DNA from: Neisseriaceae bacterium
GTDB taxonomy: Bacteria; Pseudomonadota; Gammaproteobacteria; Burkholderiales; UBA11063
Assembly (NCBI GenBank): GCA_003963245.1
Contig: RXJX01000007.1
Coordinates: 62,001-126,000, forward strand
Direction: 5' to 3'
Length of the DNA: 64,000 nt
Positions 1 through 64,000 of the stretch are shown piece after piece. Position 1 is the stretch's first letter, and each line of letters opens with the position of its first letter. The translations under genes were made by a program, and so were the position numbers. The notes beneath the pieces were generated by a model. That model did no database searches. It was not told where the DNA came from and worked only from the letters and a program-made list of their open reading frames with translations.

Positions 1-1
1 T

Positions 2-271
2 AACTGGTGGCATGGTTTTGGTAATCAGGGGTGCTTTCCATCTGGACATTCAACATATACTGCATTTTGCTGTTTTTGGCTATACATCTTACAACCACGC
101 TATAAAATCCTTTGGCTGATATTATTGGTAATAATGCCCTTAGGATTAATTGCCTTAGATTATCACTATTTGGGCGATTGTTTTGCCGGGGTCGCATTAG
201 GTTTGAGCTGTGGGATGGGAAGCGTGATTGTTTGGGCTAAGATTGAAGCAAGATTCTTAGCTAAAAAGTAG
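2..271 (+). CDS. PAP2-family phosphatase, C-terminal part (5' end outside window)
   Basis: An open frame runs from the left edge to a TAG at 269-271 and encodes 89 residues without a start, so this is the 3' end of a longer gene. It contains CFPSGHSTYTAF, the second conserved motif of type 2 phosphatidic acid phosphatases, and then DYHYLGDCFAGVALG, which fits the third motif (here Y/H-x-x-x-D with the usual catalytic His replaced or shifted). Hydrophobic stretches on either side fit the last membrane helices of this family. Such enzymes dephosphorylate lipid phosphates such as undecaprenyl pyrophosphate or phosphatidate at the inner membrane. The substrate cannot be told from this fragment. 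Confidence 0.75.
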   Translation, partial: NWWHGFGNQGCFPSGHSTYTAFCCFWLYILQPRYKILWLILLVIMPLGLIALDYHYLGDCFAGVALGLSCGMGSVIVWAKIEARFLAKK

Positions 272-351
272 TTGTTTGGACTGTTTTTAAAATTAGCTAC
301 TATTAGGCGTTTAATTCATTAATGCGCTGCAACATAGGATACTTATTTTCA

Positions 352-360
352 TGATATAAT
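352..360 (+). promoter_or_regulatory. Candidate extended -10 promoter for fumarase
   Basis: TGATATAAT at 352-360 is a perfect TATAAT with an upstream TG. There is no clear -35. It lies 36 bases before the chosen fumarase start. A small palindrome, GGTTAATAACC (365-375), follows at about the expected transcription start and could be an operator; that is inference. Confidence 0.4.
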
Positions 361-395
361 AAAAGGTTAATAACCTGTTTTTGAGGGATCAGCAT

Positions 396-1907
396 ATGAC
401 CACTTATATCCAGCAGCAAGATTTTATTCAATCGGTTGCTGATAGTCTTCAGTATATTTCATATTATCATCCATTAGATTTTATTCAAGCTATGGCAAAG
501 GCTTATGAACACGAAGAGTCTCCTGCAGCTAAAGATGCAATTGCGCAAATTTTAGTTAATTCTCGAATGAGTGCTGAGGGCAAACGTCCCATTTGCCAAG
601 ATACGGGTATTGTTTGTGCCTTTGTGAAAGTTGGAATGGATGTTCAATTTACTAATGCAACTATGTCAATTCAGCAAATGATTGATGAAGGTGTGCGTTT
701 AGCCTACAATTTACCAGAAAACAAATTACGTGCTTCAGTTTTGGCGGATCCGGCATTCAGCCGCAAAAATACAAAAGATAATGCGCCTGCAGTAGTGCAT
801 TTTGATCTTGTACCGGGTAATACAGTTGAAATTGAGATCGCTGCTAAAGGTGGTGGTTCAGAAAATAAAGCTAAATTTGCGATGTTAAACCCTTCTGATT
901 CAATTGTTGACTGGGTGCTAAAAACTGTGCCAACAATGGGTGCTGGCTGGTGTCCACCGGGAATGTTAGGAATTGGAATTGGTGGTACGGCTGAAAAAGC
1001 GATGTTACTTGCGAAGAAATCACTTATGGCACCAGTTGATATGGCAGAATTGATTGCTCGTGGTCCACAAAATCAGATTGAAGAATTAAGAATCGAACTA
1101 TATAATAAAGTTAATGCATTAGGGGTTGGTGCTCAAGGTCTTGGTGGTCTAACGACTGTTTTGGACGTTAAGATTTTGGATTATCCTACGCATGCAGCAA
1201 GCAAGCCGATTGCGCTGATTCCAAATTGTGCCGCAACTCGCCACATTCATTTTACTTTAGATGGTAGTGGTGCAGCCGTGTTTAACCCACCAAAGCTTAC
1301 TGATTATCCACAAATAGCATTGGGCGGTGCTCAATCTCGTCGAGTAAATATCAATAATATTACAAAAGCAGAGACTGCCACTTGGAAAACTGGTGAAACC
1401 TTACTTTTATCCGGAAAAATTCTAACTGGTCGTGACGCTGCGCATAAGCGAATTACTGAAATGTTGAATAATGGAGAGTCGTTACCAGTTGATTTTAATG
1501 GACGCTTTATTTATTACGTAGGACCTGTTGATCCTGTTCGTGATGAGGCAGTAGGTCCGGCTGGTCCAACAACTTCGACGCGAATGGATAAATTTACACC
1601 GCAGATGCTAGAACAAACTGGTCTAGTTGGTATGATTGGTAAGTCCGAGCGTGGGCAAATTGCCATTGATGCGATTAAAGATCATCAAGCTGTTTATTTG
1701 ATTGCCGTTGGCGGTGCTGCTTATTTGGTTTCTAAAGCAATTAAGTCTGCTAAAGTTGTTGCTTTTGCTGATCTTGGTATGGAAGCAGTATATGAGTTTG
1801 AAGTTGAAGATATGCCGGTAACGGTAGCAGTTGATGCTGAAGGTAATTCAATCCATCAGTCTGCACCATTGATCTGGGCACAAAAGATCGCGGCAAAAAA
1901 TAACTAA
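396..1907 (+). CDS. fumA: Fumarate hydratase, class I (Fe-S)
   Basis: Iron-sulfur class I fumarase that interconverts fumarate and malate in the TCA cycle. At 503 residues both the alpha and beta domains are in one chain, as in FumA/FumB-type enzymes. The three candidate cluster cysteines are visible in QDTGIVCAF, PNCAATRH and GWCPPGMLGIGIGGT. The beta domain follows from about residue 320 (LSGKILTGRDAAHKR, then GPTTSTRMDKFTP). The ATG at 396 was chosen because TGAGGGA at 382-388 is a well-spaced ribosome binding site; the TTG at 381 lies on that site. accD follows after 14 bases, so the two may be co-transcribed. The exact Fum paralogue name is uncertain. Confidence 0.93.
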   Translation: MTTYIQQQDFIQSVADSLQYISYYHPLDFIQAMAKAYEHEESPAAKDAIAQILVNSRMSAEGKRPICQDTGIVCAFVKVGMDVQFTNATMSIQQMIDEGVRLAYNLPENKLRASVLADPAFSRKNTKDNAPAVVHFDLVPGNTVEIEIAAKGGGSENKAKFAMLNPSDSIVDWVLKTVPTMGAGWCPPGMLGIGIGGTAEKAMLLAKKSLMAPVDMAELIARGPQNQIEELRIELYNKVNALGVGAQGLGGLTTVLDVKILDYPTHAASKPIALIPNCAATRHIHFTLDGSGAAVFNPPKLTDYPQIALGGAQSRRVNINNITKAETATWKTGETLLLSGKILTGRDAAHKRITEMLNNGESLPVDFNGRFIYYVGPVDPVRDEAVGPAGPTTSTRMDKFTPQMLEQTGLVGMIGKSERGQIAIDAIKDHQAVYLIAVGGAAYLVSKAIKSAKVVAFADLGMEAVYEFEVEDMPVTVAVDAEGNSIHQSAPLIWAQKIAAKNN

Positions 1908-1921
1908 GTTGAGGGAAAATT

Positions 1922-2782
1922 ATGAGTTGGTTAAGTAAACTTTTACCACCCAAGGTGAACGTCGAAAGTGGTGATAAGGCTAATGTACCAGAAGGGTTAT
2001 GGCATAAGTGCGAGGGTTGTAATGAAATTTTATATTACACTGATTTAGAAAAAAACTTTCAGGTTTGTCCTAAATGTAATTATCATCATTATATGAGTGC
2101 TCGCAAACGCTTGGAAATGTTGTTAGATAATGATGGGCGAGTAGAAATTGGTGCGGAAGTTTGCCCTGTTGATATTCTTAAATTTAAAGACAGTAAAAAA
2201 TACGCAGATAGACTAGAGGATAGTCAAAATAAAATTGGTGAAAGCGATGCCCTTGTGGTGATGCAGGGCACAATGAATAAACAAATGGTTGTTATCGCAG
2301 CGTTTGAATTTAAGTTTATTGGTGGCTCAATGGGGTCAGTAGTTGGTGAACGTTTTGCACGCGGCGTTATGGCTGCAGCGGAAAATAACTGTCCGTTCAT
2401 CTGTGTAGCAACTTCAGGTGGCGCACGCATGATGGAAGGTGTTAATTCCTTGATGCAAATGACAAAAACTTCTGCAGTATTACATTTATTGAGTGCTAAA
2501 AAATTACCTTTTATTTCGGTGCTGACTGATCCAACCATGGGGGGCGTATCAGCTAGCTTTGCCTTTTTAGGCGACGTTGTAGTTGCTGAACCAGGTGCAT
2601 CAATCGGTTTTGCTGGTAAGCGTGTAATTGAACAAACTGTACGAGAGAAGCTACCAGAAGGATTTCAAACTGCAGAATTTTTACTGGAAAAGGGCGCTAT
2701 TGATATGGTAGTTACCCGCCAGAATTTAAAATATGAATTAGCTAGAATGATTGCGTTATTGATGAATCGTGAAGTTGCATAG
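1922..2782 (+). CDS. accD: Acetyl-CoA carboxylase carboxyltransferase subunit beta
   Basis: AccD joins AccA to transfer CO2 from carboxybiotin to acetyl-CoA, giving malonyl-CoA for fatty acid synthesis. The 286-residue length is usual. The N-terminal four-cysteine zinc finger is seen as [12 protein letters not shown] and VCPKCNYHH (about residues 30-56). The carboxyltransferase core has [24 protein letters not shown] and [12 protein letters not shown], the glycine-rich loops typical of the family. A GAGGGAAAAT ribosome site precedes the ATG. It sits 14 bases after fumarase and 5 bases before mtnN, so it is probably part of one transcript. Confidence 0.96.
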
Positions 2783-2787
2783 CTGCT

Positions 2788-3489
2788 GTGAAATTAGCGA
2801 TTATTTGTGCCATGGATGAAGAGCTTAGTCAGATAGACGGCGAGCTTGGCTGGAGCCCGATTCGCAGTATTAATTTGGCTGGAAATACGTACAATGAATA
2901 TGTATACGCCGGACATAGCGTGATAAGCGTAAAATGTGGTATTGGCAAAGTAAATGCAGCAATTGCGACTCAAGCATTACTAAATAATTTTGCTACTGAT
3001 TACGTGATTAATGTTGGGATAGCTGGAAATTTAAGCCAAGAATTAAAGTTTGGCGATGTAGTGATTGCTAATGACTTGGTTGAACATGATTTTGATATGA
3101 GCTCATTTGGAGTTCCGCTTGGACAAATAGTTGGAGTTAATACTTTTTCATTTGTTGCAGATAGCTGGCTCAAAGAGCTGTTAACTAGAAGAATACAACT
3201 TGAATCAAATCAGGTTGTTTGTGGACGAATTGTTAGCGGCGATCAGTTCATTGATGATGCAGGCAAGGCAGCATTTTTACGTAGTGAATTTAATGCTTTG
3301 GCGTGTGAAATGGAAGGTGCGGCAATTGCGCATGTGTGTTATGCCAATAAGATTCCGTTTGCAGTAATTCGTTCGTTATCGGATATGGCAGGTCAGGATG
3401 GTGATGCATTTCATTCATTTACTGAGTTAAAGGAAATGGCAGCAAAAAGAGCTGCATTAGTGGTTAAAAATTTATTGAGGGAAATATAA
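2788..3489 (+). CDS. mtnN: 5'-methylthioadenosine/S-adenosylhomocysteine nucleosidase
   Basis: Hydrolyses methylthioadenosine and S-adenosylhomocysteine to adenine and the thioribose or ribosyl-homocysteine, clearing by-products of methylation and polyamine synthesis. The 233 residues show KLAIICAMDEEL at the N terminus, GIGKVNAAIATQ, NVGIAGNL, and the substrate-binding ACEMEGAAIAHVC; SLSDMAG near the C terminus carries the expected catalytic Asp. It starts with GTG five bases after accD, with no strong ribosome site of its own, so translational coupling to accD is likely. Confidence 0.94.
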   Translation: MKLAIICAMDEELSQIDGELGWSPIRSINLAGNTYNEYVYAGHSVISVKCGIGKVNAAIATQALLNNFATDYVINVGIAGNLSQELKFGDVVIANDLVEHDFDMSSFGVPLGQIVGVNTFSFVADSWLKELLTRRIQLESNQVVCGRIVSGDQFIDDAGKAAFLRSEFNALACEMEGAAIAHVCYANKIPFAVIRSLSDMAGQDGDAFHSFTELKEMAAKRAALVVKNLLREI

Positions 3490-3490
3490 A

Positions 3491-4612
3491 ATGTTGAAAG
3501 TAGGATTTATTGGTTGGCGTGGTATGGTTGGTTCTGTATTAATGGAACGGATGCGCGAAGAAAATGACTTTGTAGCGATAGAGCCATATTTTTTCTCGAC
3601 CTCGGCTGCTGGTGGTGCTGCGCCACAAGTTGGCAAAGATGCTGGCGTACTATTAGATGCATATGACATCAATAAATTAGCTACTCTTGACTGTATTGTA
3701 ACTACTCAAGGAAGTGATTATACTCATGCTGTGTTGGACAAATTGCGTCAAGCTGGCTGGAATGGCTACTGGTTAGATGCGAGTTCTTCATTACGGATGA
3801 CTCCAGATGCGTTAATTGTCCTAGATCCGATCAATAACGCGAATATTGAACAAGCTTTAGCAGATGGAATTAAAAATTACGTTGGCGGTAATTGTACCGT
3901 TAGTTTAATGTTACTTGCTCTAGATGGTTTGTTTAAGGCTGATGCAATTGAATGGATTTCATCAATGACTTATCAGGCTGCATCAGGTGCTGGCGCAAAT
4001 AATATTCGTGAGCTATTACAGCAATCAGGTGTAATTTATAATGCGGTTAAAGATATTTTAGCTGATAAAAATACGACTATTTTGGATATTGATCGTCGTG
4101 TATCTCAAGAATTACGTTCTGAACATTTTCCTAAACAATACTTTGGTGCGGCACTTGCAGGTAGCGTGATTCCGTGGATTGATGCGGGCATGGAAAATGG
4201 TCAGACTAAAGAGGAATGGAAAGGTTCGGTTGAAACCAACAAGATTTTAGGTTTTGCGCCGGATACGATTAAAGTAGATGGTACCTGTGTTCGGGTTGGT
4301 GCTCTTAGAAGCCATTCTCAGGCACTTACAATTAAATTAAAACGCAAAGATTTAAGTTTAGAGCAAATTGCAGAATTAATCACTAATGCGAATGAGTGGG
4401 TAAAATTGGTACCAAATTCAAAACCGGAGACATTGGCGGAGCTAACTCCAGCAGCAATAAGTGGTAGTTTAACCATTGCAGTTGGTCGTCTGAAACGTTT
4501 GAAATTTGGTGATGATTTCATTAGCTTATTTACCGTTGGGGATCAATTATTGTGGGGGGCTGCAGAGCCTATTCGTCGAATGTTAAATATTCTTGTAAAA
4601 CGCTATGCGTAA
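3491..4612 (+). CDS. asd: Aspartate-semialdehyde dehydrogenase
   Basis: Reduces aspartyl phosphate to aspartate semialdehyde, the branch point to lysine/diaminopimelate, threonine and methionine. The 373-residue length fits the proteobacterial long form. Seen in the sequence: nucleotide-binding GFIGWRGMVGSVLMERM at the N terminus, active-site Cys in GGNCTVSLML (about residue 135), and QAASGAGANNIREL. It starts one base after the mtnN stop, with GAGGGAAAT overlapping the end of mtnN as ribosome site. The last 8 bases overlap fimV. dapB, a later enzyme of the same pathway, lies at 54 kb. Confidence 0.96.
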   Translation: MLKVGFIGWRGMVGSVLMERMREENDFVAIEPYFFSTSAAGGAAPQVGKDAGVLLDAYDINKLATLDCIVTTQGSDYTHAVLDKLRQAGWNGYWLDASSSLRMTPDALIVLDPINNANIEQALADGIKNYVGGNCTVSLMLLALDGLFKADAIEWISSMTYQAASGAGANNIRELLQQSGVIYNAVKDILADKNTTILDIDRRVSQELRSEHFPKQYFGAALAGSVIPWIDAGMENGQTKEEWKGSVETNKILGFAPDTIKVDGTCVRVGALRSHSQALTIKLKRKDLSLEQIAELITNANEWVKLVPNSKPETLAELTPAAISGSLTIAVGRLKRLKFGDDFISLFTVGDQLLWGAAEPIRRMLNILVKRYA

Positions 4613-6869
4613 AATACTAGTTGCATTGGCTGGTAGTTTACTTATGGCTACCAGTTATGCCGATTTAGGCGCTATAACCGTAAGTTCATTTCTAAATCAA
4701 CGGTTAAATGCAACTATTCCAATTACTAGTTTTGGAAGCAAGATTGATTATAATAACTTTGCTGTAGATTTGGCAGGTAAAGATAAATTTCAGGAAGCTG
4801 GGATTAAATTTAACCCCGAATTAGCTAGTCTTAATTTTACAGTTGTTAAGACTAATAGTGGCAATGTTGTTAAGATATCCTCTTCACGTCCAATCAAATC
4901 TCCTGTGTTAAGCTTTGTGTTGCACTATCAGGTAAATAATAATGATTTTTATCGTCAGTATACTGTTTTACTTGATCCATTGGAATATTCGGCGGATAAT
5001 TCTGGAGTACTTAACTCTGTTCCAAATAAAAATGACCGGGTAATAATAGCCCGAAATGATAATGCTTCGTATCGCTCCGCAATTAGACCAATTCCTTTGA
5101 CAAAAGCTAAGACTTCTGCGAAAGCCCAAGTCGCAACACCAGTTGTTTCGTATGCTGCTGATTTTAATAATAGCTATGTCCAGCAACATTTGAAACAGTT
5201 TAATCAAAGCTCTTTTAGTTATACTACAGTTAAAGATGACACTATCTATAATGTTGCCAAATTTGAGCAGGCATTATATCCTAAAGCTGATTTAAGTATT
5301 GATCAGATTATAATAGCTTTGGGAATGGAAAATTATCGTGATTTACATCCGATAAATTATCTTTATGAATCTGGTGTAGAAATATTTTTGCCAGAAGCCA
5401 AAGATGTTGCTATGATTTCCAGTGACGCTGCTGATGACTACTTGTTAAATACTCAATTAACTAACCAACAAAAGATTGCATTATTGACCCAGATAGCAGC
5501 CAAGTTTGATCCTAATTTAGAGATTGACTCGCCGAATCTTTTCAGCGATGTTAATCCTCTTTTACAAAACAGAGCTAGACAAGAATCTGCTTTAGCTCAA
5601 ATGAAGCAAAAATTCGCCGTCGTTGAGCAAGCTCCTAAATCTGATAATTCGATTTTGGATACATTGCTTGATTATAAATATTATATTTTGGGTCTGTTCT
5701 TGGGGATTGGATTAATTTTTGTTTTCCGCGCGCGTGCAAAAAAATCTCGGCAAATGGCAGATAATATAATCCCATTGCAATTCTCTAATCCTAAATACAT
5801 TGACCCAGTTGATGAAGCTAATATTGCTTCATTGGATGATAGTCATTTTATGGTAGATAGTGCTGCTTTGGCACACTCTCAAGTAGCAGAAGCACCAGTG
5901 GTAAACCCAGTTGATGTACCTTATGAAGCTCCGGTGACAGAAAAACAAGCTGATTTCGATTTAGCGCCAGCTGCTGTAACTCCTGAGCCATCTGCTGCGG
6001 TATCTCAAGAAGCATCTTCTGTTGTTGATGATGAATTAATTAATACTCTCGAGCAAATTTTGACATTTGATAGTGGGCGTGATGATATTAAGCTTAAGTT
6101 GCTTGAATTATATTTATCTGCCAAACAAAAGGTGAAGGCAAATGCAATTTATGAAAATCTGAATAGTAGCTTAGCTTCTGATGATCCGCTGCGTAAAGGA
6201 TTGACTGATGTTTGCACTCGCTATAGCTATACTCCTTCAGAGGATATACCTGATTCAGCTAGCGCTCAACCAACGCCTATAGTTGCGTCAGAGATCAGTA
6301 GCGCTATTGATGAAGTAAATGAACAACAAGAAATTGCATCACCTATTGAATTAGAACATGTGGCATCACCTGAATCTGCTGTTATTAATAATGATGAGGC
6401 TGATATTAATCGCCATATGGATTATAATGCAGCTAAACCTCATATAGATAATTCTTTTGTTACTGATGAACCATTATTTGAGCAAGATATTAACCGAACC
6501 TTAGATTTTAGTAGCACTGCTTTAGAGTCAGCACCGATAGAAAGCGTAGCTGAGCAAATTGACTTTGCTGCTGAGCGAGTTATGGATTTTGGTAGTATAG
6601 AATCGTTTACACCTAAAATAGAGGAAGATGTTACATCTAACTTTGAGCATATTTTATCTAATGGTGATGAATTTGTTCCTCCTGATCCTCTTGAACCTAG
6701 TGATATTGAATATGAGGAAAAGTTGAATTTATCGCGGATGTATTATCATATTGATGAACATCAGAAAGCTCGTGAATTACTATTGGAAATGAAGCAGAAT
6801 TCTGCTTTACCTGATAAATTTAAAACTCAAGTGGATCAATTATTGGCGGACCTAGGCTTAGATGGTTAG
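4605..6869 (+). CDS. fimV: FimV/HubP-family polar membrane protein
   Basis: FimV proteins are inner-membrane hubs that bind peptidoglycan and organise type IV pili or T2SS assembly at the pole. The sequence shows a signal peptide (residues 1-19, ending SYA), an N-terminal FimV-type domain (DLGAITVSSFLNQRLNATI), a LysM-like region near 205-270, one transmembrane helix near 356-373 (YYILGLFLGIGLIFVF), a long acidic low-complexity cytoplasmic part, and a C-terminal FimV/TPR cap (LNLSRMYYHIDEHQKARELL). It lies between asd and truA, the usual place for fimV in gamma- and betaproteobacteria. It overlaps both neighbours by 8 bases. At 754 residues it is on the short side for the family. Confidence 0.88.
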   Translation: MRKILVALAGSLLMATSYADLGAITVSSFLNQRLNATIPITSFGSKIDYNNFAVDLAGKDKFQEAGIKFNPELASLNFTVVKTNSGNVVKISSSRPIKSPVLSFVLHYQVNNNDFYRQYTVLLDPLEYSADNSGVLNSVPNKNDRVIIARNDNASYRSAIRPIPLTKAKTSAKAQVATPVVSYAADFNNSYVQQHLKQFNQSSFSYTTVKDDTIYNVAKFEQALYPKADLSIDQIIIALGMENYRDLHPINYLYESGVEIFLPEAKDVAMISSDAADDYLLNTQLTNQQKIALLTQIAAKFDPNLEIDSPNLFSDVNPLLQNRARQESALAQMKQKFAVVEQAPKSDNSILDTLLDYKYYILGLFLGIGLIFVFRARAKKSRQMADNIIPLQFSNPKYIDPVDEANIASLDDSHFMVDSAALAHSQVAEAPVVNPVDVPYEAPVTEKQADFDLAPAAVTPEPSAAVSQEASSVVDDELINTLEQILTFDSGRDDIKLKLLELYLSAKQKVKANAIYENLNSSLASDDPLRKGLTDVCTRYSYTPSEDIPDSASAQPTPIVASEISSAIDEVNEQQEIASPIELEHVASPESAVINNDEADINRHMDYNAAKPHIDNSFVTDEPLFEQDINRTLDFSSTALESAPIESVAEQIDFAAERVMDFGSIESFTPKIEEDVTSNFEHILSNGDEFVPPDPLEPSDIEYEEKLNLSRMYYHIDEHQKARELLLEMKQNSALPDKFKTQVDQLLADLGLDG

Positions 6870-7647
6870 ATATGCGCTGTTAATTGAATACAACGGCAGT
6901 AATTTTAATGGCTGGCAGACTCAGCATGGTGTTCCTACCGTTCAGTCATCGTTAGAAGCAGCATTAAGTGATTTTGCGGATGAAGACATTTCTACAATTA
7001 CTGCTGGACGTACTGACAGCGGTGTTCATGCGCTTGGACAGGTGGTTCATTTTGATACTAATGCCAAGCGTAAGCTCCATGGTTGGGTGACTGCCGTTAA
7101 TTCCAAATTACCACACGAGATCAGGGTTAAGCAGGCTGCTATAGTAGATGAGAAATTTGATGCTAGATTTTCAGCAAGAAAAAGAGAGTACCATTACTAT
7201 TTATCAATGCGAAGCACTCATTCTGCGCTGTTAAATAAGTTAGTTGGTCATTATCCTCATGGTTTGGATGTTGAGTTGATGCAGCAAGCCGCATCTTCGC
7301 TAGTCGGGGTGCATGATTTTAGTTCCTTTCGTGCATCAGATTGTCAGGCACGCAATGCGGTTCGCACAATTTACAAAGCACAGTTACATAGAAATGGCGA
7401 TATGCTACGTTTTGAGTTTACCGCCAATGCTTTTTTATATCATATGGTACGCAATCTGGTTGGTGCATTGATTTATGTCGGTAATAAACGTATCAACATA
7501 GCACAATTTAATGATCTCTTAAATCAGCATGATCGTAAACTTGCGCCACCAACATTTATGCCTGATGGGCTTTATTTGGTGAATGTTGAGTATTCAGATA
7601 ATATTTTTCCCGAACATAAATTTGATTCGTGGCTATATAATCTTTAA
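6862..7647 (+). CDS. truA: tRNA pseudouridine(38-40) synthase
   Basis: TruA converts uridines 38-40 in the anticodon stem-loop of many tRNAs to pseudouridine. The 261 residues carry AGRTDSGVHALGQVVHF with the catalytic Asp at residue 52, and further family blocks HDFSSFRAS and FLYHMVRNLVGALI. The start overlaps the end of fimV by 8 bases. Confidence 0.96.
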   Translation: MVRYALLIEYNGSNFNGWQTQHGVPTVQSSLEAALSDFADEDISTITAGRTDSGVHALGQVVHFDTNAKRKLHGWVTAVNSKLPHEIRVKQAAIVDEKFDARFSARKREYHYYLSMRSTHSALLNKLVGHYPHGLDVELMQQAASSLVGVHDFSSFRASDCQARNAVRTIYKAQLHRNGDMLRFEFTANAFLYHMVRNLVGALIYVGNKRINIAQFNDLLNQHDRKLAPPTFMPDGLYLVNVEYSDNIFPEHKFDSWLYNL

Positions 7648-7659
7648 TAAGGAATAGCG

Positions 7660-7962
7660 ATGTTTTTTAAACGACATATATTTTTCTGTACTAATAAAAA
7701 AGCTGATGGTAAAGGTTGCGGTTATATTAGTGGTGAAGATGGTTTTAATTTTGCCAAAATGTATTTGCAGTCGCTTGATCAATGGGGTGAAGGCAAATAC
7801 CGTGCCAGTAAATCAGGCTGTCTTGGGCGTTGTGCATTAGGACCTGTTTGTGTGATTTATCCTGAGGGCATTTGGTATAGCTATGTTGATGATAATGATG
7901 TACAGGAAATCATTGATACTACCGTAATAAAAGGCGAAGTTGTAACTAGATTGCTAATCTAG
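7660..7962 (+). CDS. (2Fe-2S) ferredoxin-like protein, thioredoxin fold
   Basis: A 100-residue protein resembling the thioredoxin-like 2Fe-2S ferredoxins. Cysteines at about 10, 20, 54 and 58 (FFCTNKKADGKGCGY, SGCLGRCALGPVCVIYP) give the scattered four-Cys pattern of that family, with a fifth Cys at about 64. The end GIWYSYVDDNDVQEIIDTTV also matches the family. A role in electron transfer is inferred from the fold only. TAAGGAATAG precedes the ATG, 12 bases after truA. Confidence 0.8.
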   Translation: MFFKRHIFFCTNKKADGKGCGYISGEDGFNFAKMYLQSLDQWGEGKYRASKSGCLGRCALGPVCVIYPEGIWYSYVDDNDVQEIIDTTVIKGEVVTRLLI

Positions 7963-8009
7963 TTAATTTAACTTTTTAAAAATGCTAACCTGATTAATAA
8001 GAGAAAAAC

Positions 8010-9083
8010 ATGAAAACTAAAATAGCCATAGCTTGCCAAGGAGGCGGTAGCCAAACTGCATTTACTGCTGGTGTGTTAAAAGCTTTTTTTGAGCATAAAG
8101 TTCAAGAAAAGTATGATATTGTGAGCTTGAGTGGAACTTCTGGTGGTGGAATCTGTGCTTTTTTTGCGTGGTTAGCTCTACATCTTGGACATGAGCATTG
8201 TGAGGATTTAATTGAATTTTGGGAAGACAATAGCGCTAAAACCACTAAAGAGCAATTTATCAATCGTTTAATGATTGCTTGGATTAATGCTGTAAATAAA
8301 GGTTTTATACCAGCAGTTAATCGTAGCCCTGCGTCAGAATTTTCTAAAGTTATGGCTAAAATAGCAACAGCTGGGCTAAGGCCCGAATTTAGCGATCTCA
8401 AAGCTCTTTTAACTACCCATGCTGATTTTAATAAAATGGAAGAGTTTAAAGGTAAAGCTCCGGTATTGGTGCTTGGCGCATGTAATATTTTAAGTGGGCG
8501 CTTAACTAAATTTTCATCTTATCGAGAAGTTATTCAGCCAGAACATTTAATGGCATCAGCCTGTATTCCTAACCTCTTTCCCGCTGTTGAAATTGGTAAG
8601 GATGCTTATTGGGATGGTTTATTTTCCGATAACCCACCTATAGATGCATTGCTTAAAGCACCAATTATTGGACCATTTACACCTGATGAAATTTGGGTGA
8701 TAAAAATTAATCCAACTACAACGGATCACACTCCAACAGAAATTTCAGATATTCATGATAGACGCAATCAATTAGAGGGAAATGTTTCATTGTTCCAAAA
8801 TCTTGGACAAATCGAGTTTTTAAATTTTTTATTTGAATTAGGCGCATATAATGAATCCCATTTGATTTCCCGCGGTATTACGCACCAAATAAAAATTCCA
8901 AAATGTTTCCCAGATGATCCAGATCAGCCATATCATATTCCAATGATTGAGATGTCTCCTGAAATACAAAAATCTATGAATTTTGCTAGTAAGCTTGATC
9001 GGGATCCTGCACACATTAAATTATTGATTGATGATGGTTATAAGCAGGGTATTAAGTTTCTTAAAGATATTGGTATGATTTAA
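8010..9083 (+). CDS. Patatin-like phospholipase
   Basis: Predicted lipid acyl hydrolase with a Ser-Asp dyad. The sequence shows the oxyanion-hole glycine run ACQGGGSQTAFTAGVL, the nucleophile elbow GTSGG (Ser44), and DGLFSDNPP with the dyad Asp near residue 207. There is no signal peptide, so it is cytoplasmic or exported by another route. At 357 residues it is longer than a bare patatin domain, and the C-terminal 120 residues were not assigned. The substrate is unknown. It is followed by a strong bidirectional hairpin. Confidence 0.88.
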   Translation: MKTKIAIACQGGGSQTAFTAGVLKAFFEHKVQEKYDIVSLSGTSGGGICAFFAWLALHLGHEHCEDLIEFWEDNSAKTTKEQFINRLMIAWINAVNKGFIPAVNRSPASEFSKVMAKIATAGLRPEFSDLKALLTTHADFNKMEEFKGKAPVLVLGACNILSGRLTKFSSYREVIQPEHLMASACIPNLFPAVEIGKDAYWDGLFSDNPPIDALLKAPIIGPFTPDEIWVIKINPTTTDHTPTEISDIHDRRNQLEGNVSLFQNLGQIEFLNFLFELGAYNESHLISRGITHQIKIPKCFPDDPDQPYHIPMIEMSPEIQKSMNFASKLDRDPAHIKLLIDDGYKQGIKFLKDIGMI

Positions 9084-9097
9084 AAGTATCTATTTCG

Positions 9098-9140
9098 ACA
9101 AAAATAAATAATCATCTATTAGATGGTTATTTATTTTTGT
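9098..9140. terminator. Bidirectional hairpin terminator
   Basis: Two 20-base arms (9098-9117 and 9121-9140) pair with one G-T wobble around a three-base loop, with A-rich and T-rich outer ends. It lies between the convergent patatin and Pmp3-like genes, can act on both strands, and includes the stop codon of the minus-strand gene. Confidence 0.75.
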
Positions 9141-9330
9141 TAATGGCATTGATTAGTCGGTCATTTTCTTGTTTTCTGTTGTAATCAGAAATTACAAAAA
9201 AAGCCCAGATAGTAGCAGGTAGCCAGCCAATTACCGTAATTTGCAAAATTAAGCATAAGATTCCTTGGATAACTTTGCCCATTGTGAAAAAAGTAAGCCA
9301 TGGGATGAATAGCGCCAATAAATATCTCAT
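9127..9330 (-). CDS. Small membrane protein, YqaE/Pmp3 family
   Basis: A 67-residue protein with two hydrophobic segments (about 3-18 and 22-47) separated by a short turn, ending in a charged tail (SDYNRKQENDRL). The second segment, with GWLPATIWAFFVI, resembles the GxxPGIIHAxxVI motif of Pmp3/YqaE stress-related membrane peptides. Known members influence membrane potential or salt tolerance; the role here is unknown. Single gene, with the hairpin terminator at its 3' end. Confidence 0.7.
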   Translation of the reverse strand: MRYLLALFIPWLTFFTMGKVIQGILCLILQITVIGWLPATIWAFFVISDYNRKQENDRLINAINKNK

Positions 9331-9414
9331 TTTTGTTCCTAAGAGTAATTTATTGCAATTATAGCATATTAAACTTGGCTAATAAGCAAATTTTGGACAA
9401 TAGTAAACCTCAAG

Positions 9415-11580
9415 TTAAGCACGGCGAAGCCGTAACGCATTGCCAATCACGGTAATTGAAGATAAGCTCATCACCACACTGGCAATCACTGGATTAAGCA
9501 AGATACCCCACAATGGATAAAATGCTCCGGCAGCAACAGCTACTGCTAATGAATTATAAATAAATGAACCAAAGAGATTCTGCCGCATATTAAGATTAAT
9601 TTTGCGTGCTAAGTTTAGTGCGTCATCAACTGCAGTTAACGATCCACGCAGTAAACTTATACTTGCTGTTTGTAATGCAATATCTGTTCCGCCACCAACT
9701 GCAATACCAATCTCAGCTTGCGCCAAGCTTGGCGCATCATTAATTCCATCGCCTACAAATGCAACAATTTTACCTTGCGCTTGGTATTGTTTGACAATAG
9801 CAACTTTATCTTGCGGCCTACATTCGGCAAAAATTTGTTCTATTCCAGCTTGTTTGGCAATATATTTTGCGCTACTATTATTGTCGCCAGTTACCATCGC
9901 GACAGTCAGACCCTGAGCTTGTAGCTTGGCAACAGTGAGCGCAGCATCGGGTTTTAACGCATCACTAATATCAATTCGGGCAAGGATTTTATCTTGTGTT
10001 GCCAGATAAACTTGACTATAATGGTTATTGATAGTTAATACTTCATTGCTTAGTCCCATTTCTTGCATCCATGCTGCAGACCCAGCATAATAAGTAATGC
10101 CATCAATAACTGCACTTACTCCTTTACCAGTAACTGATTTAAATTGCGTTGAAGTATTACTTAGAATTATTTCAGATTGGTAGCTTAAAATTGCCTGTGC
10201 AAGTGGATGCTCAGAATTCAATTCCAGAGTTTTGAATATCTGTAGGGTTTGGTTTACAGTGATTTGCGGTATATGCTCTAAATTTATTACTTGCGGCTTA
10301 CCAATAGTAATGGTTCCAGTTTTATCAAAGAGGATTATGTCTAATTTATCAATTTGCCCCAGACAACTTGCATCCCGAATAAGAATACCTTTTATTGCAC
10401 CTCGTCCAATCCCAACCATTAAAGCGACTGGAATAGCCAAACCAACTGAGCAGGGACAGGCAATAATTAAAACAGTCATGAATACAGCCACGGCTGTGGC
10501 AAAGTTGTTGCTTGCGGCAAAAAAATACCACGATAAGCTGCTAGTTAGTGCAATCAGAATAATGCTTGGTACAAAAATTTGTGCAACTTTGTCAGCTAAT
10601 TTTGCCAATGGTGGCTTGCTGAGTTGCGCTGATTTTACTAGCTTGATGATTTCACCCAGCAAAGTATTGCTTCCAACTGCGCTTACTCGATAGATAAATG
10701 CACCGCTGGTATTAATTGTTCCACTGTTAACTTTATCGCCAATAACTTTGTGTACTGTGTTGGGCTCTCCGCTTAGCATTGCTTCGTTAATATATCCTTC
10801 GCCATTAATAATTTCTCCATCTGCGGGCAATTGTTCGCCCGGGCGAATTTTAATCAGATTCTCTGTCCGCAATAGATTGGTAGCAATTTGTTGTTCTATA
10901 CCATCAATGATAATTGTAGTGCTTGGCGGTATTAGATTGGTCAAACTCTTAATGGCATTACTGGTTGTAGTTTTAGCTCGTTCTTCAAAATAAGCACCAA
11001 GGTTAATCAAACCCAGAATCATTAATGCTGAATCAAAGTATAAATGCGGTGCTAGTGAAATTTTACAATAATGGACAATAATAATGACACCAACAGAATA
11101 TAACCATGCTGAACCAATACCTAGCAAAATTAAGCTGTGCATATTAAAGTTGAGCGTTTTAAAGCCGAGATAACCACTTAAAATAATTTTTTTGCCAACG
11201 CCAAGAGTAATTATCAATGAGACTAGTGAGTATGCTAAGCCAGTATAAAAACCGATAGTTGTTAGCGGATTTATCATAAATTGCGGTAACATTCCTATGC
11301 TCATCAGAAAAACACCACAAATCAGGGGTAAGACAATATTTATCCAGACATTCACTTTCTGTTCGACTAGCTTATCTAAGCTAGCACCAAAGCCAAGCTT
11401 TTCAATTTCGGCAATAACTTGTGTATCAAGTTTCTCATCAAGATATTCAACATATAAGGTTTTGTCGAGTAAATTTACCTGTGCATTTTTTACTCCTGAC
11501 ACTTTGTGTAAGGCACTTTGAATTTTACCTACACAACCTGCGCATTTTACATTTTGCAGATTAAATTCACTATTTTTCAT
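9415..11580 (-). CDS. copA: Copper-exporting P1B-type ATPase
   Basis: Inner-membrane ATPase that pumps Cu(I) out of the cytoplasm. The 721 residues hold one N-terminal heavy-metal domain (KCAGCVGKI, residues 12-20), the membrane CPC metal site (IIACPCSVGLA, near 375), the phosphorylation motif DKTGTIT (near 418), SEHPLAQAI with the P1B-specific HP dipeptide, and GDGINDAPSLA. It is divergent from csoR, with the CsoR-type operator 11657-11677 in the shared region, so repression by CsoR relieved by copper is likely. Copper is favoured over silver because of the neighbouring multicopper oxidase. Confidence 0.93.
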   Translation of the reverse strand: MKNSEFNLQNVKCAGCVGKIQSALHKVSGVKNAQVNLLDKTLYVEYLDEKLDTQVIAEIEKLGFGASLDKLVEQKVNVWINIVLPLICGVFLMSIGMLPQFMINPLTTIGFYTGLAYSLVSLIITLGVGKKIILSGYLGFKTLNFNMHSLILLGIGSAWLYSVGVIIIVHYCKISLAPHLYFDSALMILGLINLGAYFEERAKTTTSNAIKSLTNLIPPSTTIIIDGIEQQIATNLLRTENLIKIRPGEQLPADGEIINGEGYINEAMLSGEPNTVHKVIGDKVNSGTINTSGAFIYRVSAVGSNTLLGEIIKLVKSAQLSKPPLAKLADKVAQIFVPSIILIALTSSLSWYFFAASNNFATAVAVFMTVLIIACPCSVGLAIPVALMVGIGRGAIKGILIRDASCLGQIDKLDIILFDKTGTITIGKPQVINLEHIPQITVNQTLQIFKTLELNSEHPLAQAILSYQSEIILSNTSTQFKSVTGKGVSAVIDGITYYAGSAAWMQEMGLSNEVLTINNHYSQVYLATQDKILARIDISDALKPDAALTVAKLQAQGLTVAMVTGDNNSSAKYIAKQAGIEQIFAECRPQDKVAIVKQYQAQGKIVAFVGDGINDAPSLAQAEIGIAVGGGTDIALQTASISLLRGSLTAVDDALNLARKINLNMRQNLFGSFIYNSLAVAVAAGAFYPLWGILLNPVIASVVMSLSSITVIGNALRLRRA

Positions 11581-11656
11581 TTCTAGCTGGTTTCTTTGAA
11601 AATAATTTTAAACTTTAAGGGTGTTATTTTTGATAAAATTCATGATAGAAATTTTT

Positions 11657-11677
11657 ATATACCCCCCTATAGTATAT
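11657..11677. promoter_or_regulatory. CsoR-type operator between copA and csoR
   Basis: An interrupted palindrome ATATAC-CCCCCTATA-GTATAT: arms ATATAC and GTATAT flank a C-run. This is the AT-flanked, GC-tract site usual for CsoR/RcnR-family repressors. It ends 15 bases before the csoR ATG and about 77 bases before the copA start on the other strand, so it can control both. Binding is inferred. Confidence 0.65.
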
Positions 11678-11692
11678 CACGAGGAAAATTTA

Positions 11693-11980
11693 ATGAGCGA
11701 AAAAAATAGCAAACATCCCAATCATGCAGCAGAGTTGGCGCGTCTAAATCGAGCAATTGGTCAACTTGAGGGAATTAAGAAAATGATTAACGAAGAGCGT
11801 TACTGCGTTGATATTTTGATGCAATTAAAGGCGGCGCGTTCTGCTATAAAAAATATAGAAATGAACGTTTTAGAGCGCCATATGCAAATGTGTCTGGTTA
11901 AGGCAGGAAGAAGTGGGGATGACAATGAGATTAATAATAAAGTCGATGAATTGACTAAGCTTATTAAGAACTTTAGTTAA
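11693..11980 (+). CDS. csoR: CsoR-family copper-sensing repressor
   Basis: A 95-residue all-helical regulator. Cys38, His63 and Cys67 (RYCVDIL, ERHMQMC) have exactly the +25/+4 spacing of the Cu(I) ligands C36, H61 and C65 of M. tuberculosis CsoR, which argues for copper rather than nickel or formaldehyde sensing. The ATG at 11693 was chosen because GAGGA at 11681-11685 is its ribosome site and an upstream in-frame start (11621) would make the operator coding. It is divergent from copA and followed by a multicopper oxidase gene with its own operator. Confidence 0.88.
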   Translation: MSEKNSKHPNHAAELARLNRAIGQLEGIKKMINEERYCVDILMQLKAARSAIKNIEMNVLERHMQMCLVKAGRSGDDNEINNKVDELTKLIKNFS

Positions 11981-12016
11981 TCACATTAAAGTTGACGAGT
12001 TTAAAAATTAAATGTT

Positions 12017-12039
12017 AATATACCGTGGTGGGGTATATT
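12017..12039. promoter_or_regulatory. Second CsoR-type operator, upstream of multicopper oxidase
   Basis: Perfect 8-base arms AATATACC (12017-12024) and GGTATATT (12032-12039) around GTGGTGG. The outer ATATACC and G-rich centre match the 11657-11677 site in type and orientation. It lies 48 bases before the oxidase ATG, in promoter range. Confidence 0.65.
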
Positions 12040-12087
12040 GGATACCTCTCAAACATTGATATATTATTCATTTGAGGGAATAAAATT

Positions 12088-13554
12088 ATGTATAAATTAT
12101 CACTATTAACATTATTACTTGCAAATGCTATTGCCACGCCAACAATTTTAAATGTTGAATATCAAAATATTGTAGTAAATGGCAAAACTGCAAAAGTAAT
12201 GACGATCAAGCAAGCTGATGGTACTTGGGGTTATTATGCCAAGTCTGGTGATATTTTTGATGTAACTGTTAGAAATAAACTGAATGAGTCTACCGTTATT
12301 CACTGGCATGGACTTGAATTGCCAAATAACCAAGATGGCACAGAATTAAATCAGGCAGAGATTCCGGCAAATGGTGAATATCACTACCAATTTCCTTTGA
12401 AAAATAGTGGCACTTATTGGATGCATTCACATCATGGTTTACAAGAAATTAATTTAGCTGAGGCACCATTGATTATTGAAACCCCTGATGATAAAAATTA
12501 TCAGCAAGTAGTTGTAATGTTCCAAGATTTTAGCTTCAAAAAACCTGAGCAAATTTTATCTGAGCTAACTAATGGTGCACAAACCAGTCATGATATGCAT
12601 AACATGAAAATGATGGGTCATGATGATATGCATGACGATATGGCTGGTATGGACATGGATTCTGATCATGAGATGAAAATGGAATCAGGGCATGGTGGAA
12701 TGGCGATGAATCATGGTGGCAAGGGTTCTACTATGGCGATGGATTTGAATGATGTTAAATATGATGCTTTTTTAACTAATTATCATACAGTACAAGATCC
12801 ACAGATAACTCAGGTAGTTGCTGGTAAGAAGGTTAAGCTCCGCTTCATTAATGGCTCTGCGAGTAGTGGTTATTGGATTGATTTAGGTAAACTTTCAGGA
12901 ACTGCAGTTGCGGTTGATGGACATGATATTAAGCCTCTTAATTCTAATAAATTTCAACTATCCGAAGGTCAGCGAATTGATATAATTGTAACTATCCCTG
13001 CTTCTGGTGGCGTATTTCCTATTTTGGGGCAAGTGGAAGGATTAAAAAGCCAGACAGGTCTAGTTTTAACAACTACGAAAAATCTGAAAATTAAGCTAAA
13101 TCAGGATGCCTCAACAATCGCTCCGGCTTTGAATGATACACAGGAGTTGAAATTACAGAGTAATGATAAATTTGTAGATAAACCAGTTGATCGTGTGCTT
13201 AAATATACTCTGACTGGTAATATGTCACCATATGTTTGGCAGATCAATAATCAGAGCTGGCCAAATGTAACTCCATTTAAAGTTAAACAAGGTCAAAGAA
13301 TTGAAATTGATTTTACCAATAAGAGTATGATGCCACATCCAATGCATTTACATGGTTATACCTTTAAAGTGGTTGAGGTTAATGGACACAAAATAAATGG
13401 AGCACTGCGAGATACAGTTTTAGTTTTACCTGGTGAAACAGTGAAAGTGGTTTTTGATGCAAATGAAGCTGGTAAATGGTTCTTACATTGTCATTTAGCG
13501 TGGCATATGCCAACTGGAATGATGACTTATTTGGAAGTTGATCCAGCCAAATAA
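12088..13554 (+). CDS. Multicopper oxidase, copper resistance (CueO-like)
   Basis: Periplasmic multicopper oxidase, probably oxidising Cu(I) to less toxic Cu(II). All four copper-binding blocks are present: HWHGLELPNNQDG, WMHSHHG, HPMHLHGYTF (near 415) and HCHLAWHMPTGM (near 467). A Met/His/Asp-rich insert at about 168-215 (HNMKMMGHDDMHDDM, MDMDSDHEMKM) resembles the CueO Met-rich copper-binding segment. The signal peptide (residues 1-16, ending IAT) has no twin-arginine motif, unlike most enzymes of this class. GAGGGA precedes the ATG. Nearby csoR and its operator support copper control; a hairpin terminator follows. Confidence 0.9.
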   Translation: MYKLSLLTLLLANAIATPTILNVEYQNIVVNGKTAKVMTIKQADGTWGYYAKSGDIFDVTVRNKLNESTVIHWHGLELPNNQDGTELNQAEIPANGEYHYQFPLKNSGTYWMHSHHGLQEINLAEAPLIIETPDDKNYQQVVVMFQDFSFKKPEQILSELTNGAQTSHDMHNMKMMGHDDMHDDMAGMDMDSDHEMKMESGHGGMAMNHGGKGSTMAMDLNDVKYDAFLTNYHTVQDPQITQVVAGKKVKLRFINGSASSGYWIDLGKLSGTAVAVDGHDIKPLNSNKFQLSEGQRIDIIVTIPASGGVFPILGQVEGLKSQTGLVLTTTKNLKIKLNQDASTIAPALNDTQELKLQSNDKFVDKPVDRVLKYTLTGNMSPYVWQINNQSWPNVTPFKVKQGQRIEIDFTNKSMMPHPMHLHGYTFKVVEVNGHKINGALRDTVLVLPGETVKVVFDANEAGKWFLHCHLAWHMPTGMMTYLEVDPAK

Positions 13555-13566
13555 ATTAGAGGCAAA

Positions 13567-13598
13567 AATAAGCTGCGACTAAATTGCGCAGCTTTATT
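13567..13598. terminator. Bidirectional hairpin terminator
   Basis: AAGCTGCG (13570-13577) pairs with CGCAGCTT (13587-13594) around a 9-base loop, with A-rich sequence before and TTATTTATTTG after. It sits between the convergent oxidase and the minus-strand lipoprotein gene and can serve both. Confidence 0.6.
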
Positions 13599-14632
13599 TA
13601 TTTGTTCTCATTAGTCCCAGTGTTTTTATAAATTGCATAGTTAACTAATTGACGATTATATGGATTATCACTGATGATAATATTCAGTGGAGCATCTAGT
13701 GGTAACGAATAAAGGTAATTAATAATCAAATGATCGTTGCTGTCACCATTAAACATATTGGATGTGTCAATGTTAGCGGCATTGTACCATGTGTAAATCG
13801 GAATCAAGCTAAATTTTTGTTGTTGATTTTCTGATTCTGCATCCATCGTAGTTTGGATTGCCGTTAATTTTTTTATCGTAGTGTAGTGCGGCATTGGTTC
13901 CGCTAATGCGATATCTGCCTTGTCCCAGACATCATAGTAGCGAGTCAAAAATTTATTACTAGAAAATAAAATTATTCGATGATGCGTATTCCAGATATCT
14001 TTCATCGTTGTGGTTTGCCAATCTTTTTTAGGTGTCAGATATGAGCCAAACTGTACTTGAAAATAATTATGCAAATTACTTAAATCATCCTCATTTAGAT
14101 AACCATAGAAAGAACGTAAATTATTATCTAAGTCAATAATGATTACTTCATCTTTATTTTCATTCAAAAATGCCTTTATTTGGCTAACTATGCTGTCTAG
14201 ATTTTCTGTTAAGTAATAATTGGAAGTATAGTAGGTGGCATCTTGAATGCAAATTTGTAATTCTAGATACCGGATACCATTATTTAGTTGAGCGCGGATA
14301 TTATTATCTTGTGTATTTAGGTAATCCACAAAATCACGATGAATATCAATATCACTTTCTGCTGCCACCAATGCTGCAAGCTTCGCATTATTACTCATGC
14401 TAGCAGGTAGCGTTTCACCTGTACATACTTCTAGGTGTTTTTGTGGGTCTATATCATATGCATTGGCGTAATGAGTTCCTGGGATCATTAATTGAGGAAG
14501 GGTTTTGTTTTTTAATTCTTTACGGTAATCACCCATCCAGCTGGAATTAATTGTATTACTGCTTGCGCAGCCACTTAAAATTCCAGATATTAGAATTGTT
14601 ATAATACTTGTATTTCGTGCAACTGCTCGCAT
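13598..14632 (-). CDS. PI-PLC X-domain-like lipoprotein
   Basis: A 344-residue predicted lipoprotein: hydrophobic leader then LSGC lipobox with Cys22. The mature part resembles phosphatidylinositol-specific phospholipase C X domains: LPQLMIPGTHYANAY carries the first catalytic His, NGIRYLELQICIQDATYY corresponds to the metal/substrate loop, and SIVSQIKAFLNENKDEVIIIDLDN matches the next beta-alpha block. The second catalytic His normally found after the loop was not seen (YTSNYYLTE there), so activity is uncertain. It is the last gene of a tight leftward set with two glucokinases and pgl (8-base gap), an unexpected partner. Confidence 0.65.
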   Translation of the reverse strand: MRAVARNTSIITILISGILSGCASSNTINSSWMGDYRKELKNKTLPQLMIPGTHYANAYDIDPQKHLEVCTGETLPASMSNNAKLAALVAAESDIDIHRDFVDYLNTQDNNIRAQLNNGIRYLELQICIQDATYYTSNYYLTENLDSIVSQIKAFLNENKDEVIIIDLDNNLRSFYGYLNEDDLSNLHNYFQVQFGSYLTPKKDWQTTTMKDIWNTHHRIILFSSNKFLTRYYDVWDKADIALAEPMPHYTTIKKLTAIQTTMDAESENQQQKFSLIPIYTWYNAANIDTSNMFNGDSNDHLIINYLYSLPLDAPLNIIISDNPYNRQLVNYAIYKNTGTNENK

Positions 14633-14640
14633 GTAGTTCC

Positions 14641-15633
14641 TTAAGGTATATAGTGTTTATTAAGATACGTGTCTAGAGCATAGCTAGAACCAAGCATTGC
14701 CGGATAGTCATGAGCAATTACATAAATTGGCATTTTTGCCAGATAGGTGCGATAACGTCCTTTATCAACAAAACGAGCATGGAAGTCAGAGTTAATAAAG
14801 TAATCTAAGATTTGCGGGATAATCCCACCACCAATATATACGCCACCAAATGAATTGGTTACGCAAGCCAAATTAGACGCTGTTGTCCCCAAAATCCGGC
14901 AAAAATGGTCTAAAGTTTGCTTGCAAATGAAACATTGGTTGGTGATGCCTAAGTAAGTAATTTCGCTGGGTTCAAGCATTTTTTCAATCGGAGGGTTTTG
15001 CTTGGTACAAAGAGCTTCATAGATTAGTTGTAGCCCAGGTCCAGAAAGCAACCGCTCCACAGAAACATGACTAAAACGATTGTGAACAAATTTCCATAAT
15101 TCAAACTCTTCTTCACTGGCAGCAGCAAAGCTTGAGCGCCCACCCTCTGCTGGAATTGCAAGATATTCTTCGCTAGTTGGATGTTTGACAAGGGTAGCCA
15201 TACCAAGACCAGTACCTGGTCCGATAATACAAATCGGTTTGCCATGATCGGCTTCCTGTCCACCAACTTTAACTAAATTTTCAGCAGGAATGTGTGGGAT
15301 AGATAGAGCTAGTGCATGAAAATCGTTAAGAAAAATTAAACTATCCAGATTTGCATCAGCTTGAGTCTTCGACATTGATGATTGATGCCATGGGCTATTC
15401 ACCATATACAAAGTGTCATCTACGATAGGTGAGGGAACTGCCAAAGCGGCGTGTTTGACTTGATGATAACCAGAACTTTGAAGGTAGTGGATGATTGCCT
15501 GTGCCAAAGTTGGATAGTCGCGGCATTTTAAAGTCGTTACTTTCACAAAGTTATAGGCAGATACTTCAATTGCAAATCGGGCATTAGTGCCGCCAATATC
15601 GCTTACTAAGCGTGGGTAATTAGTAGTTGGCAT
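14641..15633 (-). CDS. glk: Glucokinase (copy 2 of tandem pair)
   Basis: ATP-dependent glucose kinase of the E. coli Glk family, 330 residues. Seen: phosphate-binding LVSDIGGTNARFAIE, sugar-binding FLNDFHALALSIPHI with the catalytic Asp, GPGTGLGMATL, and PAEGGRSSF. In the last motif the usual His of PAEGGH, present in the other copy, is Arg here. A close homologue (15649-16638) lies directly upstream in the same operon, so this is a tandem duplicate. A changed sugar preference for this copy is possible but untested. Confidence 0.9.
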   Translation of the reverse strand: MPTTNYPRLVSDIGGTNARFAIEVSAYNFVKVTTLKCRDYPTLAQAIIHYLQSSGYHQVKHAALAVPSPIVDDTLYMVNSPWHQSSMSKTQADANLDSLIFLNDFHALALSIPHIPAENLVKVGGQEADHGKPICIIGPGTGLGMATLVKHPTSEEYLAIPAEGGRSSFAAASEEEFELWKFVHNRFSHVSVERLLSGPGLQLIYEALCTKQNPPIEKMLEPSEITYLGITNQCFICKQTLDHFCRILGTTASNLACVTNSFGGVYIGGGIIPQILDYFINSDFHARFVDKGRYRTYLAKMPIYVIAHDYPAMLGSSYALDTYLNKHYIP

Positions 15634-15648
15634 TTGGTATACTCGTTT

Positions 15649-16638
15649 TTAAGGTAAATAACCTTTGGTTATCATGGTTTCTAAAGCATAGCTTACACCC
15701 AGAAAAGCTGGGAAATCATGGGTAATTACATAAACTGGAATTTTCTCCAGGTATTGGCGCAGACGACCTTTATCTTCAAAACGACAACGGAAGTCAGACT
15801 GCATGAAATAGTCCAATATACGCGGTACAACACCGCCACCAATGTATATTCCACCAAAAGCATTAATCGTAATTGCAAGATTGGATGCTATTGTGCCTAA
15901 CATCCGGCAAAAGTGATCAAGAGTGGTTTGGCAAAGCCAACATTCTTTACTTACTGCTTTTTCAGTGATTTCTGCTGGACTTGGCAATGCGCTGATTGTA
16001 ACTTGTTGCTGATGACAGACTGCTTCATAAATCAATTGTAATCCAGGCCCCGAAACAAAGCGCTCAAATGATACATGAGGGAAGCGTTTATGCACGCATT
16101 GCCATAGTTCAACCTCTTCTGGATTGAAAGGCGTAAAGCTAGAATGCCCACCTTCAGCTGGAACCGCAAGATATTCACCATTGGGGTGGCGAATCAGCGA
16201 TGCTACACCAAGTCCGGTACCTGGTCCAACAATTCCACGTGGTTTGTATTCATCAATACTAACTCCACCAACTTTAATTAAATAATCAGGGTGAATATGA
16301 GGAATAGATAAAGCTAATGCATGAAAATCATTTAGAAAAACAACGTTTTTTAATTGTAGTTGCTGTTTGGTCTCAGAAATAGAGCAAGTGTGCCATGGAT
16401 TATTCACCATGAATATCATATCACCAGCAATTGGTGTGGGTAGCGCAATTGCGGCATATTCAACATGAGGAACACCAATTCCGGTTAAGTATGATTCTAC
16501 AGCTTCAACCAAAGTTTTATAGTCTTTACAGGCTAAGACCTTGGTATGCGAATAAACATAGGGTGCAGTTTCCAGACTGAATCTGGCATTAGTCCCGCCA
16601 ATATCTGCAACTAAGCGCGGGAATGTACTAATACTCAT
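15649..16638 (-). CDS. glk: Glucokinase (copy 1 of tandem pair)
   Basis: Glucokinase of 329 residues, converting glucose to glucose 6-phosphate. The motifs LVADIGGTNARFSLE, FLNDFHALALSIPHI, GPGTGLGVASLI and PAEGGHSSF are intact, with the canonical His kept. It begins two bases after the pgl stop and is followed 15 bases later by the second glucokinase. The set pgl-glk-glk feeds glucose to the pentose phosphate or Entner-Doudoroff route. Confidence 0.93.
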   Translation of the reverse strand: MSISTFPRLVADIGGTNARFSLETAPYVYSHTKVLACKDYKTLVEAVESYLTGIGVPHVEYAAIALPTPIAGDMIFMVNNPWHTCSISETKQQLQLKNVVFLNDFHALALSIPHIHPDYLIKVGGVSIDEYKPRGIVGPGTGLGVASLIRHPNGEYLAVPAEGGHSSFTPFNPEEVELWQCVHKRFPHVSFERFVSGPGLQLIYEAVCHQQQVTISALPSPAEITEKAVSKECWLCQTTLDHFCRMLGTIASNLAITINAFGGIYIGGGVVPRILDYFMQSDFRCRFEDKGRLRQYLEKIPVYVITHDFPAFLGVSYALETMITKGYLP

Positions 16639-16640
16639 CT

Positions 16641-17315
16641 TTAATTATGCCAAAAAATTTGACTATCTTTGCGTTCAGCCAACACATAGCTTATTGGGTA
16701 TTGCAAAGATTTTGTTTGTGAAGCTTTGGTAATTATTTCCAGCTTATTAGCACCATTGATACTGATAAATAGATTTGGAACTTCTAAAATCCCAGCCAAT
16801 GATAAACCGATTCGTTGATAGTTTGCGGTTTTAGGCGTGGTAATAACATATTTTTCCTGAGTTAATTGAGTATCAATTACTGATTTTAATTCATCACAAC
16901 ATGGGAAAATTGAGGCTGTGTGACCATCTTCACCCATTCCTAATATTGCAATATCAATATTTTTAATATGCAGATTGGCGTTACTTACACTCGTGAGAAT
17001 ATTTCTGGTTGTAACCAGCCCATTAAAGTGAGCTTGCTCTGCATGGTTAATCAAAAGGTGCTTACGAACGAGATTTTCATTACTATCTGCATGGTCAGTT
17101 GCCAAAAATCTTTCGTCAACTAAAGTTAATGTGACTTTATCCCACGCTAGATCAAAATGACTTAATTTTTCAAAGAGTTTAATCGGGCTTTTACCACCTG
17201 ACACAGCTAAGGTCACTTGTGGTTTATCGCGTAAAACCTGTTCTATTGTATTAGCTATCGCTTGTGATAATGCGCTAGCTTGCTCATCTGCGGAATTATA
17301 TTCATGGATTTTCAT
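16641..17315 (-). CDS. pgl: 6-phosphogluconolactonase
   Basis: Hydrolyses 6-phosphogluconolactone to 6-phosphogluconate. The 224 residues belong to the DevB/SOL type: VTLAVSGGKSPIKLFEKL, TLVDERFLATDHADSNE and LGMGEDGHTASIFP are the family signature blocks. First gene of the leftward glucose set; glucose-6-phosphate dehydrogenase is not in the window. Upstream, about 280 bases separate it from the divergent fabI. Confidence 0.93.
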   Translation of the reverse strand: MKIHEYNSADEQASALSQAIANTIEQVLRDKPQVTLAVSGGKSPIKLFEKLSHFDLAWDKVTLTLVDERFLATDHADSNENLVRKHLLINHAEQAHFNGLVTTRNILTSVSNANLHIKNIDIAILGMGEDGHTASIFPCCDELKSVIDTQLTQEKYVITTPKTANYQRIGLSLAGILEVPNLFISINGANKLEIITKASQTKSLQYPISYVLAERKDSQIFWHN

Positions 17316-17493
17316 TGTGACTCAGGCTCTCAAACAAAAATGTAACAAGCTCTATTTTACCTTAACCGTGAAGTGGATTATCATTTAATTATTGAAATTA
17401 TTTCTGCCTAGCGCTACTGTTAGCAAATAAGCAGATTGTATGTTTTATAATAACCCTAATTTAACTGATATTTAAGCGTGATATGGACTGATA

Positions 17494-17502
17494 TGGTATA
17501 AT
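17494..17502 (+). promoter_or_regulatory. Candidate extended -10 promoter for fabI operon
   Basis: TGGTATAAT at 17494-17502 is a consensus TATAAT with an upstream TG; no good -35 is visible. It lies about 93 bases before the fabI ATG in a divergent intergenic region with pgl. Confidence 0.45.
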
Positions 17503-17594
17503 CCCAAGCCTGATAAGATCAGCAAAAAATAATTTGGGTGAGATATTAAGATTATATTTTATCAATTTAACCAACATTAGATAGGAGTCATGTA

Positions 17595-18380
17595 ATGGGG
17601 TTTTTACAAGGTAAGAAAATTCTAATAACAGGTTTAATTTCAGACCGCTCAATCGCTTATGGTGTGGCAAAAGCTTGTCATGCACAGGGTGCTGAGTTGG
17701 CATTTACCTATCAAACCGAAAAATATGCTGAGCGTGTTGCCGGCTTTGCTAAAGATTTTGGTTCTTCATTAGTATATCCATTGGATGTAAGTGATGATGC
17801 CCAAATTGAGCAATTATTTACTAATCTTGGACAAGCATGGGATGGTTTAGATGGCGTTTTGCATTCAATTGCCTATACGCCTAAAAAAGGATTGCTTGGT
17901 GATTTTGTTGAAAATATTGATCGTGAAACATTCCGGATGTCAAATGATATTTCTGCTTATAGTTTTATTGCCTTAGCTCGTGCAGCGCGTCCGTTGATGC
18001 AAGGGCGTAATGGTTCTTTAATTTGTTTGAGCTATTTGGGTGGTGAGCGAGTATTGCCAAACTATAACATGGCAGGGATTGCCAAAGCCGCATTGGAGTC
18101 ATCTACTCGTTATATGGCGTATGCAATGGGCGAAGAAGGAATCCGAGTTAATGCGGTATCCGCAGGACCAATCAAGACCTTAGCTGCCAGCGGAATTGGT
18201 GGTTTTGGTAAAATTTTAGACCATATGGCAAAATTTGCGCCACTAAAACGTGGTGTTACGACCGAAGAAGTTGGTAATGCTGCCGCGTTTTTATTTTCAT
18301 CTCTAGCTAGTGGTATAACTGGCGAAGTTCTTTATGTTGATGCAGGATACAATATTACGGCAGGTGGTTTAGAGGGGTAA
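17595..18380 (+). CDS. fabI: Enoyl-[acyl-carrier-protein] reductase (NADH)
   Basis: Catalyses the last reduction of each fatty acid elongation cycle. The 261 residues show the FabI-type nucleotide site [17 protein letters not shown] and the catalytic pair Tyr157/Lys164 (YNMAGIAK) with Tyr147 just before ([12 protein letters not shown]), matching E. coli Tyr146/Tyr156/Lys163. TAGGAGT precedes the ATG. It is followed six bases later by kdsD, so fatty-acid and LPS-core genes may share a transcript. Confidence 0.96.
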
Positions 18381-18386
18381 TTTACT

Positions 18387-19364
18387 ATGACACATACTGC
18401 AGCCGAGATATTAACTATTGCAAAACAAGTTTTTTGTGATGAAATTGCTGGTTTAGTTCAGGTTGAACAATATCTGGATAGTAACTTTGTCGCTGCAGTT
18501 GAATTGCTTTTAGCCTGTCGTGGTAAGATTATCGTTTCTGGGATGGGTAAGTCAGGTCATATAGGAAATAAAATTGCTGCTACGCTGGCATCAACTGGCT
18601 CGGCGGCTTTTTTTATGCATCCTGCTGAAGCGTTACACGGTGATTTGGGTATGCTTGATAGTAATGATTTGCTGTTAGCCATATCTTACTCTGGTGAGTC
18701 AGATGAGCTAAGCTCGATAATTCCAACGGTTAAGCATAAGCAAGTAAAAATTATTAGCATTACCGGAAATCCTGATTCTAGTTTAGCTAAATTTTCTGAC
18801 TGTGCATTGACTGTGCAGGTTGACAAAGAAGCTTGTCCGCTGAATTTAGCGCCTACAACTAGTACGACTGCAACGCTGGTTCTTGGCGATGCTTTGGCAG
18901 TAGCATTGCTCTCTTTACGTCAATTTCAACCTGAAGATTTTGCACTTTCTCATCCAGGCGGCAGTCTTGGCAGAAAACTTCTTACTAAAGTAAGCGATAT
19001 TATGCATCAGGGTGATCGATTGCCATTAGTAAGCGCAGATGCCGCTTTAAAAGAAGTTGTTTTTGAAATTAGCAATAAGGGTCTAGGATTAGTGGCGGTG
19101 ATTGATGGACAACAACATTTACTTGGTGTTATTACTGATGGAGATTTACGGCGGGTTTTAGATGGTGAGCAGGATGTTCGCCTATTATCTGCTAAAGACA
19201 TAATGACGATTAAACCGAAGGTTATTCATGTGGCGAATATGGCGATTGATGCAGTTGATATTGTCAATGAATATAAAATTGGTGGTCTATTAGTTGTTGA
19301 TGACAATAATAAAGTAGTTGGCGCATTTAATGTTCATGATTTATTTCAAGCCAAATTAATTTAG
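18387..19364 (+). CDS. kdsD: D-arabinose 5-phosphate isomerase (KDO pathway)
   Basis: Converts ribulose 5-phosphate to arabinose 5-phosphate, first step of KDO synthesis for LPS. The 325 residues comprise an N-terminal SIS domain (MGKSGHIGNKIAATLASTG, HPAEALHGDLGML) and two C-terminal CBS repeats from about 205 (SDIMHQGDRLPLV, KDIMTIKPKVIHV). First of the kdsD-kdsC-lptC-lptA-lptB run. Confidence 0.95.
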   Translation: MTHTAAEILTIAKQVFCDEIAGLVQVEQYLDSNFVAAVELLLACRGKIIVSGMGKSGHIGNKIAATLASTGSAAFFMHPAEALHGDLGMLDSNDLLLAISYSGESDELSSIIPTVKHKQVKIISITGNPDSSLAKFSDCALTVQVDKEACPLNLAPTTSTTATLVLGDALAVALLSLRQFQPEDFALSHPGGSLGRKLLTKVSDIMHQGDRLPLVSADAALKEVVFEISNKGLGLVAVIDGQQHLLGVITDGDLRRVLDGEQDVRLLSAKDIMTIKPKVIHVANMAIDAVDIVNEYKIGGLLVVDDNNKVVGAFNVHDLFQAKLI

Positions 19365-19378
19365 AGGGTTTTGGGAAT

Positions 19379-19912
19379 ATGCCAAGTAAAGCAGTCAGCG
19401 ATAAAGCGCGAATGATTAAAGTTATTGCCACCGATGTTGATGGTGTGTTAACTGATGGTAGTGTATTTATTCGTGATGATTACGAGGAGCCATTTGGTAA
19501 ATTTAATATTTTGGATGGCTTTTCGGTTATTATGGCGCGCGAGTGTGGGATAAAAACAGTAGTGATTTCTGGTCGTAAATCGCTGGCAACTGAAGCACGC
19601 TGTAGTAAATTAGGAATTGATTTAGCTTATACTGGAGTTCACGATAAAAAAGCAAAGATCCGTGAGGTAGCAGAGGAGTTGGGGGTTAGTTTGGATGAAA
19701 TCGCCTATATCGGTGATGATCTGATTGACTTACCTGTGCTGTCTATTGTTGGATTGCGCTTTGCGCCAAATAACGCTGTTAATGATGTGAAAAAGCGTGT
19801 GGATTATGTCAGCAATATTAGTGGTGGTTCTGGTGTATTGCGTGAGGTTGTTGAAATCGTGCTTAGAGCGCAGAACAAATATGACGGTTTTCTAGCACAA
19901 TATTTGGTGTAA
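19379..19912 (+). CDS. kdsC: 3-deoxy-D-manno-octulosonate 8-phosphate phosphatase
   Basis: HAD-family phosphatase releasing KDO from KDO 8-phosphate. The 177 residues have the nucleophile motif DVDGVLTDG (Asp19 and Asp21), VVISGRKS, and YIGDDLIDLPVL as the metal-binding motif. The length is that of the small tetrameric KdsC without a cap. It is between kdsD and lptC in the usual order. Confidence 0.95.
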   Translation: MPSKAVSDKARMIKVIATDVDGVLTDGSVFIRDDYEEPFGKFNILDGFSVIMARECGIKTVVISGRKSLATEARCSKLGIDLAYTGVHDKKAKIREVAEELGVSLDEIAYIGDDLIDLPVLSIVGLRFAPNNAVNDVKKRVDYVSNISGGSGVLREVVEIVLRAQNKYDGFLAQYLV

Positions 19913-19922
19913 TAAACGAGTA

Positions 19923-20501
19923 ATGTTTAGATTAAAATATCAGTCCTCCCGACTATTTAATATACTAACGGCGATAATTCTTAGTGCCTTGTGTGTATTG
20001 CTTAATGCTTTAACTAAAATTGATTTTCATAAGTTAGAACTACCCAAGAATAAACCTGAATATTCTGCGACAAACTTTCAAGCCAATCTATATACTCCTC
20101 AAGGCGTTTTAATCTATCAGGTTAGCGCGGAGAGTGGAATTCAATTTCCTGATAGCAGTAAGATTATGATGCAGGGCTTGACTCTCCAAGCATTTAGTGA
20201 ATCTACAACTCAAATTGCACAGCAACTAACCAGTAAAGATGGTTGGTTAGATAATCAAACTTTATTAGGCTTTTTGGGTGAGAGTGTAATTATTACTTTT
20301 TTTGAGTCAGTTCCATCGCAGAATATAAATGTTTATACTAAGAACGTAAACATTAATGGTAAAACTAAATTTGCAAATAGTTCTGCACCGATACGTGCCG
20401 TTCAGGGTAAGAGTATTTTAACCGGTATGGGATTCAGTGTTGATTATGACAAGAAATTATTAGTAATTGAATCAAATGTTAAGGTGATCTATGATAAATA
20501 A
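19923..20501 (+). CDS. lptC: LPS export system protein LptC
   Basis: Bitopic inner-membrane component that takes LPS from LptBFG and passes it to LptA. The 192 residues show one N-terminal membrane anchor (LFNILTAIILSALCVLL, about 11-27) and a periplasmic beta-jellyroll region with little motif conservation. Assignment rests on topology, length and position between kdsC and lptA. The last 11 bases overlap lptA. Confidence 0.88.
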   Translation: MFRLKYQSSRLFNILTAIILSALCVLLNALTKIDFHKLELPKNKPEYSATNFQANLYTPQGVLIYQVSAESGIQFPDSSKIMMQGLTLQAFSESTTQIAQQLTSKDGWLDNQTLLGFLGESVIITFFESVPSQNINVYTKNVNINGKTKFANSSAPIRAVQGKSILTGMGFSVDYDKKLLVIESNVKVIYDK

Positions 20502-21156
20502 TTCAAAATATATACTCAAATTGATTCAGCATCCTAGATCGTTGATTTACTCCTTACCTACTTGGTGTAGGCTTCGTCGTAAATCGCCTACTAGTATTTC
20601 GGATCAGTTTGAGTATAAAAAAATTTTGTGCTGGTGTTTAAGCCTATGTTTTATTTCTGGTGCAGCGAATGCCTTAAAAACAGATGCGTCGCAGCCTATT
20701 CATATTGATGCTGATCATCTAACGGTTGATCAGAAAAATATGGTAACGGTATTTACCGGAAATGTAGTTATTTCGCAAGGTAGTATGTTGGCACACGCAA
20801 GTTTAGCGCAAGCTAGTCAAGATAAAGATGGTTATAAAACCATTCATATGACGGGTTCGCCAGTTACCTTTTCGCAGCTAAATGATGATGGCGATAAAAC
20901 CGAAGGGCAAGGTAATGTTTTTGATTATAATACTAAAAATAATCTAGCGGTATTGACTGGTCGTGCGCGGGTTAAAAAGGGTGATAATTTGGTGATGGGT
21001 GATAAGCTTACCTATAATACTCAAACTCAAATCTATAGTGCAAATTCCAATAATGCTAACGGAGTCTCTACGACTAAAAGCGGTCGGGTGACAGTAATTT
21101 TACAACCGCAAAAAGGTGGTGGCAATGGCAGCGACTCAACAATTAAGCTCCAGTAG
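20491..21156 (+). CDS. lptA: LPS transport periplasmic protein LptA
   Basis: Periplasmic bridge protein that carries LPS to the outer membrane. The mature domain is clear from QPIHIDADHLTVDQKN, TVFTGNVVISQGSM and the repeated beta-strand pattern to TKSGRVTVILQPQKGG. The likely signal peptide (KKILCWCLSLCFISG, cut near AANA) begins only about 45 residues in, because the sole ATG in frame is the one overlapping lptC. Either the gene has a basic N-terminal extension, or translation starts at an unusual codon nearer the signal peptide. Confidence 0.9.
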   Translation: MINNSKYILKLIQHPRSLIYSLPTWCRLRRKSPTSISDQFEYKKILCWCLSLCFISGAANALKTDASQPIHIDADHLTVDQKNMVTVFTGNVVISQGSMLAHASLAQASQDKDGYKTIHMTGSPVTFSQLNDDGDKTEGQGNVFDYNTKNNLAVLTGRARVKKGDNLVMGDKLTYNTQTQIYSANSNNANGVSTTKSGRVTVILQPQKGGGNGSDSTIKLQ

Positions 21157-21874
21157 TTTTTTAGACGTTCAACATCTCCGGAAACAGTTTAAAAAACGGG
21201 TGGTAGTTAAAGACGTTTCATTTAATGTTCATAGTAATGAAGTAATTGGCTTACTTGGTCCCAACGGCGCTGGTAAAACCACTAGCTTTTATATGGTGGC
21301 AGGGTTGTTAGCTAGCGATGGGGGTGATATCTATCTCGATGGTCAAAATATCAAGAGTACTCCAGTGCATAAACGAGCTGCGCTTGGCTTGGGGTATTTG
21401 CCGCAAGAGGCATCAATTTTTCGCCAAATGACGGTAGAAGAAAATGTACGCTCAATTTTAGAATTAAAAAACTTGGATCGCAAAAAAATCAAACGAGAAG
21501 TAGATAGGCTGCTTTCCGAATTAAACATTGATCATTTGCGTGATGTTAATGCAATGGCGCTATCTGGCGGTGAGCGTCGTCGTTGTGAGATTGCCCGTGC
21601 GTTAGCTAATTATCCGCGCTTTATTTTGCTGGATGAACCTTTTGCAGGTGTTGATCCGATTGCGGTTAGTGATATTCAAAAAGTAGTTGTATTTCTAAAA
21701 GATCTGGGTATTGGAGTGATTATTACCGATCATAATGTGCGTGAAACTCTGCGTATTTGTGATCGTGCGTACATAATTAGCGAAGGCAATGTTTTAGCTA
21801 GTGGTGTACCAGATGAATTAGTCCAAAATGAGAAAGTTAAACAGGTTTATCTGGGTGAAAATTTTACACTTTAA
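21125..21874 (+). CDS. lptB: LPS export ABC transporter ATP-binding protein
   Basis: Cytoplasmic ATPase that powers LPS extraction with LptF and LptG (not in this window). Seen: Walker A GPNGAGKTT, Q-loop LPQEASIFRQMTVEENV, signature LSGGERRRCEIARAL, Walker B ILLDEPFAGVDP and switch His in ITDHNVRET. ATG at 21125 was chosen over two GTG codons just upstream because AAAAGGTGG gives a spaced ribosome site. It overlaps the 3' end of lptA by 32 bases. Confidence 0.96.
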   Translation: MAATQQLSSSSFLDVQHLRKQFKKRVVVKDVSFNVHSNEVIGLLGPNGAGKTTSFYMVAGLLASDGGDIYLDGQNIKSTPVHKRAALGLGYLPQEASIFRQMTVEENVRSILELKNLDRKKIKREVDRLLSELNIDHLRDVNAMALSGGERRRCEIARALANYPRFILLDEPFAGVDPIAVSDIQKVVVFLKDLGIGVIITDHNVRETLRICDRAYIISEGNVLASGVPDELVQNEKVKQVYLGENFTL

Positions 21875-21904
21875 TAATTATAATTATAATGAGGGGAATA
21901 TATC

Positions 21905-23503
21905 ATGGGGTCAACAAATGTTTTAAAATATCGTTGGTTTAGTCTAGGCGACATTAGTAGCTCGGCAACTATAGTCTTTGATAATTTGACTAATATGGCG
22001 ATTATTGCTTTTTTATTAACAGTAGTTTTTGGTATGCCTGCTGGAATAGTTGTTAAGCACATTATTCCTGGTTTATCAGTTGGCGTGGTTTTTGGCAATT
22101 TAGTATTCATGTATTTTGCCTTTCGTCTGGCAAAGAAGCTTGGTCGGGATAATGTAACGGCGTTCCCGTCTGGGCTGGATGCGCCAACTTGTATCGGAAT
22201 GACTCTTGCCGTTGTTGGTCCATCGTTTCTGATGTTTAAGTCTCAAGGCATGGCTCCAGAGGCAGCAGCATTACATAGCTGGTATATCAGTTGTGCATGC
22301 TGCTTTTTTATTGGCTTTGTGAAATTTGTTTTTTCATTTTTTGCGCATAAAATTAAGAATGCATTGCCAACTGTTGCTTTATTGGGTGGATTAGCTGGAG
22401 TAGCAATTGGTCTAATAGCCTTCTTCCCTTTACTTGCTATGTTACAATTGCCATTAGTTAGTTTTTTGGTGTTGGCAATTATTGTAATGATTTATTTTGC
22501 AGGATACCAGCTACCGTATAATCTACCAGCCATTTTAGTTGCGATTGTAATTGGCACAGTGGTTTATTATCTATTTCAAATTGGCTTAACTGGTCAAAGT
22601 CATATTCCTAGCTTATCTAAAATTGAATTTGCGTTTCCTTCACCTGATTTGACATTCTTTGGTTCGTTGGAGGTTGCGGCAAAATATTTCTCAATTGCTT
22701 TTCCTTTTGCTTTGTTGGTGATTTTTGGCACCGTTTCAGTTGCTGAAAGTGCAGCGGTGCTGGGCGAAGAGTATTCACCAAAAGATTTATTAATGATTGA
22801 CGGAATTGCTACGATGCTAATGGGGGTATTTGGCGGTACGGCGCAAACAACACCATATGCTGGTTTCCCTGCCTATAAAAAAATGGATTCACGTGCTGGA
22901 TATTTATTAATCAATATTATTGTGGTAGGTATTGGTGCATGGTTTGGTTTTGTGAACTATTTAATTGAGTTAGTTCCCGATGCAATTTTAGCTCCTGTAT
23001 TATTCTTTGTTGGTGTTGAAATTGCGATGCAGGTGTTCCTGATTAGTGAGAAGAAATATTTACCAGCTGCGATTTTGGGCTTATTCCCATCTATTGCGCG
23101 GATGGCAGAAATTAAATTATCTTCTAATCCCGACTTAGTTTCGATGGAGAAATTAAATACTTTGCTTTATACGGTTAATAGTGGCAAACTGTCAGATGTT
23201 GCTGCAATCGTAACTTTTGGTAATGGCTTTATTGTGACCGGAACTTTGTGGGCTGCTTTGGTTTATTATCTAATTGAGCGGAGAATCGTTGCTGCTGTTG
23301 TAACTTGTGCAATATTGGCAGTTGCTTCGTTATTCGGAGTAATTCATTCAATTAACCTAGATGGATCAATGTACTGGTTTGGCTCACTGGCCGCTGAAAA
23401 ACAGATTATCCCGCTGGAGATTGCTGGGGGATATGTTTTATTTGCAGTAGTTGCAGTAGTAATTCACTTCTTGAACCGAGGCAAACCTGCTAATTTGCAC
23501 TAA
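21905..23503 (+). CDS. NCS2-type (nucleobase/xanthine-uracil family) permease
   Basis: A 532-residue integral membrane protein with about 12-14 hydrophobic helices. DNLTNMAIIAFLLT, FPSGLDAPTCIGMTLAV and GVFGGTAQTTPYAGFPAYKK place it in the SLC23/NCS2-like superfamily of nucleobase permeases. The TTPYAGFPAYKKM block departs from the usual NCS2 TxYxEN form, so the substrate cannot be given. GAGGGGAATAT precedes the ATG; it lies 30 bases after lptB and is closed by a strong terminator. Confidence 0.75.
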   Translation: MGSTNVLKYRWFSLGDISSSATIVFDNLTNMAIIAFLLTVVFGMPAGIVVKHIIPGLSVGVVFGNLVFMYFAFRLAKKLGRDNVTAFPSGLDAPTCIGMTLAVVGPSFLMFKSQGMAPEAAALHSWYISCACCFFIGFVKFVFSFFAHKIKNALPTVALLGGLAGVAIGLIAFFPLLAMLQLPLVSFLVLAIIVMIYFAGYQLPYNLPAILVAIVIGTVVYYLFQIGLTGQSHIPSLSKIEFAFPSPDLTFFGSLEVAAKYFSIAFPFALLVIFGTVSVAESAAVLGEEYSPKDLLMIDGIATMLMGVFGGTAQTTPYAGFPAYKKMDSRAGYLLINIIVVGIGAWFGFVNYLIELVPDAILAPVLFFVGVEIAMQVFLISEKKYLPAAILGLFPSIARMAEIKLSSNPDLVSMEKLNTLLYTVNSGKLSDVAAIVTFGNGFIVTGTLWAALVYYLIERRIVAAVVTCAILAVASLFGVIHSINLDGSMYWFGSLAAEKQIIPLEIAGGYVLFAVVAVVIHFLNRGKPANLH

Positions 23504-23518
23504 ATAAAATCTGGAAAT

Positions 23519-23549
23519 AAAAATAGCCAACTGTGGGTTGGCTATTTTT
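23519..23549 (+). terminator. Rho-independent terminator after the permease
   Basis: AAAAATAGCCAAC (23519-23531) pairs with GTTGGCTATTTTT (23537-23549), a 13-bp stem with a five-base loop and its own T-run. It ends the lpt/permease transcript and marks the left edge of the accessory island. Confidence 0.85.
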
Positions 23550-23550
23550 A

Positions 23551-23586
23551 CTTGTAGCACGCTTATACCATTAAGCCACCTACAAG
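23551..23586. repeat. Nested palindrome at island edge
   Basis: CTTGTAG (23551-23557) pairs with CTACAAG (23580-23586). Inside, GCTTA (23561-23565) pairs with TAAGC (23572-23576), with facing CAC/CAC triplets as a symmetric internal loop and TACCAT as apex. It directly follows the terminator and precedes the hsdS fragment. It could be a recombination or mobile-element end, a protein site, or a structured RNA; nothing decides between them. Confidence 0.5.
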
Positions 23587-23645
23587 CACCAGTTTTCAAG
23601 TAACTGATTAACTCTAGGGCGGATTGTAACCGCTTATGCTGTGTG

Positions 23646-24038
23646 ATGTCAAGTTTTAATTTTACTGATGATAGAGCGAGGGAGCCTGTTAGCGTAACCA
23701 ATATGGCATTGGAAGAGTGTTGTATTGGTCATGGAATAGATGCAATTAATTTTGATAGTAGATATTATTATAAACTACAAGTATTCAAACGTCAGTTTAA
23801 TATCTATAATAGTGCAGGTACGGCGTTTGAATCAATAAACAGGGACAAGTTAAATGGCTTGAGCTTTACAACCCCTAATGATGAAATTATTAAATCGTTT
23901 GAATATATTATTAGTAGAATTGATGAAGAGATATATAATAATCATTTAGAAGTATTAAATTTACAAAATCCACGTGATATACTTTTGCCAAAATTAATAT
24001 CAGTTGAAGTGAACACTTCTGTAGGGAGATATCTATGA
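23646..24038 (+). pseudogene. Type I restriction specificity subunit (HsdS), C-terminal fragment
   Basis: About 130 residues match only the second target-recognition domain tail and C-terminal conserved coiled coil of HsdS: EECCIGHGIDAINFDS, RQFNIYNSAGTAFESINRDK, then PNDEIIKSFEYIISRIDEE and LQNPRDILLPKLISVEVN. Full HsdS is about 400 residues, so most of the gene is gone. hsdM and hsdR are not in the window. The frame is still open and its TGA overlaps the next ATG (ATGA), which suggests the downstream gene was part of the same restriction operon. The 5' break point lies somewhere near the 23551-23586 palindrome. Confidence 0.78.
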
Positions 24039-24766
24039 ATTATAAAATGATTGCATTGCAAATTGGAGATGCAATTAAGTATAGTACCTCATTAAAAAAT
24101 ATTGATCTTGCAGCAACCTCAGTTTTTAATTTTTCATGTGAGCATTTTATTGTTTCTGACGTAAATATCACATCTGATAGAGCATCACGATTTATTGATT
24201 GGATATTTACTCTAGCTAAGCAGAATATTCCATTTGATGATAAAAACATTAAGTTAAAACAGTTTATTGATATGGTAATAAGTAAGTTGTCACCAGATAT
24301 ACAGGAACAAGCTTTATCCATATACAAAAATGCTGGTTTTAGCGATGGTAATAGTCTGTGGGATGAGTTTTTCGAGAGAAAATACCATCATTCAGTTGTT
24401 CTACATTCTCGAGAACTTTTTGTCTCAGGATTTTATTTCCATGCCGTATTTGAAGCATCTAAGGCATTTAATAAAGAAACTCAGAAAAAATCTCGAAGTG
24501 ATAAGGATGGTTATCAATTAATGATGGACGTTTTTTCTTTGAAAGGCTCTTTAAAACTAAATGCAGGGCAAACACAAACAGAACAAAATGTACAAGAAGG
24601 TGTGAAGTTTTTGTCAGCAGGTTTAATGCAAGCAGTAAGAAATCCGACGGCTCATGAAACGGCTTTAGATTGGGGGATAGCTAAAGAAGATTGTTTAGAC
24701 TTGCTTAGCTTTATTTCTTATCTATTTAAACAACTGGATAAATCAGTTTTTGTTATGGTAAATTAA
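24035..24766 (+). CDS. HEPN-type protein, TIGR02391/Ymh-like
   Basis: A 243-residue soluble protein. The C-terminal half (from about residue 110) has HHSVVLHSRELFVSGFYFHA and LMQAVRNPTAHETALDW, where Arg202-x4-His207 is the Rx4-6H active-site motif of HEPN ribonucleases. This arrangement matches the Ymh/TIGR02391 group, often found beside restriction systems. It starts on the stop of the hsdS fragment (ATGA overlap), so it looks like a survivor of a type I restriction locus. RNA cleavage is inferred from the motif only. The N-terminal 100 residues were not recognised. Confidence 0.72.
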   Translation: MNYKMIALQIGDAIKYSTSLKNIDLAATSVFNFSCEHFIVSDVNITSDRASRFIDWIFTLAKQNIPFDDKNIKLKQFIDMVISKLSPDIQEQALSIYKNAGFSDGNSLWDEFFERKYHHSVVLHSRELFVSGFYFHAVFEASKAFNKETQKKSRSDKDGYQLMMDVFSLKGSLKLNAGQTQTEQNVQEGVKFLSAGLMQAVRNPTAHETALDWGIAKEDCLDLLSFISYLFKQLDKSVFVMVN

Positions 24767-24786
24767 TAGTTTTTTTGGAGAGTAAA

Positions 24787-25248
24787 GTGGATTCAGTAAT
24801 TGGATGGTTTCTAAAAATAAGTGACAGTGTTTTCATACATTTGTGGTCAAAACCAAGAATGAAAATGATAGAAATAATTAATGAGGGTGGGCTCTTTGGT
24901 AATATTTATATAACGCTAGGGGTCCAAAACAAAAAAAATCTTGAACTTGAAATTTATGAGTTATATGGAGCTCATAAAAATATCTCTGAAATATTACCCA
25001 TTCACGATTATGAAAACAAATTACCTGTCACAATAAAACCATTCCAGCATGAAAAATTAGTTCTGGTTTTTAATTGGACGTTATTTTACAATTATTATGG
25101 CAATGTCACTTCGGAGTCAATTAATGAAGTGTGTGAATTGATATCTGAATCAACAATCATGCTGAACTCAAATCAAGGAAATTACAAACATACTTTTTCT
25201 CGGCAAGAGAAAAAACAAATAAAAAATTCTTGCAGCGTTAATAATTAG
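24787..25248 (+). CDS. Hypothetical protein, island gene
   Basis: Not recognised. A 153-residue protein read from GTG at 24787, chosen because GGAG at 24777-24780 is well spaced for it. There is no signal peptide or membrane helix. It has a short hydrophobic start (VIGWFLKISDSVFIHLW), a strand-rich middle (GNIYITLGVQNKKNLELEIYEL) and a lysine-rich tail. The DNA is more AT-rich than the core genes around it. It lies between the HEPN gene and the split membrane gene on the same strand and probably shares their transcript. Confidence 0.55.
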   Translation: MDSVIGWFLKISDSVFIHLWSKPRMKMIEIINEGGLFGNIYITLGVQNKKNLELEIYELYGAHKNISEILPIHDYENKLPVTIKPFQHEKLVLVFNWTLFYNYYGNVTSESINEVCELISESTIMLNSNQGNYKHTFSRQEKKQIKNSCSVNN

Positions 25249-25297
25249 AAAGCGTTAGATATTTATACCTATATTGGTTTAAACTTTGGAGGAGTTT

Positions 25298-25621
25298 ATG
25301 TGTGATAAATGTTGTTGTAGCTGTATAAAAGCTTGTGTTAAGAATATATTACAAAAACTTATACTTCTAGTTACAGGGTTTTCATTAAAATATTTTAAAT
25401 TCTTATATGAAGGATTTGTTAAATATCCTTTTAGAAGTGTAACCTCTTCAATATTAATAATATCTTTATTTATATATTCGCTGAGACTTTATGCTTTCGA
25501 ATATCTTTATTTGATAAAGGCCTCATACTTTGTACAAGACGATATTGTTTTAAAGTTATGGGATGCTTTTTTTCGTTTGTGTATACATTACAGGGTGAAA
25601 TTTGGCGAATGTGTTTATTAA
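25298..25621 (+). CDS. Membrane protein, upstream part of split gene
   Basis: Start at ATG 25298 after TTTGGAGGAG. The N terminus is cysteine-rich (CDKCCCSCIKACVKN), then comes a hydrophobic helix region (SSILIISLFIYSLRLYAF). The zero frame ends at 25621, but 16 codons earlier a T7 run (25567-25573) sits exactly in frame as T-TTT-TTT. A -1 shift there joins this frame to the 25558-26040 frame, giving a continuous 247-residue membrane protein. The last 16 residues of this frame (RLCIHYRVKFGECVY) show no membrane character and look like out-of-frame reading. Confidence 0.55.
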   Translation: MCDKCCCSCIKACVKNILQKLILLVTGFSLKYFKFLYEGFVKYPFRSVTSSILIISLFIYSLRLYAFEYLYLIKASYFVQDDIVLKLWDAFFRLCIHYRVKFGECVY

Positions 25622-26040
25622 TTTTATTCATAGTGCTTTATTTAACACTGCCAGTTTTTACAATGAAAAATTCTTTTAAACAATTTAAAAATGAAATGGG
25701 GTTAGGTTTAAAGCAAAAATTATTTAAGTACCCAGAATTAGTTATTCTTGTCATAGTAACACCTTTTTTATGGTTGATTGCAGCCCTCGGGTTTTTATAT
25801 TTTTGCAGTAATTTTATAAATGCAATTAAAATTGGTTATGTACATAGTAATACTAGATTTTGTAGAGTCGTAAATAATGGAGAGTCAGAGATTATTGTTG
25901 CAAAACCAGATGTACCATATCAATTAATTTTTGTTGAATCTGGCATTATTTATGATAAGCCAAATGAATCTAAAATATTTATTAAAACTTATACAGAGAG
26001 TGAAATATCTACAATGAAAGAATTATGTAGCGACAAATGA
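25558..26040 (+). CDS. Membrane protein, downstream part of split gene
   Basis: This frame continues the membrane protein after the T7 run: two strong helices (MCLLILFIVLYLTLPVF and ELVILVIVTPFLWLIAALGF), then a soluble tail of about 85 residues that is strand-rich (SEIIVAKPDVPYQLIFVESG). The frame's own first ATG (25558) has no ribosome site and lies inside the upstream frame, so independent starting is unlikely. Expression probably needs a -1 frameshift or a T-run length change. No family was recognised. Confidence 0.5.
   Translation: MGCFFSFVYTLQGEIWRMCLLILFIVLYLTLPVFTMKNSFKQFKNEMGLGLKQKLFKYPELVILVIVTPFLWLIAALGFLYFCSNFINAIKIGYVHSNTRFCRVVNNGESEIIVAKPDVPYQLIFVESGIIYDKPNESKIFIKTYTESEISTMKELCSDK
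25567..25573 (+). other. T7 slippery heptamer / frame break
   Basis: Seven T residues phased as gc[T TTT TTT]cg in the upstream frame, the X-XXY-YYZ form required for -1 ribosomal slippage. After slipping, the next codon is TCG at 25573 and the downstream frame stays open to 26040. One extra T would also join the frames. No strong downstream stem was worked out by eye. Confidence 0.6.
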
Positions 26041-26079
26041 TGCTCAATAAATGGTTAATCATTTAGTGGAAAAAGAATT

Positions 26080-27333
26080 ATGAAAGATATTAAAATGCAA
26101 AAAGAACGATTGATAATAAAAAATTTTTTTACTTTAAAAGATGTTGATATAGAGCTTGGCAAATATAACGTATTTATCGGCGAGCAAGCCAGCGGTAAAA
26201 GCTTGCTGTTGAAATTGATTTATTTCTTTCGAAATGTATTAAGGGTTCCAATTTATAGTTACGCAAACAGTGAAGATGATATTAGGCTATATGTGTACAA
26301 CTATTTTCAACAGCTATTTAGAGTTGATTACGGACCAAATGATGATCTTAGTATTGAATACCATTATAATGAATACTTAATATCTGTTAAATCTGAAGAA
26401 GGTAGAATCATTTTTATTTGTTCAGATAATTTAATGCAGCTTTATGATGATTCTAGACAATACATTACAAGAATTAGCCAACAGACTCCTGAAGCTCCCA
26501 ATCTTAATTTAAAGCAAGGGGTAATTCAGTCTAATATTGTTGATATCTTGGAACGGTCTGATTTAAAGGCGGTTAATTCGCCATTATTTTTTCCTGCCGG
26601 TAGAATGTTTCTGGTTAGCTTGCAAAGAAATATTTTTAATATGATTAACTCTATTAATGCGGATAGTAAGCTGCCAAGTATTGATCCGTTGATATTGCTA
26701 TTCGGGCAGCAATACCAAACTGCAATTGAATATTTTGGACAGACATCCAAAGAATATATACAAACTATGCATAAAGATGGGCAAATTAAATTTTTTGATA
26801 ATTTATTTATGGCTATTCTAAAGGGTAAATTTGTTTATGATCAATTAGGCGGTTTTATCCAGCAAAATTCTGGAGCTGTCCGTTCATGGCATAGTTCATC
26901 TGGGCAACAGGAAACATTGCCAATTTATTTAGTGTTACGGAACTATCTATTGAGTAGTCAACCTAGTCATTTATATATTGAAGAGCCGGAAGCGCACTTA
27001 TATCCATCGGCGCAAAAGGCAATTACCGAATTATTGGTTTATGTAACCAATGTAACCAGTAGCGATGGATTGTATATTACCACCCATAGCCCGTATATTT
27101 TAACGGTACTGAATAATCTGATTTTGGCAAATGATGTTAAGGATAAACAGACGCTATTTGATAAAGATTTGTTGATATCGTTTGAAGAAGTTCGGGCGTA
27201 TTATATTACCGATGGTGGTGCGCGGGATTTGCGTGATTATGAAAATCGCCTGATTTTAGCCGACAATCTGGATAAAGTATCCGAGCAGACCGCATTGGAT
27301 TTTGATAAATTGCTGGATTTAAAATATGAGTAG
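26080..27333 (+). CDS. AAA family ATPase (ABC/OLD-like, AAA_15/AAA_21 type)
   Basis: A 417-residue ATPase of the SMC/ABC-like AAA group used by many defence systems. Walker A is GEQASGKS near residue 35; the ABC-like signature SSSGQQE is near 275; Walker B is HLYIEEPEAHLYPSAQ near 307; the H-loop is TTHSPYIL. No nuclease domain is fused to it. Its last 8 bases overlap a small nuclease-like gene, so the two are probably translated together and act as a pair. The first third is visibly more AT-rich than the last third, which hints at mosaic origin. Phage defence is inferred from family and context. Confidence 0.8.
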   Translation: MKDIKMQKERLIIKNFFTLKDVDIELGKYNVFIGEQASGKSLLLKLIYFFRNVLRVPIYSYANSEDDIRLYVYNYFQQLFRVDYGPNDDLSIEYHYNEYLISVKSEEGRIIFICSDNLMQLYDDSRQYITRISQQTPEAPNLNLKQGVIQSNIVDILERSDLKAVNSPLFFPAGRMFLVSLQRNIFNMINSINADSKLPSIDPLILLFGQQYQTAIEYFGQTSKEYIQTMHKDGQIKFFDNLFMAILKGKFVYDQLGGFIQQNSGAVRSWHSSSGQQETLPIYLVLRNYLLSSQPSHLYIEEPEAHLYPSAQKAITELLVYVTNVTSSDGLYITTHSPYILTVLNNLILANDVKDKQTLFDKDLLISFEEVRAYYITDGGARDLRDYENRLILADNLDKVSEQTALDFDKLLDLKYE

Positions 27334-27739
27334 TTGTATTCAATCGGTAAATCACAGTCAGGTTAAGTGTGAGGAAAAACAGAGTAAATTTATTCTGTTA
27401 AATCCAGTACGTAAAAATATTGATTATATTGTGGTTGATGGCTGTCTTTATCCACGTGGACACCATGATTTATGTTGTGATTACGCGCTTAATTTTGATG
27501 ATAAGACGGTGCTTGTGGAGCTAAAAGGTAGCAATATCGCACACGCAATTAAACAAATTCTAGCGACGGAACAGGATGCTAAGTTTACAATAAATCCCCG
27601 TAAAACTGCGATAGTTGTCAGCAGTAAGACTCCGAAGAATGATCCTTCATTACAGGTTCAAAAAGCGAATTTGAAGAAGCGGCATATTACGCTACTTCAA
27701 AAGAATAGCCCATTTGAAAAAGACCTAGCAGAGTTTTAG
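27326..27739 (+). CDS. Small PD-(D/E)XK nuclease-like partner of the ATPase
   Basis: A 137-residue protein that starts inside the ATPase gene (ATGAG overlap, 8 bases). CCDYALNFDDKTVLVELKGSNIAHAIKQ has the D-(about 10)-ExK spacing and beta-beta-alpha order of the PD-(D/E)XK nuclease core, followed by a strand (KTAIVVSSKTP) as expected. No zinc finger or other domain is seen. A likely role is effector or DNA-cutting subunit of the ATPase. The nuclease call rests on motif spacing only. Confidence 0.6.
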   Translation: MSSCIQSVNHSQVKCEEKQSKFILLNPVRKNIDYIVVDGCLYPRGHHDLCCDYALNFDDKTVLVELKGSNIAHAIKQILATEQDAKFTINPRKTAIVVSSKTPKNDPSLQVQKANLKKRHITLLQKNSPFEKDLAEF

Positions 27740-27750
27740 AAAGACATAGC

Positions 27751-28374
27751 ATGAACCATACTATTAATCAACAGATAATAAATCAGATTCAACTTCATTA
27801 TGAAAATATACCATTAGCTGTATTCTTAGTTGGTACTAACGGAAGTGGAAAAAGCTCATTGCGTAATTATCTGAATTTGAGCGATATTCAAACTAACATT
27901 GATCCAGATGTTTTGAATCGAGTGTATCGGGCAAAATATCCAGATACTTATCAAGTAGAAGCTGGCAAGCAAGCATTAAAAATGTATGATGATGCGTTAA
28001 AAAATGGCTTAAATATTTGCTTGGAAAGTACTTTGGCTGGACGGGGTACTATGCAAAGAATTATTGCTGCCAAGAGTGCTGGGTATTTTACCTTAGCTTA
28101 TTATATTGGTTTAAATAGTGTTGAATTAAATTTGGAACGGATTGCACAACGTGTGGCTCGTGGTGGACATGATATTCCCGAAAATACCGTACGGCGCCGT
28201 TTTCATGAGTCTGCCAATAATCTGGTGCTAGTTAAAAACTATTTAGATGAAGTTTATTTACTAGATAATAGTGGAGCTAATTTTGAGCTACAGTCATCTA
28301 TAAGGGCTAATAAAAAGAACAAATATCAAAACTCTGAGAAACCATGGGCTAGGGAGTTAATTGCACGTTTGTAA
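27751..28374 (+). CDS. Zeta-toxin-like P-loop kinase
   Basis: A 207-residue protein with Walker A LVGTNGSGKSSLRNYL near residue 27, NIDPDVLNR as the substrate-binding acid, CLESTLAG, and ERIAQRVARGGHDIPENTVRRR, the arginine-rich block typical of zeta-toxin/UDP-N-acetylglucosamine kinase relatives. No epsilon antitoxin homologue lies next to it, and the upstream gene is the nuclease-like partner (11-base gap). It may be a solitary zeta-like protein, common on chromosomes, or may belong to the ATPase-nuclease unit. Confidence 0.75.
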   Translation: MNHTINQQIINQIQLHYENIPLAVFLVGTNGSGKSSLRNYLNLSDIQTNIDPDVLNRVYRAKYPDTYQVEAGKQALKMYDDALKNGLNICLESTLAGRGTMQRIIAAKSAGYFTLAYYIGLNSVELNLERIAQRVARGGHDIPENTVRRRFHESANNLVLVKNYLDEVYLLDNSGANFELQSSIRANKKNKYQNSEKPWARELIARL

Positions 28375-28436
28375 GTAGTTGTAAACTTTGTGTAAATGAC
28401 TATAATCAGAATATTAAATATTTCAAAGAGGAAATT

Positions 28437-29027
28437 ATGCGAAAATTAATTTTAAGTTTACTGTGTTTGTCATTAACGCCAGCTTTTGCCGATAGTTTTT
28501 CGGGTATGCTGGATGGGAGTGAGTCGCCGTATAAAGTGACTGAGAGTACAAATGGTAAATGTTTACGTTATAAAACTATTACGGTAATTACTCAAAAAGA
28601 TGAAGATGCGCCGGGAGATCATGTTTTAATTAAATCAGGAGATGATGCATCATGCAGCTGGGATAGCGCTGCTGGTTGGGAAACTGATAGTGGTGAAGCG
28701 AGTTATTTTATTGGTAAATGGAAAAATCTGGTTTTCATTGATCGGGGGACTGGTCCGGGTGGGCGCGATGTATTGATTTTTGACTTGGATAGTAAGCGCC
28801 AAGTATTTGCCGCTAATTATTCAGAGCCATTGGAAATTAGCAGCAAAAAACTGACCTACTGGCAATCTGCTAATACATTGGCGACTAAAGATAATTGTGA
28901 TGAATTTGAAGATGCAGAAAAAAATGGCTTGACGCCACAGATTCAAAAATTAATGAGTGTTGATTTGACTGCCGCTACTCCAGTTGCGCTCAGTGGTAAA
29001 AAAACGCGTTGTAAATTAACTCAATAA
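28437..29027 (+). CDS. Secreted protein of unknown function
   Basis: Not recognised. The 196-residue product has a clear signal peptide (MRKLILSLLCLSLTPAFA) and four cysteines in the mature part (GKCLRY, ASCSWD, DNCDEF, TRCKL), suggesting two disulfides in the periplasm or outside. The middle is acidic and strand-rich, with DRGTGPGGRDVLIFDLDSKR. AAGAGGAAATT is the ribosome site. Its base composition is closer to the core genes than to the island, so it may mark the island's right edge. Confidence 0.65.
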   Translation: MRKLILSLLCLSLTPAFADSFSGMLDGSESPYKVTESTNGKCLRYKTITVITQKDEDAPGDHVLIKSGDDASCSWDSAAGWETDSGEASYFIGKWKNLVFIDRGTGPGGRDVLIFDLDSKRQVFAANYSEPLEISSKKLTYWQSANTLATKDNCDEFEDAEKNGLTPQIQKLMSVDLTAATPVALSGKKTRCKLTQ

Positions 29028-29199
29028 CGAATATAATTCTAGTATAGAGTTCAAGCAAAGATTGCCCATACTCACCGCTGCTATAAAATTGTACAAATAT
29101 GCTGCAGAATAGTTACAGCTACACAACAAGTTTTTAAATCAGATAAAGTTCGCGATTTAAAGATGCAAACTATAATAATTAGTTTTAAAAAGAGGATAT

Positions 29200-30648
29200 A
29201 TGAGTAATAACCTACGCCGCAACATAATTCTTGATATTGATTCATATAAAAATGATCATGGCAAAATGTTGCCTGAAGACACTGAATATATCTTTTCAAC
29301 TATTGTGCCTCGACGCGGCAATCGTTATACTAATATAATTAAAGCAATGGGGCACCAATATGCAGTTAAAAAATATATTACTGAGCCTGTTGAACCATGG
29401 ATGCTGGATGAGGCAGAACTTGAATTGCGTGAGCAAGGATTTAGCTTTAACCGTGAGCGTTGGCAGCATATTTTAGATAAACACAATGGTTATCTGCCGC
29501 TGGAAATTCGTGCTGTGCCAGAAGGTATGCTGGTTCCTGTCGGAGTTGCTACAGTTACAATTGTTAATACAGATCCTAAATGTGGTTGGTTGAGTTCTTA
29601 TATTGAAACTATGTTTCAGCGGGTATGCTGGAAAATGACAACCGTTGCGTCAATTGCTTTAGATTTATATCGTTACCTTGATGATATGATGATTAAACAT
29701 AGTGGAGAAGCGGGTAAGGTTAATTTTCATTTGCATAACTTTGGTTCACGCGGTGCGGATAGCTATGAGGCAGATATTTTGGCAGGAATGGCGCACTTAT
29801 CTGCTGGCTTTAACGGTACGGATTGTGCTCAGGCAAATCGCAATATCAAGCATTTTTACAATACAAACAAAGCTTACGGTATGAGTGTTAGTGCTTCTGA
29901 GCACAGTGTAATGTGCACTTGGTCTGATTCAGATACTCGTGATGATTTGCCTGCTGTGAAGATGATGATTGATTTATTAGAATATAAGATTAAAAATAAA
30001 GAAGGTTTACCGATTGTTTCAATAGTTGGTGATACCTATGATATTTATCGCCTGACTCGTGATTATATTGGTGGTATTTACCGTGACAAAATCATTGAAC
30101 TGGGGGCTTTGGGTGGTAAAGTAGTTGTCAGACCTGATTCTGGTGATCCGCTTACCATGTGCTTGGAAGTAATTAAAATTCTGATGGATAAATTCGGTTA
30201 CAGCGTTAATAAATTTGGCTATAAAGTTTTACCGCCTTATATCGGTGTGATTCAGGGCGATGGAATTAATAACGATAGCATCCGGCATATTGTTGCTCGC
30301 TTGGATAAAGCACGGATTAGCCTAGAAAATATTGTATTTGGCATGGGTAGCGGATTGACTCATGATGCAGGACGTGATGAATTTTCATTTTCGATGAAAG
30401 CGACCGCACGTTATGATGGCAAAGTCTGGCATGATTTGCAAAAACGTCCGATAACAGATCTCGGCAAACAGTCATTAAAAGGGCATGTTAGCACCTACAT
30501 TAGTCGTGATAAACAAGATATTTATACCGAGCGAATTGAAGATGAACATTTGCTGGCTAGTGACTTGATGCAAACGATTTATCGGGATGGTAAATGCTAT
30601 CAAGAATATACCTTTGATGAAATATTGAGTCATAATCAACGCAGATAA
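29200..30648 (+). CDS. nadV: Nicotinamide phosphoribosyltransferase
   Basis: Makes nicotinamide mononucleotide from nicotinamide and PRPP, a short NAD salvage route. The 482 residues match the NAMPT/NadV type rather than PncB: DSYKNDHGKMLP at the N terminus, HNFGSRGADSYE, and the phosphate-binding VVRPDSGDPL. NadV is known from V-factor-independent Pasteurellaceae, plasmids and phages, so acquisition by transfer is plausible. nadB at 54.9 kb shows the cell also has de novo NAD synthesis. AAAGAGGATAT precedes the ATG. No NMN adenylyltransferase gene is adjacent. Confidence 0.9.
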   Translation: MSNNLRRNIILDIDSYKNDHGKMLPEDTEYIFSTIVPRRGNRYTNIIKAMGHQYAVKKYITEPVEPWMLDEAELELREQGFSFNRERWQHILDKHNGYLPLEIRAVPEGMLVPVGVATVTIVNTDPKCGWLSSYIETMFQRVCWKMTTVASIALDLYRYLDDMMIKHSGEAGKVNFHLHNFGSRGADSYEADILAGMAHLSAGFNGTDCAQANRNIKHFYNTNKAYGMSVSASEHSVMCTWSDSDTRDDLPAVKMMIDLLEYKIKNKEGLPIVSIVGDTYDIYRLTRDYIGGIYRDKIIELGALGGKVVVRPDSGDPLTMCLEVIKILMDKFGYSVNKFGYKVLPPYIGVIQGDGINNDSIRHIVARLDKARISLENIVFGMGSGLTHDAGRDEFSFSMKATARYDGKVWHDLQKRPITDLGKQSLKGHVSTYISRDKQDIYTERIEDEHLLASDLMQTIYRDGKCYQEYTFDEILSHNQRR

Positions 30649-30718
30649 TTGGTTACGCCGTTTCTTTGATGATGTACAATAGAGGATTGAGTTTTAATTT
30701 TTGAATGAAGGCATGGTT

Positions 30719-31165
30719 ATGAAAAAAATATTTGTTACAGGTAATGTTGGTCGTGATCCTGAGTCGCGTTACGCGCCAAATGGCGAATCTTTCGTAACTT
30801 TCTCTTTGGCGGTTACAACAGGTCCTAAAGATAATCAAAAAACTGACTGGTTAGAAATCAGCTGCAATGGTCGCACAGCAGAGACAGTACAAAAGTGGGT
30901 AAAAAAAGGTAGTAAGTTATTAATTGAAGGTACGCCAAGTGCTAATGCGTATATTAATAAAGAGGGTAAAGCGGTTGCCACATTGCGCGTTAGTGCTTCA
31001 AATATTGAATTTATTGGTAGTCGTGAGCGCTCTGAAGAAGCTGGTGCACCTGATGGTGGCTATGGTGGTGGTTATGATCAAGCGCCGGGGAATGAGCCAG
31101 CTCCACAAGCATCTGGATTTAATGCTCCTGGACCTTCGCTACAAGCCGATGATATTCCATTCTAA
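30719..31165 (+). CDS. ssb: Single-stranded DNA-binding protein
   Basis: SSB with an N-terminal OB fold (KKIFVTGNVGRDPESRYA, DWLEISCNGRTAE) and a Gly/Pro-rich linker leading to the acidic tip ADDIPF, which binds partner proteins. The 148-residue form starts at ATG 30719, seven bases after GAAGG; two upstream in-frame starts lie too close to or before that site. The N terminus lacks the usual SLNKV opening and is slightly short, so it may be a second, non-housekeeping SSB. Confidence 0.9.
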   Translation: MKKIFVTGNVGRDPESRYAPNGESFVTFSLAVTTGPKDNQKTDWLEISCNGRTAETVQKWVKKGSKLLIEGTPSANAYINKEGKAVATLRVSASNIEFIGSRERSEEAGAPDGGYGGGYDQAPGNEPAPQASGFNAPGPSLQADDIPF

Positions 31166-31211
31166 GCGATTAACTGTGTTGTAATGAAAAGCCCGCTTAG
31201 TTACATTTTTG

Positions 31212-31248
31212 ACTAATGAGCAAATATTTTGCTCATTAGTGCATTTTA
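31212..31248 (+). terminator. Hairpin terminator after ssb
   Basis: ACTAATGAGCAAA pairs with TTTGCTCATTAGT (31212-31240), followed by GCATTTTAG. The T-run is short, so it is a moderate terminator between ssb and csaA. Confidence 0.65.
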
Positions 31249-31281
31249 GATGTCAGTTAGACTAGATATTGGATAGCAAGC

Positions 31282-31623
31282 ATGATACAACAGTTAATTG
31301 AATGGGATGATTTTGGCAAGGTTGATATTCGCAGTGGTACAATTCTTGATGCTAAAATTAATCAGAAAGCGCGTGTTCCGGCATATGTTTTAACCATTGA
31401 TTTCGGTGATTTGGGTATAAAAACCAGCTCGGCACAACTTACGCAAAATTATTCGGCAGAAGATTTGATCGGTAAGAAAATTGCTGCAGTGGTTAATTTT
31501 CCGGTTAAAAAAATAGCTGGTGTTAAATCAGAGGTCTTGGTTTTGGCAACTGTTTGTGATACACAGGGAACACTCTTGCTGAACGTGGATCCGCTAGCTC
31601 TTAATGGTAGTCATATCAAATAA
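31282..31623 (+). CDS. csaA: tRNA-binding protein, CsaA-like
   Basis: A 113-residue single-domain protein of the EMAP-II/Trbp111 OB-fold group: DFGKVDIRSGTILDAK, PAYVLTIDFG, SSAQLTQNY, and VVNFPVKKIAGVKSEVLVLAT are the family blocks. CsaA-type dimers bind the outside of tRNA and have been linked with chaperone activity. It is flanked by the ssb hairpin and a convergent lipoprotein gene. Confidence 0.88.
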   Translation: MIQQLIEWDDFGKVDIRSGTILDAKINQKARVPAYVLTIDFGDLGIKTSSAQLTQNYSAEDLIGKKIAAVVNFPVKKIAGVKSEVLVLATVCDTQGTLLLNVDPLALNGSHIK

Positions 31624-31683
31624 TAACAGGTCATTTCTATTGCGCAGTATAGTTACAATTGAGAGCATGACTGGCTTATAATT

Positions 31684-32859
31684 TCATATACAAACGCCTC
31701 CAGATGGTGACATACCCGCGCTAATGGAGAATGTGGACATAGCGGATAATTTTCCATCTAAATCATTAATAGAAAACATATTTAACTTATTTTCATTAGC
31801 AACACCAACGTATAAATAGCGATCTTGGCAAACATAAAAATCTCTTGGATTCATGCCTGTGCTTACCGTGCCTATATTATTCAGATTACCATCTGACAGA
31901 ATCTGATACTGTGATACTGTATTTTCTCCAGCGTTTGAAACATATAAGAATCTATCCGTAGTGGTTATAAACATATAAATTGGATCTACTCCAGTTGAAA
32001 AAACATTGATCAAAGATAAGCTTCCATCCGTTGGGTTTATATTATATGCAGAAATATTATTGCTAAATTCATTTAACACATACAGATGTCCATTGTTATC
32101 TGACATGATTCTCCTTGGCCCAACCCCATTTGAGGAAAATGTTTGAATATAAATTAAATCACCTGTAGTGTCGTTATACTTAAAAAGTGAAACAGTATTA
32201 CTTCCATAGTTACCAGCATAGGCATATTTTCCTGTGTTTTCAAATTTCAGTGGTAGTGCTCCACCACCAGCCATTGTGCCAATACCATTAGTTGTAACAG
32301 TTCCATTAGGTGCATAAGCTGTTGATAAAGGGGTTAATTTACCTGTAGTCTCATTGATAGTAAACATCGAAATATCATTTGTTGTATAATTTGGAACATA
32401 AAGGTATTTTCCATCTGGAGATAGCGTAACTGTAAATGGATATACGCCAAATGATTCAGCAATTACTTGAATCTTAGTTAAGCTGTTATCTAGGCAATTA
32501 TGACTATAAACGGAAATAGTGTTATCCATTTGTCCTGCAACATAAATATAATTTCCATCTGCGCTGGCAGCTATTCCAGCTGGTCTTATTCCGGTATGAA
32601 TCTCTGGAATATTTAAAGATATTGATATTAGTTCGCCACCTTTATCGATAGCATATGCACTTAGATCATTGCTCATTGTATTGTACGCATAATAATGGTC
32701 ATATCGGGGTGTTGAACACTCTGCGGTCGTGCTTCCTGCCATAATTGAAGCTGTTTGGGTAGAGTTGCCTAAGGTATTAATGCTGGAGTTGTTTCCTACG
32801 CAAGATATTAAGTTTATTGTTAGTGCAGTAAAAAGTATATTCTTCTTAACATTTGACAT
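31684..32859 (-). CDS. Beta-propeller (lactonase/YVTN-like) lipoprotein
   Basis: A 391-residue lipoprotein: short leader and lipobox LISC with Cys20. The rest is a series of about seven propeller blades with recurring GKYLYVPNY, GNYIYVAGQMDNTISVY and DRFLYVSNAGENTVSQY, as in the 6-phosphogluconolactonase-like YVTN group. Such surface or periplasmic propellers mostly have no proven substrate; catalysis should not be assumed. Single minus-strand gene, convergent with csaA. Confidence 0.8.
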   Translation of the reverse strand: MSNVKKNILFTALTINLISCVGNNSSINTLGNSTQTASIMAGSTTAECSTPRYDHYYAYNTMSNDLSAYAIDKGGELISISLNIPEIHTGIRPAGIAASADGNYIYVAGQMDNTISVYSHNCLDNSLTKIQVIAESFGVYPFTVTLSPDGKYLYVPNYTTNDISMFTINETTGKLTPLSTAYAPNGTVTTNGIGTMAGGGALPLKFENTGKYAYAGNYGSNTVSLFKYNDTTGDLIYIQTFSSNGVGPRRIMSDNNGHLYVLNEFSNNISAYNINPTDGSLSLINVFSTGVDPIYMFITTTDRFLYVSNAGENTVSQYQILSDGNLNNIGTVSTGMNPRDFYVCQDRYLYVGVANENKLNMFSINDLDGKLSAMSTFSISAGMSPSGGVCI

Positions 32860-33186
32860 ATTTTGATCTCACTCTATAGTTAAATGTTTGATCCGAATTA
32901 TATACAACTTGGTAATGTTTATCTAATTAATAGTACACAAACTAATCTAAGTCTAAAAAGTGATTGATATACAATGTGTTAGCTTGAAGGTCTGGTAGAT
33001 TTAAAAACACAAACGTAAATATGTTAAGGTTATTTAATTTGAATATCCTAATTCAGTTATAATGGTACCATTCATAATTAGACACAAGCTAACATTTTAG
33101 TCTTAAATAGCTAGAAGATGAGAGCTATCACTTGAAACAGTTGCTGCCAGTCAAAGTCTTAAAGTAGCGATGAATAGTGGCTTGTA
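32860..33186. other. Intergenic region with inverted repeats
   Basis: No gene seen. It holds a 10-base inverted repeat (TGTTAGCTTG at 32977-32986, CAAGCTAACA at 33085-33094) about 100 bases apart, and a 12-base perfect palindrome AATGGTACCATT at 33061-33072. The left part must contain the promoter of the propeller lipoprotein. Confidence 0.5.
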
Positions 33187-34479
33187 TTAATACGGACCAT
33201 ACTGAGTTGGACCGCAACTTATTACAGTATTATTTACTAATGGAATACAACTGCTAAAAGGGTTATTCTGGATATTACCTTTTAGATAATAATTAAAAAA
33301 TTTTACCATATTCTCATTTATAGCGGTAACAATATAACTGCTGGGAGAATTACTCCATAAAGTCATTCCGGTATATGTTAAATAATCATCATTTATTATC
33401 TGAAATCCAGGCATGTTTTTTAATGTATTTTCATCAGAAAATTCTGAGTGGACAGTATAGAATGGATATGTTCCTTGCCATAGAATTTCATTTGACGGTG
33501 CCATGCCCATTATATAATTATTTTGATTTAGCATGTAAGTAAGGGTAAATCCAAGGGTTTTGGGCGCGTACCCAATAGTGCCAGAAAGCATTTTTAAAAG
33601 TGGTAAATTATAACCATTAATGACAACAGATTCACCTTTACTAAAGTTATCGCCATAAAAGGGGTCTTCTGTAATTGCCGCTTTGAATTTTCCAGGCATG
33701 TTTGCTATCATGCTTTCTACCGCACCGCCACCATACGAGTGACCAGTAGCACCGATCATACTTAAGTTCATTGAATTTGATAGTGTTCCTAGGTTTGTTA
33801 GATTATTGTACATAAACTCTAGATCAGCAGTTTGTTGTGATTCTATTATTGTTGGTGTTGCGTTTTCATCTGCTAAAACAATTTGCCCATCGGGAATTGC
33901 TATATAACTCCCAATAAATAAGCTATTTACACCTACTACAATATAGCCATAACTGGCTAAATTTACAATTTGATTTTCATATTCTTGAACTGAAGAGTTC
34001 CCTCCATGTGCAAATATCACAGTAGGGAATTGAATATTATTAATTATTGGTGCTAGATTTGTCGAGTAGCTTTGTAATGTATAAAGCTGTGCTATATCAC
34101 TTTCGGTCATATTTGGCGCTTGTGTTGCTATATTTACAAATCTTTGAACTAAAGGCGGATACATTGGGCTACCCAGATTTTGAGTTTGGCTTGTCGGATA
34201 ATATACTCTCACCATTATTTCTCGACAATAATTAGTATTATCAGGGCTATAATCTCTGTTATTAACACCAGGTTGATAAAAAACATCCGGACAACGAGAG
34301 TTATCTTGAAAGTGAAAATCTCGGAAGCCTACGTTATATATACCAGTTGGTTTTGCCAGAAAAGAAGGCTGATTGTTAGTTTCAGTGATTGTTCCACTGT
34401 CACCACCGCTGCCACACCCACTTAACAAGGTAACAACATAAAGCTCTAGTACAAATGCTTGAATTATTTTTCCCAACAT
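33187..34479 (-). CDS. Alpha/beta-hydrolase lipoprotein (PAF acetylhydrolase/dienelactone hydrolase-like)
   Basis: A lipoprotein of about 430 residues with lipobox LLSGC followed by GSGGDSG. The hydrolase core has FPTVIFAHGGNSSVQEY as oxyanion strand and IGATGHSYGGGAVESM with the nucleophile Ser in GHSYGG, resembling the PAF acetylhydrolase-like group. Asp and His of the triad were not placed with certainty. Start 34479 is preferred because GAGGA lies ten bases before it; the ATG at 34488 is only one base from that site. It may act on lipids or esters outside the cytoplasm. Confidence 0.78.
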   Translation of the reverse strand: MLGKIIQAFVLELYVVTLLSGCGSGGDSGTITETNNQPSFLAKPTGIYNVGFRDFHFQDNSRCPDVFYQPGVNNRDYSPDNTNYCREIMVRVYYPTSQTQNLGSPMYPPLVQRFVNIATQAPNMTESDIAQLYTLQSYSTNLAPIINNIQFPTVIFAHGGNSSVQEYENQIVNLASYGYIVVGVNSLFIGSYIAIPDGQIVLADENATPTIIESQQTADLEFMYNNLTNLGTLSNSMNLSMIGATGHSYGGGAVESMIANMPGKFKAAITEDPFYGDNFSKGESVVINGYNLPLLKMLSGTIGYAPKTLGFTLTYMLNQNNYIMGMAPSNEILWQGTYPFYTVHSEFSDENTLKNMPGFQIINDDYLTYTGMTLWSNSPSSYIVTAINENMVKFFNYYLKGNIQNNPFSSCIPLVNNTVISCGPTQYGPY

Positions 34480-34907
34480 TATTGACATGTCCTCAAAATA
34501 TGTTTATATTATAAAAAAATGCTTACAACCGATTTAACGGATAACTATTTTGCATACAAAGAACAAACTTAGGTGATTAATGTAGCATTACTATTAAAAG
34601 TGTTTCTAACATTTGATGCGGTTCATTACGGCAATATTATATAATATATTTTTATATTATATGTAATAATCTTTTAATATAATTAAAAATATTATTTACT
34701 ATTAATTATATTGGTTAAATATATTTGATTATTATGCTGGATTAATATATAATGATATTGAATCTATTAAAATGATACTTGGTATGCAAATTTAATTTGC
34801 CAAAACTTAATAAAAAACATAGATCAGAGAGTCTTTGATGCTTGCAAAATAGCAGAAACATTTATTAGCATTACATACTGTATTAGTAAATTTTAAGGTC
34901 CGAATAA
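34480..34907. other. AT-rich intergenic region
   Basis: Very AT-rich, no convincing reading frame. The stretch 34630-34760 is almost pure A/T with runs such as TATATAATATATTTTTATATTATATG. It separates the divergent hydrolase and DUF2089 genes and must hold both promoters. Confidence 0.5.
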
Positions 34908-35276
34908 ATGAGTAAAATTATTACAAATTGCCCCTCGTGTAAATCAAAAGAGTTAAATGTCATTAAAATTGAATGTAACTCATGTAAAACTAAATTTGAG
35001 GGTAATTTTGACATTCCTGAATTATTGCAGTTGAGTGATGATGATCTTAACTTTATCATTAACTTTGTTAAGTGTTCTGGCAGTTTAAAGGAGATGAGTA
35101 AAATTCATAAGGTATCATATCCAACGTTTAGAAACCAGTTAAATCAATTGATCGAACGCTTAAATCAACTCGAACAAAAAGAGCAATTCGATGCAAATAA
35201 AGTTCTTGAAATGTTAGAAAATGGGCAAATTACAGCGACAGAAGCAGCAGCTCTGCTGAGTAGCAAATATGCATAA
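34908..35276 (+). CDS. DUF2089-type zinc-ribbon/HTH protein
   Basis: A 122-residue protein with an N-terminal zinc ribbon (CPSCKSKELNVIKIECNSCKTKFEG, CxxC twice) and a helical part with a putative helix-turn-helix (SLKEMSKIHKVSYPTFRNQLNQ), ending in LEMLENGQITATEAAALL. This layout is DUF2089. A DNA-binding regulator role is inferred. Two paralogous membrane proteins follow on the same strand, in the order seen for regulator plus membrane target. Confidence 0.78.
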   Translation: MSKIITNCPSCKSKELNVIKIECNSCKTKFEGNFDIPELLQLSDDDLNFIINFVKCSGSLKEMSKIHKVSYPTFRNQLNQLIERLNQLEQKEQFDANKVLEMLENGQITATEAAALLSSKYA

Positions 35277-35434
35277 AATATAATTTAGTTAGATTTTCAA
35301 AATTTACTCAAGAAGTCATTCACTTAATAAGCTAGAATGTGATTTAGTGGATATTATGTTGTAGTAAAGTCAAATCTAAATAATTAACTGTTTTAAATTT
35401 CTCTCAGAAGCTACTATTAAAACTTGGGGGTATC

Positions 35435-36148
35435 ATGAATTATGAAAGTTATAGAAAGCGTCTGCAATATTTACTGGTTACTGGTAAGATATCTCGAGAT
35501 GAATATAATCTATTAATCAAAATCGTAAATCAGAATTTAAGTTTTACAGCTAGATTTTTTTCATTATGTATTAACCCTTTTGCTCATATCAAATCATTTG
35601 ATTTACTAAGTTTAGGAATTATGGGGATAGTTTACTTGAGCATAATTGGTACACAATTACATTTACATTATGATGGTTTAATTGGATTCTCTGTGTTAAA
35701 TAAACATAAAAGGATTAATGAAGTTCAGCTTTTGCTTGAGCAGTTATTTACTTGGGTAGTTTGGGTCTTTATTGCTTCATTAAATCTTACAATTATTAGA
35801 GTTAATAATTTTCGGCATATTGATTTGATTAATTTTAGTCTAATAGTAAAATTTCCATACTTGTTATTGGCGACAATATGTTATCTACTGTATCTTCTTA
35901 ACCCTGATGTATTAAGTTTTAGTGTTAGTACTAGTAGTAGTTTATTAACAAAAGTTCTCAATATGCTACTATCAGTAGTTTCTTATACATTTTTGATTTG
36001 GGTCGTTGTGTTATACTTTAATGCATTGAAAGAATCTTCGGGATTAGTTGGTGGCAAATTATGGCTATGCTTTATTAGTGCGTTTATCATTACAAATGTA
36101 GTTTTGTTTGCTGTTGTTGAACCATTAATTAATAGAATCATATTCTAA
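35435..36148 (+). CDS. Membrane protein, paralogue A (Yip1-like topology)
   Basis: A 237-residue protein with a cytoplasmic start resembling a SHOCT-like helix pair (YLLVTGKISRDEYNLLIK), the segment NPFAHIKSFDLLSLGIMG, and about five membrane helices. The next gene has the same layout and matching blocks. Similarity to Yip1-type proteins is by topology only. ATG follows CTTGGGGGTATC. Confidence 0.6.
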   Translation: MNYESYRKRLQYLLVTGKISRDEYNLLIKIVNQNLSFTARFFSLCINPFAHIKSFDLLSLGIMGIVYLSIIGTQLHLHYDGLIGFSVLNKHKRINEVQLLLEQLFTWVVWVFIASLNLTIIRVNNFRHIDLINFSLIVKFPYLLLATICYLLYLLNPDVLSFSVSTSSSLLTKVLNMLLSVVSYTFLIWVVVLYFNALKESSGLVGGKLWLCFISAFIITNVVLFAVVEPLINRIIF

Positions 36149-36158
36149 TGAATTAAAT

Positions 36159-36851
36159 ATGGATAAAAATAAAGAAGAGCTATCGAACTTATTAAATAAC
36201 AGAGTAATTTCACCCAAAGAGTTTACTCTATTGAGCTTTAAGCGAGGTGGCAAGAGAAGTGTTATTGTTTACTGTATTAGTTTTATAAAAAATCCATTCG
36301 TTAGAATTAACGGTTGGTTTGGGCTAGTTCTGGCTGCTCTGATAATCTTAGTTACTGGTTTGTTGGCATGGTTTGGGCAATTTCACTTTCCCGGATTATT
36401 AGATCATAGTGAGTTATCACCATCTAAACATTTAGATTTTACTGTTATAGTAATGGAAATATTAATTTCATGGTTAATCATTAGTACGATGTTTTTAATC
36501 ATGGCAAAAATATTTAAAGCTTCCTCGTTACGTTATGTTGATTTTTTTAATTATTGTGGAATTGCCAGAATTCCGTATGTAATATTATCAATAATGTTAT
36601 TAATCTTAAGACATTTTGATAATAGATTATTTTTGACTGCCGGTAATAAATCTGGGTTTATCAGTGTTGTTGATTTTGTTTGGATGGGTGTGTTTTATGG
36701 AATATATTTCTGGCAACTATATTTATATTATGGAGCCTTTCAAAATGCAAGTGGGATAATTAACAGGACTAAATTATGGAGCGGTTTTATTTTATCTTTA
36801 ATGATTAGTGAGGGAGTTACCTTGGGATTTATTAGCTCTTTTATTGTCTAA
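36159..36851 (+). CDS. Membrane protein, paralogue B (Yip1-like topology)
   Basis: A 230-residue protein starting ten bases after paralogue A. It repeats the plan: N-terminal LLNNRVISPKEFTLL, then NPFVRINGWFGLVLAALI, about five helices, FRRYVDFFN-like block seen here as LRYVDFFNYCGIARIPYVI (compare FRHIDLINFSLIVKFPYLL in A). The pair likely arose by tandem duplication and may form a complex. Function unknown. Confidence 0.6.
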   Translation: MDKNKEELSNLLNNRVISPKEFTLLSFKRGGKRSVIVYCISFIKNPFVRINGWFGLVLAALIILVTGLLAWFGQFHFPGLLDHSELSPSKHLDFTVIVMEILISWLIISTMFLIMAKIFKASSLRYVDFFNYCGIARIPYVILSIMLLILRHFDNRLFLTAGNKSGFISVVDFVWMGVFYGIYFWQLYLYYGAFQNASGIINRTKLWSGFILSLMISEGVTLGFISSFIV

Positions 36852-37294
36852 ATTTTTTCAAAATTAATGTATACAACTGAAAAATTCTTTTTTTTCGAGT
36901 AACTTAAATGTGAGTTTCCCAGTATGCTTTATAATAAATTTCGAATGCTTTTATTGTTGGACTAAATGTCAAGTTTTTATGAGCTTTATTAGTGTGTTTT
37001 TGCTCTTCGTGTTAAATTTTAGTCTTCGTAAGATCCATGTTTGAATTATATTTTAATCAAGGTTAATGCTAATTTGTACTGAGTTTGTTATTGTTTATTA
37101 ATTTATATCAAGTGGTTATACTTAACGGTGTTTAAGGGGGGGATTAGAATCTTGATTTTTTAAAAATGATGTGTTACAATCGCCAACGTTTGAAAAAATA
37201 ACGTCTGATTAAAGTGTAAATTTTGCTTGTCAGACGGAGTTAGATTAATTCAAAGGAGTAACCATAACTGGTTTTTTAAAATGCTGGAGGATTT
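36852..37294 (+). other. Intergenic leader region upstream of moxR
   Basis: 443 bases with no gene of normal size. It holds the promoter at 37152-37180, a hairpin at 37202-37236 (arms CGTCTGA and TCAGACG) in the transcribed leader, an AAAGGAG sequence at 37252-37258 not followed by a start, and a five-codon open frame (37281-37298) whose TGA overlaps the moxR ATG. Confidence 0.5.
37152..37180 (+). promoter_or_regulatory. Sigma-70 type promoter of the moxR-bat operon
   Basis: TTGATT (37152-37157) and TACAAT (37175-37180) with an ideal 17-base spacer. Transcription would start near 37187, giving a leader of about 108 bases before moxR. Confidence 0.6.
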
Positions 37295-38251
37295 ATGACC
37301 GAACATGAACAGTTTCAACAATTACTTAATTATCTAAATAGCCGAGTGGTTGGACAATCTGAACTAACCAAGCGCTTACTCATTGCATTATTATCATCAG
37401 GACATCTCTTAGTTGAAGGTGCACCGGGGCTTGCTAAAACTACCGCGATTAAAACTTTATCTTCTTGTATTGACTGCTCTTATCATCGAGTTCAGTTTAC
37501 ACCAGATTTATTACCAGCAGATTTAACTGGTACTGATGTTTATATTCCTGAGCAACATACATTCCAATTTCAATCTGGTCCCTTATTTCATAATTTCTTA
37601 TTAGCCGATGAAATTAATCGTGCACCGGCTAAAGTTCAGTCGGCATTACTTGAAGCTATGGGTGAGAAACAAATCACCGTTGGAAAACAAACCTATCCAT
37701 TGCCACAATTATTCCTGGTTATGGCAACGCAAAATCCGATTGAACAAGAAGGAACTTATCCTTTACCTGAAGCGCAACTAGATCGTTTTATGCTGCATGT
37801 TAAGATTGCTTATCCAGATGCGGCTGCAGAGGCACAAATTTTAGCACTGAATCGCGTAAATAATAATAGTGCGGATGCTAATCGTCCACGAATTACGCAA
37901 GAAGCGATTTTTACAGCGCAGCAACAACTGGCTAATATTCATTTAAGTCATGCTTTAGAAGAATACATCATTCAACTGATTATGGCAACTCGTTATCCAC
38001 AAAAATACCAAGCAGAACTAGCTAAATGGATCAGTTTTGGTGCCAGCCCTCGTGGAACAATTGCGCTAGAACGCACTGCTCGTGCTCATGCATGGCTGGA
38101 AGGTCGCGACTATGTTACTCCGCACGATATTCACGTGATGATTCACGAAGTCCTTCGTCATCGGATTTTACTTACTTTTGAAGCTGAGGTTGAAGGTATT
38201 AATAGTGATCAAATCATTGATAAAATCCTAAATGTAGTTCCGATTCCTTAG
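37295..38251 (+). CDS. MoxR-family AAA+ ATPase
   Basis: AAA+ ATPase (318 residues) thought to act as a chaperone for proteins with von Willebrand A domains. Walker A GAPGLAKT (42-49), Walker B LLADEINRAPAKVQSALLEAM, sensor I MATQNPIEQEGTYPLPEAQLDRF, and the sensor II region FGASPRGTIAL are intact. TGGAGGATTT precedes the ATG. It heads a seven-gene operon with DUF58, DUF4381 and the BatA-D proteins, the usual MoxR-Bat set. Confidence 0.92.
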   Translation: MTEHEQFQQLLNYLNSRVVGQSELTKRLLIALLSSGHLLVEGAPGLAKTTAIKTLSSCIDCSYHRVQFTPDLLPADLTGTDVYIPEQHTFQFQSGPLFHNFLLADEINRAPAKVQSALLEAMGEKQITVGKQTYPLPQLFLVMATQNPIEQEGTYPLPEAQLDRFMLHVKIAYPDAAAEAQILALNRVNNNSADANRPRITQEAIFTAQQQLANIHLSHALEEYIIQLIMATRYPQKYQAELAKWISFGASPRGTIALERTARAHAWLEGRDYVTPHDIHVMIHEVLRHRILLTFEAEVEGINSDQIIDKILNVVPIP

Positions 38252-38310
38252 GAATACACTTTCATATATCCTGAGTAAAAATTTTATCAATATCTAGTGA
38301 ATGAAAAATT

Positions 38311-39207
38311 ATGACTAAAGGCATTAATCCGGAAATTAATGAGCTTTTGGCGATGCGCTATTGCGCAGCCGAATTGCAGCTCTTTAATCCTAATAAAGTT
38401 AATTCGGTAACTAATGGTATCAATGCTTCGCATGCCCGTGGACGGGGGATGGACTTTGACGAAGTACGGCGTTATCAGGCGGGAGATGATATTCGCTTGA
38501 TTCATTGGCCGCTGACTGCGAGATCTGGTAAAGCTTATACCAAAGTTTATCATGAAGAACGTGAACGCTCAGTTTATCTATTGATTGATCAATCCTCTTC
38601 AATGCGCTTTGCGACTAGAGTTGCCTTTAAAAGCGTGATTGCAGCACGAGTTGCCGCTTTATTAGGTTGGGCAGCATTGGCACAACATCAACAAGTTGGT
38701 GGAGTCGTTTTTGATGAGCAGGGAGCGGAATATATCAAACCGCGGCGTAGTCGTCAGTCTTTATTAGACGTTTTTAATCTTTTGACTTACCCGCGGAGAA
38801 ATCGTCAGCAGGGCGGCTTGGCAAATTCTTTGCAGTTCATTTTACGCCAAATTCAATCAGGTAGCACGGTAATTGTCTTGAGTGATTTTTGTAGTTTAGA
38901 TAATGATGCAGAACAATATTTGCGCCTGATTGCTCATAAATGTGAGTTGATTAATTTGTTGGTCTATGATCCGCTTGAGGCTAGTTTGCCTGATCGGGGA
39001 ATATTTAGCTTTACTGATGATGGTAGTGCGCGTTTGGAGATTGGTGATACTTTGCAAATTAAAGAACGTTATGCACAACCTTTTGCTAAACGAGTAGATC
39101 ATTTGCGTAATTTATCACGACAAAATCGGATGCAATTTATGACACTGGCAACTAATGATGACTTGGCAGCAGTATTAAAAGCTGGAGTAAACAGAAGTGG
39201 AAAATAA
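38311..39207 (+). CDS. DUF58 domain protein
   Basis: A 298-residue protein with the DUF58 core GMDFDEVRRYQAGDDIRLIHW followed by VYLLIDQSSSMRF, a degenerate VWA-type metal site (DxSxS), and VIVLSDFCSLD. DUF58 proteins regularly follow moxR and are presumed ATPase substrates or adaptors. It lacks the N-terminal membrane segments of longer DUF58 proteins. The end overlaps the next gene by 11 bases. Confidence 0.88.
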   Translation: MTKGINPEINELLAMRYCAAELQLFNPNKVNSVTNGINASHARGRGMDFDEVRRYQAGDDIRLIHWPLTARSGKAYTKVYHEERERSVYLLIDQSSSMRFATRVAFKSVIAARVAALLGWAALAQHQQVGGVVFDEQGAEYIKPRRSRQSLLDVFNLLTYPRRNRQQGGLANSLQFILRQIQSGSTVIVLSDFCSLDNDAEQYLRLIAHKCELINLLVYDPLEASLPDRGIFSFTDDGSARLEIGDTLQIKERYAQPFAKRVDHLRNLSRQNRMQFMTLATNDDLAAVLKAGVNRSGK

Positions 39208-39673
39208 TAGTTTAGCAGATTTAAAAGACATCCATCTGCCAGCACCCGTATCAATATTTCCTCTCGCACCGGGATGGTATATTGTCTTGGCAGTCTTGCT
39301 TGTGATTATAATTTTGTTTATTTTATGGCAAATGCGTCGGGCAAGTAAGCAGTATAAATTGAAGCAGGTTTTGGCTTTGCTGGCACAGATTGAAGCGAAA
39401 GCAGAATCTTCGGATGCTGAGCAACGAGAAGAAGTTCTTCCTGAAATTTCAATCTTATTGAAACGAGTAGCGCGCGAGAAATTTAGCGAGTTGCATCCTC
39501 AAAATTTATTTGGTGAAAAATGGTTGCAATTTCTCGATCGCAGCGGCAAAACAACTGAATTTACCAGTGGTGCTGGACGAATTTTACTTGATGTTTATAA
39601 ACGGCAATCTTTGGAGAGTCCACAAGAACTTTTGGGTGTAGTTAAAAATTGGTTAAGGACAGTAATATTATGA
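39197..39673 (+). CDS. DUF4381-type membrane protein
   Basis: A 158-residue protein starting at GTG, with LADLKDIHLPAPVSIFPLAPGWY and one membrane helix (IVLAVLLVIIILFILW, about 29-46), then a cytoplasmic helical tail with LLKRVAREKF. The opening Pro/Leu-rich block plus helix is the DUF4381 pattern, always seen in MoxR-Bat operons. It overlaps batA by ATGA at 39670-39673. Confidence 0.85.
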   Translation: MENNSLADLKDIHLPAPVSIFPLAPGWYIVLAVLLVIIILFILWQMRRASKQYKLKQVLALLAQIEAKAESSDAEQREEVLPEISILLKRVAREKFSELHPQNLFGEKWLQFLDRSGKTTEFTSGAGRILLDVYKRQSLESPQELLGVVKNWLRTVIL

Positions 39674-40662
39674 TTCAAGTTACTTATCCATGGATTTTTC
39701 TGGCAATATTTTTGCCTTTTATCGTACGTTACTTTTTTCCTGCAGTAAAAAATGAGCAGTCTTCGGCACTAAAAGTTCCTTTTTTTAGTCAACTGCAGCA
39801 AACTTTTGCTCACGGTGATAGCTCTGGGAAACCTAAAGGGCTATCTTCATTAAAATACCTTGCGTTACTGATCTGGATGTTAATGGTTGTTTCTGGTGCG
39901 GGAGTGCAGTGGCTGGGTAAACCGTTGACTCTTCCGCAAAGTGGACGTGATTTATTGATGGCAATTGATTTATCTGGCAGTATGCAAACTCCAGATATGC
40001 AAACCAGTAGCGGTCAAGAAACGCGGATTGACGTTGTAAAAAGGGTTGCTAATCAGTTTATCAACGGACGCACAGGTGATCGTTTAGGTTTGATTTTATT
40101 TGGTTCGCGACCATATTTGCAAACACCGTTGACTTTTGATCGCAAGACTGTCGGGCAAATGTTAAATGATGCAACTTTGGGAATTGCTGGACCACAAACG
40201 GCAATTGGTGATGCGATTGGTTTATCAGTTAAGCAATTTCTTAATTATCCTGGTGATAGCAAAGCTCTGATATTACTCACTGATGGTGGAAATAATGCTG
40301 GCGTAATGCAGCCTTTGGCTGCAGCTAAACTTGCGGCACAAGAGCACATTAAAATTTATACGATAGGGCTTGGTGCCAGTCAGATGGCGATACCGGGAAT
40401 ATTTGGTACTCAAATTGTTAACCCTTCCAGCGATTTGGATATTGATAGCTTAAAACAAATTGCTCAAATTACCGGCGGTGAATTTTTTCGTGCAGAAGAT
40501 GGCGCAGCTCTATCCGATATTTATGCGCGGATTAACCAGCTTGAACCAGTTAAATCGGATGCAATTACCATTCGTCCGGTAACTCCACTTTATCCGTGGA
40601 CACTTGGAGTGGCATTGGGGCTAAGTTTTTTATTAATAGTTATTCGGTTGTGGAGAAAATAA
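39670..40662 (+). CDS. batA: VWA domain membrane protein, BatA-like
   Basis: A 330-residue protein with an N-terminal helix (YPWIFLAIFLPFIV), a second helix near residue 65, a von Willebrand A domain with the MIDAS motif DLSGSMQTPD, and a C-terminal helix (WTLGVALGLSFLLIVI). The VWA domain faces the periplasm. ATG 39670 was chosen because its ATGA overlaps the stop of the DUF4381 gene; an upstream TTG has no support. Bat proteins have been linked to stress tolerance. Confidence 0.88.
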   Translation: MIQVTYPWIFLAIFLPFIVRYFFPAVKNEQSSALKVPFFSQLQQTFAHGDSSGKPKGLSSLKYLALLIWMLMVVSGAGVQWLGKPLTLPQSGRDLLMAIDLSGSMQTPDMQTSSGQETRIDVVKRVANQFINGRTGDRLGLILFGSRPYLQTPLTFDRKTVGQMLNDATLGIAGPQTAIGDAIGLSVKQFLNYPGDSKALILLTDGGNNAGVMQPLAAAKLAAQEHIKIYTIGLGASQMAIPGIFGTQIVNPSSDLDIDSLKQIAQITGGEFFRAEDGAALSDIYARINQLEPVKSDAITIRPVTPLYPWTLGVALGLSFLLIVIRLWRK

Positions 40663-40663
40663 A

Positions 40664-41671
40664 ATGTTAGGGTCATTTCATTTTATACGTCCATGGTGGT
40701 GGTTGGCACTAATTCCAGCGCTCTTGATTGTTATTTTATGGTATAAAAAATCTCATGCAAGTAATAATAATTGGAAAGAATACTGCGATCCACATTTACT
40801 TGAGCATATTTTAGTCGGTACGCCTTCTGCTCGTTCAAATTGGTTGCTTGCGCTATTTGCATTAGTTTGGCTTTTTATGGTATTTGCACTAAGTGGTCCC
40901 AGCTGGTCACGTTATGCTGCACCTGTTTATCAAAAAAATATTGCTCGGGTTATTGTCCTAGATGTTTCACAATCAATGAATGCTACCGATATTACACCTT
41001 CGCGTATGCAACGGGCTAAATATAAGGTTCTTGATTTGCTGCATGCAATCAAAGAAGGGCAGACCGGAATGGTGGTTTTTTCAAGCAGTGCATTCGTCGT
41101 CTCTCCACTAACTGCAGATAGCAATACTATCGCTTCAATGGTACCAGTGCTTGATTCAAATATTGTGCCAGTGCAAGGTTCGGATATTGCAGCGGGACTA
41201 GCTAAGGCTGGCGAGCTATTTAAACAATCAGGTTCAACCCGTGGTGAAATTATCTTGATTACTGACAGTTCTCCATCTGCGAGTGCATTGACTGAGGCTA
41301 CTAATTTGGCAAAACAAGGGTTTGTGACTTCTGTTTTGGCAATTGGAACCAAAGAAGGAACACCTGCGAGAGACAATAATGGTAATTTTGCAACTGATGC
41401 TAATGGTAATATTAGTTTAGCTCACCTCGATAGCAGTGGTTTAGAAAAGCTGGCACAAGCAGGAAACGGTGAATACGTAGGGTTTACAGGAGATAATTCA
41501 GATGTTGATGGCTTGCTGAAAGCTGCTACTTTGAATGATCTTGATGCTAAAGCTTCTGCTGAGTCGCAAACTGAAAGTTTATGGCAGGATCGTGGCGATT
41601 ATTTGATTTGGGTAGCATTAATTTTAGTTGCATTCTTAGCTCGTAGAGGTTGGTTGGAGAAAATATGTTAG
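40664..41671 (+). CDS. batB: VWA domain membrane protein, BatB-like
   Basis: A 335-residue paralogue of batA: helices near 10-25 and 60-78, VWA domain with LDVSQSMNATDITPSRMQRAK as a MIDAS (DxSxS), ITDSSPSAS, and a C-terminal helix (LIWVALILVAFLARRG). It follows batA by one base and overlaps batC by 7 bases. BatA and BatB probably pair across the membrane. Confidence 0.88.
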   Translation: MLGSFHFIRPWWWLALIPALLIVILWYKKSHASNNNWKEYCDPHLLEHILVGTPSARSNWLLALFALVWLFMVFALSGPSWSRYAAPVYQKNIARVIVLDVSQSMNATDITPSRMQRAKYKVLDLLHAIKEGQTGMVVFSSSAFVVSPLTADSNTIASMVPVLDSNIVPVQGSDIAAGLAKAGELFKQSGSTRGEIILITDSSPSASALTEATNLAKQGFVTSVLAIGTKEGTPARDNNGNFATDANGNISLAHLDSSGLEKLAQAGNGEYVGFTGDNSDVDGLLKAATLNDLDAKASAESQTESLWQDRGDYLIWVALILVAFLARRGWLEKIC

Positions 41672-42476
41672 GGTCAAAATTAATACCGCAGCGTATGGCG
41701 CTTCGCGGAATTGGTGTAGTGCTTAGCTTGATGTTGTCCAATTCTGCTTTTGCCTTCAGTTTTCAAGATTTATGGTTTAATCAGAATCAACAAGCAGCAA
41801 GGTTATTAGATCAGCAAAAGAATAGTGAAGCAGCAGCAAAATTTAGTGATAATCATTGGAAGGGTGTTGCTTACTATCGCGATAAAAAATATGATCAAGC
41901 TTTGGAAGTGTTTAAGCAGGATAAAACTGCTAATGGTTGGTACAATCAAGGTAATACTTTAGCGCAAATGCAAAAATATCAGGAAGCCATTGATGCTTAT
42001 ACCAAAGCGCTGGAATTACAAAAAAATTTTCCAGATGCTCTGCATAATCGCGAATTGGTTAAAAAATTGAAGCAACAGCAAGAGCAACAAAATAAACAAG
42101 ATCAGAAAGATCAGAAAGATCAGAAAGATCAGAAAGATCAGAAAGATCAGAAAGATCAGAAAGATCAGAAAGATCAGAAAGATCAGAAAGAAAAAAAAAC
42201 AGCCCTGAAAATCCAGATAAGAAAGATAATCCGGCAGATAAGGCTAAACAAGATCAAAATCAGCAGCAGGCTCAGCAAAATCAAGCCAAGCCAACTCCAA
42301 CTCCGGGAGCTACGCCAACGCCAGCTGCAGCTAATAACATGAATAATAATCCGCAAAATTATCAGGATCAGGAGCTACGGGCCGCGTTATCACAAATTCC
42401 AGATGATCCGGGTGGGCTTTTAAGAAATAAATTTTTACGTGATTATCAAAATGAACAGCAGCAGGGTGGAAACTAA
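41665..42476 (+). CDS. batC: TPR protein, BatC-like, frame interrupted at A9 run
   Basis: Start at ATG 41665 after TTGGAGA. Signal peptide (ending SAFA), then TPR repeats (WYNQGNTLAQMQKYQEAIDAY). Ten DQK repeats follow, then a run of nine A (42191-42199). In the zero frame the reading drifts into a lysine-rich tail and stops at 42342. A -1 shift at the A run restores NSPENPDKKDNPADKAKQD and ends with SQIPDDPGGLLRNKF, the usual BatC ending, with TAA at 42474-42476 overlapping the batD ATG. The shifted product is 270 residues. So the gene is either slippage-dependent, phase variable, recently broken, or misread. Confidence 0.8.
42100..42189 (+). repeat. Ten perfect copies of a 9-bp tandem repeat
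   Basis: GATCAGAAA is repeated ten times without any change, encoding Asp-Gln-Lys each time within batC. Because the unit is nine bases, copy-number change keeps the frame. Perfect identity, including synonymous positions, suggests recent expansion. Confidence 0.95.
42191..42199 (+). other. A9 slippery run / frame break in batC
   Basis: Zero-frame codons GAA-AAA-AAA-ACA present a perfect A-AAA-AAA heptamer. A -1 slip gives AAC-AGC-CCT and continues to 42476. One more A would also join the frames. Confidence 0.65.
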
Positions 42477-44212
42477 TGAATAGAAAAGTATTAAGTTTTA
42501 TTGTTGGCTCATTAATGATGGTGCATTCAGCATATGCACAGGTAGAAGCCAGTGTTGATCATGCTAATCTTGCACTTGGTCAAAGTCTTACACTAACTAT
42601 CGTGCTCCCTGACTCAGGTGATAAACCTGATCTGAGTCCTTTAAATGCTAATTTTGAAATTTATGGAACCAGTAGTAGCAGTCAGATGAGCATTATTAAT
42701 GGTAAGACTAGCTCGCAATCTTCTTATCAAGTTACTTTAATGCCTAAAAATCCTGGCAAACAAGTTATTCCTGCTTTAAAAGTAGGTAATGATACGACTG
42801 CCGCGATTGCAATTGAGGTTACACAAGGTAGTGCAGCTTCGGGTAAATCAGCAGCTGGTTCGCACCGAGAATTGTTTGCTGATGTGAGTAGTTTTAAACA
42901 ATCGACATATGTTGGTGTGCCAGTTGTAGTTAGCTTAAAACTTTATATTGCTGTTTCTGTTGCTAATTTGAATTTGGAACAGTTTGATATTCCTAATGCT
43001 AAAATTCAACAACAAGGTAAATCAATTCAATATCAAGATACTCAAGGTAATACCAATTATCAGGTTATTGAGCAGAAATTTTTGGTTACGCCAACTGCGG
43101 CAGGGGATATAACGATTCCTACACTAAGGATTCGCGGAGTACGCGCTGGGCAGAATCAAAGACAAGGTGGCTTTTTTGGGATGATGGATCAGCAGCCATT
43201 TGTAATTAGCTCTAAACCATTAACGATAAAAGTCAAAGCTGTTCCGGCTGGGGTAAATCCGATGACTTGGCTGCCAGCTAATTCACTCAATGTCAGCGAA
43301 AGTTGGTCACAAGATTCACGTCAAGTCAAAGTTGGTGAGGCAATTACCCGTACCGTTACCATAAACACAGATGGAGTCATGGCAAGCTCTTTGCCTGAAC
43401 TGGAGTTCAGTAAGCCGCAAGGTGTTAACGCATATCCGGATAAGGCGAATAGCTCAGATGTAGTTGTTGGTGGTAAATTACGTGCACATAAAACTTTTAA
43501 AATTGCATATGTACCTACTCAAGCAGGAAAAATTGAGTTTCCGGCAACTAAAGTTGAATGGTGGGATTTAAAATCAGATACTATGCAGCATGTACAAATT
43601 CCGGCAACTTCATTTGAGGTAATCAGCGATGGTAAAACTACGGCAAGCGCTGTAGTAGCTAATGTGCTTGGCGATGGCAATAAGATTGCAGCAAGTGAAA
43701 GTACTACCAAGACCAAAGAAAACAATCCTCCGAAAAGTATTTGGTTTTACATTGCGCTGGCAATTGGTGCTCTGTGGTTAATTAGTATTTTGGCATTTGC
43801 TATCTGGTGGCACTCGCGCAAAAAATCTAAGCAGACAAATAAAAGTACTGCTGTAGGCGAAGCTAAAGTAGTTAAATCTGTATCAATTGAAACAGTCACT
43901 ACTGAAAAAGAAGCGTTGAATGCCTTTATTGCCGCCTGTAAAAATCAGGATATCCAAGCAATGAATAAAGCTTTATTACGCTTTGCTTCATTACACTATA
44001 ATCGTCCGGTTTATAGTGTGTCAGATATTAAAGATTTGAATGCTGGTAATGCAAAATTAGCTGATTTAATTGAACAATTTAATCTTGCTTTATACCGTGA
44101 TGCCTCGTTTAGTCATTTTGGTGAATTTGCAGCCGAAATTTCAGCGCTGATGTCAAAGAAAAAAACGGTCAAAGCCAAAGATAAGTCATTAGATGAGTTC
44201 TATCCGCGCTAA
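42476..44212 (+). CDS. batD: BatD-family protein
   Basis: A 578-residue protein with signal peptide (ending AYA), oxygen-tolerance-type (BatD) repeats of immunoglobulin-like strands (EASVDHANLALGQSLTLTI, TYVGVPVVVSLKLYI, SWSQDSRQVKVGEAITRTV), a membrane helix near 425-443 (WFYIALAIGALWLISILAF) and a cytoplasmic C-terminal helical part. Its ATG overlaps the last base of the frame-restored batC stop (TAATG), which supports that restored frame. Last gene of the MoxR-Bat operon. Confidence 0.9.
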   Translation: MNRKVLSFIVGSLMMVHSAYAQVEASVDHANLALGQSLTLTIVLPDSGDKPDLSPLNANFEIYGTSSSSQMSIINGKTSSQSSYQVTLMPKNPGKQVIPALKVGNDTTAAIAIEVTQGSAASGKSAAGSHRELFADVSSFKQSTYVGVPVVVSLKLYIAVSVANLNLEQFDIPNAKIQQQGKSIQYQDTQGNTNYQVIEQKFLVTPTAAGDITIPTLRIRGVRAGQNQRQGGFFGMMDQQPFVISSKPLTIKVKAVPAGVNPMTWLPANSLNVSESWSQDSRQVKVGEAITRTVTINTDGVMASSLPELEFSKPQGVNAYPDKANSSDVVVGGKLRAHKTFKIAYVPTQAGKIEFPATKVEWWDLKSDTMQHVQIPATSFEVISDGKTTASAVVANVLGDGNKIAASESTTKTKENNPPKSIWFYIALAIGALWLISILAFAIWWHSRKKSKQTNKSTAVGEAKVVKSVSIETVTTEKEALNAFIAACKNQDIQAMNKALLRFASLHYNRPVYSVSDIKDLNAGNAKLADLIEQFNLALYRDASFSHFGEFAAEISALMSKKKTVKAKDKSLDEFYPR

Positions 44213-44232
44213 ATTTGCTTTTCAAAAATAAG

Positions 44233-44269
44233 TTTGCTGTCACTTTGTAGTATTTCTTGTGGCAGCAAA
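44233..44269 (+). terminator. Weak hairpin after batD
   Basis: TTTGCTGTCAC (44233-44243) pairs imperfectly with GTGGCAGCAAA (44259-44269) around a 15-base loop, followed by TTAAAAATC. A weak terminator for the bat operon. Confidence 0.35.
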
Positions 44270-44299
44270 TTAAAAATCTAAAAAAATCTAAAAAAATTA

Positions 44300-44327
44300 C
44301 TTGAAATATCCAATATCAACCTTATCT
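44300..44327 (+). promoter_or_regulatory. Heat-shock (sigma-32-like) promoter of dnaK
   Basis: CTTGAAA (44300-44306), then 13 bases, then CCTTATCT (44320-44327), close to the sigma-32 consensus CTTGAAA/CCCCATnT. It lies about 108 bases before the dnaK start. Confidence 0.55.
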
Positions 44328-44434
44328 GCTAACTAACAAAGAATTTATGCCACATACTAATCTGGTATTGATTGGTAGAATGAGATAAAAATCTCTTTTT
44401 TATGCGGCAAATCCAAATTTAAAAAGGAAATAAT

Positions 44435-46363
44435 ATGGGTAAAATTATCGGGATTGATTTAGGTACTACTAATTCATGTGTGGCTGTAATTGAAAATGGA
44501 CAACCAAAAGTTATTGAAAATGCAGAAGGTGCGCGTACAACTCCTTCAATTATCGCTTACACTGATGGTGAAACTTTAGTTGGTGCACCAGCAAAACGCC
44601 AAGCGGTTACTAATCCTAAAAATACAATTTATGCTTCAAAACGTTTGATTGGTCGTAGATTTGAAGAAAAAGAAGTACAAAAAGACATTAGCTTAATGCC
44701 TTTTGAAATTATTAAAGCTTCAAACGGTGATGCGTGGATTAAAGTTAATGATAAAGAATTAGCTCCACCGCAAATTTCTGCTGAAATTTTGAAAAAAATG
44801 AAAAAAACAGCTGAAGATTATTTGGGTGAAGCTGTTACTGAAGCGGTTATTACTGTACCTGCGTACTTCAATGATAGCCAACGTCAGGCAACTAAAGATG
44901 CTGGGCGGATTGCTGGTCTTGATGTTAAACGGATTATCAATGAGCCAACAGCAGCTGCCTTAGCATTTGGTTTGGCTAAAAAAGAAGGTAAAGATCGCAA
45001 GATTGCTGTTTATGATTTGGGTGGTGGTACATTTGACGTTTCAATTATTGAAATTGCTGATGTTGATGGTGAAAGTCAATTTGAAGTATTGTCAACTAAT
45101 GGTGATACCTTCCTTGGTGGTGAAGATTTTGATCAACGTCTAATTGAGCACATTGTATCTGAGTTCCAAAAAGAGCAAGGTATCGATCTTAAAAAAGACG
45201 TTATGGCATTACAACGCTTGAAAGAAGCAGCAGAAAAAGCTAAGATTGAATTGTCTTCAAGTGCACAAACTGAAATTAATTTACCATATGTGACTATGGA
45301 TGCAACTGGTCCTAAACATTTGGTGATGAAAGTTACTCGTGCTAAATTTGAATCATTGGTTGATGATTTAGTTAATGCTACTATTGAGCCGTGCCGTGTA
45401 GCATTAAAAGATGCTGGTTTATCTGCGTCTGATATTGATGATGTTATTTTGGTTGGTGGTCAAACTCGTATGCCACGTGTGCAAGACAAAGTGAAAGAAT
45501 TCTTTGGTAAAGAGCCACGTAAAGATGTGAATCCGGATGAAGCGGTTGCAGTTGGTGCAGCGATTCAAGGTTCAGTATTGGCTGGAGATCGTAAAGATGT
45601 CTTGTTACTGGATGTAACTCCATTATCACTTGGTATCGAAACTATGGGTAATGTGATGACTAAACTAATCAATAAAAATACAACGATCCCTACTAAAGCA
45701 TCACAAGTATTCTCAACTGCAGCAGACAATCAACCTGAAGTTACGATTCACGTGTTGCAAGGTGAACGTCAAGTTGTGACTGGTAATAAATCATTGGGTC
45801 AATTTAACCTTGGTGGTATTGCGCCGGCACCGCGTGGAACTCCGCAAATTGAAGTAACTTTTGATATTGATGCGAATGGTATTTTGCACGTATCAGCTAA
45901 AGATAAAGCAACTGGTAAAGAAAATAAAATCACTATTCAAGCTAGCTCTGGTTTATCTGAAGAAGAAATTCAAAAAATGGTTCAGGATGCTGAGGCCCAC
46001 GCTGAAGAAGATAAAAAAGCTGCAGAATTGGTGCAAGCACGTAACCATGCTGATGGTATGATTCATACTGTGAAAAAATCGTTAGCTGACTATGGTGATA
46101 AGATTGATGCTGCTGAAAAAGAAAAAATTGAAGCGGCAATCAAAGCAGTTGAAGAAGCTGTTCAAGGTGATGATAAAGAACTTATCGAAGCTAAGACTCA
46201 GGAATTAATGACTGCTTCACAAAAAATCGGTGAAATGATGTATGCTGATCAACAAGCTGGTGCTGGCGCAGCAGGTGCCGCTGGAGCTGAACAAGCTTCT
46301 GGTTCTGCGCCAAAAGACGATGTGATTGATGCGGAATACACTGAAGTTAATGACAAAAAATAA
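44435..46363 (+). CDS. dnaK: Chaperone DnaK (Hsp70)
   Basis: Main Hsp70, 642 residues. ATPase domain opens with [31 protein letters not shown] and [16 protein letters not shown] are the phosphate and adenosine motifs; the linker [19 protein letters not shown] leads to the substrate domain; the C terminus ends [15 protein letters not shown], the DnaK-type tail. AAAAAGGAAATA precedes the ATG. It is alone here: neither grpE nor dnaJ lies next to it. A heat-shock-like promoter and a strong terminator frame it. Confidence 0.98.
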
Positions 46364-46381
46364 TCATTAACTGGTTATGTT

Positions 46382-46417
46382 AAAAACGGTTGAAGAAAAA
46401 TCTTCAACCGTTTTTTA
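46382..46417 (+). terminator. Rho-independent terminator after dnaK
   Basis: AAAAACGGTTGAAGA (46382-46396) pairs perfectly with TCTTCAACCGTTTTT (46401-46415) around AAAA, with a T-run. Strong terminator. Confidence 0.9.
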
Positions 46418-46560
46418 TTGTAATCGGTGAGTACATTATTCTTAAATGTGATAAAATAATAAAACTCATTAATTATCTTTGTAGATAGAAAACAGTAGGT
46501 GATAAAAAGAATAAAATAGCATTTAGGATTGTAAGTTAAAAATGGGAGCATTATTGTAAT

Positions 46561-46893
46561 ATGAGTGAATTATTTTCTGGAATATGTGGTGGTATTGTTG
46601 TTTTTATTCTAACTATTTTTTGGGATATTTGGAAGGGAAAGCATGAATCTCGATTATACCAAATAAAACTTAAAAATGATATATATGTAAGAATATTCGA
46701 AATGTTTCAACTACCGATTGAAAAATTTTCTCAAGGTTCGCCAGAACAAATTTCTTGGTATTTAGAAATGGAAAAATTACATTTACGACTAGCTGTTCTT
46801 GGTGAGAAAGTATTTATTCTTGAGTATCTAAAATATTTTTCACCAGATCATGATTCAGAAAGTTCAAAATTTGATGCTATCAATAAATTATGA
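46561..46893 (+). CDS. Small hypothetical membrane protein
   Basis: Not recognised. A 110-residue protein with one N-terminal helix (LFSGICGGIVVFILTIFW) and an amphipathic helical rest. GGGAGCATTATTGTAATATG gives only a distant ribosome site. It stands alone between dnaK and the T2SS genes; AT-rich, perhaps acquired. Confidence 0.5.
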   Translation: MSELFSGICGGIVVFILTIFWDIWKGKHESRLYQIKLKNDIYVRIFEMFQLPIEKFSQGSPEQISWYLEMEKLHLRLAVLGEKVFILEYLKYFSPDHDSESSKFDAINKL

Positions 46894-47026
46894 GAGTACT
46901 ATGGAAATGAGAGGCTGAGTCGCTCCGAGTATAGCAAAATCCTAAACATAAATTGACAGTTGGAACCGATTTATTAGCTGGTAAAATATTTTGTTAAACG
47001 AAGCATTTTATGCAAGTAAGTAGTAA

Positions 47027-47048
47027 TGCCACACAAATCTGTGTGGCA
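47027..47048. terminator. Hairpin between the small membrane gene and gspF
   Basis: TGCCACACA (47027-47035) and TGTGTGGCA (47040-47048) around AATC, followed on the plus strand by ACTTAATTTTTG. It lies at the convergent end of gspF and may stop both transcripts; the T-run is clearer on plus. Confidence 0.55.
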
Positions 47049-47075
47049 ACTTAATTTTTGATGATAAAGTTATTT

Positions 47076-48293
47076 CTAGTTAACCATCTTATTCATATTC
47101 AAGATCGGTAACATAATACCAATTACAATCAGCATTACCACGGCACCCATGAATACGATCAAAGCGGGTTCAAGTATCCCGGTTAACAGCTGGCTACGAT
47201 GGGTTAATTCTAATTCTTGATGGCTACCAGCTTGTTCCAATAAATGATCAAGATTACCTGATTTTTCACCACTGGCGATCAAATGAATTACCACTGGCGG
47301 AAAGGCTTTTTGTGCATTGAGTGCAACAGCTAAACCAACACCTTCACGAACCATGATTACTGCGCGATCTACGGCATTTTTAAGCATGAAGTTACTCAGT
47401 GTATCACGACTAGCCTCCAATGCATTGAGCATTGGTACACCACTGGCTAAGAGCATTGATAAAGTATTAGTAAAACGAGCAATATCAATATTGACTAAAA
47501 GTTTACCTGCAACAGGTAGATTTAATAATTTACGGTGAAACTTAATCCTATTTTCAGGTTTTTTCAATGAACGGGTGAATCCAATTACCATTAAGACAAT
47601 TGCAATCAGCATATAGATACCATAATGGCGCAAACCATTACTACTTGCAATCATTCCACGCGTGATAAGCGGCAGCGTTTGCTTGGATGCCTCAAATACT
47701 TTTACTACTTGTGGAACTACAAAAACCAATAAGGCAACAATTACTAACGTAGCGACGATACAGACAATAATTGGGTAGAGCAGTGCCATCATAATTTTGC
47801 TGGTTAATTCACGTGTTTTATCGCTATAATCCGCCAGCTTGGTCATCACGTTACCTAAGCTACCTGATTGCTCACCAGCGTTAATCAAGCTACAATAAAC
47901 AGGGGGAAAGACTTTAGGATACATTCTTAACGAAGCAGCCAGCGAACGTCCACCGAGAACCTCACTGCGTACGCCACTCATAATTGCTTTTTGTTCATGA
48001 CTTTCTAATTGATCAGAAAGTGCTGCCAATGTTTGCTCAACGGACATTCCCGAGTTAAGTAAAATTGCGAACTGACGAGTAATTAACGATAACTCAAGCG
48101 AAGAAATCGCTTTTTTCTTAAATGTTACATCTTTAGAAGTTTTGGCTTTACGATCTTTTTCTGACTCAATATTGGTAACCATTAAACCTTGAGCACGTAA
48201 TAATTGGCGAGCTTGTTTAGCGGTTTCAGCTTGAATTACGCCAATTTTATCCTTACCTGCTTTAGTCAGTGCTTTGTAGTTAAATGTTTGCAT
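47076..48293 (-). CDS. gspF: T2SS inner-membrane platform protein GspF
   Basis: Polytopic platform protein (405 residues) linking the GspE ATPase to pseudopilus growth. It has two GspF domains, each with the LxxSGxSxxxAL pattern (LLNSGMSVEQTLAAL near 78; LLASGVPMLNALEAS near 278), SGEKSGNLDHLLEQ, and three membrane helices (about 170, 220 and 380). Last gene of the leftward gspC-D-E-F set, six bases after gspE. Confidence 0.95.
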   Translation of the reverse strand: MQTFNYKALTKAGKDKIGVIQAETAKQARQLLRAQGLMVTNIESEKDRKAKTSKDVTFKKKAISSLELSLITRQFAILLNSGMSVEQTLAALSDQLESHEQKAIMSGVRSEVLGGRSLAASLRMYPKVFPPVYCSLINAGEQSGSLGNVMTKLADYSDKTRELTSKIMMALLYPIIVCIVATLVIVALLVFVVPQVVKVFEASKQTLPLITRGMIASSNGLRHYGIYMLIAIVLMVIGFTRSLKKPENRIKFHRKLLNLPVAGKLLVNIDIARFTNTLSMLLASGVPMLNALEASRDTLSNFMLKNAVDRAVIMVREGVGLAVALNAQKAFPPVVIHLIASGEKSGNLDHLLEQAGSHQELELTHRSQLLTGILEPALIVFMGAVVMLIVIGIMLPILNMNKMVN

Positions 48294-48298
48294 ATATA

Positions 48299-49792
48299 TT
48301 ATTCTTTAGTAATTGAGATAATTTCTTCGATCGTAGTTTTACCTTCTCTAAGCCAACGTAATCCATCCATACGTAGGGTGCGCATACCCAGTTTTTTTAT
48401 CGCGTATTTTTCAATCTCAGTTTCAGGTGCATTGGTATGAATTAAGCGTTGAACCTCTTCATCAACTACTAATAATTCATGTATCCCAGTACGTCCTTTA
48501 TAGCCTGTTCCGCTGCAATGATCACAGCCAACTGCTTTATAGATCTTTATGTCATCAGGAATTTCATAGTGCGCACGAGTTTCCGCATCCATTGAAGTAT
48601 TTTCTTCTTTGCATCTTGGGCATAACAAGCGAATCAAACGTTGTGCCAAAATCCCGATTAATGTTGAAGAAAGTAAGAATGATTCAACGCCCATATCTAT
48701 CATCCGTGTTACAGTTGATGCTGCAGAGTTCGTATGGAGAGTTGCTAATACTAGATGTCCGGTCAAACTTGACTGAACAGCAATTTCGGCGGTTTCCAAA
48801 TCGCGAATCTCCCCAATCATCACTACATCAGGATCTTGACGTAAGATTGAACGAAGTGCACGGGCAAAAGTCATATCAATTTTAGCATTTACCTGAGTTT
48901 GGCTAATTCCTGTAATATCGTACTCGACAGGGTCTTCTACTGTCATGATATTGAGTGCGTTGGAATCAATCCGCGCTAATGCAGCGTATAAGGTTGTAGA
49001 TTTACCAGAACCCGTTGGGCCAGTTACCAAAAAAATTCCATGTGGACGAGATATCAGTTTATCAATTTTACCCAGCGTATCTGATGCCATACCGAGCGTT
49101 TCAAGTTGCAAACGTTCTTTGTTTTTATCAAGTAAACGCATTACAATTCGTTCACCATGACCAGTTGGAATGGTTGAAACCCGTAAATCGACCTCACGAC
49201 CAGCAAGCCGCAGGGCAATCCGTCCATCTTGTGGTAAACGTTTCTCAGCGATATCCAGTTGCGCCATAATCTTAATCCGCGAAACTAATGCTGCATGTAG
49301 CCCGCGATTTACATCAATAATCTTGTGTAGTACACCATCACGACGAAAGCGAACCAGAGAAGTGTGCTCATAAGCATCCAAGTGGACATCCGATGCATCC
49401 TCTTTTACCGCTTGAGTCAAAAATGCATTGATGATTTTAATTACTGGTGCATCATTTTCTGATTCTAATAAATCCTCGGTTTTTTGCAAGTTTTGCATCA
49501 AATCAGAAATGTCAATATCATCTTGAATATCATCAACTACGGCAGCGGCATTGGCACTCGAATAAGCCTCAGCAATAATTGCATCAAAAAGTTTTTCCTC
49601 AATCCGCTCAATTTTAATTGGCTGATTTACTTTGCGTTTGATCTCAGTTATTACCAATGGATTAAGGTTGGTAGAGGTTGCAATGTGTACAAATTCAGCA
49701 TCTGCAGCATAGATACAAACCTTGTTACTTCGCGCATAGGTATAAGGAATACGTCGCGAGTATTTATTAGGGGAAAACTTTAGTTGTTCCAT
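48299..49792 (-). CDS. gspE: T2SS assembly ATPase GspE
   Basis: Cytoplasmic hexameric ATPase driving pseudopilus assembly, 497 residues. Seen: Walker A GPTGSGKSTTLYAAL (near 264), Asp and His boxes (NIMTVEDPVEYDI, HLVLATLHTNSA), Walker B-like PDVVMIGEIRD, and the tetracysteine zinc motif CPRCKEE plus CDHCSGTG before GRTGIHELL. The zinc motif supports GspE over other family members. It follows gspD by 12 bases. Confidence 0.96.
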   Translation of the reverse strand: MEQLKFSPNKYSRRIPYTYARSNKVCIYAADAEFVHIATSTNLNPLVITEIKRKVNQPIKIERIEEKLFDAIIAEAYSSANAAAVVDDIQDDIDISDLMQNLQKTEDLLESENDAPVIKIINAFLTQAVKEDASDVHLDAYEHTSLVRFRRDGVLHKIIDVNRGLHAALVSRIKIMAQLDIAEKRLPQDGRIALRLAGREVDLRVSTIPTGHGERIVMRLLDKNKERLQLETLGMASDTLGKIDKLISRPHGIFLVTGPTGSGKSTTLYAALARIDSNALNIMTVEDPVEYDITGISQTQVNAKIDMTFARALRSILRQDPDVVMIGEIRDLETAEIAVQSSLTGHLVLATLHTNSAASTVTRMIDMGVESFLLSSTLIGILAQRLIRLLCPRCKEENTSMDAETRAHYEIPDDIKIYKAVGCDHCSGTGYKGRTGIHELLVVDEEVQRLIHTNAPETEIEKYAIKKLGMRTLRMDGLRWLREGKTTIEEIISITKE

Positions 49793-49803
49793 AGTGTTCG
49801 GTA

Positions 49804-52290
49804 CTAATTGTTGTTATAAATAGAAATACTATTTGGTGAGTTTTGGATCACGCGAGTATTTGAAGTACTATTGTTATTATTTGCAGGCTGAATCACTGCC
49901 CCAGAGTTTTGTTGCGGTTGGTTCAAAACCGTTCCAATTGGCGCATTACTTATCAGCGGCGTTTTACCAGATTTTATCGCTGTAGAGGTTAAATCAACAA
50001 TTGGTTCAGGAGGCGTTGTCGCTTGTTGATTCGGAACCTGATTATCATAAGGAACCTGATTTTCCAAATTAACTGGATCAATTCGAGGGAATAGAATATT
50101 GCCCTTAGCTTTAATCATATTTTGTTGATCCATCATATAGCTATAACGTTGGTTAGTAAGCGCTTTGTAACCCTCTTGATTGCGAATTACTACTGGACGC
50201 AAGAATAATACTAGGTTAGTCTTATTGTGCACACGATTTTGCCAGCTAAATAGGAATCCTAAATAAGGAATCGAACTAAGTACTGGAATTCCCGAATTTT
50301 GCATTTGAATTTGATCTTGAGTCATGCCTCCCAGTGCGATAATTTGTCCATCGTCGACAACAATCTGGGTTTTTAAACTACGTTTGTCAATGTTAGGACC
50401 ATTTGTTTGTAGCAATGAGGCAGTCATTCCTGATGTATTGGTTTGTGAATCTTCCTCGTAGACGCTCAGCTGAATAGTTCCATTTTGCGTAATCATCGGT
50501 TTAATTCTCAATATAGTTCCAACATCTTGACGTTGTACAGTGCTGGAGATGCTACCAGGTGCCGCAGCACTATTTTGGAATGAGCCAGTAGGGAGACCAA
50601 TATTTTGTCCAACAAAAATCTCTGCTTCCTCGTTATCCATGGTAAGCAAGGTTGGGCGACCTAAAATATTATTGGCACTGTTAGCAGCCAACATATCCGC
50701 CAAGGTAGAGATTGTTGGTACTGTTTGTCCACCAATTGTGGTTGTACCAGTAACTAGACCAACATAAACTTCACCTGGGATTGACGGTGTACCACCAGCG
50801 GCACCACTGCCACTAGCACCCTGAGCAATTGCCATTCCTGTAGTAATTAAGCTACTGGCGCTACTGCCGCCACCTGCATAATTGGATACTACTCCAACCC
50901 CTAAGTTATTATTACCCGCACCACCAATCCATTGAATTCCAAACGTACCCTGTTCGCTGGTAGTTACCGCGGCCACTAGCGCTTCAATCATGATTTGTAC
51001 GCGTCGAACGTCAAGTAAGGTAATAACCATACGTAAATTACGATAGACTTGGTCTGGAGCTTGAATAATTAGCGAGTTGGTTGTTGGTTCAGCTTGTATC
51101 AACACTTTAGGTGCATTTTTGTCATTGTTACCTGTGCTACTACCACCTCCGCTGCTTCTGCTAGGGCTGGATTTACTGCTGGCATTAGCACTACCACCGC
51201 CAAACGGAGTAGAACCACCACTACCACTGCCATTTCCTTGGAACACCGAACTAGTATCACTTAAAGCTCGGCTTGCTGTTGAAGCAGTTAAGTCTGGATT
51301 ATCTTGTCCAGATGCAATAATCCTTAAAACTTCAGCAACATGGGCAGCATCAGCATTTTTAAGATAGACAACATGGAGGTTATTATTTGAATTTGCAGAC
51401 TGATTATCCAGTGACATTGCTAGTCTTTTTAAATCTTCTACTCTGGAAGATACGGTTGAAGCGATAATTATCGAGTTTGAACTTGGGTCAATAGTTATTG
51501 TTGCTGCAGCACCATTATCATTATTACCACCACCAGAAGAACCACCACCGCCACCACTTGAACTACCGCCAGCAAGATAACTCTGTAAAGTTTGAGCTAC
51601 ATCAGCTGCTGTTGCATATTTTAACTTAACTGTAGCAGGAGGTACGCGGGTCGCTTGGGTGACTTTAAGGTCTGTAATAATTTTAGTGATTCGTGACATG
51701 TTTGAGGCATAGTCTGTTACGACCAGTGAATTACTATTAGGATATACCGAAATTGCGTTATTCGGTGATATCATTGGGCGTAACGCGTTTGCTAACTGAG
51801 TTGCAGAACCATTATCAATTGTGAATATTTTAGTAATTAATTGATCACCAGGGCTATGATTACTGCTAATTTGACTATCTGTTTTCATGCCGTAGGTACG
51901 GGCATCGGTTTCTGGCAATACCTTAATTACTCCATCAGCTTCAACAGTTGCAAAACCTTGCATTCTTAACGCTGATTCAAGTACTTTATAACTCTCTGAT
52001 TTGGTTACTGGTCTTTCCGATACAATATTAACCGTACCTTTTACGCGAGGATCTACTACGAAATTTTTTCCGGAAAGCTTACTAATTGCTTTAATAACAG
52101 TTTGAATATCTGCATTCTCAAAATTTAGCACAACTTTGTCATCGGACGTTTGGCTGCTTGTTGAGACTGTATTGCCAGCAGATGAACTACCTGATGAAGA
52201 AGCACCAGAAGAGGTATTCGCAGCGAAGCTTAGGTTAATTACGGATAACCCGCAAAGCGTCAGGCATAGTTGTTTAAGCTTTAAGTTCAT
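49804..52290 (-). CDS. gspD: T2SS secretin GspD
   Basis: Outer-membrane gate of the T2SS, 828 residues. Signal peptide (ending SFAA), N0 domain (LNFENADIQTVIKAISKLSGKNF), N1-N3 modules, and the secretin core with VQIMIEALVAAVTTSEQG and the closing LGGMTQDQIQMQNSGIPVLSSIPYLGFLF. Two Gly/Ser-rich inserts (near 230 and 350-390) are long. The tail after the secretin domain is Gln/Asn/Pro-rich rather than a recognisable pilotin-binding S domain. Confidence 0.95.
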   Translation of the reverse strand: MNLKLKQLCLTLCGLSVINLSFAANTSSGASSSGSSSAGNTVSTSSQTSDDKVVLNFENADIQTVIKAISKLSGKNFVVDPRVKGTVNIVSERPVTKSESYKVLESALRMQGFATVEADGVIKVLPETDARTYGMKTDSQISSNHSPGDQLITKIFTIDNGSATQLANALRPMISPNNAISVYPNSNSLVVTDYASNMSRITKIITDLKVTQATRVPPATVKLKYATAADVAQTLQSYLAGGSSSGGGGGSSGGGNNDNGAAATITIDPSSNSIIIASTVSSRVEDLKRLAMSLDNQSANSNNNLHVVYLKNADAAHVAEVLRIIASGQDNPDLTASTASRALSDTSSVFQGNGSGSGGSTPFGGGSANASSKSSPSRSSGGGSSTGNNDKNAPKVLIQAEPTTNSLIIQAPDQVYRNLRMVITLLDVRRVQIMIEALVAAVTTSEQGTFGIQWIGGAGNNNLGVGVVSNYAGGGSSASSLITTGMAIAQGASGSGAAGGTPSIPGEVYVGLVTGTTTIGGQTVPTISTLADMLAANSANNILGRPTLLTMDNEEAEIFVGQNIGLPTGSFQNSAAAPGSISSTVQRQDVGTILRIKPMITQNGTIQLSVYEEDSQTNTSGMTASLLQTNGPNIDKRSLKTQIVVDDGQIIALGGMTQDQIQMQNSGIPVLSSIPYLGFLFSWQNRVHNKTNLVLFLRPVVIRNQEGYKALTNQRYSYMMDQQNMIKAKGNILFPRIDPVNLENQVPYDNQVPNQQATTPPEPIVDLTSTAIKSGKTPLISNAPIGTVLNQPQQNSGAVIQPANNNNSTSNTRVIQNSPNSISIYNNN

Positions 52291-52328
52291 AAAAATCCTT
52301 GCATAAGCATTAAAATATAATAGTTAGT

Positions 52329-53018
52329 CTAGTTATTACCATTCGAGTTATTCGAGTTTTGTTTTTGGAACGCCTCAATCATTTTTCGACGCTTATCTGC
52401 AATTGAGTCGTCATCTTGTCCCGAAGGTGCGGGTGATGGCGTGCTATTCGGACTCGTGGCAGTATTATTTCCACCTAATTGAGGAGGTGCATTAGTTGTC
52501 TGTGGTATGTAGCTGCTAGCTGAATTTGAGTGTTCACTTCCATTTGTTGATGTACTTGGTGTATTGGCGCTATTCCCAGATGCAGACGATATGCTAATAG
52601 TAACACTTTGACCTTTTTCAACTAAAATAACACCATCTGAGTTAATTGCTTTAACCGTCGCATCCATAATGCTTTCACCAATTGCAGCGATTGAATTTTT
52701 ACCACCTATTTGTATGAATGCGATACTGTTTTGAGGACCCGCAGCATAAACTCCAACTACTTTTACCTGATCCGCAATAGTTGGTACTGGTGCTTTTTCG
52801 ACGGTTACAACGCCAAATGGAGCTCTATTGGTAATATCTTGTGCCAATATATCTGATTTGACATAAGTGCTTGCAATTGAATCAATGGTATCATACCCAA
52901 GTGGGTTGACTAACCACCAACAAATTTTGGCGAGCAAAGATGCAATAGCGATTATAGTCCCAATTCTGAGCGCTGTACTTAACCCACGAATTGTCTGATT
53001 TATATTTATATTTTTCAT
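52329..53018 (-). CDS. gspC: T2SS inner-membrane protein GspC
   Basis: Links the platform to the secretin N0 domain. The 229 residues have one N-terminal helix (ALRIGTIIAIASLLAKICWW, about 16-35) and the periplasmic homology region (VKVVGVYAAGPQNSIAFIQIGGKN), then a Ser/Asn/Pro-rich tail. No PDZ domain is seen. First gene of the leftward gsp set; assignment also rests on being upstream of gspD. Confidence 0.85.
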   Translation of the reverse strand: MKNININQTIRGLSTALRIGTIIAIASLLAKICWWLVNPLGYDTIDSIASTYVKSDILAQDITNRAPFGVVTVEKAPVPTIADQVKVVGVYAAGPQNSIAFIQIGGKNSIAAIGESIMDATVKAINSDGVILVEKGQSVTISISSASGNSANTPSTSTNGSEHSNSASSYIPQTTNAPPQLGGNNTATSPNSTPSPAPSGQDDDSIADKRRKMIEAFQKQNSNNSNGNN

Positions 53019-53191
53019 GTTTGTGTTTAAGGGTATTTATTCTTAGTAATTAAAGACAGTTTAAACCAGAAATTCTATCACATATGAGATGAAAGAGCAG
53101 TTAATTTATAATATTGCCAAGATATATAAATTACACCAAGTTTTTCACTGAGCGGTAATGCAAATTAATTTACTAGTTTTAGACTTAAAGC

Positions 53192-53608
53192 TTATTTGCT
53201 TGTATTGCAATTTTTACAATGACCATAAATATTTAGATTATGGCTAAGCATGGAAAAGTTATTGGCATTTGCTATTTGAATTTGAATTTCTTCAATTTGG
53301 GGGTTATTAAATTCAATTACAACGCCACAACCCAAACAAATTAAATGATCGTGATGACTTTCATTTTCATTTAGTTCATAAATTGCCTGATCATTGCCAA
53401 AATTATGCTTACTAATTACGGCGTGTTGCTCAAAATTAGCCAAAATCCGATAGACTGTAGCGGAGCTTATGTTGCTGCTATTAGCATTTAGTAGGCGAAT
53501 TATTTGATTGGCATCCAAATGCTTATGCATGGTAAATAATTCCAGTACGGCTAATTTATGCGGTGTAATTTTTATGTTATAACGTTTTAACAAATCAATA
53601 GAGTGCAT
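53192..53608 (-). CDS. fur: Ferric uptake regulator family protein
   Basis: A 138-residue metal-dependent repressor. N-terminal winged helix (KITPHKLAVLELF, SSATVYRILANFEQ), metal site HHDHLICLGCGVVIEF, and a second CxxC (YGHCKNC). The divergent fur/bamE arrangement is typical of beta- and gammaproteobacteria and supports Fur itself rather than Zur or PerR, but the metal is not proven. Confidence 0.85.
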   Translation of the reverse strand: MHSIDLLKRYNIKITPHKLAVLELFTMHKHLDANQIIRLLNANSSNISSATVYRILANFEQHAVISKHNFGNDQAIYELNENESHHDHLICLGCGVVIEFNNPQIEEIQIQIANANNFSMLSHNLNIYGHCKNCNTSK

Positions 53609-53700
53609 CGTGGATTGCTCATAATAAATGGATTAATTGATAACCAGTTTGATATTTTAAGGTTAAAATAACGTCTAACGCAAATTTTTTGGTAATTTGG

Positions 53701-54060
53701 ATGAAATTAATTAAATTTATTGTGCTTTTAGTTTATGCTTTTGGAGCGTTGGAGTTGACGGCTTGCTCCGGAGTTAACTTTACGGATTGGCGATTTCCTT
53801 ATATGTATCCAGTCCAGCAAGGGAATTATATAACTAGCACGCAAATAGCTCAGTTAAAGGTTGGTATGACTAAAGATCAGGTTTCTTTTGTGATTGGTCA
53901 TCCTGTGTCCCAATTTATGTTTAACTCCACACAGTGGCAATATATTTATCAGATATATAACAATGATAAATTAAAGAGTAGCTATATCATTAATGTAAAT
54001 TTTGATGCGACCGATAAGCTTACAACAGTTGAGTCAGCTGGGGAAGTATTTGTTAAATAG
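53701..54060 (+). CDS. bamE: Outer-membrane assembly lipoprotein BamE
   Basis: Small lipoprotein of the BAM complex. Leader then lipobox LTAC; the OmlA/SmpA domain is seen in ITSTQIAQLKVGMTKDQVSFVIGHP and TQWQYIYQIYN. ATG 53701 is used; the GTG/ATG four codons upstream lacks support. It is divergent from fur and followed by dapB. Confidence 0.92.
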   Translation: MKLIKFIVLLVYAFGALELTACSGVNFTDWRFPYMYPVQQGNYITSTQIAQLKVGMTKDQVSFVIGHPVSQFMFNSTQWQYIYQIYNNDKLKSSYIINVNFDATDKLTTVESAGEVFVK

Positions 54061-54090
54061 AAGATAATTTATTTCAAAAATGAGGTGGAA

Positions 54091-54861
54091 ATGTTAACAG
54101 TTGCAATAAACGGTTTGAGGGGTCGGGTTGGACAAGAGTTGGTTAAGGTGATTGATGCGCATAGTGAGCTTTATCAGTTAACTGACTTCCAGTCTAAGTC
54201 AATAGATGATGGTGGTGAGCGCCAATTTGATTTGGCTTTGGTGTCGTCGGAAAATACTCAGGTAGTAATTGACTTTTCTGCGCCAGATTTATGTGAGCAG
54301 GTTTTAAATACGTGTATAACGAATAATCTTCCGCTAGTGATCGGTACTACTGGATTTGACAATGTTCAGTTACAACAGATTGAAGCAGCTGCTAGGCAGA
54401 TTCCAGTTCTTTTATCACCAAACATGAGTTTGTCAGTGAATGTACTATTTAAAGTTTGCCAGATGGTTGCAGCTAGGTTGTCCAAGGCTGAAGTTGAAAT
54501 TACTGAGAGTCATCACCGCTACAAGAAAGATGCTCCATCTGGTACGGCGATACGTTTGGGTGAAGCTATTGCTGCTGGTCGAGGTCATGATTTTGAGCAA
54601 GTTGCGTGTTACAATCGTTATGGCAAACATAACGCTACGCGCAGTCCTGAGGAAATTGGCTTCTCAGTAATTCGTGGGGGCGACATTGTGGGGCGCCATA
54701 GCGTTGAGTTCATTTATGATGGGGAAATTCTTAACCTGACGAGTGAAATTACGAATCGCGGAAGTTTTGCTAGCGGTGCATTGCAGGCTGCAGAATTCTT
54801 GGTAAAACAGCCTGCCGGATTTTATACTATGGAAGATGTTTTAGGGTTACGAGATATTTAA
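54091..54861 (+). CDS. dapB: 4-hydroxy-tetrahydrodipicolinate reductase
   Basis: NAD(P)H-dependent step of the diaminopimelate/lysine pathway. Nucleotide motif INGLRGRVGQELVK (the family's GRMG reads GRVG), GTTGFD, and the catalytic block ESHHRYKKDAPSGTA, with His-His and Lys as expected. The ATG at 54091 follows GAGGTGG; the GTG at 54085 is inside that site. nadB begins two bases after the stop. Confidence 0.95.
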   Translation: MLTVAINGLRGRVGQELVKVIDAHSELYQLTDFQSKSIDDGGERQFDLALVSSENTQVVIDFSAPDLCEQVLNTCITNNLPLVIGTTGFDNVQLQQIEAAARQIPVLLSPNMSLSVNVLFKVCQMVAARLSKAEVEITESHHRYKKDAPSGTAIRLGEAIAAGRGHDFEQVACYNRYGKHNATRSPEEIGFSVIRGGDIVGRHSVEFIYDGEILNLTSEITNRGSFASGALQAAEFLVKQPAGFYTMEDVLGLRDI

Positions 54862-54863
54862 CG

Positions 54864-56426
54864 ATGAATAAATTTTCTGCAGTTGTGCTAGGAAGCGGTC
54901 TGGCTGGTCTGTCAGTAGCATTGCGTTTAGCTGATGCAGGACAAAAAGTTGCTCTTGTCAGCAAGCGTGAACTAAGTGAGTGTAATTCTTTTTATGCTCA
55001 GGGTGGTATTGCCGCAGTTGTCAATCAAAATGATTCTTTTGAAAGTCATATTCAGGATACATTAATTGCAGGGGCTGGTTTATGCAATTCTGAGACAGTT
55101 AAATTTATTGTCGAGAATGCCCCAGCTGCAATCGAGTGGCTGATGAAGGCTGGTGTAAATTTCACGCGTGAAAAAAATGATATTCATTTAACCCGTGAGG
55201 GTGGGCATAGTGCTAGAAGAGTGCTGCATGTCGCAGATGCTACTGGTGCAGCAATTATTCGAGCTTTAGTTGAACGTGTTTCTACGCATAGTCTCATAAC
55301 TATCTGTGAGCATCATATTGCGGTAGATTTGATTACTCAGTCAAACGATAGTTCAGGTAGTAAAGAGTGTGTTGGATTATACGTTTTTGATATAAAAACT
55401 AATCAGGTTAAGACATTTAATGCCTCTAATGTAGTGTTGGCAACTGGTGGAGCTGGTAAGGCCTATCTTTATACAACTAATCCGGACGTGGCAACTGGGG
55501 ATGGTATTGCAATGGCGTTTCGCGCTGGTTGTAGTGTTGCCAATATGGAGTTCATTCAGTTTCACCCAACTTGTCTCTATCACGAAAAAGCTAAGTCATT
55601 TTTAATCTCAGAAGCGGTGCGCGGTGAAGGTGGTATTCTTACATTGCCCGATGGTCGGCGTTTTATGGAAGATCATGATCAACGTTTGGAGTTGGCACCT
55701 CGGGATATTGTAGCTCGGGCAATTGATTTTGAGATGAAAAAGTATGGTGTAGATCATGTTTGTTTGGACATTTCACATAAATCAAAAGATTTTATCTTAG
55801 AACATTTTCCCAATATTTATGCCAAATGCCTGTCTTTGGGGCTGGATATTAGTCGAGAACCTATTCCTGTTGTACCGGCTGCGCACTATACTTGTGGTGG
55901 AGTTGTTACTGATCTGGCTGGTAAGACTTCAATTGAAGGTCTCTATGCGGTTGGTGAATGTGCATGTACTGGGCTGCATGGAGCTAATCGTTTAGCGAGT
56001 AATTCCTTACTAGAGTGTCTGGTGATTGGTGAAGCATTGGTTGCAAATATTTTGGCTGAAAAGCGTGATATTTCACCTGAGCTTATACGCTGGGATGAGT
56101 CCCAAGTTAGCGATGCTGATGAAGAGATTGTGATTTCACATAATTGGGATGAGCTGAGACGTTTGATGTGGGATTACGTTGGTATTGTACGGAGTAATAA
56201 GCGTCTTGATCGTGCATTAAGAAGGGTTTGTTTATTACGTGACGAAATTAATGAATACTACGCTAACTTCAAAATAAGCCCAGATTTAATAGAGTTGCGT
56301 AATCTAGTGCTGGTTGCTGAATTAATAATTAAGTCAGCAAAAATGCGTAAGGAAAGTCGAGGTTTGCATTTTAGTTTGGATTACCCAGAATGCGGTAATG
56401 AAATATCTGATACGTTGTTGCGCTAA
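54864..56426 (+). CDS. nadB: L-aspartate oxidase
   Basis: Flavoenzyme making iminoaspartate for de novo NAD synthesis. The 520 residues show the FAD dinucleotide fold (VLGSGLAGLSVALRLA), SFYAQGGIAAV, LATGGAGKAYLYTTNP, FIQFHPTCL and PVVPAAHYTCGGV with the active-site residues shared with succinate dehydrogenase flavoproteins. nadA and nadC are not adjacent. Two bases after dapB, so likely co-transcribed. Confidence 0.95.
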   Translation: MNKFSAVVLGSGLAGLSVALRLADAGQKVALVSKRELSECNSFYAQGGIAAVVNQNDSFESHIQDTLIAGAGLCNSETVKFIVENAPAAIEWLMKAGVNFTREKNDIHLTREGGHSARRVLHVADATGAAIIRALVERVSTHSLITICEHHIAVDLITQSNDSSGSKECVGLYVFDIKTNQVKTFNASNVVLATGGAGKAYLYTTNPDVATGDGIAMAFRAGCSVANMEFIQFHPTCLYHEKAKSFLISEAVRGEGGILTLPDGRRFMEDHDQRLELAPRDIVARAIDFEMKKYGVDHVCLDISHKSKDFILEHFPNIYAKCLSLGLDISREPIPVVPAAHYTCGGVVTDLAGKTSIEGLYAVGECACTGLHGANRLASNSLLECLVIGEALVANILAEKRDISPELIRWDESQVSDADEEIVISHNWDELRRLMWDYVGIVRSNKRLDRALRRVCLLRDEINEYYANFKISPDLIELRNLVLVAELIIKSAKMRKESRGLHFSLDYPECGNEISDTLLR

Positions 56427-56521
56427 TTGGGTGGTTATGGTAAAATCCAACGCTATGGACGTTTGTAATCAACCATTGAGTAAATTTTATATAATAATAA
56501 ATAGTGAATGAGGTGCAAAAA

Positions 56522-56947
56522 ATGCAAAGAAAAAGATCTGGTTTCACATTGATTGAAATCATGGTGGTTTTAGTGATTTTAGGAATTATGGCTGCTTTGG
56601 TGGTACCACGGGTGCTTGGTCGTACGGATGATGCACGTAAGGTTGCTGCTCAAGCAGATATTTCAGCAATCGCTAACTCATTAAAATTGTACAAGCTAGA
56701 TAATATGCGCTATCCAACGACACAACAAGGTTTAGATGCGTTAGTTAACAAGCCTTCAATTGCGCCAATTCCTAATAATTACAAATCTGGTGGTTATTTG
56801 GATAAATTACCTAAAGATCCATGGGGTAATGATTATCAGTACTTAAATCCAGGTAAGCATGGTGAGATTGATGTCTATACTTATGGTCCAGACGGTCCTA
56901 CATCTGGTGGTGATACTGGTCCATCGGTGATTGGTAGTTGGCAATAA
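56522..56947 (+). CDS. gspG: T2SS major pseudopilin GspG
   Basis: Main subunit of the pseudopilus, 141 residues. Prepilin cleavage site RKRSG-FTLIEIMVVLVILGIMAAL with Glu5, then the GspG C-domain (YPTTQQGLDALV, DPWGNDYQYLNPG) and calcium-loop region ending SVIGSW. ATG 56522 is chosen because GAGGTG lies nine bases before it. A strong hairpin separates it from gspH. Confidence 0.97.
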   Translation: MQRKRSGFTLIEIMVVLVILGIMAALVVPRVLGRTDDARKVAAQADISAIANSLKLYKLDNMRYPTTQQGLDALVNKPSIAPIPNNYKSGGYLDKLPKDPWGNDYQYLNPGKHGEIDVYTYGPDGPTSGGDTGPSVIGSWQ

Positions 56948-56977
56948 AGTTATTTTGAATAACTACTCTCTTATTTT

Positions 56978-57010
56978 ACACGAGTTGATTTTATCAACTC
57001 GTGTTGTTTT
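56978..57010 (+). terminator. Hairpin between gspG and gspH
   Basis: ACACGAGTTGAT (56978-56989) pairs perfectly with ATCAACTCGTGT (56993-57004) around TTT, followed by TGTTTT. It looks like a rho-independent terminator or attenuator inside the gsp operon and would make gspG mRNA more abundant than that of the minor pseudopilins. Confidence 0.75.
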
Positions 57011-57026
57011 GCACTGCTGTATTTAA

Positions 57027-57494
57027 ATGAGAGCAGCCCACAACAGGGGATTTACCCTAATTGAGATGATTATTGTGATTGTAATAATCGCAGTAATGTC
57101 AGCGGTGGTAACTCTAAATGTTGGAGCTCCGAATTATTCGCGTTTTATGGCAGGTGTTGAGAAATTATCAAGCACCATGTCAATCTTATCTGATGAGGCC
57201 ATTTTTACCAGTAGTGTAATTTCTTGTGATGTTGACATGACTTCGGTTAGCTGTAAAAAATACCGAGATGGTGAGTGGAATGACTTAGAATTGCGCCGCT
57301 TGGTTTCATGGGGTTGGCCAACTGGTTTTAAGATTTCGCGAATAACGGTAAACGGAGTCCCTCTAAAAGATAAGCAGCCGATTAGATTTCTTCCGAGTGG
57401 TGACAATGGTGGTATTTCAATAGAGGTTACCAACGGAGAATTTTCTGCTTGGATTGATAGTGATCTGTCGGGAAGATTTAAGGTTGCAAATTAA
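57027..57494 (+). CDS. gspH: T2SS minor pseudopilin GspH
   Basis: A 155-residue minor pseudopilin: cleavage motif NRG-FTLIEMIIVIVIIAVMSA with Glu5, then a mostly beta C-domain. Assigned to GspH from position after gspG and length. gspI follows immediately with no gap. Confidence 0.88.
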   Translation: MRAAHNRGFTLIEMIIVIVIIAVMSAVVTLNVGAPNYSRFMAGVEKLSSTMSILSDEAIFTSSVISCDVDMTSVSCKKYRDGEWNDLELRRLVSWGWPTGFKISRITVNGVPLKDKQPIRFLPSGDNGGISIEVTNGEFSAWIDSDLSGRFKVAN

Positions 57495-57860
57495 TTGAAG
57501 AAGCAAAATGGTTTTACTCTAATTGAGTGTTTGGTAGCGCTATTTATTGTTGCCGTAGTCTTGGCATCTGCTTCAAGAGCAATAGGTTTGATTATTAGTG
57601 ATGTTCATGACAGCTTTGTTCGTGAGGTAGCCACTTGGGTCGCAGAAAATGAGTACAATCAGTATTTGTTAGATCAAAAATATCCGGATCTAGGGATAGT
57701 CAAGAAGCAGCTGAGCTCAGCAGGCGTTGATTTTAACGTTACAGAAACCGTTTTGCAGACACCCAACCCATATTTTAGAAGACTTGAGATTACAATTAGT
57801 GAAAAATCAACCCCTGATCATATGATTTATAAAACGGTGAACTTCATTGCGCAATATTAA
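57495..57860 (+). CDS. gspI: T2SS minor pseudopilin GspI
   Basis: A 121-residue pseudopilin with KQNG-FTLIECLVALFIVAVVLASA (Glu5) and VATWVAENEYNQYLLDQ, typical of GspI. The only in-frame start before the motif is TTG 57495, directly after the gspH stop, so translation probably relies on coupling. Confidence 0.9.
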   Translation: MKKQNGFTLIECLVALFIVAVVLASASRAIGLIISDVHDSFVREVATWVAENEYNQYLLDQKYPDLGIVKKQLSSAGVDFNVTETVLQTPNPYFRRLEITISEKSTPDHMIYKTVNFIAQY

Positions 57861-58476
57861 TCGACTAGGCTATCAATATAAGCGGCAATCCGGTTTTACC
57901 TTGATTGAGCTGATGGTTGCTGTTATTATCTTCGCTTTTATCTCAGTGGTCTCTTACCGAATTATAACTAGCTTGGTTACTACCAAAGAAGTGGCAGGTG
58001 CTGCACAGACTAAATGGGGTGATTTGTCTTTGGTTATGTCTAACTTTGGTGGAAGTTGGAACCGGGTAATTCCGTTAGTTGCTAGAGATCAGGATGGTAA
58101 TGTTTTGCCAGCGGTATTGGGGAGCCCTAAACTGAAAGGTATGTATGATTCCCAGTTAGAGTTAACTCTTAGTGGCTATATTGGAGATCAGGTTTATGGT
58201 ACTTCTCCACCAAAGCGGATTGGCTATCGTTTTTATAACGGTAGTTTATATTTAGTAACGTGGCCAGTGTTAAACCGAGTTTTGAGTACTCAGCCAATTA
58301 TTGACTTATTGATTGCCAATGTACAGCAATTTGAAGTCTTATACCTTTATCCCGATAACCAGTGGCGGGATAGTTGGCCTCCATTAGGTGGTGATCCAAC
58401 CGTTCTACCAACAGGCATTAAAATTACTTTTCAGCTTAAGACTGGTGAAAAAATAGAACGGAGCTGGTCGATATAA
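57847..58476 (+). CDS. gspJ: T2SS minor pseudopilin GspJ
   Basis: A 209-residue pseudopilin: RQSG-FTLIELMVAVIIFAFISVV with Glu5 and GYRFYNGSLYLVTWPVLNR, which fits GspJ. The start is TTG 57847, overlapping gspI by 14 bases; no ATG is available upstream of the motif. It ends on the first base of gspK. Confidence 0.9.
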   Translation: MRNINRLGYQYKRQSGFTLIELMVAVIIFAFISVVSYRIITSLVTTKEVAGAAQTKWGDLSLVMSNFGGSWNRVIPLVARDQDGNVLPAVLGSPKLKGMYDSQLELTLSGYIGDQVYGTSPPKRIGYRFYNGSLYLVTWPVLNRVLSTQPIIDLLIANVQQFEVLYLYPDNQWRDSWPPLGGDPTVLPTGIKITFQLKTGEKIERSWSI

Positions 58477-59507
58477 TGAAACATAATCGGGGTGCTGCAC
58501 TGGTAACTGTGCTGGTAATTGTCTTTATTGTAATGGCAATTGTTGCTAACTTAACGGTTACTAACTTTAGAATGATTAAACGCTTGGAGAATCGCCAATT
58601 AATCGAGCAGGCCACTACCATTGCTTATAGCGCGATGGATTTTAGTCGTGCAGTTTTGGCAACCAGCGGTGCAACTTCAAGCACTGATACACTTAATGAT
58701 GTCTGGGCAAAAGGTTTACCAAAAACTTTGCTTATGGATGAAATTTATATGAGTGGCTATTTGCTGGATGAACAAAGTAAATTTAATATTAATGATTTGG
58801 TTGCCAGTGGTCAAGTAAACCAAAACGTTTTAAATCAATTCACAGCGTTACTAGGATATCTTAACTTACCACAAAGTTTAGCATATAATATTGCTTATTA
58901 TATGGCTGCTCCCCAGTTTCAAAGTGATATAATGCAAGAATATATGCGTGGTAAACCAGCATATCGTCCTGCCGGTAGACCGTTAGTTGATTTATCTGAA
59001 TTGATTCTGGTAAAAGGAATGACACCTGAGATTAATCAAAAACTGGCACAATACATAACTGCGATTCCAGTGAATGGTTATGGCTTGACGGTTGAAAGTA
59101 TGGAAAGTGCAATACAGAATAACAAACAAGCGACGCTTCCAGTACCGACTGGCTTTGGTTCAATGGTTAACGTTAATACTGCCTCTGCTGAAGTTATAGC
59201 AGCAAAAGGTGGGATACCTCTAAATGTCGCGCAGCGTATGATTAGTTATCGTAATTCTCAGCCGTTTAAGACAGCACAAGATATTACGACGTTTTTGACT
59301 ACAAATGGAGTAAATACAAATAGCAGTAATACTCCGAATAAAAATGGTCCAACTTTAAATGTGGGCGGGCTAGGTGTGAGTTCTAGTTACTTTACTATCC
59401 ATGCAGTTGTAGATGATCAGGCTGATCAATTTCGCTGGGTAGGATTTGTTTATCGACAAAACCGTAGTGGTCAATGGCCGCAAATTTTATGGCAACATCC
59501 TGAATGA
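58476..59507 (+). CDS. gspK: T2SS minor pseudopilin GspK
   Basis: Tip pseudopilin of 343 residues. The N-terminal RG-AALVTVLVIVFIVMAIV lacks Glu5, as is normal for GspK. The inserted helical domain includes LPQSLAYNIAYYMA and VDLSELILVKGMTPEI, and VNVNTASAEVIAAKGG is the helix-hairpin-helix-like block. It overlaps gspL by 4 bases. Confidence 0.93.
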   Translation: MKHNRGAALVTVLVIVFIVMAIVANLTVTNFRMIKRLENRQLIEQATTIAYSAMDFSRAVLATSGATSSTDTLNDVWAKGLPKTLLMDEIYMSGYLLDEQSKFNINDLVASGQVNQNVLNQFTALLGYLNLPQSLAYNIAYYMAAPQFQSDIMQEYMRGKPAYRPAGRPLVDLSELILVKGMTPEINQKLAQYITAIPVNGYGLTVESMESAIQNNKQATLPVPTGFGSMVNVNTASAEVIAAKGGIPLNVAQRMISYRNSQPFKTAQDITTFLTTNGVNTNSSNTPNKNGPTLNVGGLGVSSSYFTIHAVVDDQADQFRWVGFVYRQNRSGQWPQILWQHPE

Positions 59508-60823
59508 CAAATTTACGTTTATTTATTCATACTGAAGATTTGCTTTCTGCTAGCTGGCAGAGTATTGAGCAGAATGATATCCACGATAGTGGTGAGGGCA
59601 AGGTTGCGGATATTTTGCAATTTGAATTTGAAAGTGTTGAAATTTATCTGGCACCGACTCTTGCTACGATAATCAAGGTTGAGCTTGGTTCGGTTAGTGA
59701 TCGCCGGATTAATGATGATTTTTTATTAAGCTTGGTTGAAGACAGTTTGGCTGAAGAGATCGAAAATTGTAAACCTATTTTATTACGGTTAAATGACGGA
59801 GTTGCATATGTCGCAATTGTTAACCGAGTTTTCCATACCCATTTATTAGAGTTATTAAGTGAGCAGATAAAAAAAGTACGTTTTATTCAACCTTTTCCAT
59901 ATTGCATTCCGCTCGAGCGTGATGGTGTTTGGGTTGTTTATCTTATTGGGCACAATAAATTCGTGCGAACATCTCAATATGAGTACTATTTGCTTGATGA
60001 TCAAAAGCCAATTCCAGTGGTACTTGAGCAAATGTTACAAAATTATGAAGAGACGACAATTACGCTTTATACTGATGATGAAACTGTTGCTGATGAACTT
60101 AAGGCTACGTATAAATTAAATTGTACCCTGCAGCATGATATATTGTATGGTGTTAGCAATTGGAATTTTTATAATGAGAAGAGTAAGCGATTTAACTTAA
60201 AGTTGCAGTCTGAGACTTCATCTAGTATCTTGAGACTTGGACGTTATTTAGGCTACTTTGCAATTATCTTTGTTATTTATTGGTTATTAAATTTAGGTTT
60301 CATGCTAATTGAACGTTCACGTTTACAGTCGCAGTTAGGTAGTGATTTAAAGGGGATTACAACTAGCACTTCTTTTAGTCCACAGCTTCTTTCTCAAGTT
60401 GACGATAAATTAACAGCATTGGCTCATACTAAAGGTGCTTATGCTGCAAGTGATATGGTTAGTTTATTAGATATTTTTTTGCGCACTATGCCTGATGTTA
60501 ATAGCTCAATGATTGCTGGTATTCAGTATTCTGGTAGTCAGTTAACGATATTTTTAAATAGTCAGTTTGATCCATCAGGATTTCCAAATGACCAAATTAT
60601 TTTGGCAACTAAGCGGATTGGTGCTGATATTTATGATTATAAAACCTATCAGGCTGGTCAAAATACCAGCAATAACCAAACTAATAATGGTGGCGGGGCT
60701 TTAGCTGATAGCAGCAGCTCTTCTAGCACCACTAACGCGGCGGTTATGCAGGATGCGGCTTGGGTGATTAATTTACAAATTATTTCCAGAATGGATAATT
60801 TAGATGAACGCAAAGTTAAGTAA
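59504..60823 (+). CDS. gspL: T2SS protein GspL
   Basis: A 439-residue bitopic protein that binds GspE. Cytoplasmic actin-like part to about 245, one helix (YFAIIFVIYWLLNLGFML, about 247-265), and a small periplasmic ferredoxin-like domain with a Gly/Asn/Ser-rich loop. Motif conservation is low; the call rests on topology and place between gspK and gspM. The ATGA overlap with gspK and a 20-base overlap with gspM show tight coupling. Confidence 0.88.
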   Translation: MTNLRLFIHTEDLLSASWQSIEQNDIHDSGEGKVADILQFEFESVEIYLAPTLATIIKVELGSVSDRRINDDFLLSLVEDSLAEEIENCKPILLRLNDGVAYVAIVNRVFHTHLLELLSEQIKKVRFIQPFPYCIPLERDGVWVVYLIGHNKFVRTSQYEYYLLDDQKPIPVVLEQMLQNYEETTITLYTDDETVADELKATYKLNCTLQHDILYGVSNWNFYNEKSKRFNLKLQSETSSSILRLGRYLGYFAIIFVIYWLLNLGFMLIERSRLQSQLGSDLKGITTSTSFSPQLLSQVDDKLTALAHTKGAYAASDMVSLLDIFLRTMPDVNSSMIAGIQYSGSQLTIFLNSQFDPSGFPNDQIILATKRIGADIYDYKTYQAGQNTSNNQTNNGGGALADSSSSSSTTNAAVMQDAAWVINLQIISRMDNLDERKVK

Positions 60824-61337
60824 GCAGATTGAAAAGCTAAACGACTTAATTGGTCCTAAGCTTCAATTACTCAAAATGAAATGGTTGCAACTGCAACCAC
60901 GCGAACAGCAGTTGGTCGGTCTGATGGGCGCTTTCATTGCTATTTTAGTATTATTTACGATGGTAACTAGCATAATTAGTTTTAACCGCAATTTATCACA
61001 GTATGTAAATAATTTATTTAAATTTTCAGTTTACTCTAAACAAGCTGCCAATACGTATAAATCGATTAACAAGATTGAGGCCAATAGTTTTAATCAAGCT
61101 AATTTAGAGCAAGTGAAGGGTGATGTCTCGCAAGTATTAAAAATTAAAGATCCCGATATTTTGATTCAAGATGGGCAAATGACGGTCAACGTGCCAAATG
61201 CTGAGTTTACTCAAGTAATGGCGTTGTTAGAGCAGTTTCGTCGTAGCTACGGTATATTTCCATCTCAAGTAAATATTGTGCGTCAAACAAGGACGGGCTT
61301 TGTTTCTTTTAATGCAACTTTTTGGATCAAACAATAA
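60804..61337 (+). CDS. gspM: T2SS protein GspM
   Basis: A 177-residue bitopic protein: short cytoplasmic start, helix GLMGAFIAILVLFTMVTSII (about 38-57), and a periplasmic domain. PREQQLVGLMGAF before the helix is the GspM-type opening. Pairs with GspL. Stop overlaps the gspN ATG (TAATG). Confidence 0.88.
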   Translation: MNAKLSKQIEKLNDLIGPKLQLLKMKWLQLQPREQQLVGLMGAFIAILVLFTMVTSIISFNRNLSQYVNNLFKFSVYSKQAANTYKSINKIEANSFNQANLEQVKGDVSQVLKIKDPDILIQDGQMTVNVPNAEFTQVMALLEQFRRSYGIFPSQVNIVRQTRTGFVSFNATFWIKQ

Positions 61338-62062
61338 TGAAAAAATGGCATAAATTTTCTTTAATTGGCTTGTTTGCAGTGAGCTTCATTTCCAGCCTTG
61401 TTATTAATATGCCTGCTTGGTTAATGGGAACAATTATTCATCATTATTCTCAAAACCGCCTGGATGTGATTAATGAGCGTGGCAGCTTTTGGAACGGGCG
61501 AGCATTGCTGATTGGTGAAGATGCTAGTGGCAAGAATGCGATACCTTTGATGATGGTTAACTGGAAAATAAAGCTTGGAATCAGTAATTTTATTAACATA
61601 AATTTGAGTTCTTCAAGTCAGACAATTGCTAATCTAGACTTAACAAAAAATGGTCTGCAGCTATCGAAAGTAAATTTATCATTGTCTTTGGATCAGCTAT
61701 CACCATTTTTAGGTAATTTAAATAGCTTAAATCTTTCTGGAAATGTTCATGTTACAGCAGATAAGCTTCTAGCTGGAAAGAAAATGGAAGGAATGATTAT
61801 AGTTAAATTAGATGATGTTGGCTCTGGGATGTCTCCAGTTAATCCAATTGGTTCTTATAGTGTTAATTTTGATCTATCTACAATGGGAATAAACATAAGC
61901 AGCAATCCTAATTCAGTTATTGATGTATCTGGTAATGGTAGTGTAAAAAGTTTAGTTTTAAACTCTAAGGTTCAACCAGACAAAAAAGAGAAGTTATTGC
62001 AGTTTATGACGATGACTGGTATTCCGCAAGCAGATGGATCTTATCAGATGAAGGCATTCTAA
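61337..62062 (+). CDS. gspN: T2SS protein GspN
   Basis: A 241-residue protein with an N-terminal helix (SLIGLFAVSFISSLVINMPAWLM) and a periplasmic strand-rich part with RGSFWNGRALL, a block seen in GspN. GspN occurs in only some T2SS clusters and its role is not settled. ATG 61337 overlaps the gspM stop; the upstream TTG is unlikely. The end overlaps rlmB by one base. Confidence 0.8.
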   Translation: MKKWHKFSLIGLFAVSFISSLVINMPAWLMGTIIHHYSQNRLDVINERGSFWNGRALLIGEDASGKNAIPLMMVNWKIKLGISNFININLSSSSQTIANLDLTKNGLQLSKVNLSLSLDQLSPFLGNLNSLNLSGNVHVTADKLLAGKKMEGMIIVKLDDVGSGMSPVNPIGSYSVNFDLSTMGINISSNPNSVIDVSGNGSVKSLVLNSKVQPDKKEKLLQFMTMTGIPQADGSYQMKAF

Positions 62063-62811
62063 TGGCTGATCTAATATACGGCTTTCATAGTGTTAGTCCG
62101 CTGCTATGGCAAAGCCCTGAGAAAATAGCGGTTATTTACTTAGATAGCAAACGTCAGGACAAACGGGTCACAGAATTATTGCAGCTAGCAGAAGAGAAAT
62201 CTATTGCTATTGAGTTGGTTAATTCAACTAAGTTAGACAAGTTGTGTGGTAATGGTAAGCATCAGGGTGTAGTCGCTGAGTTAAGTGAAGAAATTGTTAA
62301 AAAAAGCCTTACTTTAAAAGCAGTATTGGCCGAGTTAGCTGACAAGACTGACTCAATACTGATGGTTTTAGATGGTGTAACTGACCCACATAACTTAGGT
62401 GCAATCATCCGTAGTTGCGATTGTTTTGGGGTGGATGCGGTGATTATTCCTAAGGATAATTCGGCAAGCGTTAACGCTACCGTTGCAAAAGTCGCAGTTG
62501 GTGCAATTAATAACCTGCCAGTTATCATTGTCAATAATTTAGCGCGTAGTTTAGAAGAAATTAAAGATGCAGGCTATTGGATTGCTGGTACAACGTTGGC
62601 TGAGCGTTCGGTAAGCTTATTTGAGTTCAAACCAGATCGTAGAATGACTTGGGTTATGGGTGCAGAAGGCACTGGTATTCGCCGCTTGGTTGCAGAAAAT
62701 TGTGATTATTTGGTTAGTATTCCGATGTATGGAAAAACCCAGTCATTGAATGTTTCGGTAGCAACAGGTGTTGTTTTGTCATATAGTAAATATACTCAAG
62801 AAAAATTGTAA
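62062..62811 (+). CDS. rlmB: 23S rRNA (guanosine-2'-O-)-methyltransferase
   Basis: SPOUT-fold methyltransferase acting on G2251 of 23S rRNA. The 249 residues show an N-terminal substrate domain (GFHSVSPLLW, CGNGKHQGVVAE) and the knotted domain with DGVTDPHNLGAIIRSCDCFG, WVMGAEGTGIRRL and IPMYGKTQSLNVSVATG. It is coupled to gspN by a one-base overlap, so it is probably carried on the gsp transcript. Confidence 0.93.
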   Translation: MADLIYGFHSVSPLLWQSPEKIAVIYLDSKRQDKRVTELLQLAEEKSIAIELVNSTKLDKLCGNGKHQGVVAELSEEIVKKSLTLKAVLAELADKTDSILMVLDGVTDPHNLGAIIRSCDCFGVDAVIIPKDNSASVNATVAKVAVGAINNLPVIIVNNLARSLEEIKDAGYWIAGTTLAERSVSLFEFKPDRRMTWVMGAEGTGIRRLVAENCDYLVSIPMYGKTQSLNVSVATGVVLSYSKYTQEKL

Positions 62812-62827
62812 TAGTTAAGGAAAATTA

Positions 62828-64000
62828 ATGGATATTCAGCAACAGTTAGCAGTAATAAAAAAAGGTGTTGATGAGATACTACTTGAACAAGAATTAGTTG
62901 AAAAATTAAAATTAAACCGTCCGCTACGCGTGAAAGCTGGCTTTGATCCTACTGCTCCGGATTTACATTTGGGGCATGTGGTGTTATTGACTAAAATGCG
63001 TCAACTGCAGGATTTAGGTCATCATATTATGTTTTTAATCGGTGATTTTACGGGGATGATCGGTGACCCAACTGGTAAAAATGCCACCCGCCCACCTTTG
63101 ACTCCGGAGCAAATTAAGATAAATGCCGAGACTTATACTAAACAAGTGTTCAAAGTCTTAGATCCAAATAAAACAGAGATTTGTTTTAATTCTAAATGGC
63201 TAAATGAGCTTGGCGCAGCTGGAATGCTAAAATTAGCTGCAAGCCAGACGGTTGCGCGGATGTTGGAGCGAGATGATTTTTCCAAACGGTTTAAGAATAA
63301 TCAATCAATTTCAATTCATGAGTTTATGTATCCATTGTTGCAAGGTTATGATTCGGTTGCAATGCAAGCTGATATTGAGCTTGGTGGTACTGATCAACGT
63401 TTTAATTTACTAATGGGGCGTGAATTACAAAAGCAATATGGACAAAGTACTCAGGTTCTAATTATGTTGCCACTTTTGGTTGGCTTGGATGGCGTAAATA
63501 AAATGTCTAAGTCGTTAGGCAACTATATTGGCATTGCAGAGTCACCAACCGAGATTTTTGGTAAAGTAATGAGTGTGTCTGATGAACTAATGTGGAGCTA
63601 TTTTGATTTGGTCTCACTATTAAATACAAATGAAATCGAGCAGCTTAAAAAGCAAGTACAAAATGGTGAAAATCCACGTAATATCAAAGTTAAATTAGCT
63701 ATGGAATTAGTTGCCCGCTTCCATGATCAATCGGCAGCAGAAATGGCATTGGCTGATTTTGAAACCAAGTTTAAACGTAATGAGATTCCATCTGATCTCG
63801 AGTTGCAGGAATTTGCTTTAGAAAATACGACGATTGGTCTTGGTGTACTATTAAAGCAAGCTGGCTTAGTTGCTTCAACCAGTGAAGGGGCACGCATGAT
63901 CGAGCAGGGTGGAGTTAAGATTGACGGCGAAAAAGTAGCAGATAAAAATCATCAGTTGGCTAAAGGTGATACCTTTGTTGTTCAGGTTGGTAAACGTAAA
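62828..64000 (+). CDS. tyrS: Tyrosyl-tRNA synthetase (3' end outside window)
   Basis: Open from ATG 62828 to the window edge: 391 codons with no stop, and probably nearly complete. Class I signature HLGH in [43 protein letters not shown], and KMSKS near residue 225; the C-terminal S4 RNA-binding domain has [33 protein letters not shown] precedes the start. This is the TyrS type common in betaproteobacteria. Confidence 0.97.

Follow-up and report, generated by a model that had tools for sequence, protein, structure and literature searches.

Is a gene whose reading frame changes at a run of seven T (T7) a working switch, or a gene that has lost its frame? This question is raised by two overlapping ORFs in the window (the whole stretch of 64,000 nucleotides that was analysed), which probably stems from a freshwater member of the genus Aquella. 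ORF1 (25298..25621, + strand; 107 aa; stop codon 25619-25621) starts with an ATG preceded by a strong SD sequence, GGAGGA, with a duplex of -9.3 kcal/mol. It covers an N-terminal extension, the first membrane segment and a loop. ORF2 (25558..26040, + strand; 160 aa) contains the second and third membrane segments followed by a C-terminal soluble region of ~80 residues. The T7 run (25567..25573, + strand) is the site of the coding-frame change. The original prediction had proposed that a -1 slip at this run joins the two frames into 247 residues, and the coordinates and the joined reading were confirmed. The codons in the zero frame are GCT TTT TTT CGT, i.e. the run is indeed in the proposed X-XXY-YYZ phase (T-TTT-TTT). 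Likewise, the upstream frame loses its membrane character beyond T7 as claimed: Hydropathy peaks of ORF1 are located at residues 7 and 52 only and none follows the run. In the joined reading, two further strong peaks appear, at 105 and 149. The claim that ORF2 has no ribosome binding site holds for ATG 25558, whose duplex with the anti-SD sequence amounts to only -0.6 kcal/mol, but not for a possible internal start codon (ATG, 25609..25611, + strand). The latter is preceded by an SD-like AGGG (-3.8 kcal/mol) that is no weaker than the site of the next gene (-3.3 kcal/mol). It is in frame with ORF2, overlaps the end of ORF1 and sits 10 nt before the ORF1 stop codon.

Profile and pairwise searches yielded a homologue in genome G005 (MAG STD2_167). 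It comprises 225 aa (L010/L003; gene coordinates 5902-6579 in L010) and is encoded in one open frame across both halves. By sequence homology, ORF1 matches the N-terminal half of L010. ORF2 is 27-33% identical to L003/L010 and to L002/L011, a second copy in G005. The homologue alignment shifts frame at the T7 run; near this point, 'LELLNSFVYALGN' may be paired with 'LKLWDAFF|SFVYTLQGE' (residue placement by eye). According to hydropathy, the homologue has three membrane segments, which recur in the joined reading together with a weak N-terminal peak. Dicodon statistics, trained in frame on this genome, change from the ORF1 to the ORF2 frame within 25573-25582; the best position is 25580-25582, and the T7 run scores within ~2.4 log units of this optimum. 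Judged by homology, ORF1 and ORF2 are the two halves of one predicted membrane protein gene; L010 supports the earlier idea that both frames encode a single protein. L010 carries no T-run at the break position and L011 no T7 at the equivalent position. This means, neither the heptamer nor the split is conserved among the two homologous loci on which conservation was judged, both from one other genome. The original prediction had named a homologue with an uninterrupted frame and without a T-run as evidence against its proposal, and L010 is exactly such a homologue. The second copy (L002/L011) is a pseudogene with several stops and frame changes, which suggests that loss of the gene is tolerated in the family.

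The family has a narrow range. Members are present in two of the 23 genus genomes including the genome under study, and no relatives were found outside the genus in 399 genomes of the order, 398 genomes of the phylum, plasmids, phages and viral contigs. Neither the split gene nor its homologue yielded a match above the cut-off in Pfam or NCBIfam, or a match in PADLOC. A single-sequence fold model of the homologue was weak (pLDDT 57) and had no PDB match below E 0.001. Two matches in genome G017 (L006 and L009) proved unrelated on inspection and were dismissed.

The split gene is located in a type I restriction/defence island that is eroding. G014, the closest sister species, has the same island (in L017), with flanking proteins that are 87-94% identical. 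Four inner genes are common to G014 and the window, where all of them are on the + strand. These encode the Hypoth_Ymh/TIGR02391 protein (24035..24766; intact, dN/dS 0.11 vs. G014), a 157 aa protein with no family assigned (24775..25248; 72% aa identity in G014), an AAA ATPase similar to the candidate defence protein PDC-M29A (26080..27333; intact) and its PDC-M29B-like partner (27326..27739; intact, dN/dS 0.08). Between the 157-aa gene and the PDC-M29A gene, the segment 25216..26091 (+ strand) is without similarity to G014. It is regarded as an exchangeable cargo slot, because G014 carries a DUF4062 gene (L017 10633-11850) in place of the split gene. Of the type I restriction system, which is complete in G014 (hsdM, hsdS, hsdR), a remnant was found at 23643..24038 (+ strand): The first hsdM codons lead straight into the C-terminal part of hsdS; both genes are intact in L017. 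Relative to G014, this fusion amounts to a large internal deletion. A gene for a zeta-toxin-like P-loop protein (27751..28374, + strand) is found at the place of hsdR in G014; homology to G014 resumes past it at 28417, and hsdR is missing from its place. The island is not wholly dead, since purifying selection acts on its shared genes (dN/dS 0.08-0.26). A partnership of the membrane protein with PDC-M29A was considered and dismissed: The ATPase occurs in nine genus genomes and the membrane protein gene in none of the other eight, i.e. there is no conserved pairing. Compared between the sister species, the locus documents a swappable cargo slot and a type I restriction island that is being eroded in steps.

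How can the split be explained? We consider it probable, though well short of certain, that a genus-restricted cargo gene in the exchangeable slot of the eroding island lost its frame by a recent single-base loss in the T run and that the full-length protein is not usefully made. The gene product would be a small inner-membrane protein with three membrane segments and a C-terminal soluble domain. The recent loss of one base from the T run would have broken the frame, and translation would yield a 107-residue N-terminal fragment, with no useful level of full-length protein. Traces of the remainder might at most arise by background slippage at T7 or by reinitiation at ATG 25609. We infer that the change is present in the DNA of the organism and arose recently, and that the gene is no longer active. 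Base loss is supported by L010/L003, which are intact across the break and lack the T-run, and by the singleton nature of the split. In addition, the slot is differently filled in G014, hsdM and hsdS are fused and hsdR is gone. Slip-phase homopolymers are common by chance, and downstream RNA structure was not found (see below). Singleton frame changes have been assigned to indel mutation or sequencing error (PMC3711429). The split gene resembles the GeneTack singleton frameshift/pseudogene class described there in that it is found in one genome, has one frame change with homologue support and an unconserved heptamer. In contrast to that class, its homologue set is tiny and comprises two loci in one other genome. 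Two points speak for caution. The 247 codons contain a single lesion and both halves have kept a good coding signal, so either the gene was inactivated very recently, or the joined protein continues to be made. Furthermore, the selection on other island genes shows that the island is partly alive. Taken together, real base loss is most likely, assembly error comes next, and recoding or switching are only marginal. Of the four options left by the original prediction, programmed frameshifting and phase variation are not supported; decay or an assembly error fits best.

A sequencing or assembly error would mean that the organism carries an intact gene and that the length of the run was miscalled. 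Unlikely as we hold it to be, it stays a serious rival, since the window contains another gene that is out of frame, a batC-like gene broken at a run of nine A (A9), of which nine complete orthologues in the genus are intact. In addition, the assembly is a draft of 54 contigs, and many frameshift pseudogenes are known to be assembly artefacts (PMC11017572). However, the sampled 458 kb of this genome contain ~230 coding A/T runs of at least seven, of which very few coincide with apparent frame breaks. Moreover, a tblastn scan of ~160 kb of conserved coding DNA revealed one real-looking break only (L033, ~17.5 kb), and this is not at a homopolymer. Finally, the split gene belongs to disposable cargo, where real lesions are expected.

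Alternatively, a lesion might be tolerated: A ribosomal -1 shift or RNA polymerase slippage could provide a low but sufficient amount of full-length protein without any evolved signals. In E. coli, U_UU.U_UU.U is among the motifs that shift at >0.10% without stimulators (PMC4066793), and therefore, any such site should give a trace of joined product. Insertions by RNA polymerase cluster in A/T runs (PMC5574713), and the gene carries no other lesion. Nevertheless, seven T are short for polymerase slippage, and the same data contain no case in which the frame was restored (PMC5574713). T7 runs proved to be depleted in all phases compared with synonymous-codon shuffles, but least in the slip phase (45 observed vs. 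71.6 expected; 13 vs. 32.5 and 23 vs. 62.0 in the other phases). As the least depleted phase, slip-phase T7 is not specially avoided, unlike a strongly shift-prone site. Altogether, such tolerated slippage appears improbable.

Slip phase is the commonest T7 phase in the long ORFs of this genome, and 90 slip-phase A/T heptamers are present in 288 ORFs of at least 200 aa (356 kb). After nearly all of them, a stop codon is reached within a few dozen codons; only three of the 90 are followed by a -1 frame of >60 codons. The -1 frame after T7 in the split gene comprises 155 codons, which is longer than expected by chance. T7 and its phase are not unusual in this genome. A slippery-looking phase often arises by chance in AT-rich genomes and points only weakly to recoding. 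If the locus were a working switch, an unaided T7 could meter a membrane protein of a defence island. Slippage on a bare T7 that lacks stimulators, whether deliberate or tolerated, might maintain very low amounts of an Aquella-specific membrane protein encoded in a defence island beside a PDC-M29-like ATPase, but we regard this as very improbable.

Programmed -1 frameshifting, by which a short and a long product would be made by design, is hardly credible. The phase of the run is right, the 155 downstream codons are open, a second lesion is absent, and a GGGA is located just 5' of the slip site. In these features, an X-XXY-YYZ motif in phase and a long -1 frame, the split gene resembles the orfA/orfB pairs of the IS3 family and dnaX. 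Unlike these, it lacks a stimulatory hairpin, a well-placed SD sequence and conservation. The heptamer is absent from the homologues, and no other family member is split in such a way. Downstream RNA structure did not exceed that of shuffled sequences in three windows (z 0.60, 0.40 and -0.55). An SD-like stimulator was sought 6-17 nt upstream of T7; the best duplex found has a weak -4.0 kcal/mol and lies in a window ending ~2 nt short of the run, which is too close. An upstream hairpin (z -2.16) was judged incidental, as it was one of four windows tested. The motif itself is weak compared to A-AAA-AAG (PMC4066793). The switch suggested originally thus finds neither a conserved heptamer nor downstream structure nor a well-placed SD sequence, and slip-phase T7 runs are routine.

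Phase variation, i.e. switching of the gene by replication slippage that alters the length of the T-run, is equally hard to credit. In related Neisseria, homopolymers drive phase variation, with a cut-off of six repeats used for such tracts (PMC5084427). Like the contingency genes there, the split gene encodes a membrane protein and has a homopolymer at the frame change. In contrast to them, its T7 is short and its homologues lack the run; besides, ~80 T7 and 14 T8 coding runs are present in the sampled genome. Least credible of all is a membrane assembly of two distinct polypeptides, with translation coupled from the ORF1 stop (25621) to a restart at ATG 25609: The AGGG equals the SD sequence of the next gene and the overlap geometry fits reinitiation, but the homologue consists of one chain, and the ORF2 frame shows coding signal from the T-run onwards, ~30 nt upstream of this ATG.

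Some further frame changes were observed. The break in L033 (~17400-17680; G000:C13) affects a lipoprotein-like gene and is apparent, in comparison with G017, soon after the signal/linker region. Three other matches of the scan were discarded: L046 contains two neighbouring genes, fused into one in G017, and does not represent a break, L026 (17.6k) is weak and probably antisense, and L024 (8.3k) looks like RNase P RNA. The batC-like TPR gene (window 41650-42476) goes out of frame at A9 (42191-42199), which directly follows a 9-bp repeat of 10.4 copies (42098-42191). Its conserved tail (SQIPDDPGGLLRNKF; SQIPDDPGGLLRNKFLRDYQ) is in the -1 frame and ends at 42476, whereas the nine complete orthologues of the genus, which reach the tail, are intact. 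The contigs of three further relatives run off within the repeat, so this spot is apparently hard to assemble. Polymerase slippage or an assembly error is more plausible at A9 than at the T7 of the split gene. In one relative (L119; G008:C59), the batC-like linker contains a long QDQNK repeat array, and therefore, expansion of repeats in this linker is seen more than once in the genus.
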